Source: Nitrospirota bacterium (GTDB taxonomy: Bacteria; Nitrospirota; Thermodesulfovibrionia; UBA6902). From it: 40,308 nt of DNA. A model generated the notes under the pieces. The model searched no databases, had not been told where the DNA came from, and worked only from the letters and a program-made list of their open reading frames with translations. This document shows positions 1-40,308 of the stretch, piece after piece. Each line of letters begins with the position of its first letter. Position 1 is the stretch's first letter. Position numbers and translations under genes: made by a program. The stretch is taken from the NCBI GenBank assembly GCA_016214845.1, contig JACRMS010000006.1:1-40308 (forward strand). Reading direction: 5' to 3'.

Positions 1-34
1 GATCGTCAGTGAACTTCTTGTGAATTTGAGCCAT
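1..34 (-). CDS. 5' end of a leftward gene (possible transposase), cut by the window edge
   Basis: Only the first 11 codons are present, reading MAQIHKKFTDD from an ATG at 34-32. A strong ribosome binding site (AAGGAGG, complement of 45-51) lies about 10 bases upstream, which supports a real start. The short N-terminus resembles the start of some insertion-sequence transposases I recall, and the 14-bp direct repeats just upstream (80-126) would fit an IS end. Eleven residues are too few for a firm call. It is transcribed away from the phosphofructokinase genes. Confidence 0.45.
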   Translation of the reverse strand, partial: MAQIHKKFTDD

Positions 35-79
35 AATCTAAAGCCTCCTTTTTGAGTTTTAGATTACAGCTTATCGAGG

Positions 80-126
80 GTGTGCACTTTTAAATTTTAA
101 ATCTGCTCAAAAGTGTGCACTTTTAA
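80..126. repeat. 14-bp direct repeat pair, possible IS end
   Basis: The sequence GTGTGCACTTTTAA occurs at 80-93 and again at 113-126, a 33-bp period. The second copy sits in an imperfect palindrome (AAAAGTG, TG, CACTTTT). The pair lies between the leftward partial gene and the phosphofructokinase gene. It could be the repeated terminal sequence of an insertion sequence or an operator; the data do not decide between them. Confidence 0.4.
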
Positions 127-228
127 TTCTTAATTGACATGTATATAAAATATGTTGTGGCACAAATAAGAATGTGTTAAAATTTACCTTGTTTTAATCT
201 CTTTAAATCTTTGGGGAGGAGCATTATT

Positions 229-1440
229 ATGAATATCAAAAGAATAGGCATTATCACAAGCGGCGGAGACGCGGGCGGATTGAATGCAGTAATCAAAGGT
301 GTGGCAAGAGAAGCGTACGCTTACGGTATTGAGTCCGTTGTTATTCCTAACGGATACGCGGGGCTCTATAACCTCGTTGAAATGGAGAATGTTGTCGTGC
401 TTAACGCTGAAAGGGTAAGCCGTATCGAGGCGTCTCTTTCAGGTTCCGAGGCGGGACACTCGAGGGTAAAGATCAGCAAGATCAAAGACCCGAATACCTA
501 CGCAAGGATAAAAGAAGGGTTGAAAAAATTCGGCATCGACGCGCTTGTCATAAGCGGCGGAGATGACACCGGCAGCGTTGTTGTTGACCTCGGCGGACAG
601 GGCATCCCCTGTGTGCACGTTCCAAAGACAATGGACCTCGACCTCCAGACCTACAGCGTCGGCGGTGATTCAGCGATCAACAGGATAGCAGTCATGACGC
701 GCGATCTCAAGACAACAGGCATGAGCCACAACCGAGTAATGGTCATTGAAGTGTTCGGAAGATATGTTGGGCACACCGCGTTTCGCGGCGGCATCGGAGC
801 GGAGGCTGACTGTATCTTGATACCTGAGATCCCCGTGGACTTTGATGTTGTATACGAGCATATCAAGACCACCTATTTCGCCAGGATTGAAAGGAGCGAT
901 GTCAAGGCAGGCACATATATGATGGTAGTTGCGGAGGGACTCCAGACAGCGTCCGGGGAACTGCTTTATGATGAATCCGCCGGGGTGGATGCGTTCGGGC
1001 ACAAGAAACTCGCAGGCGCCGGGAAATATGTGAGACAGCAGATCGAAAAGAGAATGAAGGCTGACCCCGCGATACCCGATTTCATGAAGAAGGTCGGTAT
1101 GTACGCGCCGGGCGTGTATGAGATACCGGAGGTAAGGGAAGTAGCTCCAAGCCATCTCGTGCGTTCCGGTCAGACTTCCGCCTATGATGTGAACTTCGGA
1201 TACAGGGCAGGCGCAGCCGGGGTACTGATGCTGCTTCAGGGAAAGACAGGGAACACGGTTGTTGATGTGAGCGGAAATAAAGTGCTCTACATCCCGACAA
1301 CAGAGGCGATCAAACGCAGAGAAGTTGATATAGCCGAGGTAGCGCTTTTTGAAACCCTGGGGATTTGCTTCGGCAGAAAACCTGAGAAGTGCGAGTTCGT
1401 GTGTGAAGCCGCGTCAATGCCGATAGAGAGACATGTGTAA
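229..1440 (+). CDS. 6-phosphofructokinase, PPi-dependent type
   Basis: Interconverts fructose 6-phosphate and fructose 1,6-bisphosphate in glycolysis or gluconeogenesis, in the cytosol. The protein is 403 residues. I chose the ATG at 229 because GGGGAGGA at 213-220 is a good binding site 8 bases upstream; an in-frame TTG at 211 has none. The N-terminal SGGDAGGLN loop is the nucleotide or PPi-binding region. SGGDD (Asp112-Asp113) and VPKT (Lys133) are the two residue signatures that mark PPi-dependent enzymes: Asp instead of Gly at the E. coli 104 position, Lys instead of Gly at 124. The usual TIDND is TMDLD here, keeping both catalytic aspartates. PPi use would make the reaction reversible and fits the PPi-producing sulfate activation encoded downstream. 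A hairpin terminator follows it. Confidence 0.9.
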   Translation: MNIKRIGIITSGGDAGGLNAVIKGVAREAYAYGIESVVIPNGYAGLYNLVEMENVVVLNAERVSRIEASLSGSEAGHSRVKISKIKDPNTYARIKEGLKKFGIDALVISGGDDTGSVVVDLGGQGIPCVHVPKTMDLDLQTYSVGGDSAINRIAVMTRDLKTTGMSHNRVMVIEVFGRYVGHTAFRGGIGAEADCILIPEIPVDFDVVYEHIKTTYFARIERSDVKAGTYMMVVAEGLQTASGELLYDESAGVDAFGHKKLAGAGKYVRQQIEKRMKADPAIPDFMKKVGMYAPGVYEIPEVREVAPSHLVRSGQTSAYDVNFGYRAGAAGVLMLLQGKTGNTVVDVSGNKVLYIPTTEAIKRREVDIAEVALFETLGICFGRKPEKCEFVCEAASMPIERHV

Positions 1441-1457
1441 ATCAGATAATACGGTAG

Positions 1458-1485
1458 GGGCGGGTTTTAAACTCGCCCTTTTTTT
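1458..1485 (+). terminator. Intrinsic terminator after the first phosphofructokinase gene
   Basis: GGGCGGGTTT at 1458-1467 pairs with AAACTCGCCC at 1469-1478 with one G-T pair, followed by a run of seven T. A related palindrome (GGGCGGGTTT...AAACCCGCCC) follows hppA at 23412, so this may be a dispersed palindromic family recruited as a terminator. Confidence 0.75.
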
Positions 1486-1526
1486 ATTAGGTTTAATAAA
1501 TAGAACAACTTGTGTAATATATATCG

Positions 1527-2774
1527 ATGCCCAAAAAGAACAACAACGAGATAGTTGGAATAATAGTCGGCGGCGGCCCGGCCCCGGGCATAAACGGAGT
1601 CATCAGTTCTGCGACAATCGAAGCCATTAACGAAGGCAAACAGGTTGTCGGCATAATGGGCGGGTTCAAGGCCCTTTTCGCGGGAGACCTGAATTGCACA
1701 ATACCTCTTACCATAAATGACGTCTCAATGATACACGCGCAGGGCGGCTCTATTTTAAGGACGTCCCGCGAATATCCCGACAAGGTCAAAGAGAAGTTCA
1801 AAGTCCTGATGTCCACAATTAAAAAACTCGGCATCAATTATCTTGTGACCATCGGCGGCGAGGGCACGCTTTTCATGGCGAACTGGATTGAGAGGGAGGC
1901 CAGGGGATCTCTCAGCGTAGCGCATGTTCCAAAGACCATTGACAACGATATCCCTCTGCCGGGCGGCGTTTGCACCTTCGGTTATCAGACGGCCCGCCAT
2001 CGCGGAGTGAACATTGTTGACAATTTAATACAGGATGCAAAGACAACAGGCAGGTGGTATTTTATCACCACGATGGGCCGGTATGCCGGGCATCTCGCGC
2101 TTGGGATCGGCAAGGCAGCCGGCGCAACGGTAACGCTTATCTCCGAAGAATTAGAGGACAACGTTTCATTTAAAAAGGTTGCCGACGTACTCACCGGCTC
2201 TATAATAAAAAGGCTCTCCATGGACAGGGACTACGGCGTGGCGGTCCTCGCAGAAGGGATAGCGGAGAAATTTGACCATGACGAGCTCTGCAAATACGAA
2301 CAACTGGAAAAAGATGAGACCGGCCGGGTGAGGCTCTCAGAGATCCAGCTTGGAAGGATCTTGAAAAATTTTGTTAAGAAGACCCTTGAGTCCATGGGAT
2401 TAAATATAACCATTGTAGACAAGACAGTCGGTTACGAATTAAGGGCTTCCGCCCCTATACCGTTTGATATTGAATACACAAGGGACCTCGGTTACGGTGT
2501 GGTCCGTTATCTCCTCAAAGGCGGCACAGGCGCGATGATAGTATTTGATGAAGGACGGCTCAGGCCGATCCCGTTTGTCGAACTGATGGATTACAACACC
2601 GGCAAGGTCAAGATGCGTCCTGTTGATCTGACCGCAGAGACTTACAAGGTTGGAAGAGAGTATATGATACGCCTTGAGAAAGAGGATTTCTCCGGCGATA
2701 AACTCGCCTGCCTCGCAAAGACCGCGAATATGAAGCCGGAGGACTTCAAGCAGAGATTCGGTTATGTAGTGTAG
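1527..2774 (+). CDS. 6-phosphofructokinase family protein, second copy
   Basis: A 415-residue phosphofructokinase-family protein, 86 bases after the first copy and separated from it by a terminator. Visible family features are the N-terminal GGGPAPGING loop, the VPKTIDNDIPL catalytic segment (Lys136) and MGRYAGHLA for sugar phosphate binding. The phosphoryl-donor loop reads IGGEGT, with Glu112 where family members normally have Asp and Gly113 at the position that favours ATP. With Lys at the second signature position, this resembles the mixed group that includes the trypanosomatid ATP enzymes, so the phosphoryl donor cannot be assigned from sequence. I see no clear ribosome binding site before the ATG at 1527. 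The two copies share only family-level similarity and are not a recent duplication. Confidence 0.88.
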   Translation: MPKKNNNEIVGIIVGGGPAPGINGVISSATIEAINEGKQVVGIMGGFKALFAGDLNCTIPLTINDVSMIHAQGGSILRTSREYPDKVKEKFKVLMSTIKKLGINYLVTIGGEGTLFMANWIEREARGSLSVAHVPKTIDNDIPLPGGVCTFGYQTARHRGVNIVDNLIQDAKTTGRWYFITTMGRYAGHLALGIGKAAGATVTLISEELEDNVSFKKVADVLTGSIIKRLSMDRDYGVAVLAEGIAEKFDHDELCKYEQLEKDETGRVRLSEIQLGRILKNFVKKTLESMGLNITIVDKTVGYELRASAPIPFDIEYTRDLGYGVVRYLLKGGTGAMIVFDEGRLRPIPFVELMDYNTGKVKMRPVDLTAETYKVGREYMIRLEKEDFSGDKLACLAKTANMKPEDFKQRFGYVV

Positions 2775-3025
2775 GACAAGAACGTAATCCCCCTCGTCGT
2801 ATCTTCTAATTATTTTCACAAATTCATTTTCATCAATAACTATCCAAACACTTAGCAGCAGCTTTAAATAGCAATCGTTATTCAAATATATTTTTGCCAT
2901 TAACATTTCCCGCATGTTCTTTAATCTTCCTTTAAGCTTTCATTTGTTAAGCTGGTGTCAGGATCAAAAAGGATGATGCTATAAAAACCTTATTAACAAT
3001 TTTAAAATGCGAAAGGAGTCAAAAG
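2775..3025. other. Intergenic region, no recognisable feature
   Basis: These 251 bases separate the second phosphofructokinase gene from the cytochrome b gene. The sequence is AT-rich with no convincing hairpin plus T-run, tRNA or repeat. The only signal is the ribosome binding site AAAGGAG at its right end. An open frame reading backwards over it (2915-2439) overlaps the phosphofructokinase gene and looks like nothing known. Confidence 0.5.
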
Positions 3026-3763
3026 ATGACACGTATTAAAGTATGGGATGTTCCGACACGCTTGTTTCACTGGCTGTTGGCGGGCGCCTTCCTGGCGGCC
3101 TTCGGCATCGCACAATTTGTATCGGACAAGGACCCGCTGTTTTCTGTTCACGCGCTTCTCGGCCTTGTGATCGGTTTGATGGCGCTCCTCAGGATTATCT
3201 GGGGCTTTGCGGGTTCCAGATACGCCAAATTCAGCTCATTCATATTCAGCCCCGGAGAGTTAACCGGCTACATGAGAGACGCTTTCAGCGGAAAGGGAAA
3301 GCGGTATATAGGGCACAACCCCGGGTCCGGGTACGCTATTTTTGCTATGCTCGTTCTTCTGCTTGGGATCGTGACAACGGGCCTGCTCAGTCAGAGCGGA
3401 GAAATATTCGAGGGCCTTCATGAGTTCTTCGCATACGCCATGATAGCTATGGTGACCATGCATATACTGGGTGTGCTCTGGCATACGATCAGGCATAAAG
3501 AGAATATCACTTTCAGTATGGTGACCGGGACCAAAGAAGGCGTACAGAACGAAGGGATATTATCTGCCAGACCGCTGGCGGGAATCGCCTTCCTGCTCTT
3601 AACCGGACTTTGGTCAGCGGGTCTTTTCACCAGCTATGACCAGAACACCAGGCAAACTGTCCTGCCTGTAATCGGCACTGCCGTTCAACTAAGCGAGAAC
3701 GAGAACAAGGCGGAAAAACATAAAGGTGTTCACAAAAAGCATCAGAAACACGATGACGACTAA
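3026..3763 (+). CDS. Cytochrome b561-like membrane protein
   Basis: A 245-residue di-heme b-type cytochrome of the cytochrome b561 / hydrogenase cytochrome b family, an inner-membrane electron carrier between quinones and a partner redox protein. The N-terminus WDVPTRLFHW, the HALLG segment, LHEFFAY and MHILGVLWH supply the expected heme-ligand histidines in a four-helix core. A fifth hydrophobic segment (PLAGIAFLLLTGLWSAGLF) follows. The C-terminal tail is rich in His and Lys (HKGVHKKHQKHDDD), which could bind metal or be unstructured. The ribosome binding site AAAGGAG precedes the ATG. No cytochrome c or hydrogenase partner is adjacent, so its electron donor and acceptor are unknown. It stands alone and ends in a strong hairpin. 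Confidence 0.85.
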   Translation: MTRIKVWDVPTRLFHWLLAGAFLAAFGIAQFVSDKDPLFSVHALLGLVIGLMALLRIIWGFAGSRYAKFSSFIFSPGELTGYMRDAFSGKGKRYIGHNPGSGYAIFAMLVLLLGIVTTGLLSQSGEIFEGLHEFFAYAMIAMVTMHILGVLWHTIRHKENITFSMVTGTKEGVQNEGILSARPLAGIAFLLLTGLWSAGLFTSYDQNTRQTVLPVIGTAVQLSENENKAEKHKGVHKKHQKHDDD

Positions 3764-3811
3764 CTGTAGCGGATGTTAATAGTTGGCAAGTAAGGTAACG
3801 GCTCGATAATT

Positions 3812-3848
3812 AGAAGCGGATCCAGGCTTAACACCTGGACCCGCTTCT
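3812..3848. terminator. Long hairpin between convergent genes
   Basis: A 15-bp stem, arms 3812-3826 and 3834-3848 with one mismatch, closes a 7-base loop. It lies between the cytochrome b gene and the convergent aldolase gene, so it probably serves as a terminator, although no long T-run follows on either strand. A smaller hairpin (CCCCCTC/GAGGGG) follows at about 3873-3892. Confidence 0.6.
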
Positions 3849-3910
3849 CTATTTCAGTTTAAACACACACCTACCCCCTCTTAATAGAGGGGAATAAGAA
3901 GAACAACCTG

Positions 3911-5269
3911 TTACCCTAAAATATCATCCGGCACTTTCTTCTCGACAACTACCGGCTTGACGGTCTTGTTCACAAGCTCTTTTGATCCGGCAACCTTCAG
4001 CTCTTTGAAGAGCAATTCGAACTTGTCTTCAAGCTCTTTCATGATCGGGCCTTTTACATTTGCCGGGAGGTCCCACCATTTTTTCTTTAAAGTGCCGAAG
4101 CCTTTTTTGCGTGTGCTGTAGAAGAACTGCTCGTCTGTCTGTCCTTCTTTTCTCTCTTTTGCGCACTCTGTTTTTAGATACGCATAAATTTCATCCCTGA
4201 ATGACGCGGGCAGCGACTTGCTGTCGTACATGATGTTCTGAAATCCTGTTGCAAGGTGCACTTCAGATGTGGTTGTCTCAGGGAAAGTGTGGAACGCTTC
4301 GTCCGGCAGTGTTGACGCGCCGTGCTGGACCGCGCCTGAAAGGCCGTATTCCTTTCTCGCGACTTCGGAGATCTTTCTGAGCGTGTCAAAGTCGATCTTT
4401 ACCTTTGCGAGCGTGCCGTCAGGAAGAACAACGCCGCCGTGCGCAGTGCCTGTCTGGACGCTCATCTTGCTTATGCCCTTGCCTTTGTAAGTTTCTTTGA
4501 AACCGTCAAGATACGCCCTCAGTTCTTCTGGCGTGCTGTTCTTTCCGCCGATCTCGCCGATCTCTCCTCCGACCGAAACGGTAACTCCCTTGGGCTCAAG
4601 GCTTCTGATATATTCCGTCAGCTCCGCTGCGTTTGCAAAGTTCGGCCTCTGCTGTTCTTTCAGAGTCGGTTTTTCAAGGTCAACAAGCGTGGATGAGTCA
4701 ATATCGATGTTGTAGAATTCACCGTCAATGGCCTCCTTGATGAGTCCCTTGATGTAGTTCTTTTCAAGGTCAGGGCCTGACAGGTAGTTTTTCCTGATGA
4801 GCTGGAAGTGGTCTCCCTGGATAAAAACCGGGCCGGCAAAACATTCCCTGACCGCGGCAGCAAGAATAACAGCGGTATATTCAAGAGGCTTCTGTTTTGT
4901 ATAACCGATCTCCGAGCGGGCTATCTCGAATATGAAGGCCCCGATATTTTTCTCGATAGCCTTTTTAAAAATGACCCTTGAAGTGTCATAGGTAAGCCCC
5001 CTGATGTTCATCGCGGGAACTGTAAAGCCGGGATAATTTCTCCCCATCTCTTCATAAAGTCCCTGGATGGATGAAGGCACCGCGCCCATCTGCTTGGCTA
5101 TCTCAATGACAAGCCTCTGCAATGACTTTCTCTTTTCTTCGTCCTGGTTGAAGACCGCCTCGTAAATGAGGTCGTCAATGAGACCTCTTACTCCGGCAGC
5201 GTCTTTGACCTGTACCTTTCCGCCGCTGATGCTCACGCAGCTTTTCAGCTTTGCTAATACCTCTGACAT
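3911..5269 (-). CDS. fba: Class II fructose-bisphosphate aldolase family protein
   Basis: Predicted zinc-dependent aldolase cleaving fructose 1,6-bisphosphate into two triose phosphates, matching the phosphofructokinases nearby. Class II signatures appear in order: VFIQGDHFQ (first metal and catalytic region), VSVGGEIGEIGG (acidic metal or loop segment), QTGTAHGG (metal His with phosphate loop) and AVQHGAST (last metal His). The protein is 452 residues, about 100 longer than typical class II aldolases, with extra N-terminal (about 1-70) and C-terminal (about 370-452) parts, including a lysine-rich tail. The start is supported by GGAGG in the complement of about 5274-5278. The longer form and the GatZ/KbaZ-like look leave room for tagatose bisphosphate as an alternative substrate. 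Confidence 0.8.
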   Translation of the reverse strand: MSEVLAKLKSCVSISGGKVQVKDAAGVRGLIDDLIYEAVFNQDEEKRKSLQRLVIEIAKQMGAVPSSIQGLYEEMGRNYPGFTVPAMNIRGLTYDTSRVIFKKAIEKNIGAFIFEIARSEIGYTKQKPLEYTAVILAAAVRECFAGPVFIQGDHFQLIRKNYLSGPDLEKNYIKGLIKEAIDGEFYNIDIDSSTLVDLEKPTLKEQQRPNFANAAELTEYIRSLEPKGVTVSVGGEIGEIGGKNSTPEELRAYLDGFKETYKGKGISKMSVQTGTAHGGVVLPDGTLAKVKIDFDTLRKISEVARKEYGLSGAVQHGASTLPDEAFHTFPETTTSEVHLATGFQNIMYDSKSLPASFRDEIYAYLKTECAKERKEGQTDEQFFYSTRKKGFGTLKKKWWDLPANVKGPIMKELEDKFELLFKELKVAGSKELVNKTVKPVVVEKKVPDDILG

Positions 5270-5479
5270 ATTGCCTCCTTCGTTTTAAATGGATTAATTC
5301 AAAATGGGACTGCAAATAACGTTTATGCCCTATGAAAAAATATCACAGAGAAATCATATCAAAAACACTTCATTCTATCAACAGCAAAATATCTGGCTGT
5401 GATAGCGCTTTGCCGCATATGCTGGTTTAAGAAAAATCCGGAGGGGTTGTGCTAATATAATCTCTTTATTAAGGAGATC

Positions 5480-6202
5480 ATGGAAGAGCGGCTTCAGAAA
5501 GTATTGGCAAAATGCGGCATTGCCTCACGCAGAATGGCTGAGGAGATGATCCTTGAAGGGCTGGTGACAGTTAATGGAACCCCGGCGACACTCGGGATGA
5601 AGGCAGACCTTGAAAGGGACCATATAAAGGTGAGAGGTAAGCTCATCCGCAATGCTGAATCAAAGGTCTATCTGGTTTTAAACAAGCCGGAGAAATGTCT
5701 TACGACAATGTCCGATTCCGAGGGTAGACCGACGGTCAAGGATTTGATAAAGGGTGTGAGGGAGAAGGTTTTCCCTGTTGGAAGGCTTGACTATAATTCG
5801 GAAGGCCTCCTGATCATAACGAATGACGGAGAGCTGGCGAACGCGATACTTCACCCTGCCAAGAAGATCCCGAAGACATATCTCGTGAAGGTCAACGGAT
5901 TCATTGAAGATAAGGACCTGGCAAAACTTGAAAAAGGGATCAAGCTTGACGACGGCATGACCGCTCCGGCAAAGGTGAAGAAAATTAAAAAGACGGAAGC
6001 TAATTCGTGGATTGAGATAACAATTTATGAAGGCAGGAAAAGGCAGATCAGAAGGATGATGGACCGGGTAGGACATCCGGTTATAAAGCTCAGGAGGATT
6101 AAGATTAACGGCATCTCTCTCGGCAAGCTGGAGACCGGCGCGTTACGCTTTCTTACACCTGGAGAATTGAAGAAACTGAAACAAGAAGTCGGAGTTAATT
6201 AG
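5480..6202 (+). CDS. rluB: 23S rRNA pseudouridine synthase (RluB/RsuA family)
   Basis: A 240-residue enzyme that isomerises uridine to pseudouridine in rRNA. Residues 1-60 form an S4 RNA-binding domain (LQKVLAKCGIASRRMAEEMI). The catalytic domain carries VGRLDYNSEGLLIITNDGEL with the catalytic Asp, and ends with the family motif IYEGRKRQIRRMM. The ribosome binding site AAGGAG is only three bases from the ATG, and a TATAAT box at 5455-5460 lies just upstream. The last codons (Asn, stop) lie inside the left inverted repeat of a 154-bp MITE-like element, so the insertion probably changed the natural C-terminus. RluB fits slightly better than RsuA or RluE by length and motif. Confidence 0.88.
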   Translation: MEERLQKVLAKCGIASRRMAEEMILEGLVTVNGTPATLGMKADLERDHIKVRGKLIRNAESKVYLVLNKPEKCLTTMSDSEGRPTVKDLIKGVREKVFPVGRLDYNSEGLLIITNDGELANAILHPAKKIPKTYLVKVNGFIEDKDLAKLEKGIKLDDGMTAPAKVKKIKKTEANSWIEITIYEGRKRQIRRMMDRVGHPVIKLRRIKINGISLGKLETGALRFLTPGELKKLKQEVGVN

Positions 6203-6349
6203 AGTCTGTTTATAACTTGCTATTTTTATTTTTGTCATGCCCGAAGTCTTTAATCGGGCATCCAGAACCTATCGGAAAGACTGGATTCCCGCTCAACAGA
6301 CTGCGGGAATGACGGTTTAATGTTTGAGTTTATGGACAGACACTAATTA
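6196..6349. mobile_element. 154-bp MITE-like element, copy 1
   Basis: A non-coding element bounded by near-perfect 21-bp terminal inverted repeats (6196-6216 and 6329-6349) that contain AGAGTCTGT at the left and ACAGACACT at the right. A second copy of identical length lies at 23553-23706. Inside are two hairpins: GCCCGA...TCGGGC, and TTCCCGC...GCGGGAA flanked by GTCAT and ATGAC. No open frame is present. The outer bases read TAATTA on both sides, so the target duplication could be TA, AATT or part of the inverted repeat. Inferred to be moved in trans by a transposase not in this window. Confidence 0.8.
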
Positions 6350-6368
6350 GTAAATCAAAGGAACGATA

Positions 6369-8162
6369 ATGCTAAGAGATAAAAATTGCGGTGAAATCAG
6401 AGAGACGGATATCGGTTCAACAATCAATATTGCCGGATGGGCCAACAAATGGCGCGATCACGGAGGCGTGATATTTATTGACGTCCGCGACAGAAGCGGA
6501 ATGGTGCAGGTGGTGTTCAACCCGGAAATCAACCAGGACATACATGCCCTTGCCCACAAGATCAGAAATGAATATGTCATTCAGGTCACCGGCGAAGTGA
6601 GAAAGAGGCCGGATGGCACTATTAACTCTTCAATCCCGACCGGACAGGTCGAGATCATCGCAAAAGAATTGAAGGTGCTCAATGACTGCAAGCCGCTTCC
6701 CTTCATGGTTGAAGATGAAACAGACGCCTCGGAATATCTCAGGTACAAGCACAGGTACCTTGACCTTAGAAGACCGCGAATTCAGAAAAACCTCATAATC
6801 AGGCACAAGGCCACAAGGAGCATGCGTGAATATCTCGATGCGCTTGGCTTCCTCGATATAGAAACGCCTGTGCTTACAAAGAGCACACCCGAAGGCGCGC
6901 GCGATTATCTTGTGCCGAGCAGGACGAACCCCGGACACTTTTATGCGCTGCCGCAGTCGCCCCAGATATTCAAACAGATACTCATGGTGTCGGGACTGGA
7001 AAAATATTATCAGATCGTCAGATGCTTCAGGGACGAAGACCTCCGGGCCGACAGGCAGCCTGAATTTACACAGGTTGACATGGAGATGTCTTTTTTGAAC
7101 AGAGACGATATTATCTCGATTGTTGAGGGTATGATCAATAAAGTATTCACCGGGACGATCGGTGTGCAGATTGAGGTCCCTTTTCAAAGGCTGACGTATC
7201 GCGAGGCAATGGAAAGGTTCGGCTGCGACAAGCCGGACTTGAGGTTCTCGCTTGAGCTCAGAAACGTAAGCGACATTGTCAAGGAATCATCTTTCAAGGT
7301 GTTCCTCGACACAATTTCAAGAGGCGGCATTGTAAAAGGCATCAATGCGAAAGGCCTGGCAGGTTACTCGCGAAAAGAGCTTGACGATCTGACGAAAGAA
7401 GTCCAGGGCTACGGCGCGAAGGGCCTTGCATGGATAAAGATAAAGAACGGTTTTGAATCCCCGATAGCAAAGTTTTTCCCGGAACAATCTCTTAAGTCGC
7501 TTGCCGAGAGATTTGAGGCTGAGGATGGAGACCTGCTTCTCTTTGTCGCGGACAGCGAGAAGGTTGCCAATGACTGTTTATCGCGATTAAGGAATGAACT
7601 CGGTAAAAGGCTCGGCCTTATCAAAGAAGGCGTTTACAAATTAGTCTGGATAACTGATTTCCCTCTCTTTGAATGGAATGAGGATGAAAAGAGATTTGAA
7701 GCCATGCATCATCCTTTCACAAGCCCGATGGAAGAGGACATGGACGATTTTTTTTCTGCTTCCAACACCGAACTCTTAACTCCTAACTCTAAACTCTCTT
7801 CCGTCAGGGCGCAGGCATACGACATTGTTTTAAACGGCTACGAGATCGGCGGCGGCAGCATCCGTATTCATAAAAAAGATGCGCAGGACAGGATGTTTCA
7901 GCTTCTCAATATCAGTCAGGAAGATGCCAGCTCCAAATTCGGCTTCCTCCTTGAGGCCCTGGAATTCGGCGCTCCTCCGCATGGCGGAATCGCCCTCGGC
8001 CTCGACAGGCTTGTCATGATAATCGCGGGCGCTCAATCTATCAGAGACGTTATCGCATTCCCCAAGACCCAGAAGGCGATCTGCCCGCTCAGCAACGCCC
8101 CTTCCACGGTAGATGAAAAGCAGTTGAAAGAACTCAGCATCAAGCTGGATATAGTGGAATAA
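6369..8162 (+). CDS. aspS: Aspartyl-tRNA synthetase
   Basis: A 597-residue class II synthetase that charges tRNA-Asp (possibly also tRNA-Asn). An N-terminal OB fold ([20 protein letters not shown]) binds the anticodon; motif 2 is [18 protein letters not shown]; motif 3 is [12 protein letters not shown]. The bacterial GAD insertion lies around residues 290-410. AAAGGA at 6357-6362 supports the start, just beyond the MITE. Two oddities: residues about 468-477 are encoded by four tandem heptamers (7771-7798), adding a few residues to a loop before the conserved [15 protein letters not shown]; and the last 54 bases (8109-8162) are repeated at 11374-11427 as the border of an integrated island. Confidence 0.97.
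7771..7798. repeat. Heptanucleotide array inside aspS
   Basis: Four tandem heptamers: AACTCTT, AACTCCT, AACTCTA, AACTCTC. They are read in frame as part of the AspRS sequence [13 protein letters not shown], in a loop after the MHHPFTSP motif. Confidence 0.8.
8109..8162 (+). repeat. att-like direct repeat, aspS end (left border)
   Basis: The last 54 bases of aspS, encoding [17 protein letters not shown] and the stop, recur at 11374-11427 with two mismatches (52 of 54 identical). The match stops abruptly after the stop codon. This is the expected arrangement for an element integrated at the 3' end of a conserved gene while preserving that gene. Confidence 0.88.
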
Positions 8163-8368
8163 GAGGGCAGGACAATTACCCTTAAGAAAGTGGCGGAGTG
8201 TTTCCTTTCCTGTAACAGGCTTGCAAGTGTTTTGGCCGGGCAGTGACAAGGATCGCGCCTTCAGTCCTTCCCGTCTGCCCCCTTAAGGGGACGCCCCTTT
8301 CTATTTTATCTTGTCGATTTTTACATTCATAATTATTCTTTCTAATCTGATATAGTTAACTGAAGATC
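8163..8368. promoter_or_regulatory. Leader of the island with a hairpin
   Basis: These 206 bases after aspS contain short GC-rich palindromes around 8279-8300 (CCCTTAAGGG, then GGGGACGCCCC followed by a T-rich stretch), which may end aspS transcription. The rest is AT-rich and leads into the next gene. No sequence match to the end of the island, other than the 54-bp repeat, was seen. Confidence 0.4.
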
Positions 8369-9505
8369 ATGTACAACGTCACAGACACCGGAGTGTTAAA
8401 AACAGTTGAGAGTTGGTGTGTAACGATACCACTCCACGATAATGATAAACAGCCCTTTGATGAATCTACGGTTGATTCAATCTTGCAAGATATACTGCTT
8501 AACTATCCTGGTTTCAGTATTGCAAACTCTATGGGCTACTGGAAGGGCTCCGACAGAACGTACGTTGATAAAAATTATCAAATAATGATTGATGCAGTTC
8601 CCGACCAGTTGGAGGAATCCTCCAATTTTTTTGCAACATTAAAGCAAGATTTACAGACGCGTCTTCGCCAAGAAAAAATTTACATAACCAAACAAGATTC
8701 AAAGCAAGAGTTTCTGACCTTTCAAGAATTTTTCGACGACGTCGGCGTTCACGCGCATAGTCATGACTTAAGGCAAGAGGCTGCCGAGCTTGCGAAGAAG
8801 CTCGCAGGAAGTCTGGACTTTGTACTTCAGCGGTTGGGTTACGAAACTACAGCTCTTCGCCGAGATCATGAACAAAAGAAAATTATTTGGGAACGTAAAC
8901 TATGTGGAATCAAAATAAGATCCGAATTTGATGATTCATATCCTGATGTCAACATAATCGCAGCAGATCAATTCCTCAATATTGGTAACGCCATTCTTAG
9001 TGGTAAACCTTTTGTGCTTATTGGCACTTATGAGTTTCAATTCTATATTTTGGAAAAAAAACGTCGACGCAGCCTGGTTAAAGTAAATGAAACAATAATA
9101 AACTCTGCAAAATATACCAAATACTTTTCTCCTATAGAAGAACCATTGAGCACGACAGAGTTCATCGAGGACTTTACGATGTCTGTTTTTGTAAATTGGC
9201 TCATATTACGGGACGAAGGCTTCTTGCCGAACGAGATAAAAATTAGCGTTGGTGGAGACGGGTCTTTACAGATTGGTTTGAGCGACATCGGTAGGATTAT
9301 GCTTCATTGCCCGGCAGCTATTCCCGAAAAGATTGTGCAAACAGAAATCATTAGATGCTTGTCCATTGCCATAAATCATTCAGAAACTAATACTATTGAC
9401 CCAATCGCAGTGCTACAAGCAAAAGCCAACAACAATTATATCCTTAAACGCGCGTTCGTGCGTAGCCTTTTAAGAAAAATACATGACCAAAAGAAAGAAA
9501 TCTAA
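8369..9505 (+). CDS. Hypothetical protein of the island
   Basis: A 378-residue protein I do not recognise. It has no signal peptide, no clear membrane helix and no cysteine motif. The N-terminal third is acidic with the phrase NYPGFSIANSMGYWKGSDRTYVDKNYQIMIDAVPD, the middle is rich in charged helices (about residues 125-180), and the C-terminus is basic (RAFVRSLLRKIHDQKKEI). VGGDGSLQIGLSDIGRIMLH near residue 290 is the most strand-like conserved-looking segment. Base composition is more AT-rich than aspS. No good ribosome binding site precedes the ATG. Its place beside a PDDEXK nuclease and a recombinase suggests accessory, perhaps defence-related, cargo; that is inference. Confidence 0.7.
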   Translation: MYNVTDTGVLKTVESWCVTIPLHDNDKQPFDESTVDSILQDILLNYPGFSIANSMGYWKGSDRTYVDKNYQIMIDAVPDQLEESSNFFATLKQDLQTRLRQEKIYITKQDSKQEFLTFQEFFDDVGVHAHSHDLRQEAAELAKKLAGSLDFVLQRLGYETTALRRDHEQKKIIWERKLCGIKIRSEFDDSYPDVNIIAADQFLNIGNAILSGKPFVLIGTYEFQFYILEKKRRRSLVKVNETIINSAKYTKYFSPIEEPLSTTEFIEDFTMSVFVNWLILRDEGFLPNEIKISVGGDGSLQIGLSDIGRIMLHCPAAIPEKIVQTEIIRCLSIAINHSETNTIDPIAVLQAKANNNYILKRAFVRSLLRKIHDQKKEI

Positions 9506-9590
9506 TCAACAATCTGCTCATTTTAGTGCAACCTAATTATTTATAACTAAATCTATGCTACAGCGCCGACGGCTTCAACGTTACATCCCC

Positions 9591-9803
9591 CTACTGCAAA
9601 ACCCCAAAAACAAACTCCCCTTCCTTTGCAATATGCCACTTATTCCCCGGCTTAAAATAAACAGTCCCTTTTGTCAGTTGTGTCGGCCCTGACGCATCAT
9701 ATAAAGAAAAATCATTTGTTTTTTTCAATGATTTTTGTATAGTAAACATGGGCTTTGTTTCAGCAATTTTAATAATCCGGATTTTAAAGGGGTTTTTCCG
9801 CAC
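9591..9803 (-). CDS. Short minus-strand frame, possible gene remnant
   Basis: A 70-codon frame starting at a GTG, product not recognised. It ends VYFKPGNKWHIAKEGEFVFGVLQ-like (split here: KPGNKWHIAKEGEF, then VFGVLQ), which reads like the C-terminal end of a real protein. The frame stays open upstream into the antisense of the neighbouring nuclease gene without a better start. It may be the tail of a gene truncated when the nuclease gene arrived, or chance. It accounts for most of the 329-base gap between the two larger genes. Confidence 0.25.
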   Translation of the reverse strand: MRKNPFKIRIIKIAETKPMFTIQKSLKKTNDFSLYDASGPTQLTKGTVYFKPGNKWHIAKEGEFVFGVLQ

Positions 9804-9834
9804 CAGTTCAAACGCAGTAAAAATATAATCGTGT

Positions 9835-10833
9835 ATGCCGAAGAAAAAGTATTTACCATCTGTGACTAATCAACGTCTTTCATCTGAGCAGAACTATAAA
9901 AACTTATTGCAAGAGTTGAAAGGTATTCTTGCTAAAGCCAAATATGCAGCCTATAAAGCTGTTGACAATATCAGGGTGCAAACTTACTGGCAACTGGGCG
10001 AGCGGATCGTCAGAGAAGAGCTTAAACACAAAGACCGCGCTGATTATGGAAAGATATTAATTATAAATTTGGCTAAAGACTTAGACGTTGGTGAGCGGCT
10101 TCTATACGAAATAGTAAAGTTTTATAGAGTATATCCAATTATGCACACAGTGCGTGCAGAATTAAGTTGGAGTCATTACGGCCATTTAATTGAGCGTGAG
10201 AATAGCAAGGAACGAGCTTTCTATCAAAATCAGGCAATCTTAAACTCCTGGAGCGTCCGGGAACTAAAACGGCAAATTAAGGCCACTCTCTATGATAATA
10301 CGCCACGGCAGGAAATCGAAGATATTTTTAAGACTAAATTGCCAGCAGTGGACACGCAGAAGGTTTTCAAAAACACTTACGATTTCCGCCCGTTTATAGA
10401 ACTTCACCCTGAGAAAAGCGAAAAGGCCCTGGAAAACAAGATACTGGAAAACTTTGAAATGTTTCTGCGCGAGTTAGGTGAAGATTTCAGCATCTTGGGA
10501 CGGCAGGTCCCGCTTAAAATAGACGGGGAGACACACTATATTGACATCGTTTTATATCATCGCGGCATTCCCTGCATGGTGCTTGTAGACCTTAAAATCG
10601 GTAAGTTGGATAGCCGTGACATTGGCCAGATGAATAAATATGTTGGCTATTATCGGCGCAATAAACAGTATACGCATGAAAAGGAAACGATCGGGCTTAT
10701 TATTTGCCGTGAGGCTGGACGAGAAGAAATTACCTACGCCCTGGACGGATTGGAAGAAAAGATATTTGTAGCCAAGTATAAGGTAAAGCTACCAAGCAAC
10801 GAGAAAATAAAGAGAGCGCTAAAGAAATTATGA
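9835..10833 (+). CDS. DUF1016 family PDDEXK nuclease (YhcG-like)
   Basis: A 332-residue protein of the DUF1016/YhcG family. Residues about 20-160 match the N-terminal domain (YWQLGERIVREE, LSWSHYGHLI, SWSVRELKRQI). The C-terminal domain (about 215-320) is a PDDEXK nuclease fold: YIDIVLYHRGIPCMVLVDLKIGKLDS supplies the Asp and the Asp-x-Lys catalytic pair, followed by GQMNKYVGYY. Family members occur in defence islands and beside restriction-modification and mobile genes; the exact role is poorly known. No ribosome binding site is visible; a TATAAT at about 9824-9829 lies very near the ATG, so the message could be almost leaderless. It sits directly upstream of the recombinase. Confidence 0.88.
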   Translation: MPKKKYLPSVTNQRLSSEQNYKNLLQELKGILAKAKYAAYKAVDNIRVQTYWQLGERIVREELKHKDRADYGKILIINLAKDLDVGERLLYEIVKFYRVYPIMHTVRAELSWSHYGHLIERENSKERAFYQNQAILNSWSVRELKRQIKATLYDNTPRQEIEDIFKTKLPAVDTQKVFKNTYDFRPFIELHPEKSEKALENKILENFEMFLRELGEDFSILGRQVPLKIDGETHYIDIVLYHRGIPCMVLVDLKIGKLDSRDIGQMNKYVGYYRRNKQYTHEKETIGLIICREAGREEITYALDGLEEKIFVAKYKVKLPSNEKIKRALKKL

Positions 10834-10896
10834 AATATTGCACACAGCGTGTGCAGAATTTATTTGCGAATCCCTCCGGGCTTCTATACAACCAAC

Positions 10897-11427
10897 ATGA
10901 TTAAAAAATACAAATCCGTTGCAGTCTATGCACGGGTATCAACCGACAAGCAAAAAGTTGATATGCAGCTCCAGGAGCTCAACGATTTTATTAAACGCTC
11001 CGGATGGAAGCTTTATAAGCAATACATAGATCACGGTTACACCGGCGCGAATACGAAACGTCCGGACTTCTCTAACATGCTGATCGATGCCAGACAACGG
11101 AAGTTTGATATCCTGGTAGTCTGGAAGCTCGACCGGCTGAGCAGGTCCTTGAAGGACCTGCTCAATACTTTAGACGACCTCGGGCACCTCGGCATTGATT
11201 TTATTTCTTATGATAATCACCTGAACACATCCACGCCGACCGGCAAACTTGTCTTTCAGATCATCGGCGCAGTTGCGGAGTTTGAGAAGGACATTATCCG
11301 GGAAAGGGTAAAGGCTGGGCTTAACAATGCTAAAAGCAAAGGGAAGCAGCTTGGGCAGGCCGACAATACCAGAGTTGATGAAAAGCAGTTGAAAGAACTG
11401 AGCATCAAGCTGGATATAGTGGAATAA
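10897..11427 (+). CDS. Serine site-specific recombinase with an aspS-derived C-terminus
   Basis: Resolvase/invertase family enzyme that cuts and rejoins DNA through a serine. I chose the ATG at 10897 (MIKKYKSVAVYARVSTDKQ); a longer frame opens at 10849 but adds a non-family N-terminus. YARVSTDKQ contains the catalytic Ser; VVWKLDRLSRSLKD and AEFEKDIIRERVKAGLNNAKSKGKQLG are the conserved core and helix E. The family's helix-turn-helix DNA-binding domain (about 45 residues) should follow but is absent. After GQADNTR the protein ends [17 protein letters not shown], the exact C-terminus of AspRS, with 52 of 54 bases shared. The protein is therefore a fusion created at the integration border, about 176 residues. 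Activity is uncertain. Confidence 0.88.
   Translation: MIKKYKSVAVYARVSTDKQKVDMQLQELNDFIKRSGWKLYKQYIDHGYTGANTKRPDFSNMLIDARQRKFDILVVWKLDRLSRSLKDLLNTLDDLGHLGIDFISYDNHLNTSTPTGKLVFQIIGAVAEFEKDIIRERVKAGLNNAKSKGKQLGQADNTRVDEKQLKELSIKLDIVE
11374..11427 (+). repeat. att-like direct repeat, right border of the island
   Basis: Second copy of the aspS 3' end, differing from 8109-8162 at two positions (T for A at 11376 and G for C at 11400). It forms the last codons of the recombinase frame. Flanking bases on both sides differ from those around the aspS copy. Confidence 0.88.
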
Positions 11428-11745
11428 TACCTAAATCGATTGAATCAGCAAATAAAGATATAAAGATCAGGCAATCAGAAATGCCGTTTTATGCTTTAAC
11501 TCTTTGAAATTTCGATGCATCCGGTTTAATGGCAATAAAAATAAGCAAAGATTATAAATTAATTTAAATTTTTATATTGACTCTGTATAACCTCTTTCAT
11601 ATTATAGGTACTCGTTAATTCTTCTTCATACGATTTTTTAAGGATTAATACCACAAACGGATTCTGCCTATTTAATTAATAGGAGTTTATTTTTAAAGAA
11701 ACAGGTTTTTATTATCTTTCATAATTAAGTGAAAAGGAGACGCAA
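11428..11745. promoter_or_regulatory. AT-rich upstream region of adk with a sigma-70-type promoter
   Basis: These 318 bases contain no gene. TTGACT at 11577-11582 and TATTAT at 11600-11605 are spaced by 17 bases, a good match to a housekeeping promoter, giving a leader of roughly 130 bases before adk. The rest is AT-rich. This is the most likely promoter for adk and possibly sat. Confidence 0.6.
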
Positions 11746-12390
11746 ATGAGACTTGTATTGTTAGGAGCCCCGGGGGCCGGAAAAGGCACTCAGGCAAAAA
11801 AACTCATAGAGAAATACGGCATACCTCAGATTTCCACAGGTGATATCCTGAGAAAGGCCGTTGCAGACGGCACCCCGCTCGGAAAAGAAGCAAAATCATA
11901 TATGGACTCAGGCGGACTTGTCCCTGATTCCGTTGTTATAGGACTGGTAAAGGAAAGAATTGCCCAGGATGATTGCAAGAAGGGTTATATCCTGGACGGC
12001 TTTCCAAGGACTACACCACAGGCCGAGGCGCTCGACAAAGTCCTGGTCGAGATGAAAGCCCCCCTTGATACAGCGCTCAGCGTGGACGTCGATATGGACA
12101 TCCTCATGAAGAGACTTACCGGCAGAAGGACCTGCAAGGGCTGCCAGCAGATGTACAATATCTATTTCGGCGCACCAAAAAAAGAAGGCACCTGCGATAA
12201 GTGCGGCGGAGAGCTTTTTCAGAGGGCCGACGACAAAGAAGAGACGATAAAAAACAGGCTTGCCGTATATGAGAAATCCACTGCGCCCCTCATGGACTAT
12301 TACGGCAAGAAAAACATACTGAAATCAGTCCAGGGGATGGGGAGCGTTGACGAGATATTCAATAAAGTCTGTAAGATTCTTGGATCTTAA
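11746..12390 (+). CDS. adk: Adenylate kinase
   Basis: A 214-residue enzyme that interconverts ATP + AMP and 2 ADP. The P-loop GAPGAGKGTQA starts at residue 7; STGDILR and DGFPRT are the AMP-binding motifs; GRRTC starts the lid. The lid carries four cysteines (Cys130, 133, 150, 153), so it is the zinc-binding long form. AAGGAG precedes the ATG. In sulfate reducers, AprBA releases AMP for every sulfate, and Adk is needed to return it to ADP, which explains its place ahead of sat. All nine arginines use AGA or AGG. Confidence 0.97.
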   Translation: MRLVLLGAPGAGKGTQAKKLIEKYGIPQISTGDILRKAVADGTPLGKEAKSYMDSGGLVPDSVVIGLVKERIAQDDCKKGYILDGFPRTTPQAEALDKVLVEMKAPLDTALSVDVDMDILMKRLTGRRTCKGCQQMYNIYFGAPKKEGTCDKCGGELFQRADDKEETIKNRLAVYEKSTAPLMDYYGKKNILKSVQGMGSVDEIFNKVCKILGS

Positions 12391-12420
12391 TATAACTAAA
12401 CACAACTTAAGGAGGAAGAA

Positions 12421-13620
12421 ATGTCATTAATTAAGCCACATGGTTCAGATAAACTGAATCCACTATTTGTCTATGACACGGCTGAAAATGAAGCCCTTCA
12501 GAAGAAGGCTGAAAAAATGGCTTCTATTGTTGTAAGCTCAGCTGCCGCAGCTAATGCAGTTATGCTGGGCGGCGGTTATTTTAACCCTTTAACAGGCTAC
12601 ATGAATAAAGCCGATGCTCTGTCAGTTGCCAATAATATGAAGACAACATCCGGTCTGTTCTGGCCTGTTCCGATTTTAAACCTGGTCAAAGAGACAAACG
12701 GCGTTAAAGCCGGTGATACCATAGCGCTTAAAGACCCAAACGTTGAAGGCAACCCAATTCTCGCGGTTATGGATGTGAAAGCGGTTGAAGAATTCAGCGA
12801 CGCTGAGATCGAGTTGATCTCTGAAAAGGTTTTCCGCCCCAATCATAAGGAAGCACATCCGGGTGTTGACACATTTAAAGCCCAGGGCAAGGTTTGCCTT
12901 TCCGGTCCGATCAAAGTATTAAACTTCTCTTACTTCCAGGATGAATTCCCGGACACCTTCCGTACCGCAGTAGAAATCCGCAATGAAATTGCTGAGCGCG
13001 GCTGGAAGAAAATTGTTGCCTTCCAGACCCGTAACCCGATGCATCTGGCCCACGAAGAACTCTGCCATATGGCTATGGACCGTTTAGGTTGTGACGGCCT
13101 GGTAATTCACATGCTGCTTGGTAAATTGAAGAAGGGAGACATCCCTGCTCCTGTTCGTGATGCCGCAATCCGTAAAATGGTCGAGCTGTACTTCCCGAAG
13201 AACAGCGCAATGGTTACCGGTTACGGTTTCGATATGCTTTATGCAGGCCCGCGCGAAGGTGTATTGCACGCCATATTCCGTCAGAACATGGGCGCAACCC
13301 ACTTCATCGTTGGTCGTGACCATGCAGGTGTTGGTGATCACTACGGTCCATTCGACGCGCAGAAGATCTTCGATGAAGAAGTGCCTAAAGGCGCCCTGTT
13401 GATCGAGATCTTCAAGGCTGACCACACTGCGTACTCGAAGAAACTGGGCAAGGTCATGATGATGTGTGAAGCGCCTGATCATACAAAAGAAGACTTCGTT
13501 CTGCTTTCAGGCACAAAAGTTCGTGAAATGTTAGGCAAGGGCATTGCGCCGCCTAAAGAATTTTCACGTCCTGAAGTGGCTGAAATTCTGATTAAATATT
13601 ATCAGAGTCTCGAAAATTAA
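12421..13620 (+). CDS. sat: Sulfate adenylyltransferase (ATP sulfurylase)
   Basis: A 399-residue homo-oligomeric type enzyme: ATP + sulfate gives APS + PPi, the activation step of dissimilatory sulfate reduction. QTRNPMHLAH (residues 202-211) is the ATP-binding motif and GRDHAGVGDHYG (from 298) the second conserved motif. No APS kinase domain is fused. TAAGGAGG supports the start. All 13 arginines use CGT or CGC, whereas adk (9 of 9) and aprB (7 of 7) next to it use only AGA or AGG, which suggests sat came from another lineage or is under different codon selection. A 146-base gap with two small hairpins separates it from aprB. Confidence 0.97.
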   Translation: MSLIKPHGSDKLNPLFVYDTAENEALQKKAEKMASIVVSSAAAANAVMLGGGYFNPLTGYMNKADALSVANNMKTTSGLFWPVPILNLVKETNGVKAGDTIALKDPNVEGNPILAVMDVKAVEEFSDAEIELISEKVFRPNHKEAHPGVDTFKAQGKVCLSGPIKVLNFSYFQDEFPDTFRTAVEIRNEIAERGWKKIVAFQTRNPMHLAHEELCHMAMDRLGCDGLVIHMLLGKLKKGDIPAPVRDAAIRKMVELYFPKNSAMVTGYGFDMLYAGPREGVLHAIFRQNMGATHFIVGRDHAGVGDHYGPFDAQKIFDEEVPKGALLIEIFKADHTAYSKKLGKVMMMCEAPDHTKEDFVLLSGTKVREMLGKGIAPPKEFSRPEVAEILIKYYQSLEN

Positions 13621-13766
13621 ATTTAGGTCTTATTGCCCTTTTTGCTGAAATTTGTTTCGCCGAAAGGGGGTGTTAATCATAGATCAGTAAAGGCAACTAT
13701 TTTTAGTTGCAACAAATTTAAACATAGCTTAATTTAAGCTGTAAAACCAAAAAAGGAGGTATTACA

Positions 13767-14186
13767 ATGCCAAGTTTCGTAATCACAGAAAAATGTGACG
13801 GTTGTAAGGCACAGGACAAGACTGCATGTCAGTATATTTGTCCTCATGATTTAATGGCCCTTAACAGGGAAAAGATGAAGGCTTATAATCAGGAGCCGGA
13901 GCAGTGCTGGGAGTGCTTTAATTGTGTAAAAATATGCCCTCAGCAGGCTATCGAGGTGAGAGGTTATTCAGACTTCGTTCCACTTGGGTCCAGCACAATC
14001 CCGATGAGAGGCACAGACTCCATCATGTGGACGATCAAATTCAGGAACGGTGTAATGAAGAGGTTCAAATTCCCGATCAGGACCACCGTGGAAGGTTCCG
14101 TTGATCCTTATGCAGGAAAGCCTGCGCCGGACTTCTCAACAATCAAACAACCAGGGCTCTTTACCGCCCCGGCAAGAAAAGAATAA
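13767..14186 (+). CDS. aprB: Adenylylsulfate (APS) reductase, beta subunit
   Basis: A 139-residue iron-sulfur subunit carrying two [4Fe-4S] clusters that pass electrons to the FAD of AprA. Cysteines are arranged as CDGCKAQDKTACQYICP and CWECFNCVKICP, matching the AprB pattern with the insertion in the first set. The C-terminal tail (from GTDSIMWTIKFRNG) wraps the alpha subunit in known structures. AAGGAGG precedes the ATG. The gene is 19 bases ahead of aprA and clearly cotranscribed with it. Confidence 0.97.
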   Translation: MPSFVITEKCDGCKAQDKTACQYICPHDLMALNREKMKAYNQEPEQCWECFNCVKICPQQAIEVRGYSDFVPLGSSTIPMRGTDSIMWTIKFRNGVMKRFKFPIRTTVEGSVDPYAGKPAPDFSTIKQPGLFTAPARKE

Positions 14187-14205
14187 TTAAGGAGGTGAAC
14201 ATATA

Positions 14206-16209
14206 ATGGAAAAAGAAACTTGTACGTTTTCATATTGTAAAAAACCGGAAGTAACAGAAGTTGAATGTGATCTCCTTATCATGGGCGGCGGTATGGCAGG
14301 CTGCGGAGCAGCTTTCGAAGCATGCCGTTGGGCCAATGAAAAAGGACTGAAGGTTGTTCTCGTTGACAAGGCTGCAACAGACAGAAGTGGCGCGGTCGCA
14401 ATGGGTCTGTCAGCTATCAATACATACATCGGCGAGAATAAATGCGAAGATTATGTCAGGTACGTAAGAAACGACTTGATGGGCATCATCAGGGAAGACC
14501 TCGTGTTTGACCTCGGAAGACACGTTGATGACAGCGTCCAGCTCTTTGAAGAGTGGGGACTTCCGATCTGGAAGAAAGGCGATGACGGATTTTCTCTCGA
14601 CGGCTTCCAGGCAAAAGACGCAGGCAAGGCCTCTTTAAAAGACGGCGGCACGCCGGTCAGATCAGGTAAATGGCAGATAATGATCAACGGTGAGTCCTAT
14701 AAAGTTATCGTTGCAGAGGCTGCAAAGAGGGCACTTCAGACCAACCGGGAGAAAACCGGAATGGCGCAGAACCACTTTGAAAGGGTATTCATTGTTAAGG
14801 CCGTAAAAGATACAAACGGCAAGAACGTAGCAGCAGCTATCGGATTCAGCACAAGAGAAAACAAGATCTATTCCTTTAAAGCAAAGGCAATGATCTGTGC
14901 AACAGCAGGAGCAGTTAACTGCTTCAGGCCGAGGTCGGTCGGTGAAGGTATGGGAAGGACCTGGTACCCGGTATTCAGCTCCGGTTCAGGTTATGCCTTC
15001 GGAATGCAGGCCGGCGCTGAGCTGACCCTGATGGAAAACAGGTTCGTGCCAGCAAGATTTAAAGATGGATACGGCCCTGTCGGCGCATGGTTCCTGTTCT
15101 TCAAAGCAAAGGCAACAGACAGCTTCGGAGAAGACTATTGTACCAATAAGGAATATTTTGACGACGCGGTAGCAAGATATGGAGACTATGCAAAGGGTCT
15201 CGGCACGGCCATCAGAAACCATCTCATGATGAGGGCCATGAAGGACGGCAAAGGCCCGATCCTTATGCAGACACCAACTGCTATGGCAGCTTTGGGTGCA
15301 GCTTTTAAAGAGAAGCTCGGTGACAAAGAAGGCGCCAAGAAGATGAAACATCTTGAGGCAGAGGCATGGGAAGACTTTCTTGACATGGCTATCGGACAGG
15401 CATCCCTCTGGGCTGCAAAGAACATTGAGCCGGACAAGAGCACTTCCGAGATCATGCCGACTGAGCCATATCTCCTCGGTTCACACGCAGGCTGCGCAGG
15501 ATTCTGGGTAAGCGGCCCTGGCGATATCGCAGGCACCCCGGACCATTACTCCTGGGGCTATAACAGGATGTCCACAGTCCCCGGCCTCTTCATGGCAGGC
15601 GACGTTGTCGGCGCATCAGGCCACAAATTCTCATCAGGCTCACACTCGGAAGGAAGGCTGGCAGCCAAGTCTGCAATAGCTTACATCCTTGATAATGCAA
15701 GCTACAAGCCTTCGCCAAAGATGTCCCTTGACGAGATCTCGGCTGAGCTCTATCTGCCGTTTGAGATCTATGAGAAATACAAAACATATACAACAGAGCC
15801 GGGCGTCAATCCGCACTATATCGGACCAAAAGCTCTTCAGGCGAGACTGATGAAGATCGCTGATGAATACTTCGGCGGAGTAGCCACATGGTACATGACT
15901 TCAAAGACCATGTTAGAAGAAGGTTTAAGACTGCTTGAGATGCTCAAAGAGGATGCAAACAAGATGGCGGCATCCAACCTCCATGAGCTCTTAAGGTGCT
16001 TCGAGAACTACCACAGAATTCTGTCGGTCGAGGCACATGCAAGGCATATCCTCTTCAGGGAAGAATCCAGATACCCTGGTTACTACTACAGAGGCGACCA
16101 CAACAAGATCGATGATACGAACTGGAAATGCTTCACAAACTCCAAGTATGATGCAGAAACCAATAACTGGGAGTTAAAGAAGGTCCCGTACGTTCAGATG
16201 GTTAAGTAA
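14206..16209 (+). CDS. aprA: Adenylylsulfate (APS) reductase, alpha subunit
   Basis: A 667-residue flavoprotein of the fumarate reductase superfamily that reduces APS to sulfite and AMP in the cytosol. The Rossmann FAD motif LLIMGGGMAGCGAAFEA is at about residue 25. Conserved AprA segments follow: RSGAVAMGLSAIN, ATAGAVNCFRPRSVGEGMGR, and near residue 470 GDVVGASGHKFSSGSHSEGR. Length is normal for the family. AAGGAGG precedes the ATG. It depends on QmoABC, encoded downstream, for quinol electrons. A 367-base gap follows. Confidence 0.98.
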   Translation: MEKETCTFSYCKKPEVTEVECDLLIMGGGMAGCGAAFEACRWANEKGLKVVLVDKAATDRSGAVAMGLSAINTYIGENKCEDYVRYVRNDLMGIIREDLVFDLGRHVDDSVQLFEEWGLPIWKKGDDGFSLDGFQAKDAGKASLKDGGTPVRSGKWQIMINGESYKVIVAEAAKRALQTNREKTGMAQNHFERVFIVKAVKDTNGKNVAAAIGFSTRENKIYSFKAKAMICATAGAVNCFRPRSVGEGMGRTWYPVFSSGSGYAFGMQAGAELTLMENRFVPARFKDGYGPVGAWFLFFKAKATDSFGEDYCTNKEYFDDAVARYGDYAKGLGTAIRNHLMMRAMKDGKGPILMQTPTAMAALGAAFKEKLGDKEGAKKMKHLEAEAWEDFLDMAIGQASLWAAKNIEPDKSTSEIMPTEPYLLGSHAGCAGFWVSGPGDIAGTPDHYSWGYNRMSTVPGLFMAGDVVGASGHKFSSGSHSEGRLAAKSAIAYILDNASYKPSPKMSLDEISAELYLPFEIYEKYKTYTTEPGVNPHYIGPKALQARLMKIADEYFGGVATWYMTSKTMLEEGLRLLEMLKEDANKMAASNLHELLRCFENYHRILSVEAHARHILFREESRYPGYYYRGDHNKIDDTNWKCFTNSKYDAETNNWELKKVPYVQMVK

Positions 16210-16221
16210 GTTGATGTCATT

Positions 16222-16257
16222 TGGGGAGGGCGATGCCCTCCCCAATCTTTTTCTTTC
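16222..16257 (+). terminator. Probable terminator after aprA
   Basis: GGGGAGGG at about 16223 pairs with CCCTCCCC at about 16236-16243 around a short loop, followed by a T-rich run. It would end or attenuate the sat-apr transcript before qmoA. Confidence 0.6.
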
Positions 16258-16261
16258 TTTG

Positions 16262-16322
16262 TGTCACCCTGAACTTGTTTCAGGGTCTAAGAACAGAGAT
16301 GCTGATATATATTCAGCATGAC
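16262..16322. repeat. REP-like double hairpin, copy A
   Basis: A 61-base unit with two hairpins (CCCTGAA...TTCAGGG and GCTGA...TCAGC), flanked by GTCA and TGAC. About 56 of 61 bases match the copy at 16462-16522. Confidence 0.75.
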
Positions 16323-16330
16323 TGCGTATA

Positions 16331-16365
16331 ATTGCAAGATACAAATTGCAAATTGCAAAATCATA
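16331..16365. repeat. AT-rich heptanucleotide array
   Basis: Period-7 units ATTGCAA, GATACAA, ATTGCAA, ATTGCAA, AATCATA between the two REP-like units. Confidence 0.6.
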
Positions 16366-16461
16366 AATTTTTGTAATGTGTAATTTTCATGTTGCAATTA
16401 ACAACCAAGTTGTATATATTCTTAATCCAATCAGGCAAGATGCCTGTCAAAAACAAGTAAA

Positions 16462-16522
16462 TGTCACCCTGAACTTGTTTCAGGGCCTAAGAGTAGAGAT
16501 GCTGAAATAAATTCAGCATGAC
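16462..16522. repeat. REP-like double hairpin, copy B
   Basis: Direct repeat of 16262-16322, exactly 200 bases further on and the same length, with about five substitutions, several of them in loops. Confidence 0.75.
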
Positions 16523-16576
16523 AGTTTATGCGGCTTTTCGGAGTAGAATCATTTTACTGCCTAAAGGAGGAAAGAC

Positions 16577-17830
16577 ATGGCAGAGAAGAAAAAGGTATTA
16601 GTAATCGGAGGAGGCTTCAGCGGACTCACTGCTGCGGTTGAGGCTGCCGAGGCGGGTTTTGAAGCGGTCATCGTGGAGAAGACACCGTTTCTTGGCGGGC
16701 GAGTGACCCAACTGAACAAATATTTCCCGAAACTGTGTCCTCCCAACTGCGGGCTTGAGATAAACTTCAAGAGGATCAAAAACAATTCGGACATAACTTT
16801 CTACACCCTTGCCGAGGTCGAAAAGATTTCCGGACGGGAAGGCAGTTACGATGTAACCATTAAGGTCAGTCCGCGCTTTGTAAACGACAAGTGCACAGGA
16901 TGCAATGCCTGCTATGAGGCGTGCCCTGTTGAGATGCCAAATGAATTCAATTTCGGCATGGACAAAACAAAGGTCGCCTACATTACGCACAATCAGGCGT
17001 TCCCTTTTAAATATGTCGTTGACGCCAAACATTGCAAAGGCGCTTCCTGCGCAAAATGCGTTGAGGCCTGCAAATACGACGCTATTCATCTCGACATGAA
17101 ACCTGAGACAGTGACCCTGAACGTAGGCTCGGTTGTTCTTGCTGCGGGCTGGGATTCATACGACGTGTCAAAGCTGGATATACTCGGCGGCGGCAAGATC
17201 AAAAATGTGGTCACGAACATGCAGATGGAAAGGCTTGCGTCGCCCAATGGCCCGACAGGAGGCAAGATACTCAGGCCGTCCGACGGCAAGGAAGTAAAGA
17301 ATATCGCTTTTGTTCAGTGCGCGGGCAGCAGGGACGAAAACCACCTGCCTTACTGTTCATACATTTGCTGTATGGCGTCCCTGAAACAGGCCACTTATTT
17401 AAGGGAGCAATACACTGATTCAAAGGTGAGGATATTTTACATAGACATCAGGACGCCCGGCAGATATGAGCAGTTCTACTGGAAGGTCAAGGAAGATCCC
17501 AACATAACGCTCACAAAGGGCAAGGTCGCAAAGCTTACTGAAGACCCGGCGACCGGCGATGTCATTTTGACGGCTGAAGACGTACAGGCCGGGAAAAAGA
17601 TCACTGAAAAATATGATATGGTTGTGCTTGCTGTCGGTATGGTGCCGTCAACAAAGGCCTCAAAGATACCCGGCGAGATTTCATACACAGATGATGGTTT
17701 TGTAGTTGCCGCTACACTAAAGAAGGGCATATACGCTGTGGGGACCATGAAGAGCCCTGTTGACGTTTCAAAGTCAGTCCAGGATGCCACTGGTACCGCA
17801 ATCAAAACCATTCAGAGCGCGAGGAGGTAG
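16577..17830 (+). CDS. qmoA: Quinone-interacting oxidoreductase complex subunit QmoA
   Basis: A 417-residue HdrA-like flavoprotein of the QmoABC complex that links the menaquinone pool to APS reductase. The FAD motif VLVIGGGFSGLTAAVEA begins at residue 7. GGRVTQLNKYFPKLCPPNCG follows, then ferredoxin-type clusters CTGCNACYEACP and CAKCVEACKYD. QCAGSRDENHLPYCSYICCM is the HdrA-type cysteine region. AAAGGAGG supports the start. It ends 6 bases before qmoB. HdrA subunits of methanogens are the nearest alternative family, but the small size and the qmoB and qmoC neighbours settle the call. Confidence 0.95.
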   Translation: MAEKKKVLVIGGGFSGLTAAVEAAEAGFEAVIVEKTPFLGGRVTQLNKYFPKLCPPNCGLEINFKRIKNNSDITFYTLAEVEKISGREGSYDVTIKVSPRFVNDKCTGCNACYEACPVEMPNEFNFGMDKTKVAYITHNQAFPFKYVVDAKHCKGASCAKCVEACKYDAIHLDMKPETVTLNVGSVVLAAGWDSYDVSKLDILGGGKIKNVVTNMQMERLASPNGPTGGKILRPSDGKEVKNIAFVQCAGSRDENHLPYCSYICCMASLKQATYLREQYTDSKVRIFYIDIRTPGRYEQFYWKVKEDPNITLTKGKVAKLTEDPATGDVILTAEDVQAGKKITEKYDMVVLAVGMVPSTKASKIPGEISYTDDGFVVAATLKKGIYAVGTMKSPVDVSKSVQDATGTAIKTIQSARR

Positions 17831-17836
17831 AGATAA

Positions 17837-20062
17837 ATGGAAAAGAAGTTCGGGGTATATTTCTGTAAAGGCTGCGGCATCGGTGAATCCATAAATTTCG
17901 AAAAATTAAAACCAAGGGTTTCTGGAAAGGGCAAGGTCCCTATTGATATCATTAAAGAGCATCCGGTGTTGTGCAGTCCTGAAGGGCTTGAGCTTATAAA
18001 AAATGACATAGCAGCGGGTACAAATACGCTAATCATCGGCGCGTGTTCGCCGAGAGTAAAATATGAGGAGTTTGATTTCCCCGGCATGTTGACCGAGAGG
18101 GTCAATCTGAGGGAATTCGTAGCATGGACTGCGGAGCCAATGAGCGCTGACGCGCAGAGTCTTGCGGATGATTATATGGTAATGGGGATACTTAAGGCGC
18201 AAAAGGGCAACATGCCTGAGCCCAATATCCTTCCAGACCTGAGCAAGACAATACTTGTTATCGGCGGAGGCATGTCCGGATTAACATCAGCGCTTGAAGC
18301 TGCCGAGGCCGGATACCAGGTGGTGCTTGTTGAAAAAGAGGCGGAATTAGGCGGCTGGGGCGCAAAGCTCTACAAGGAAACGCCAAGGCAGTCCCCGTTT
18401 GACAAACTGGAAGAGCCGAGGATCTTTGCAAAGATAAAAGAAGTTGAGTCGCACCCGAATATAAAGGTGTTCAAATCCTCAGTCCTTGAAAAGACTGACG
18501 GGCAGCCCGGCCTTCTTGATGTTACTATCAAGACCAACGGCAACAGCGAAAGTATGAGGGTGGGAGCTGTAATAATGGCTGCCGGATGGAAGCCTTATGA
18601 CGCTTCAAAGCTTGAGTATCTCGGATACGGCAAACCGAACGTCATCACAAACGTCCAGATGGAAGAGATGGCAAAGAAGGGGCAGATAATCCGCCCGTCC
18701 GACGGCAAAGAGGCGAAGAAGGTCGCGTTCATACAGTGCGCGGGTTCAAGGGACGCTAACCACCTCCCGTACTGTTCCTCATTCTGCTGCGCCACGTCCC
18801 TCAAGCAGGCAAAATACGTGAGAGAGAAAAACGGCGACGCGATCGCCATGATCTTTTATAAAGACATCAGGACCCCGGGACAGACCGAGATCTTCTATAA
18901 GAACATGCAGAACGACCCCGGCATAATGCTGACAAAGGCGGAAGTAACGGGCATAAGCGACGCCGGCAACGGCAACCTTTTCGTTGAAGCGGACAACACG
19001 CTCCTTGGAGAAAAGATAAAGGTTGAAGCCGACCTCGTTGTCCTTGCCACCGGCATAGTCCCTGCCACGCGCGCGCCGCAGGAATATCTTGACGGGCTTA
19101 CAGAGGCGCAAAAGAGGGGCGATGCAGCAAAGCAAGAATATCTTGATAAGACATCAAAGCCGGACTTCATATTAAACCTTACATACAGGCAGGGGCCTGA
19201 GCTCCCGTCGCTTGAAGGCGCGTCCGGGTTTGCAGATTCCAACTTTATTTGCTTCCAGTACGAAACAAGAAGGACCGGCATCTACGCGGCAGGCTGTGTA
19301 AGACAGCCCATGACCATGGCGGATGCCGCGGATGACGCGGCCGGAGCGGCGATGAAAGCAATACAGTGCGTTGAACATGTTGCAAAAGGCATTGCTGTCC
19401 ATCCGAGGGCCTGGGACACGACATTCCCTGACCCAATGATGATCAAGTGCACTTCATGTAAGAGATGCACAGAGGAATGCCCGTTCGGCGCAATTGATGA
19501 AGATGAGAAGGGCACACCGTTCTACAGGCTCAACCGATGCAGGCGCTGCGGCACCTGCATGGGCGCGTGTCCTGAAAGGATCGTGTCCTTTAAAGATTTC
19601 AGTGTCGATATAGTCGGCTCAATGATAAAGTCCATTGAAGTGGATGAAGACGAGTTCAGGATCATAGTGTTAGCGTGTGAGAATGACGCTTACCCGGCAT
19701 TGGACAGCGCCGCCATAAAACGCATTCAGATAAACCCCAAGGTCAGGATCATCCCTGTCAGGTGCCTTGGCTCAACCAATCTGGTGTGGGTAACTGATGC
19801 GTTCTCAAAAGGCATTGACGGCCTTATTCTGTTAGGCTGCAAGTACGGCGAGAATTATCAGTGTCATTTTGTTAAAGGCAGCGAACTCGCAAACTACCGC
19901 TTCAGCAAAGTAAAAGAAACTCTCGACAAGCTCCAGCTTGAATCCGACAGGTGCCAGCTCTTACAGATCTCAATATCCGAGTATGACACCCTGCCCAAGC
20001 TGATCAATGACTTTGTTGAAAGGGTAGAAGAGATAGGACCAAATCCGTTTAAAGAATTTTAA
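17837..20062 (+). CDS. qmoB: Quinone-interacting oxidoreductase complex subunit QmoB
   Basis: A 741-residue HdrA-like subunit with a fused C-terminal MvhD-like domain. A Cys-containing N-terminal segment (FCKGCGIG) is followed by an FAD motif at about residue 140 (ILVIGGGMSGLTSALEA), the HdrA-type QCAGSRDANHLPYCSSFCC region, then CTSCKRCTEECP and CRRCGTCMGACP [4Fe-4S] motifs (about 535-580). The last 150 residues resemble the MvhD hydrogenase delta subunit (LLGCKYGENYQCHF). This is the expected QmoB domain order. GAGGAGG precedes the ATG and overlaps the end of qmoA. An inverted pair of heptamer arrays separates it from qmoC. Confidence 0.95.
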   Translation: MEKKFGVYFCKGCGIGESINFEKLKPRVSGKGKVPIDIIKEHPVLCSPEGLELIKNDIAAGTNTLIIGACSPRVKYEEFDFPGMLTERVNLREFVAWTAEPMSADAQSLADDYMVMGILKAQKGNMPEPNILPDLSKTILVIGGGMSGLTSALEAAEAGYQVVLVEKEAELGGWGAKLYKETPRQSPFDKLEEPRIFAKIKEVESHPNIKVFKSSVLEKTDGQPGLLDVTIKTNGNSESMRVGAVIMAAGWKPYDASKLEYLGYGKPNVITNVQMEEMAKKGQIIRPSDGKEAKKVAFIQCAGSRDANHLPYCSSFCCATSLKQAKYVREKNGDAIAMIFYKDIRTPGQTEIFYKNMQNDPGIMLTKAEVTGISDAGNGNLFVEADNTLLGEKIKVEADLVVLATGIVPATRAPQEYLDGLTEAQKRGDAAKQEYLDKTSKPDFILNLTYRQGPELPSLEGASGFADSNFICFQYETRRTGIYAAGCVRQPMTMADAADDAAGAAMKAIQCVEHVAKGIAVHPRAWDTTFPDPMMIKCTSCKRCTEECPFGAIDEDEKGTPFYRLNRCRRCGTCMGACPERIVSFKDFSVDIVGSMIKSIEVDEDEFRIIVLACENDAYPALDSAAIKRIQINPKVRIIPVRCLGSTNLVWVTDAFSKGIDGLILLGCKYGENYQCHFVKGSELANYRFSKVKETLDKLQLESDRCQLLQISISEYDTLPKLINDFVERVEEIGPNPFKEF

Positions 20063-20066
20063 AGAC

Positions 20067-20133
20067 AGGGGTCAGGGATTGGGGATCAGGGATTGGTTTT
20101 TACTAACCCCTAACCCCTAAGCCCCAATCCCCG
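20067..20133. repeat. Inverted pair of heptamer arrays between qmoB and qmoC
   Basis: Left arm at 20067-20095 has units AGGGGTC, AGGGATT, GGGGATC, AGGGATT. Right arm at 20105-20133 has AACCCCT, AACCCCT, AAGCCCC, AATCCCC, the complementary family. Together they can form a long hairpin within the operon, close to the qmoC ribosome binding site at about 20139. Confidence 0.75.
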
Positions 20134-20150
20134 AATATGGAGGTTAATAG

Positions 20151-21254
20151 ATGGCAGAACAAGTAATTAAGCCTGATTTAAATTTTATAAACGAGGTCAT
20201 AAACGGCGGGGGAGAATCGATGAAGAAGTGCTTCCAGTGCGCGACCTGCACGGTCGTCTGCAACGTGACTCCCGACGACAACCCGTTCCCTCGAAAAGAA
20301 ATGGTGTGGGCGCAGTGGGGCCTGAAAGAAAAGTTCATCGGCAATCCCGATGTCTGGCTTTGCCACCAGTGCAATGACTGCACGGCGTATTGCCCCAGAG
20401 GCGCAAAGCCCGGAGAGGTTTTGGGGGCCATCAGGAAGCAGTCGATAAAACAGTACTCAGCCCCGGCGGCCCTCGTAAATTTTGTGAACAGCAAGGTGTA
20501 TATTCCAATCATGTTCCTGTTGTTAGCGGGCCTTCTTTCCGTGGCCGGCACGTTTGGGATCCATGATGGAGAAATTATTTTTACAAAATTCGCCTCGACA
20601 AAGTTTCTTCAAATTGTCTTCACACCCGTATTGCTTTTCGGCATTGCGGTCGGCGTTTTGGGAGTGAGGAAGTTCTGGGCTGATATGAAAGCAGCGACTG
20701 GGGTGAGATCAGGCGACCTGAAGGGCAGTGTCATGGAAACTGCAAAGGAAATCCTCAGCCATAAAAAGTTTACCATGTGCGATGTGAATGCCGACAGGTT
20801 CATCGCGCACTTCCTGGTGTTCTACAGCTTCATCGCCCTGGGCATAGCAACAGCTTTGGGGGTCCTTTATATCGATATCCTTCACATGGAGTCTCCATTC
20901 AGGCTTGGCTATGGCACACCCGTTAAACTCTTCGGATTCATTGGCGCAGCCGGACTTTTTACCGGAGCTCTCCTGATGATAAACAACAGGTTTAAGCACT
21001 CGGCAAAGCTCGGTCTCGGCAGCTATTTCGACTGGCTCCTGATAACAATTGTTACGGTCATCATGGCGTCAGGCATCCTCGCGTGGATAACAAGGCTTGC
21101 GGGTGTTGCGCCTGTGGCTTATTCGATTTACTTTATTCATCTTGTTTTTGTGCTGTCACTTTTCCTGTACCTTCCATTTTCAAAGCTCGGCCACCTGTTT
21201 TACAGATCGGCGGCAATATGCTTCATGAAATATTCGGGAAGAGAGAGAAAATAA
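20151..21254 (+). CDS. qmoC: Quinone-interacting oxidoreductase complex subunit QmoC
   Basis: A 367-residue fusion of an HdrC-like iron-sulfur domain with an HdrE/NarI-like heme b membrane domain, the membrane anchor and quinol site of Qmo. CFQCATCTVVCNVTP and CHQCNDCTAYCPRG in the first 90 residues bind two [4Fe-4S] clusters. About five or six membrane helices follow from residue 115 onward (IPIMFLLLAGLLSVAG, FLVFYSFIALGIATALGVLY, WLLITIVTVIMASGILAWIT, YFIHLVFVLSLFLYLPF), with His residues suited to heme ligation. GGAGG is 8 bases from the ATG. Confidence 0.95.
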   Translation: MAEQVIKPDLNFINEVINGGGESMKKCFQCATCTVVCNVTPDDNPFPRKEMVWAQWGLKEKFIGNPDVWLCHQCNDCTAYCPRGAKPGEVLGAIRKQSIKQYSAPAALVNFVNSKVYIPIMFLLLAGLLSVAGTFGIHDGEIIFTKFASTKFLQIVFTPVLLFGIAVGVLGVRKFWADMKAATGVRSGDLKGSVMETAKEILSHKKFTMCDVNADRFIAHFLVFYSFIALGIATALGVLYIDILHMESPFRLGYGTPVKLFGFIGAAGLFTGALLMINNRFKHSAKLGLGSYFDWLLITIVTVIMASGILAWITRLAGVAPVAYSIYFIHLVFVLSLFLYLPFSKLGHLFYRSAAICFMKYSGRERK

Positions 21255-21330
21255 AGCAGGCAGTCAGAGGCATGACATTGCCATTAATAATAAATATTAA
21301 ATCTCAAACTTATTAAAAGGAGGTAACGAT

Positions 21331-23403
21331 ATGAGCAGTACAATTTTGTTTGCGCTTTTTTGCGGTGCACTGGGCGTTATATACGCTATTGCAACAGCAG
21401 TCTGGGTATCAAAGCAGGACGCGGGAAATGCCAAGATGCAGGAGATTTCCAATGCGGTCAAAGAGGGCGCATACGCGTTTCTTGCACGTGAGTATAAAAC
21501 AGTAGCGATAGTTGCGGTGGTTCTGGTTGTAGCTATCGTAGCGATGAAGCTTGGTGTCTGGACGGCCATGGGCTTTATCATCGGCACAGTCGGTTCCGCA
21601 CTCGCCGGTTTCGTAGGAATGTGGGTTACTGTAAGAGCAAACGTACGTACAACAGCGGCTGCAAGCAGGGGGCTTCAGGCTGCGCTCGGCCTTGCCTTCA
21701 AGGGCGGATCGGTTACCGGCGTTATGGTCGTCGGTCTTGGAATCATAGGCCTTGCAGGTTTTTATTTTATAGCAAAACAGTCAGCCCCTGATCAGGCATT
21801 CCATGCACTGATCGGTCTCGGCTTCGGGTGCTCATTGATGAGCGTGTTTGCCCGTATCGCAGGAGGTATTTATACAAAGGCTGCTGACGTAGGAGCTGAC
21901 CTTGTTGGAAAAGTTGAAGCAGGAATTCCTGAGGATGATCCCCGAAACCCTGCAGTTATTGCTGATAACGTTGGCGACAACGTAGGCGACTGCGCAGGCA
22001 TGGCAGCAGACCTTTATGAAACATACACGGTTACGCTTGTTGCAGCGATGCTGCTTGCAAAGACTGTATTTGGCGCGGCAAGCCCATGGGTTGAATTCCC
22101 GATGATGTTAGGCGGAATATCTATCATCGCCTCTATTATCGGAACATTTGCCGTAAGACTCGGCAAGAGCCAGTATATAATGGGCGCCCTCTATAAGGGG
22201 CTTGCTGTTGCAGGTGTTCTTGCGGCAGTAGCATTTTATGTTGTGACTGGCAAATTTCTCGAAGGCCTTGATGCTGCATCGATAGCCGCGCATCCTTCAT
22301 TTACACAGATGAACGTTTTTCTTATGTCACTTATCGGCCTCGCATTGACCGGCCTGATCGTTGGCATAACCGAATACTTCACTGCTAAAGAGTATGGTCC
22401 CGTGCAGCACATTGCAAAGGCCAGCTTGACCGGCCACGGCACAAACGTGATCGCCGGCCTTGCAGTCAGCATGAAGTCAACCGCGGCTCCGGTTATCGTT
22501 ATCGTTGCTTCAATCCTTGGCGCTTATTCATTAGGCGGAGGGTTTGCAGGAGATTTAACGGGCGGCCTTTTCGCTATCGCACTGTCAGCGGTTTCGATGC
22601 TTTCAATGACAGGAATCGTAGTTGCAATCGACTCATACGGACCGATCACTGACAACGCAGGCGGTATCGCGGAGATGTCAGGACTGCCTGAAGAGATCCG
22701 TAACATCACAGACCCGCTGGATGCAGTCGGAAACACAACAAAGGCTGTTACAAAGGGTTATGCTATCGGATCAGCAGGACTTGCGGCCCTTGTTCTTTTC
22801 GCAGAATACTCCAGGTCGTTCTCCACACCCATTCTGTTTGACCTTTCAAACCCGATGGTTCTTGCAGGTCTTTTCATAGGCGGTCTGCTCCCCTATTATT
22901 TCGGCTCACTCCTGATGGAGGCCGTTGGAAAGGCAGCAGGCAGCATTGTTGAAGAAGTCAGAAGACAGTTCAGAGAGATCCCAGGCATCATGGAATACAA
23001 GGCAAAGCCGGAATACGGCAAGTGCGTTGACATCGTCACAAAAGGCGCTATCAAGCAGATGATGGTCCCTGCACTTATCCCGGTAGTTGTTCCTATCGCA
23101 GTTGGTCTTCTCCTCGGCAGAGAGGCACTCGGCGGAGTTCTTATCGGAAGTATCCTGACCGGACTCTTCCAGGCCATTGCCATGACAAGCGGCGGCGGCG
23201 CCTGGGACAACGCAAAGAAATCCTTTGAAGACGGCGTTACCGACGACAAAGGCGTATTACACAAGAAGGGCAGTGATGGACACAAGGCCTCTGTAACCGG
23301 CGACACAGTCGGCGATCCTTACAAAGATACAGCAGGTCCCGCGATCAATCCGATGATCAAGGTCATCAACATCGTCGCGCTGCTTATCGTTCCGTTAATT
23401 TAA
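21331..23403 (+). CDS. hppA: Membrane-bound proton-translocating pyrophosphatase
   Basis: A 690-residue integral membrane pump that couples PPi hydrolysis to ion export. Signatures: [20 protein letters not shown] and [19 protein letters not shown] form the PPi and Mg site; [10 protein letters not shown] and KKSFEDG are later conserved loops; about 16 hydrophobic helices are visible. GNTTKA (Lys471) has Lys where K-dependent enzymes have Ala, which marks the K-independent, H+-pumping class. AAAAGGAGG supports the start. The gene follows qmoC by 76 bases and would use the PPi made by Sat, conserving energy otherwise lost. A strong terminator follows. Confidence 0.97.
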
Positions 23404-23411
23404 ATCCGTAA

Positions 23412-23432
23412 GGGCGGGTTTAAAACCCGCCC
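23412..23432. repeat. GC-rich palindrome after hppA
   Basis: GGGCGGGTTT and AAACCCGCCC are perfect 10-bp arms, with no T-run. Same family as the hairpin at 1458; a related one lies in a gene at 28678. Confidence 0.7.
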
Positions 23433-23515
23433 CTGCATATTGGCTAAAATTCTCTCTTCAATGGGAGGAGGGATAGGGCGAGGGAATACCCCGCCCCACA
23501 TATGTAATGACTGAA

Positions 23516-23547
23516 GGGCTGTCCCGAGAGGGACAGTCCTTTTTTTT
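23516..23547 (+). terminator. Intrinsic terminator of the sulfate-reduction operon
   Basis: GGGCTGTCCC and GGGACAGTCC form a 10-bp stem (with one G-T) around GAGA, followed by eight T. This is the strongest terminator in the window and ends the qmo-hppA transcript. Confidence 0.88.
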
Positions 23548-23552
23548 AATTC

Positions 23553-23706
23553 TAATTAGAGTCTGTCCATAAATTACTGTTTTCTATTTTCGTCATGCCC
23601 GAAGTCAGTAATCGGGCATCCAGAACTTATTAAAATACTGGATTCCCGCTCGACAGACTGCGGGAATGACAGTTCAATGTTTTAGTTTATGGACAGACTC
23701 TAATTA
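23553..23706. mobile_element. 154-bp MITE-like element, copy 2
   Basis: Same length and internal structure as the copy at 6196-6349, with perfect 21-bp terminal inverted repeats (23553-23573 and 23686-23706). Internal hairpins are the same GCCCGA/TCGGGC and TTCCCGC/GCGGGAA pairs. It lies in the convergent gap between hppA and pilT. The perfect inverted repeats suggest it is the younger or less decayed copy. Confidence 0.82.
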
Positions 23707-23708
23707 AA

Positions 23709-23770
23709 AGTAACGAGTGACGGGAAACCGGCTGAACTTTTATTTACCCGTCACCCGTTACTCGTTACTT
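23709..23770. repeat. Inverted heptamer repeat after pilT
   Basis: AGTAACGAGTGACGGG at 23709-23724 is matched in inverse by tandem heptamers ACCCGTC, ACCCGTT, ACTCGTT, ACTTATC at about 23745-23772. The hairpin abuts the pilT stop codon and could act as its terminator. Confidence 0.65.
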
Positions 23771-23772
23771 AT

Positions 23773-24864
23773 CTAAAACGAGCACGTGACTAATTGTTTT
23801 CTTTCAGAGGCGTTTAAGAGTTCTTCAAAGGGCTTTTTATCATTTGCCTTTAAATAAGCATCTTCAGCGGAGATCTTGTTCTGTTTGAGGAGGTCCATGA
23901 GTACCTGGTCCATAAGCTGCATTCCCTGACCTCTTCCCGCCTGAATCAAAGATGGAAGCTGATAAGTCTTGTTCTCACGTATCAGATTTGCGACGGCAAA
24001 GTTGCAAAACAGTATCTCGATAGCAGCCAGCCGCCCTATCTTATCGACCCGTTTCAGTAATTCCTGGCTGATAATCCCTTTCAATGACCCCGACAACATG
24101 GTCCGGATCTGGGATTGCTGCTTTGCCGGAAAGGCGTCAATTATTCTGTCAACGGTCTTGGCCGCGGAATTTGTGTGAAGGGTCGCAAAGACAAGATGCC
24201 CCGTCTCCGCAGCCGTTATCGCGAGCTCTATTGTCTCAAGGTCGCGCATTTCGCCGATCAGGATCAGGTCAGGGTCTTCTCTCAGCGCCGACCTCAGGGC
24301 GTTGGCAAAGGATCTTGTGTGACTGCCGACCTCTCTCTGGTTGACAATGCACTTTTTGTCTTTGTGTATAAATTCAATAGGGTCTTCAATGGAAATAATA
24401 TGCAGTTTCTTATTGCTGTTTATGTGGTCGATAATTGTAGCGATAGTGGTAGATTTTCCGCTCCCTGTCGGCCCTGTTACAAGAACGAGCCCCTTGTTCA
24501 GATTTGTAAATCTTAATATCTGCAGCGGCAATCCCAGGTCATACAGCGTGGGTATGCTTGTAGGTATGGTCCTGAATGCGGCGCCTATGCCCTGCCTGTG
24601 GTAAAAATAATTCACGCGGAATCTTGAGACCTCCGGGATCTCATATGCGAAATCCAGTTCTTTGTTTTCGATGAAGATGTCTTGCTGCTCTTCGGTCAGT
24701 ATTTCAAAGAGGAGGGTTTTTAAAGTATCGTTTGTGACCTGTTCGAAAGGTGTCTCTATGAGGTCGCCGTATTTCCTTATCGTTGCCCTGGCCCCGGCGC
24801 TCAAATGCAGATCGCTTGCGCTGTTTTCAACCAGGTGCCGCAAATAAATATCAATTCCAGCCAC
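23773..24864 (-). CDS. pilT: Type IV pilus retraction ATPase PilT
   Basis: A 363-residue hexameric secretion ATPase that depolymerises type IV pili for twitching motility. SASDLHLSAG near the N-terminus is the PilT start motif. Walker A is TGPTGSGKSTT (about residue 130); SIEDPIEF is the Asp box; LILIGEMRDLETI is Walker B; ATLHTNSAAKTVDRIIDAFP is the His box. Start is a GTG with GGGAGG four bases upstream. It ends in ASERKQLVTCSF, without the usual long tail. No other pilus gene is nearby. PilU is a possible alternative paralogue. Confidence 0.92.
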   Translation of the reverse strand: MAGIDIYLRHLVENSASDLHLSAGARATIRKYGDLIETPFEQVTNDTLKTLLFEILTEEQQDIFIENKELDFAYEIPEVSRFRVNYFYHRQGIGAAFRTIPTSIPTLYDLGLPLQILRFTNLNKGLVLVTGPTGSGKSTTIATIIDHINSNKKLHIISIEDPIEFIHKDKKCIVNQREVGSHTRSFANALRSALREDPDLILIGEMRDLETIELAITAAETGHLVFATLHTNSAAKTVDRIIDAFPAKQQSQIRTMLSGSLKGIISQELLKRVDKIGRLAAIEILFCNFAVANLIRENKTYQLPSLIQAGRGQGMQLMDQVLMDLLKQNKISAEDAYLKANDKKPFEELLNASERKQLVTCSF

Positions 24865-25061
24865 GTTCCCTCCCGTGAAAAAGGTAACTCACCTTTCCAT
24901 GAGCATATTTAACCATGTGCATTTACTATCGGGTAAATCATGAAAAACCTTTACATTTCCTGATCACTTCTTCTCCTCTTTGGATGTGCGCAGGGATTTT
25001 TTGTGGTACAATTTTTGTGACGAATCAAGATTTGAAAACGTTTATCCGATAAAATGAGAAT

Positions 25062-25829
25062 ATGGACGTGGCGTACTGGAACCAGGTAGCCGAGAATTAC
25101 GACAAAGAGATATTCAGCGTCCTTGCGCACGACGAGGGCAATCTCATCATCAGCCGCATTCAAGAGCTGGCGTCATACAGAAAGACCGCATCAGACCTTG
25201 GGTGCGGGATCGGCAAGTTCCTCCCGATACTCTCTGACAGTTTCAGGCATGTGAACGCTTACGACATTTCAGACAAATGCCTGGAGCAGGCCCGCGTAAA
25301 TTGTGAAGGGCTTTCAAACGTTGACTATATCAAAGCCGATCTGTCAAAACAAAGGTCCAAAATGCCGGAAGTCGATCTCATCCTGTGCGTGAATGCCGTT
25401 ATCATGCCGTCAATATCGCAGCGCGCCCGGTTCTTCAGTTCGATCAGCAGCCATCTCAATCCCGGCGGCCACCTGATACTTGTTGTCCCTTCATTTGAAT
25501 CCGCGATCTATTCAAACATCCGCCAGGTCGAATGGAACAAGCGCAAGGGGCTCAGCGCCGGAGCGGCAGTCATGGCAGTATGGAACAGCAATAACAAACA
25601 AAAGGCCTCACACCTTCAGCGCGGGATAGTCAATATCGATCATGTGCCGACCAAACATTACCTGAAAGAAGAACTGCACGCCGTAATCCAGGACCTCGAC
25701 TTTGACATACAGGAGATCATAAAGATCGAGTACGACTGGGAAACCGAATTCAGCAATCCGCCGCGCTGGCTGAAAGACCCGTTCCCATGGGACTGGCTGG
25801 TCACCGCTCGCAAGCGCGGGAATAAATAA
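25062..25829 (+). CDS. Class I SAM-dependent methyltransferase
   Basis: A 255-residue methyltransferase of unknown substrate. ASDLGCGIGKFLPIL (about residue 45) is the SAM-binding motif I; NAYDISDKCLEQAR is motif II; SHLNPGGHLILVVPSFESA is the post-core motif. The C-terminal 90 residues, with SHLQRGIVNIDHVPTKHYLKEEL and the final DPFPWDWLV, do not match a family I can name. No ribosome binding site is visible. It is divergent from pilT, 197 bases away. Confidence 0.8.
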   Translation: MDVAYWNQVAENYDKEIFSVLAHDEGNLIISRIQELASYRKTASDLGCGIGKFLPILSDSFRHVNAYDISDKCLEQARVNCEGLSNVDYIKADLSKQRSKMPEVDLILCVNAVIMPSISQRARFFSSISSHLNPGGHLILVVPSFESAIYSNIRQVEWNKRKGLSAGAAVMAVWNSNNKQKASHLQRGIVNIDHVPTKHYLKEELHAVIQDLDFDIQEIIKIEYDWETEFSNPPRWLKDPFPWDWLVTARKRGNK

Positions 25830-25920
25830 CAGATAAGTTTTCTATTGCCTTTATATTTTATCCTTCTGTAAAATCATACAACGCCCTTAATCAGAATCAA
25901 TTATCTGTTAGTCATACATA

Positions 25921-26808
25921 ATGAAAAAACTATTATTTATTGATAGCAATATATATTTAGATTTTTATCGCGTAAAAACCGAAATCGGTCTTTCTTTGAT
26001 AAGTCATATAGATTCGATTAGAGATAATATTATAATAACCTCGCAAGTTGAGATGGAGTTCAAGAAGAATCGTCAACCAATAATTTTAGATACGATTAAC
26101 TATCTTAAAGCTCCAGAGCAGATAGCTCGACCAGGAATACTATCAGAAGACAAGTCATTAAAAGCACTTCAAGCAGATATTAAGAGTGCACAAACTAGAA
26201 TAAAAAATCTTAAATTAAGATTGCAGAGAATACTGCAGGATCCTACTAAGCACGATCCTGTTTACAAGGTTGCTCAAAGAATATTTATGAAAGATGATGA
26301 CCTAAACCTTAAACGAGATAAAAAAGAAAGAAAGTTGATTAGGCCAAAAGCGTTAAGGCGTTTTCTTGCTGGCTATCCACCACGCAAGAAAAATGATACA
26401 ACCATTGGTGACGCTTTCAATTGGGAGTGGATTATTTATATCGCATCACAAAAGAAAGCCAATGTTTTAATAGCATCAAGAGATACAGATTATGGCGTAA
26501 CTTTTGGCGATAAAACATTTATTAATGATTGGCTTCTTCAGGAATTCAGAGACAGAGTTAGCAGGAAATGCAAGGTTGAACTTTATAGCAAGCTCTCAGA
26601 TTGTTTAAAAACATTTAAAGTTAAAGTTACTAGTGAAGAAATAAAAGAGGAAGATGATCTAATAACTAAGAGAAACAAACAATTAAAGGACCTTCCTGAT
26701 GATTGGAATGAAATACTTGCCTTACGAGAAGCTATAAGACAACTTAAAGAACAATTAAGAGGACTCAAAGGACCAAGTAATAACCCAAATGATTCAGACG
26801 ACGCCTAA
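25921..26808 (+). CDS. PIN-domain (DUF4935-like) putative RNase
   Basis: A 295-residue protein with a PIN-like nuclease domain. LLFIDSNIYLDFYR at the start carries the first catalytic Asp; SQVEMEFKKNR supplies a Glu; TTIGDAFNWEWII and ASRDTDYGVTFGDKTFINDWL supply the later acidic residues. A charged coiled region (about 75-130) and a polar, Asp/Asn-rich C-terminus surround it. Such proteins are probable RNases, found in toxin-like or defence settings. The gene is much more AT-rich than its neighbours, has no antitoxin-like partner beside it and no clear ribosome binding site, so recent acquisition is likely. Confidence 0.75.
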   Translation: MKKLLFIDSNIYLDFYRVKTEIGLSLISHIDSIRDNIIITSQVEMEFKKNRQPIILDTINYLKAPEQIARPGILSEDKSLKALQADIKSAQTRIKNLKLRLQRILQDPTKHDPVYKVAQRIFMKDDDLNLKRDKKERKLIRPKALRRFLAGYPPRKKNDTTIGDAFNWEWIIYIASQKKANVLIASRDTDYGVTFGDKTFINDWLLQEFRDRVSRKCKVELYSKLSDCLKTFKVKVTSEEIKEEDDLITKRNKQLKDLPDDWNEILALREAIRQLKEQLRGLKGPSNNPNDSDDA

Positions 26809-26925
26809 CCATTGTGCAATAGTGCATAAGTTTAGAAGAGTGTACTGAGCGATTCCGGACAAGCCGGAAAGACATCTTTAAAGAACATGACTACCACAAG
26901 CTTTGTAAACTGGATGCAGATTATT

Positions 26926-26953
26926 CGTGTTAATTCGTGTACATTCGTGGCAA
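26926..26953. repeat. Degenerate 10-base tandem repeat
   Basis: Three units starting ATTCGTG, spaced by about 10 bases, in the gap before the methyltransferase gene. It belongs to the same class of low-complexity insertions as the heptamer arrays but has a different period. Confidence 0.5.
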
Positions 26954-26977
26954 ATTTCATATTTAGGATAATCCCCA

Positions 26978-27541
26978 ATGCATGACCATCCTATTGCAGC
27001 AGGCAAGAGCAGTTTTGATCTTGTGGACCAGAAGAAGGTTTTTGCTGAACTTGATCTGAAGAAGGACACCGCGATGCTTGATGTCGCCTGCGGTGTCGGC
27101 AGGTATTCTATTGCGGCCTCTGAGATCATCGGCAGGGAAGGCGTGATATATGCCGTAGACCTTTGGGAAGATGGGATCAATTCATTGAAGCAGAGTATCG
27201 CGGAAAAAGGCATTAAGAATATCAAACCGGTCCTCAGCGATGTGAGCAAACATATTCCCGTTGCAGACAAGAGCATTGATATCGTATTGATGGCAACTGT
27301 GCTTCATGACCTGATCGAAGTAAATGTTCATGACGGGACATTGAGGGAAGCCGCAAGGGTATTGAAGCCGGGAGGAAGGCTTGTGATCATAGAATTCAAA
27401 AAGATCGAAGGTCCGCCCGGGCCGCCTGCCGCTATCAGGCTTTCGCCTGAAGAATTGGAGAAGGTCGTTTCACCCTACGGGTTTAAACAGGAAAAGGTTG
27501 TTGATGCCGGGCCGCATAATTATCTAAGCGTCTTCTCATGA
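26978..27541 (+). CDS. UbiE-like class I methyltransferase
   Basis: A 187-residue SAM-dependent methyltransferase. MLDVACGVGRYSIAASE is motif I, IYAVDLWEDGINSLKQ motif II, and AARVLKPGGRLVIIEFKK the post-core strand, as in UbiE and arsenite methyltransferases. It lacks the cysteines of the arsenite enzymes and is shorter than UbiE, so the substrate is open. It is unrelated beyond the fold to the methyltransferase at 25062. A degenerate 10-base repeat containing ATTCGTG (about 26926-26953) lies just upstream. Confidence 0.78.
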   Translation: MHDHPIAAGKSSFDLVDQKKVFAELDLKKDTAMLDVACGVGRYSIAASEIIGREGVIYAVDLWEDGINSLKQSIAEKGIKNIKPVLSDVSKHIPVADKSIDIVLMATVLHDLIEVNVHDGTLREAARVLKPGGRLVIIEFKKIEGPPGPPAAIRLSPEELEKVVSPYGFKQEKVVDAGPHNYLSVFS

Positions 27542-27605
27542 AAACCCTATGAACGCAGCAAATGCATTCTTGTTTAAACAGGCAAGGTATGATATTTTAT
27601 AGCCT

Positions 27606-27905
27606 ATGGCCAAGGTGAAGGAAACCCCGTTTGTCTGTCATATCTTTGTCTGCACACATGACCGCGGCGAAGGAGAAAAATCGTGCGGCGGGAATGACAG
27701 CAAGCTCGTCAGAAAACTTTTAAAGGAAGAGGCCGCCGTCAGGGGCTGGAAGAAACAGGTCAGGGTCTCGCAGAGCGGTTGTTTAGGGCCATGCGAAGAA
27801 GGCCCAAATGTAATGATATACCCTCAGAAGATCTGGTTCTCAGGGGTCTCGGCCAATGACGTTAAGCAGATCATCTCTGCGGTTGAAGAGATCATAAAGA
27901 AATAG
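27606..27905 (+). CDS. Thioredoxin-like [2Fe-2S] ferredoxin
   Basis: A 99-residue protein of the thioredoxin-fold ferredoxin family. HIFVCTHDRG...SCGG gives the first cysteines, and SQSGCLGPCEEGPNVMIYP the second pair, the usual arrangement for one [2Fe-2S] cluster. These proteins occur alone or as subunits of hydrogenases and NADH dehydrogenase. It is a few bases from other small genes and upstream of the cobalamin cluster, where such ferredoxins are sometimes found. No ribosome binding site is clear. Confidence 0.85.
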   Translation: MAKVKETPFVCHIFVCTHDRGEGEKSCGGNDSKLVRKLLKEEAAVRGWKKQVRVSQSGCLGPCEEGPNVMIYPQKIWFSGVSANDVKQIISAVEEIIKK

Positions 27906-27942
27906 TGACACTGGATTCCGGCTTAAGGCTGACGGAATGACG
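27905..27942. repeat. REP-like hairpin
   Basis: GATTCCGGC...GACGGAATGAC forms an imperfect hairpin ending in ATGAC, matching the inner structure of the MITE-like elements and the palindrome at 39464. Confidence 0.45.
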
Positions 27943-27985
27943 AATAGATAAATTGAATTCATGAAAAGACACATAGGAGAAATAA

Positions 27986-28387
27986 ATGAAGGTTGAACTT
28001 TTTGTGCTTTGCGATGCTGCCACGGATTATCACGGCAAGCTGAATATACTGGGTACTTTTGATGCGATCTGGACCAGGCAGATCCCCGCAGTGCATCCGC
28101 AGTGCGCGGTAGCATTGAGGCTGAGGTTTACGAAAATAGAAGAAGGCGCGCATAAGGTCAGGATCAATATCGTTGATGAAGACGGTAAGGCGGTCATCCC
28201 TCCTCTTGACGCCGGGGTGAATATTCAGTTCAGGGAGGCGCTTACCTCAATGTCGGCAAATATGATTTTAAATCTGCAGGGACTTAAATTCCCGAAGTAC
28301 GGCGAATACTCCATAGACCTTGCTGTTGACGGCAGGCAGGAGGCATCGCTTCCGATATATGTGCAGCCTGTGCCCGCCCAAGCCTGA
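27986..28387 (+). CDS. DUF6941-like conserved hypothetical protein
   Basis: A 133-residue soluble protein of a small conserved family (DUF6941 is my best match, from memory). ELFVLCDAATDYHGKLNILGTFD at the start and the alternating strands ending in YSIDLAVDGRQEASLPIYVQ suggest a beta-sandwich. No catalytic motif is visible. AGGAGA precedes the ATG. It is convergent with the BPL_N-like gene. Confidence 0.65.
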   Translation: MKVELFVLCDAATDYHGKLNILGTFDAIWTRQIPAVHPQCAVALRLRFTKIEEGAHKVRINIVDEDGKAVIPPLDAGVNIQFREALTSMSANMILNLQGLKFPKYGEYSIDLAVDGRQEASLPIYVQPVPAQA

Positions 28388-28421
28388 GGGTGGTGTGTGC
28401 AGATAGAGCTTTTGAAGGCGT

Positions 28422-29777
28422 CTATGCCTGCTGTTTGGATGAGCTTGGCAATAATGTGTATAAAAGTTTGTCCACTTCGTCTATAAGTTCTTTGAACATC
28501 CCTCCGTGGCTCTTGGATCCGGAGAATAGTTCTGCCCTGATCTTCTGGACCTCCGGGTCATCACATCTTTCGTAAGAGATAGGACCTTTCTGCAAGGCAT
28601 GACGTTCAAGGATGAGAAGCCGTTTTGCCTTTTCCACGAAAGGAATCAGCAATTGTTTAACGTGTGTAATATTCTGCGTAGGGGCGATTCGCGAATCGCC
28701 CCTACAAATGATTTCCTCAATCTCTTTCATCATCATATACAACGTGCAATACTCAAGTCCCCTGACGCCGCGCCTCCATTGAAGCAGCATGGGATTTCTC
28801 CAGAACCAGAGAAAGTTCCTCTCCCCGAGAGAGATTAAATCAGAACAAAGAGCAAAGATGTCAGAGCACAGACTACACTTATCTATCTTCTGTTTTATAT
28901 CTGTGTTCTGTGTTCTGTATTCTGTATTCTGTCCTTCAAGGTACGCCCATAAATTTCTCAGCACCTGCTGCCCGTCTACATCTCCCGGCGTATCAAAGTG
29001 GATGAGCGATAAAATCACCTTCCCTTTTCCATAACTGCTTTCAACAACGGCTGGCTCATTGAGCAATCTCTTGGGGTCGAGATTTATCCGGTAGACCTTT
29101 TCAAGTTCCTGCCAGTTTTGATTAGCTTCAACATCTCCGACATTCAGGTCTGAACTAAATGCGTCAGGCAAGGCATTACCGTATGAAGCGAGTATTTTTA
29201 TGGAATCATTGTCAACTACAAATTGCGAGGGCCACCAGGCGTGAAAAACAGGGATTAGGGGTTGGGAATTAGGGGTTAGTTTTTTACTGACTGCTGATCG
29301 CTGACTGCTGAGTGCTGTCGTTATCCCATTCCATATCGGGTGTTCATTTGTATTTATACTGATCCTTCCGCTGAAGCTTGGGACTCTCTCTCTTGTTGGT
29401 TTGCGTTTGATATTTAAAAGCCCGATGCCGTCAAGTGTGGCAAGGCCCGCGCCGCCGCAGAAGCCGAGATAGTTTCCTCCATCGTTTACAAATTTTTTTA
29501 TCTCGCTGACACCGGTGTCTCTGAGGGATTTTAATTTATTCGAGGCCCATCCCCCGGGGACAAATAGCATTTTATAGTTTTCGAGCTTGCCGTTCTTTAT
29601 ATCTTCCGACCGGACAAGTTCAAATGGCAGGTCCGCGGAGATCAGGGCCTTATACGCCATCAACCCCCAGAGAAAGGATTCATCCCAGAGAAAGGCGACA
29701 ATTGGGGATTGGGGATTGGGGGTCAGGGGTTGGATTAATTTTGAATTTTGAATTTTAAATTTCGAATTTTTTCTCAT
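28422..29777 (-). CDS. BPL_N / glutamine amidotransferase-like protein with repeat insertions
   Basis: A protein of about 451 residues resembling the N-terminal domain of biotin-protein ligases, a class I amidotransferase-like fold. PIVAFLWDESFLWG (about 27-40), LFVPGGWASNKL and YLGFCGGAGLATL with the nucleophile-elbow Cys support this. I prefer the ATG at 29777 over the frame start at 29813. Residues about 3-26 are encoded by two heptamer arrays, and more arrays lie near residues 154-176 and 282-293; a 28-bp palindrome encodes about 358-367. The C-terminal region (after 285) looks unlike any domain and may be partly junk. The frame overlaps the end of the cbiG-cbiH gene. A role in cobalamin or cobalt metabolism is only inferred from position. 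Confidence 0.7.
   Translation of the reverse strand: MRKNSKFKIQNSKLIQPLTPNPQSPIVAFLWDESFLWGLMAYKALISADLPFELVRSEDIKNGKLENYKMLFVPGGWASNKLKSLRDTGVSEIKKFVNDGGNYLGFCGGAGLATLDGIGLLNIKRKPTRERVPSFSGRISINTNEHPIWNGITTALSSQRSAVSKKLTPNSQPLIPVFHAWWPSQFVVDNDSIKILASYGNALPDAFSSDLNVGDVEANQNWQELEKVYRINLDPKRLLNEPAVVESSYGKGKVILSLIHFDTPGDVDGQQVLRNLWAYLEGQNTEYRTQNTDIKQKIDKCSLCSDIFALCSDLISLGERNFLWFWRNPMLLQWRRGVRGLEYCTLYMMMKEIEEIICRGDSRIAPTQNITHVKQLLIPFVEKAKRLLILERHALQKGPISYERCDDPEVQKIRAELFSGSKSHGGMFKELIDEVDKLLYTLLPSSSKQQA
28678..28705. repeat. 28-bp perfect palindrome inside a coding region
   Basis: GTAGGGGCGATTCG and its exact inverse complement meet without a spacer. It belongs to the same family as the palindromes at 1458, 23412 and about 39432. 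Within the gene it encodes CRGDSRIAPT on the minus strand. Confidence 0.8.
28900..28934. repeat. Heptanucleotide array in the BPL_N-like gene
   Basis: Five units: TCTGTGT, TCTGTGT, TCTGTAT, TCTGTAT, TCTGTCC. Translated on the minus strand within GQNTEYRTQNTD. Confidence 0.8.
29251..29317. repeat. Two adjacent heptamer arrays in the BPL_N-like gene
   Basis: First array at 29251-29278: GGGATTA, GGGGTTG, GGAATTA, GGGGTTA. Second at 29286-29317: ACTGACT, GCTGATC, GCTGACT, GCTGAGT, GCTG. Two unrelated motifs with the same period sit seven bases apart. Confidence 0.78.
29701..29770. repeat. Two heptamer arrays at the cbiG-cbiH / BPL_N junction
   Basis: ATTGGGG repeated three times plus GTCAGGG at 29701-29733; GAATTTT, GAATTTT, AAATTTC, GAATTTT at 29743-29770. 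The second array contains the stop codon of the cbiG-cbiH gene and the first codons of the next gene, so both protein ends are set by repeat sequence. Confidence 0.8.
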
Positions 29778-31629
29778 ACCCTCTTGGCGTAATAATCCGG
29801 TTGTTCCAGACAAATGTTTTTGAATTGCCGATTATCACGGTTGTCTGCATATCAATGTCGTGGCCGAGCATATTTTGCAGGTCCGTGATTACGATCTCCT
29901 CATTCTCTCTCATCGCGCCTTTAACTATTCCAACAGGGGTTTCAGGACTTCTGTGTTTCAGGATTATCTCCTGCGCCCTGTTGATGTGTTCCTGCCTTCC
30001 TTTGCTCTTTGGATTATAAAGCGCGATAACAAAATCAGCCGCTGCCGCCGCCTCAAGCCGCTTCTCAATAACCTCCCAGGGGGTCAATCTGTCTGAAAGA
30101 CTTATTGAAGCGAAGTCGTGCATGAGAGGAGCGCCGAGCCGCGCGGCACAGGCGTTCAACGCGGATATGCCGGGAATGACTTCAACAGATAGTGACGAGT
30201 GGCTACCGGATATTGAACCTTGAATTTTTAATTGTGAATCTTCTGTCTGTGCTCTGTGCTCTGTGTTCTGTGTTCTGAGGATTTCAAACACCAGCCCGGC
30301 CATTGCGTAAATGCCGGGGTCGCCGCCGCTGATGACGGCAACGGTTTTCCCCTGCAATGCCAATTCAACAGCCTTTTTGCATCTGTCCACTTCCTTTGTC
30401 ATACCGGTAGAAACGACTTTTTTGCCTTTGATCAACTCAGGGACCAGGTCAAGGTATGTTCCATAACCGACGATAACGTCCGATTGGCTTATCGCTTCCT
30501 GCGCGCGCGGGGTAATGTGCTCGATATTCCCAGGGCCGGTTCCGACGATGAAAAGCTTAGGGGTTGGGGGTTGGGGGTTGGGGGTTGGGACTTCAGCTAC
30601 CGCAACTGTCACATTACCGGTCTTCTGTTTTGGTACAAGCAATGTATCGGCTCCTGATGAAAGGAGCGCGGCAGGCTCTGCGACAGCCAGTGCGCCGGTT
30701 GCAGCCTCAACGGTTTTTGATTGTGCAAGATCAAGCGCTGATACAGCACTGTTCAAGTCTTCTTTTGAGAAGAATTGAATATCCAGCTTGTTTTCACCGG
30801 CGAAGTCCGCTAAGCCCTTCTCATTTTTTTTAATGTCAATCGTGGCGAGATTTCTTATTGAATGGAAAGACAGCTTTTTCTTCAGCAGAACTTTCTTTAT
30901 TGCACTCTCAATCTCTGCCGCAGAAGTCCCGCGATTGCAGCCGATGCCTGCGACAAGCGTCTTGGGCCGCAGGAAAAGCGCATTCGATCTCGCAAGCTTA
31001 TGAGAAATGATCAATTCGGCATCCTTTGCTGAATCAACAGTAGTGAATTCATCCGGCATCTCTATCGTATGGGCTGACCAGACCCTGATCTTCCTGCCGT
31101 TAACGATCTTTGAACTGAGCTTCTTTAGTTTTTCGAAATCCTCTATGTAAAGATCATTCTCTTTAGCCCACAGGTCAAGTGAAACCTTCCCCTGCACATC
31201 AGACGCGGTCGTTATGACTGCCGCACCCTTGAGAAAATCTGCGATCTCTTTTACAAGCTTGTTTGCCCCGCCGAGATGACCGCTTAAGAGGCTGACGGCA
31301 TATCTGCCTTTTTCATCAAGGACAACAACTGCGGGATCGGTCTTTTTATCTTTTATCAAAGGGGCGATGCTCCTAACGACAATACCCGAAGCCATAATGA
31401 AGATGAGCGCATTATTTTTCTCCCAGATATTGGATACGGCATCTGCCTTAAATTTTAAAACCCGCGCATCAGGATAAAGTTTCCTGATCTCCTGAGCAAG
31501 CGTATGGCCGTTGTCTGTGATATATAGAATTGCAATAACCCCCCTTTGCCCCCCCTTATTTAAGGGGGGGATGGGGGGGTTACTTCTGACTTCTGACTTC
31601 TGACTTCTTTTCTTACTTCCTGTACTCAT
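29755..31629 (-). CDS. cbiGH: CbiG - CbiH (CobJ) fusion, cobalamin biosynthesis
   Basis: A 624-residue fusion. Residues about 30-330 are CbiG (cobalt-precorrin 5A hydrolase: FIMASGIVVRSIAPL, LLSGHLGGAN, and the C-terminal domain with LVAGIGCNRGTSAAEIE). Residues about 360-620 are CbiH/CobJ, the C17-methyltransferase that contracts the ring (FIVGTGPGNIEHITPRA, ISGGDPGIYAMAGL, VIPGISALNACAARLGAP, IALYNPKSKGR). Repeat sequence supplies residues 7-31 at the N-terminus, the linker (347-357, PTPNPQPPTP) and an internal loop of CbiH (about 451-463). The start overlaps cbiF by 17 bases. Gene order points to the anaerobic, early-cobalt pathway. Confidence 0.92.
   Translation of the reverse strand: MSTGSKKRSQKSEVRSNPPIPPLNKGGQRGVIAILYITDNGHTLAQEIRKLYPDARVLKFKADAVSNIWEKNNALIFIMASGIVVRSIAPLIKDKKTDPAVVVLDEKGRYAVSLLSGHLGGANKLVKEIADFLKGAAVITTASDVQGKVSLDLWAKENDLYIEDFEKLKKLSSKIVNGRKIRVWSAHTIEMPDEFTTVDSAKDAELIISHKLARSNALFLRPKTLVAGIGCNRGTSAAEIESAIKKVLLKKKLSFHSIRNLATIDIKKNEKGLADFAGENKLDIQFFSKEDLNSAVSALDLAQSKTVEAATGALAVAEPAALLSSGADTLLVPKQKTGNVTVAVAEVPTPNPQPPTPKLFIVGTGPGNIEHITPRAQEAISQSDVIVGYGTYLDLVPELIKGKKVVSTGMTKEVDRCKKAVELALQGKTVAVISGGDPGIYAMAGLVFEILRTQNTEHRAQTEDSQLKIQGSISGSHSSLSVEVIPGISALNACAARLGAPLMHDFASISLSDRLTPWEVIEKRLEAAAAADFVIALYNPKSKGRQEHINRAQEIILKHRSPETPVGIVKGAMRENEEIVITDLQNMLGHDIDMQTTVIIGNSKTFVWNNRIITPRGYEKKFEI
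30241..30278. repeat. Heptamer array in the CbiH domain
   Basis: TCTGTCT followed by GCTCTGT, GCTCTGT, GTTCTGT, GTTCTGA (30251-30278). It encodes RTQNTEHRAQTED on the minus strand, in a loop before the conserved VIPGISAL motif. Confidence 0.8.
30559..30589. repeat. Heptamer array forming the CbiG-CbiH linker
   Basis: AGGGGTT followed by three GGGGGTT units and a partial. On the minus strand it gives a proline-rich linker between the two enzyme domains. Confidence 0.8.
31536..31609. repeat. Poly-C/G palindrome plus heptamer array at the cbiG start
   Basis: An imperfect palindrome (CCCCCCCTTATTTAAGGGGGGG core, given here by its arms CCCCCCTT and AAGGGGGG) at about 31536-31580 adjoins ACTTCTG repeated three times plus ACTTCTT at 31582-31609. 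Together they encode about 25 extra residues at the CbiG N-terminus. Confidence 0.75.
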
Positions 31630-32377
31630 GCTTGAAATCCTTGTGATAGAGTTTCGATTCTTTTTTCAGTTGTTCCTCAGACGCCCTGAGCGCGTCACCC
31701 ACGTAAATTAATGCGGTCTTTTTTATGCCTGCTTCGTTAACAATGTCAACAATATTTCTCAGTGTTCCCCGGAAAACCCTCTGCTCAGGCCAGGATGCTT
31801 TTTCAATTATTGCAACCGACGTGTCTTCAGAATAACCCTGAAGTAATTCATCTCTCACTTTTTCAATCATACCGACGCTTAAAAATATCACCATTGAAGC
31901 GCCGTGTTTTGCAAGCTCCCCGATCCTTTCTTTCTCAGGCACAGGGGTCCTTCCCTCAATGCGCGTGAAGATCACTGTCTGGCTTATCTCAGGAATGGTC
32001 AGCTCCTGCCTTAGCGCTGCCGCGCCTGCCGAGGCGGAGGAAACGCCGGGGATGACTTCGTAGGGGATATTCAACGCACGCAGTTTTTCTATTTGTTCTG
32101 ATATCGCGCTGTAGAAGGCGGGGTCGCCTGTGTGGAGCCTGACAACGAGTTTTCCGTTATCGAAGGATTTTTTAATTAGAGCTATTATGTTATCAAGCGT
32201 CATGCCGGATGAATCATGTATCTCCGCCTTGATCCCGTCAAGCAATACGCGATTGACAAGACTTCCGGCGTAAATAACCACGTCAGCAGCGTCAATGAGC
32301 TTTTTCCCCTTGACGGTGATTAACTCCGGGTCACCGGGGCCCGCTCCGATAAAATAAATTTTATTTTGCATGGACAA
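31613..32377 (-). CDS. cbiF: Precorrin-4 / cobalt-precorrin-4 C11-methyltransferase
   Basis: A 254-residue SAM-dependent tetrapyrrole methyltransferase adding the methyl at C11. IYFIGAGPGDPELITVKG is the N-terminal signature, VVRLHTGDPAFYSAISEQ the second motif, and VIPGVSSASAGAAALRQELTIPE with TRIEGRTPVPEKE are typical of CbiF/CobM. The C-terminus (ASEEQLKKESKLYHKDFKHEYRK) is normal for the family. It overlaps both neighbours by 17 bases, showing tight translational coupling. It is the only methyltransferase here without a repeat array. Confidence 0.94.
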   Translation of the reverse strand: MSMQNKIYFIGAGPGDPELITVKGKKLIDAADVVIYAGSLVNRVLLDGIKAEIHDSSGMTLDNIIALIKKSFDNGKLVVRLHTGDPAFYSAISEQIEKLRALNIPYEVIPGVSSASAGAAALRQELTIPEISQTVIFTRIEGRTPVPEKERIGELAKHGASMVIFLSVGMIEKVRDELLQGYSEDTSVAIIEKASWPEQRVFRGTLRNIVDIVNEAGIKKTALIYVGDALRASEEQLKKESKLYHKDFKHEYRK

Positions 32378-33158
32378 CCTGAACCCTTTCAGATATGTAT
32401 TGCTGAAGTTTTTTTATTGCCATAAGTATTTCATCTGTCTGAGGCATTTTTCGCGCGATCCTGTTTATACAGTCACGCTCTTGCAGTAATCTGAATGTGG
32501 CCTGAAAGTGCAGATCATAGACCCACGAGAGTTTCATGAGCCTGAAATCATTCTGGTTTCTCGCTTTTGAATATGACGCTATTTTTCTTTCAAGTATACT
32601 TTGCAGCATGTCTTTAGAATACTCCGGCGTGTCCGGCATCCCGTGAGCTGTAGCTGATGCTTTTTCATCTTCCGGCGCTTCGTAGAATTCTATGAACACA
32701 CGCAGTATATCCAGTTTGTCAGCATCGCGTATCAGCTTCAGCATGAATATGGTTTTTTCATCCATTACGCTGGGGATCAATAGTACGCCGTGGAATCTCA
32801 CCGCGTTTATTATTAAAGCTTGTTCGTCCGCAGGAATGCGCTGCAGGACTCTTTCCCCGATCAGGGTCTTGGCCCCTAAACGTCCGTGGCTGACGGAAGC
32901 CGCGTCTTTGAAGGTCTTGTATTTTGCGTATTGCGGGAACCTTCCTATATCGTGGAACAGCGCGACGGTTTCCGCGAGGAGTTTTTCATTATCGCAGATA
33001 GACAAATCCTTTGTTATCTCAATAATGTTTTTGCAGACATTGTGAGTATGCGTTACTTTGAGCATGATATTTCTCTGGTCTTCTTCATTGGATGAATAAA
33101 AAGATTTCGTGTAAATAGAAAACCAGTTTTTAAAGTAAATCAGATCATCATGGGTCAT
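32361..33158 (-). CDS. HD-domain protein in the cobalamin operon
   Basis: A 265-residue HD-superfamily metal-dependent phosphohydrolase. HTHNVCKNIIEI gives the first His; VALFHDIGRFPQYAKYKTF is the HD pair; SHGRLGAKTL and IRDADKLDILRVFIEFY complete the conserved set. The substrate is unknown. It overlaps cbiF by 17 bases and cbiL by 4 bases (ATGA), so it is translated as part of the pathway operon. Possible roles, all inferred: nucleotide hydrolysis near cobamide assembly, or removal of a toxic by-product. Confidence 0.85.
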   Translation of the reverse strand: MTHDDLIYFKNWFSIYTKSFYSSNEEDQRNIMLKVTHTHNVCKNIIEITKDLSICDNEKLLAETVALFHDIGRFPQYAKYKTFKDAASVSHGRLGAKTLIGERVLQRIPADEQALIINAVRFHGVLLIPSVMDEKTIFMLKLIRDADKLDILRVFIEFYEAPEDEKASATAHGMPDTPEYSKDMLQSILERKIASYSKARNQNDFRLMKLSWVYDLHFQATFRLLQERDCINRIARKMPQTDEILMAIKKLQQYISERVQVVHAK

Positions 33159-33910
33159 TTTCTTATAATCACCATAGAGAAGTAATTCAAATCCTCCTGC
33201 CTGACATCTTTGATGTTCCTGAATATCTTTTCTTCATCCATGCCCGCCCGCACAATGTAAGCGGCTTTATCAAGCAAGTTCATATCCTGCAGCAGCCCCA
33301 CTATCTGAGCAAATACCTTATGGACCTTCATGAGCACAATTGTATCAAATGTTTCCAATGTTGATTTGAGATTGCCCATATAATTTGCAGGCAATATGGC
33401 GATCTTTTCATCACCGAGCCCTAAAGATATCTTTGCCCTTGCAGCGGACGCGGTTATGGAAGAGACCCCGGGGATTATCTCGATATTCAGATCAGGCTGC
33501 AGTTCAACGAGTTTGTCATATAAATAATAAAAGGTGCTGTAAATCGTCGGGTCGCCGAGAGTAATAAAGCCAACGTCGCTGCCATGTTTTAACTTGTCAG
33601 AAATAGTTTCAACTGTCGCATTCCACCTTGTATCAAGCCCGTCTTTTGTCTGTGTTCGGTGTTCTGTGTTCTGTGTTCTGTCTTCTGTTTTCTGTGTTCT
33701 GGTCTTAACCATCGGGAAATATGCTTCGATAATTTCCTTGCCGTCAAGGTTAACGATCTTTCTCACAATCGAAAGGGCGAGGCTGCTGCCCTCTTCCCTG
33801 CCCTTTGGAACACAGATCACCTTTGTATTTTTCAGCGCGTTTAATCCCTTGATCGTCAACAGCTCCGGGTCTCCGGGGCCAACGCCGATTACAGTAAGTT
33901 TACCTGGCAT
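33155..33910 (-). CDS. cbiL: Precorrin-2 / cobalt-factor II C20-methyltransferase
   Basis: A 251-residue SAM-dependent methyltransferase that adds the C20 methyl early in cobalamin synthesis. LTVIGVGPGDPELLTIKGL, FITLGDPTIYSTFYYL and IIPGVSSITASAARA are the family motifs. Residues about 70-88 (TRTQKTEDRTQNTEHRTQ) are encoded by an eight-unit heptamer array, placed between the EAYFPM segment and WNATVETISDKL, where other CbiL proteins have a short helix or loop. The frame remains open across it. Start codon is one base after the cbiET stop. Confidence 0.93.
   Translation of the reverse strand: MPGKLTVIGVGPGDPELLTIKGLNALKNTKVICVPKGREEGSSLALSIVRKIVNLDGKEIIEAYFPMVKTRTQKTEDRTQNTEHRTQTKDGLDTRWNATVETISDKLKHGSDVGFITLGDPTIYSTFYYLYDKLVELQPDLNIEIIPGVSSITASAARAKISLGLGDEKIAILPANYMGNLKSTLETFDTIVLMKVHKVFAQIVGLLQDMNLLDKAAYIVRAGMDEEKIFRNIKDVRQEDLNYFSMVIIRK
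33648..33703. repeat. Eight-unit heptamer array inside cbiL
   Basis: Units are variants of TTCTGTG (GTCTGTG, TTCGGTG, TTCTGTG, TTCTGTG, TTCTGTC, TTCTGTT, TTCTGTG, TTCTGGT). This is the longest single-motif array in the window at 56 bases. Confidence 0.85.
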
Positions 33911-33911
33911 T

Positions 33912-35303
<1,392 letters not shown>

Positions 35304-35504
35304 GAGCAGATATTATACCACCTTGCCGCTCGATTTCCATTTTCCTTGATTTTTCTTCACATTTTGCTATAAATTTAAGGTAAACCATAGTCAGATTTTT
35401 CCCATGAGGGTCCTGACGTCATCATTTATTAAGGTATGAAGAGATTGAAGCCATCCATTTTCAAGGAATGAAATAATTTAAAAATAAAGGGAAGGTAATA
35501 CTTC

Positions 35505-36461
35505 ATGAAACGTTTACCCTTTGCAGTAAAAAACCATCACAAGCCTGCAATCAATCATTACATAATCCCCCTAAACTGGTATAAAGCGGCAGTCCGGAGT
35601 TTGCTCGTTATTTTGCTTGTTCTCGCATTTTCAGGACTGTCATATGCGGCTGAATTGACCATTGGCCTCATCCCTGAGCAAAACATTTTTAAGCAGCTGG
35701 AGAGATACAAACCGCTCGGAGCTTATATAGAAAAGAAAACCGGCGTGAGAATTAAGTTCACAGTCCTTTCAAGGTACGGCAATATCATTGAGAATTTTTA
35801 CAAAAAGAAAATGGACGGCGCGTTCTGGGGAAGTTTCACCGGCGCAATGGCGATTAAAAAGCTGAATATCGAATTTCTTGCAAGGCCTGTTAACCTTGAC
35901 GGTAATTCAACTTATCACGGCCTCATATTTGTTCATAAATTCAGCGTCATCAAAGACGTTGCCGATATGCAAGGCAAGACGATTGCTTTTGTTGACAAGG
36001 CAACAACAGCAGGATATGTTTTCCCGAAGGCTTATTTCAAACAGCACGGCGTAAAAAACATAGACGGTTATTTTAAGGAATATTATTTTGCAGGCAGCCA
36101 CGATGCCGCTATATACGCGGTCGTTAATAAAAAAGCCGATATCGGCTGTGCAAAAAACAGCATGCTTGACAGGCTTATCAAGGAAAATCCGGAGATAAAA
36201 GAAAATCTGACCATACTTGCAAGATCACCTGATGTGCCTTCAAACGGCCTCGGGCTGAGAAAAGATATCCCCTTTGGGGTCAAGTCCGACATCAAGCGAG
36301 CCCTGCTTGACATGGACAGCGACCCGGACGGCAAGGAAGTCCTGAAAAATTTCGGCGCACTGCGTTTTATCGAGACTAAAGAAAGCGATTATGAGCCGGT
36401 ATTAAAAATGGCTGAAGAGGCCGGGATAAATACCGTGAATTACGAATACGATAATAAGTAG
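35505..36461 (+). CDS. PhnD-like periplasmic substrate-binding protein
   Basis: A 318-residue periplasmic binding protein of the phosphonate/phosphite (PhnD) type. A hydrophobic segment (residues 30-48, SLLVILLVLAFSGLSYAA) is a signal peptide with an unusually long N-region of about 29 residues, so translation could start later. ELTIGLIPEQNIFKQLERYKPLGAYIEKKTG and DGAFWGSFTGAMAIKK are typical of the family. No permease or ATPase gene is nearby; instead a sensor kinase gene follows after 10 bases. It therefore probably serves as the ligand-sensing partner of that kinase, as in TorT or TtrS-type systems. The ligand is unknown. Confidence 0.82.
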   Translation: MKRLPFAVKNHHKPAINHYIIPLNWYKAAVRSLLVILLVLAFSGLSYAAELTIGLIPEQNIFKQLERYKPLGAYIEKKTGVRIKFTVLSRYGNIIENFYKKKMDGAFWGSFTGAMAIKKLNIEFLARPVNLDGNSTYHGLIFVHKFSVIKDVADMQGKTIAFVDKATTAGYVFPKAYFKQHGVKNIDGYFKEYYFAGSHDAAIYAVVNKKADIGCAKNSMLDRLIKENPEIKENLTILARSPDVPSNGLGLRKDIPFGVKSDIKRALLDMDSDPDGKEVLKNFGALRFIETKESDYEPVLKMAEEAGINTVNYEYDNK

Positions 36462-36471
36462 TATTAGTTAA

Positions 36472-38763
36472 ATGAGAAAGAGAATTATCTTATCGCTATT
36501 TGCCCTTTTTTTGTTCTTCACTGTCGGCACAGTGATAGCCGCCGTGTATATGTCAAGCAATATAGCGGAGCTGAAAAATATTGTCACCCTGCAGGAGGTG
36601 GAGCAGCTCAGGCGGTCTTTGATAATAAAAATCCAGAATGTTCAGACAGACCTCTACACCGTTAATACCCCGTACGCCAATGAGCTTGATTTTATTGTCA
36701 ATGAGGCGGCTGACCTTGAAAATACGGCTCAGAAATGCACCTCCTGCCATCACCCCCAGCGCCTATTGTCACGCATAGAAAATGTTAAGTCGCTCATTGA
36801 AAACTACAGAAATTCCTTGAGCTATTACATCACGGTGTCTGCGAACGCGGAAAGAATGGAGAAGCTCAAATCGGACGCTGTCGGAATAGGTAAAACCCTC
36901 CTCTCTCTCACTGGAGAGATGTCTCACAGCGCGAGTAAAAGCCTTGAAGATCTGACCAAGGACGCAATGAGAAGGCTGAGTTATGTAAAGATAATGCTCC
37001 TGATCACAGTCCTGGTAACTTTCTTCCTCGGTGTCATGGTTGCCGTTAATCTGACCAAATCCATTACAAACCCCATAAACGAGCTTGTAAACGCCACAAG
37101 GCTTATTGCGTCCGGAGAGTTCGGCTCCACAACTTCATACAAAGATGAAACAGAGTTCGGAGAGCTTGCGAAACATTTCAACACCATGAGCACCGCCATC
37201 AAGGACGGATACGGAAAGATCCGCCAGGAGATGGAAGTCCGCAAGCAGACGGAAGAGGCGCTGCGCGAAAGCGAAGAGAAACTGCAGTCGGTTTTTAACC
37301 AGATGCAGGATGTTTTCTACCGCACTGATAAGGAAGGCCGTATTATCTGGGTCTCTCCGTCAGCGGCAAAGATGCTGAAATATGAATCTACCGATGACCT
37401 GATCGGACACGATTTTTCAGAGTTCTTTGCATATCCGAATAAAAGACAGTTTTTGCTACAGGGGTTATCGAATAAAGGCAAGGTCACAAATTTTGAGGCA
37501 GAGCTTCGGAGAGGCGACGGGAGCACCATCATTGTCAGCATCAACTCTCACTTCTATCTGAACAAAGAGGGGAGCGTCGAGGGAGAGCAGGGGGTCTGCA
37601 GGGACATAACCGAGCGTAAAAAACTTGAGGATGAACAACTGAAAATCGAAAAATTGGAGTCGTTAGGGATTCTGGCAGGCGGCATAGCCCATGACTTTAA
37701 TAACATACTGACTACAATTGTCGGGAACATTAAGCTCGCCAAGATATCCGCCAATACAAATGAGAACATCTATGAAGTGCTTGCTGACGCGGAAGACGCG
37801 TGCAGGCGCGCAAAGGACCTGACGGGCCAGCTTCTCACCTTCTCAAAGGGCGGGATGCCGATTAAAAAGACAACATCTATTAAAGACCAATTGAAAGATT
37901 CCGCGAGCTTCGCGTTAAAAGGCTCCAATGTAAACGGCGAATTTCTTATACCTGATGACCTGTGGCTGGTCGAGATCGACGAGGGACAGATGAACCAGGT
38001 CATCTATAACCTAGTGATAAACGCCATCCAGGCAATGCCCAAAGGCGGGACCATCTGCATAAAGGCCGAGAATGTGGTCCTGGGGACGCAGAGCAAACTG
38101 CCAATTCCTAACGGGGACCATATTCTGATAACCGTAAAAGATGAAGGGGTCGGCATTCCAAAAGATTATATCCCCAAGATATTCGACCCCTATTTCACAA
38201 CAAAACAGAGGGGGAGCGGCCTTGGACTTGCGAGTACATACTCCATTATTAAAAACCATTACGGATATATCGGCGTGGAATCGGACGTGGGCGCCGGGAC
38301 CACCTTTTACATTTACCTGCCGGCGGTCAAAGGGGAACTGTCACTCGCCGACAGAAGGACGGAGAAAATCCTTAAAGGGGAAGGAAGGGTGCTCCTGATG
38401 GACGATGATGACACCGTGCTTACGACCATCGGAAAGATGCTCAAGCAGCTTGGTTACGAAGTCGTGCTTGCCAAAGACGGAGTTGAGGCCATCGAGCTTT
38501 ACCAGCAGGCAAAAGGATCTTTAAAACCTTTTGATGTGGTAATGATGGACCTGACCATTCGCGGCGGTATGGGAGGGCAGGAGACCATAAAGAGACTCCG
38601 CGAGCTGGACCCTGCTGTCAAGGCGATCGCATCAAGCGGTTACTCCACTGATACCGTGTTGTCCGATTTCAGTAAGCACGGCTTCTGCGGCATCATCACC
38701 AAGCCTTACGAGATCGAAGAGCTGAGCAAGCTGTTGAACTGCATAATCACGGGAGTTGGTTAA
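36472..38763 (+). CDS. Hybrid sensor histidine kinase with a periplasmic CxxCH motif
   Basis: A 763-residue membrane kinase. Transmembrane helices lie at about 5-27 and 173-195, enclosing a helical periplasmic domain. That domain contains CTSCH (Cys89, Cys92, His93), a covalent heme c attachment motif. After it come a HAMP domain (196-248), a PAS domain (about 268-385), a HisKA domain with IAHDFNN (His407), an ATPase domain (NLVINAIQAMP; DEGVGIP; GSGLGLAST) and a C-terminal receiver (phospho-acceptor Asp693 in MMDLTIRG). Heme c could sense redox state or a gas such as NO or O2. It has no separate response regulator or output gene here. Coupled with the upstream PhnD-like gene. Confidence 0.9.
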   Translation: MRKRIILSLFALFLFFTVGTVIAAVYMSSNIAELKNIVTLQEVEQLRRSLIIKIQNVQTDLYTVNTPYANELDFIVNEAADLENTAQKCTSCHHPQRLLSRIENVKSLIENYRNSLSYYITVSANAERMEKLKSDAVGIGKTLLSLTGEMSHSASKSLEDLTKDAMRRLSYVKIMLLITVLVTFFLGVMVAVNLTKSITNPINELVNATRLIASGEFGSTTSYKDETEFGELAKHFNTMSTAIKDGYGKIRQEMEVRKQTEEALRESEEKLQSVFNQMQDVFYRTDKEGRIIWVSPSAAKMLKYESTDDLIGHDFSEFFAYPNKRQFLLQGLSNKGKVTNFEAELRRGDGSTIIVSINSHFYLNKEGSVEGEQGVCRDITERKKLEDEQLKIEKLESLGILAGGIAHDFNNILTTIVGNIKLAKISANTNENIYEVLADAEDACRRAKDLTGQLLTFSKGGMPIKKTTSIKDQLKDSASFALKGSNVNGEFLIPDDLWLVEIDEGQMNQVIYNLVINAIQAMPKGGTICIKAENVVLGTQSKLPIPNGDHILITVKDEGVGIPKDYIPKIFDPYFTTKQRGSGLGLASTYSIIKNHYGYIGVESDVGAGTTFYIYLPAVKGELSLADRRTEKILKGEGRVLLMDDDDTVLTTIGKMLKQLGYEVVLAKDGVEAIELYQQAKGSLKPFDVVMMDLTIRGGMGGQETIKRLRELDPAVKAIASSGYSTDTVLSDFSKHGFCGIITKPYEIEELSKLLNCIITGVG

Positions 38764-39059
38764 CGCCTCAAGCTGTCATTCCGGCTTCCGTTCTCCGTAG
38801 TACTACGAAGGATGAATGTCCAGAATCTTATCTGCTTTTTCATTTCCCACCCTTTTAAAATTTGTTCCGTATAACTATACTTATAATTGAAAATTTACTT
38901 TCTTTCGTATTTAAGTTGAAAACAACTTATTATAAACACTGAGTCACTGAGACACAGAGAAAAATAACCATATAAACATAAAGATTATTTTATTGTCTTT
39001 CTCCGTGCCTCCGTGTCTCTGTGGTTAACGAATGAAACAAAAATTAAGGAGACCGGTAA
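38764..39059. other. Gap before the HIT gene with repeats
   Basis: About 300 bases. A REP-like stretch starting GTCATTCCGG is at 38774-38823. An inverted pair of period-9 repeats lies at 38937-38963 (CACTGAGTC, ACTGAGACA, CAGAGAAAA) and 38998-39026 (CTCCGTG and CTCTGTG variants), which can fold into a hairpin just upstream of the HIT ribosome binding site. The middle is AT-rich with no gene. Confidence 0.55.
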
Positions 39060-39401
39060 ATGAATTGTTTGTTCTGTAAGATCATTGAGAAAAAAATCCC
39101 GGCAAAGACAGTTTACGAAGATGACCGCGTCCTTGCCTTTGAAGACATAAATCCCCAGGCACCCGTGCATGTCCTCGTGATACCGAAGAAACACATATCC
39201 ACCGCCCTTGAAATAACACCTGAGGACAATGAACTTATCGGGTACATGTTTCAGGTTGCAAATAAAATCGCGAAGGACAGGAATGTCGCCGAAAGGGGTT
39301 TCAGGCTCCTCATGAACTGCAACCGTGAATCCGGGCAAACGGTCTTTCATATACACCTTCACCTTCTTGGCGGAAGGACAATGCATTGGCCTCCGGGATA
39401 A
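39060..39401 (+). CDS. HIT family (HINT-like) protein
   Basis: A 113-residue histidine-triad nucleotide hydrolase, probably acting on AMP conjugates such as adenosine phosphoramidate. CLFCKIIEKKIPAKTVYEDD is the HINT N-terminal signature with possible zinc cysteines; FEDINPQAPVHVLVIPKKH follows; FHIHLHLLGGR is the HIT active site. AAGGAG precedes the ATG. Length is normal. Confidence 0.93.
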   Translation: MNCLFCKIIEKKIPAKTVYEDDRVLAFEDINPQAPVHVLVIPKKHISTALEITPEDNELIGYMFQVANKIAKDRNVAERGFRLLMNCNRESGQTVFHIHLHLLGGRTMHWPPG

Positions 39402-39406
39402 AGAAC

Positions 39407-39441
39407 AGAAGTTAGTAGATAGCAGTTAGGGGTAGGGGCGG
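39407..39441. repeat. Degenerate heptamer array
   Basis: AGAAGTT, AGTAGAT, AGCAGTT, AGGGGTA, GGGGCGG, running straight into a GTAGGGGCGGG palindrome remnant at about 39432. Confidence 0.55.
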
Positions 39442-39463
39442 GATTAAGCCTGCGCTAATCGTC

Positions 39464-39483
39464 ATTCCCGCGAAGGCGGGAAT
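39464..39483. repeat. REP-like palindrome
   Basis: ATTCCCGC and GCGGGAAT arms flanking a short GAAG-type loop, preceded by GTC and followed by CCAG. Same sequence class as the inner hairpin of the MITE-like elements. Confidence 0.65.
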
Positions 39484-39498
39484 CCAGTTCCTTTAAAA

Positions 39499-40158
39499 AT
39501 GAAAAAGAAAATAAAATCCTACAAAATAATTCTTGCCGATATCTACCGCGCCCTCTTCAAGGCCTTCGGCCCTCAGCAGTGGTGGCCGGGGGAAACGCCT
39601 TTTGAAGTAGCGGTAGGCGCCATCCTCACGCAAAATACTAACTGGGGAAACGTGGAAAAGGCGATAAACAATTTAAAGAAGCAAAAGGTACTGAACGCAA
39701 GGGCCCTTCATGAAATGCCTCACAAAGAGCTTGCCGCACTTGTAAAGCCAGCCGGGTATTTCAATATCAAGGCAAAAAGGCTGAAGCATTTCCTTTCCTT
39801 CCTTTCAGATCATTATAAAGGCAGGGTAGAGAGTATGAGGGGAGAAGATGTCCACGCGCTCAGGCGCCAGCTCCTTGAGGTAAACGGCATCGGCCCGGAA
39901 ACCGCGGATTCCATTCTCCTTTACGCGCTTGATAAACCGGTATTCGTTATTGACGCCTACACAAAAAGGGTGCTCAGCCGGCACAAGCTTGCATCGGAGA
40001 AGGCGACATATCATGAGCTTCAGGGACTTTTTCACAATAACCTGCCGGCTGATGTGAAGTTGTTCAATGAATATCACGCGTTGTTTGTAATGGCAGGCAA
40101 GCATTATTGCAAACCGAAACCGCGCTGTGAAGAATGCCCATTGCGCGTTTTCAAATAA
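39499..40158 (+). CDS. Endonuclease III-like HhH-GPD DNA repair protein
   Basis: A 219-residue DNA glycosylase/AP-lyase-type protein. VAVGAILTQNTNWGNVEKAI is the N-terminal signature; LLEVNGIGPETADSILLYAL is the helix-hairpin-helix; VFVIDAYTKRVLSRH contains the catalytic Asp, with Tyr in place of the Lys region seen in true endonuclease III. The C-terminus HYCKPKPRCEECPLRVFK has only three of the four cysteines of the iron-sulfur loop. It belongs to the endonuclease III-related group, whose exact base specificity I cannot assign. No ribosome binding site is visible. Confidence 0.85.
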   Translation: MKKKIKSYKIILADIYRALFKAFGPQQWWPGETPFEVAVGAILTQNTNWGNVEKAINNLKKQKVLNARALHEMPHKELAALVKPAGYFNIKAKRLKHFLSFLSDHYKGRVESMRGEDVHALRRQLLEVNGIGPETADSILLYALDKPVFVIDAYTKRVLSRHKLASEKATYHELQGLFHNNLPADVKLFNEYHALFVMAGKHYCKPKPRCEECPLRVFK

Positions 40159-40167
40159 AAGATTGGT

Positions 40168-40190
40168 TCAGTAGTGTCCGGTTAATATTA
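40168..40190. mobile_element. Probable insertion-sequence terminus
   Basis: The sequence CAGTAGTGTCCGGTTAATA resembles the terminal inverted repeats of some DDE-transposase elements, from memory, and directly precedes a new open frame. The other end lies outside the window. Confidence 0.35.
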
Positions 40191-40308
40191 TGAGAATCAT
40201 TCATAACAATATGAATACAAAAAACTTTTCCCATGATTTTCATGGTGTCGACTTGAATATAAGTCAGCATATTGGCAATCTTTTCGGAACTGTAATTTCC
40301 GGAGGTGC
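40190..40308 (+). CDS. Partial gene at the window edge, possible transposase
   Basis: An open frame from the ATG at 40190 (MRIIHNNMNTKNFSHDFHG) runs to the end of the window without a stop, 39 codons. A second in-frame ATG is at residue 8. The likely IS terminus just upstream suggests a transposase N-terminus, but the sequence alone does not show a domain. Confidence 0.4.
   Translation, partial: MRIIHNNMNTKNFSHDFHGVDLNISQHIGNLFGTVISGG

Follow-up and report, generated by a model that had tools for sequence, protein, structure and literature searches.

A probable serine recombinase pseudogene running into an orphan aspS tail in the aspS-adk gap of a Nitrospirota bacterium

In a 40,308-nucleotide stretch of Nitrospirota DNA (the window, corresponding to the entire contig G000:C6 of a draft genome), an open reading frame (ORF) at 10897-11427 begins as a serine recombinase and ends as the C terminus of aspartyl-tRNA synthetase (AspRS). 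With a probability of roughly 80%, this ORF represents a pseudogene derived from an invertase/resolvase-type small serine recombinase, an enzyme made of a core and a C-terminal helix-turn-helix (HTH). It most likely belongs to a decayed cassette of a site, a YhcG gene and a recombinase gene, located in an aspS-adk gap that has been invaded recurrently. The feature is real and its explanation is ordinary, namely a gene of a decayed mobile cassette fused by accident to an orphan aspS tail. Judging from its sequence, the protein encoded by the fused ORF would be non-functional. The features concerned are as follows.

6369-8162, forward strand: aspS, the complete gene for AspRS, whose last 54-59 nt are the left repeat copy
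8104-8162, forward strand: left copy of the aspS 3' tail, inside the functional gene (repeat comparison)
8369-9505, forward strand: 378-aa ORF with no Pfam, NCBIfam or PADLOC match
9706-9804, forward strand: conserved segment with a degraded copy of a 28-bp palindrome, a -10-like box and ATTTTAAAGGGGTTTTTCCGCACC; candidate site/promoter of the cassette
9835-10833, forward strand: YhcG-type PDDEXK nuclease, cargo of the cassette (DUF1016_N and YhcG_C; PADLOC candidate defence family PDC-S02)
10897-11354, forward strand: catalytic core of the serine recombinase, frame intact, with YARVS and DRLSR motifs (Pfam, structure relatives, alignment)
11344-11358, forward strand: stretch with a +1 frameshift relative to close homologues, CTTGGGC versus CTTGGC (DNA alignment)
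11355-11371, forward strand: out-of-frame linker remnant LGRPTIPE (LGRPPIPQ in homologues), where recombinase homology stops (DNA alignment, tblastn)
11374-11427, forward strand: right copy of the aspS 3' tail, encoding the C-terminal end of the truncated recombinase (repeat comparison, genome search)
11428-11745, forward strand: native aspS-adk intergenic region, found directly 3' of aspS in genome G021 and, 94% identical, with an aspS tail copy and adk in genome G006
11746-12390, forward strand: adk (adenylate kinase), native right flank (ORF, Pfam)

Residues 8-150 of the ORF at 10897-11427 match the Pfam Resolvase family (PF00239, E = 2e-46), and the core was aligned to PDB entries 4m6f, 3uj3 and 1gdt, the best solved relatives being DNA invertases and the catalytic domain of the TP901-1 integrase. 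The ORF thus has the resolvase-type catalytic domain with serine and arginine motifs that defines a small serine recombinase. The core frame is open for about 152 codons with its catalytic motifs intact, a point against the pseudogene reading, suggesting that the loss is recent or that the core might still be made. The C-terminal HTH with which such enzymes bind their recombination site is missing from the window protein, as the sequence-only reading had noted: the Pfam profile search returned the Resolvase match only, with no HTH model after it. Instead, the protein reads QADNTR after GKQLG, followed by 17 residues identical to the AspRS C terminus. That reading had also placed the end of the core at GKQLG, which holds for the in-frame core, but the recombinase-derived DNA runs on out of frame to about 11370.

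A contig scan uncovered four closer relatives of the recombinase, L007 (73% amino acid identity), L008 (71%) and the degraded L009 and L011. The L007 and L008 proteins (212 and 210 aa, respectively) read on as GKRLGRPPIPQ and then as an HTH, which is weakly scored and typical. The window DNA aligns with both up to 11370 with one extra base near 11354, and tblastn recovered GSSLGRPTIPE at 11342-11374 in the other frame. The gene therefore has a frameshift and a truncation, the former destroying the GRP linker of the homologues and the latter having taken all sequence 3' of the linker. The comparison with full-length homologues, suggested by the sequence-only reading, thus shows a truncated enzyme, and the homologues end in an HTH; the same short tail, which that reading would have counted against itself, was not found in them. 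It is because of the frameshift at about 11354 that the recombinase frame enters the AspRS frame, a one-in-three outcome of chance frame position. The extra base could be an assembly error; without it, however, the frame reads LGRPTIPELMKSS and then stops inside the aspS tail, a few codons past the junction, so the recombinase is truncated either way. No intact copy close enough to give the exact lost sequence was found: within the same order there were only stubs or 38% relatives and no closer intact homologue, and viral contigs yielded relatives at 33-39% only.

The aspS 3' end is present in the window as a direct repeat (8104-8162 and 11369-11427) with 93% identity across 59 nt. Between 8109-8162 and 11374-11427, 52 of 54 positions are identical and 2 differ, and the same TAA closes both copies, confirming the earlier claim that the recombinase frame enters a copied aspS 3' end and shares its stop. 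When 11300-11427 was searched against the whole genome, two places only were hit, the aspS copy with E = 4e-19; the repeat is far beyond chance. In G021, from the same family, a homologue of window 11428-11745 directly follows aspS and leads to adk, and in G026 a short gap separates aspS from adk, indicating that the right copy and the DNA downstream of it are the native locus and that 8163-11371 was inserted. Other genus members carry different DNA in this gap. The insert is thereby flanked by a direct repeat of a gene 3' end with native DNA to its right, as is an element targeting gene 3' ends; beside the repeat lies only a broken serine recombinase and no cognate integrase.

A tail duplication was also found in the sister species G006 (L107 2651-2720 and L055), in which a 70-nt aspS-tail remnant, 97% identical to window 8093-8162, precedes the intergenic region and adk, and the full aspS lies on another contig with different downstream DNA. 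The left neighbour of the remnant is an unrelated long gene with repeated domains. No recombinase copy was found in G006 at E <= 1e-20, so nothing ties the recombinase to recombination at aspS. The G006 duplication is either independent of that in the window or older. These comparisons support the view that DNA has entered the aspS-adk gap more than once. Insertion here recurs within this bacterial group; at least two inserts have left orphan aspS tails, and such tails are usable as markers of past insertions. The open literature searched gave no relevant match for aspS as an integration site.

The layout of the cassette deserves more attention than the fusion. Its proposed order is a conserved upstream site, the YhcG nuclease and, last, the recombinase. 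The segment of about 100 bp at 9706-9804 recurs in the same genome (contig C1), in G005 (twice), in G007 and in G027, lying immediately 5' of either YhcG or a recombinase stub. It contains a 28-bp palindrome, TGCGGAAAAAACA-TT-TGTTTTTTCCGCA (13+2+13), which is perfect in G005 and degraded in the window; the arm recurs once more as a partial copy, and a -10-like box (TATAGT) is also present. L007 and L008 have the same layout, with AGCGGATAAAACA-TT-TGATTTATCCGCT plus TTAAGGGTTTTTTTCCGCAC or similar, and different genes between the segment and the recombinase; the exchangeable cargo at this position is a YhcG nuclease, an AAA ATPase or none. In L111 and L113, A-T stands on both sides of the palindrome in place of a C-G pair. 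The copies of the segment are as follows.

Window 9706-9804, forward strand
L064 9230-9328, reverse strand
L108 8902-9027
L109 6814-6940, reverse strand
L111
L113
L007 4457-4563
L008 289-395

A 28-bp palindrome with a two-base centre has the geometry of a small serine recombinase crossover site, and the conserved palindromic segment is more likely than aspS to be the site of this enzyme. The palindrome is also a possible terminator hairpin followed by T's, with a fold z of -4.3; the segment could accordingly act either as a terminator-promoter or as a res-type site whose promoter is autoregulated. No copy of the palindrome was found in viral contigs, and an Rfam search of 6000-12000 gave one match, far below the gathering score (E = 0.29).

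Broken copies of the recombinase occur elsewhere and were counted in favour of the pseudogene reading. In C1 and in G044, two recombinase stubs flank a pair of HTH and nucleotidyltransferase genes, and in G005 and G027 short N-terminal stubs lie behind the conserved segment. The HTH-nucleotidyltransferase pair is toxin-antitoxin-like (L064 7873-9204 in C1; L065 3754-4978 in G044) and lies between fragments of one recombinase gene in direct repeat, whose break points differ between the genomes. In C1, genes for a TIR-like protein (ThsB_TIR), an 8xMP membrane protein and an AAA protein lie beside a recombinase stub (L064 9478-11807), and an insert of about 3.2 kb with these genes interrupts, in C1, DNA that runs unbroken at window 9554-9804.

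Several further observations concern the island and its surroundings. The 378-aa ORF at 8369-9505 has no homologue in 296 genomes of the phylum or in plasmids. Near the left end of the island, the intergenic stretch 8220-8296 is 91% identical to an 80-bp stretch (L108 4721-4800) on contig G005:C59, which also carries a YhcG cassette; no Rfam family was found for it. A near-repeat, GCACACAG..TGCAGAATT, occurs at 10141-10160, inside the YhcG gene, and at 10846-10866, where it forms a small palindrome between YhcG and the recombinase that is present in G044 too. An interspersed repeat of about 150 bp, TAATTAGAGTCTG ... CAGACACTAATTA, at 6196-6349 and 23553-23706 has relatives in other genus members and looks like a miniature inverted-repeat element.

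The sequence-only reading had suggested, as one of two options, that excision restores a longer frame, so that integration itself would switch the enzyme off. Since the repeat copies are in register and share their final TAA, the frame cannot be lengthened by excision via the repeat; the crossovers tested in the repeat (11371-11374) all gave the same tail and stop, the terminal peptide of the circle being unchanged by crossover position bar one residue at its start. Joining the 11373 side to 8163 onwards, the check proposed with that suggestion, produced no HTH across the predicted circle junction, and direct joins of 11366-11374 to 8163 gave short extensions with no HTH. When the HTH regions of the homologues were searched by tblastn, nothing convincing was found in 8163-8500 (the island left end) or the rest of the window, which returned only the out-of-frame LGRPTIPE scrap. 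Thus neither mark of an integrase gene inactivated by its own integration (attP within int) was found, that is, the missing gene part at the opposite end or a circle restoring the full frame, and an integration-dependent switch is without support in the sequence. The gene was in any case broken by a frameshift upstream of the junction, and the off-switch was not borne out. It is accordingly very improbable that the aspS tail served the recombinase as attB/attP and that integration by the enzyme cut its own gene: the recombinase directly abuts the right repeat, as integrases often do, but besides the unrestored HTH and the position of the frameshift, the conserved palindromic segment, upstream of the cassette and away from aspS, is a better candidate site, and G006 has the tail duplication without a detectable copy of the enzyme. 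It is harder still to credit that the fused protein is made and that its AspRS-like tail is an element-borne attachment sequence coding a natural recombinase C terminus; if it were, the enzyme and its target would share one coding sequence. The self-silencing integrase is an attractive reading but a wrong one and is removed; a frameshift combined with a duplicated gene tail can look like a fusion made by design.

For the pseudogene, we propose that insertion of DNA between aspS and adk left two tail copies, one in the gene and one beside adk, and that the 3' part of the recombinase gene, as far as somewhere within the right tail copy, was lost either in this same illegitimate join or through later decay, the joint probably having formed at a short homology near CCAGAGTTGATG / CCACAGTTGATG. 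With the one-base frameshift at about 11354, what was left of the frame would read through the AspRS tail to its stop. That the fusion arose by deletion or an illegitimate join, and the order of these events, are what we infer. Two routes of tail duplication, both compatible with the pseudogene reading, may be considered, each of them tentative, and we make no firm choice between them. By one route, another, now lost integrase would have integrated site-specifically at the aspS 3' end, the element's own aspS tail restoring the gene and displacing the original tail to the right, with the recombinase riding along and losing its end at the right-hand boundary. In favour of this route, the last base of the repeat coincides with the end of the stop codon in the window and in G006 alike, which would be expected of an insert that has to restore aspS, and sister species carry different inserts at the same gene; however, neither a tyrosine integrase nor a large serine integrase lies in the island, the junctions differ (the tail copy begins at the 8109 equivalent in the window and the 8093 equivalent in G006), and no significant excess of tail differences marks one aspS tail as foreign (7/70 versus 20/283 in the rest of the gene, p = 0.45). 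On the same comparison, the idea that the G006 aspS tail is foreign was dropped. By the other route, homology-facilitated illegitimate recombination (HFIR), linear DNA from a close relative carrying aspS and the downstream island would have come in, paired at aspS and been linked through microhomology to the tail of the resident aspS, so that the old tail stayed behind as an orphan. The outcome of HFIR, a complete aspS with an orphaned 3' end next to the native downstream DNA, matches the window and G006, and the recombinase-aspS joint would arise in the same step, but HFIR is rare (PMC5361080, PMC3240628) and no mosaic signal was detected in aspS. An HFIR-type route has been proposed for orphaned 3' ends at Rhs and T6SS loci (PMC5361080). 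No footprint identifying the route of tail duplication was found.

Elements of the guaA, prfC and tRNA type integrate into gene 3' ends and restore the gene. The window island resembles them in the intact host gene on the left, the orphan 3' end on the right and a repeat ending at the stop codon, but it has no integrase and its boundaries differ between related genomes. Two further systems come near: integrases of the SSV1 type, which are split by their own integration, attP lying inside int, and integration-dependent phage immunity. Both share with the window gene a host-sequence repeat inside a recombinase ORF; in the window, by contrast, the rest of the gene is missing from the far end of the island, and excision would leave the gene incomplete. 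At loci with 3' ends orphaned by HFIR (PMC5361080, PMC3240628), an old 3' end is likewise kept downstream of new DNA; different from these, the gene in the window is a housekeeping synthetase, and no donor or mosaic signal was found. The closest likeness in the protein is to small serine recombinases (DNA invertase/resolvase), which it matches in the core (residues 8-150, with YARVS and DRLSR), whereas their C-terminal HTH has been lost from the window enzyme by frameshift and truncation and 17 AspRS residues stand in its place.
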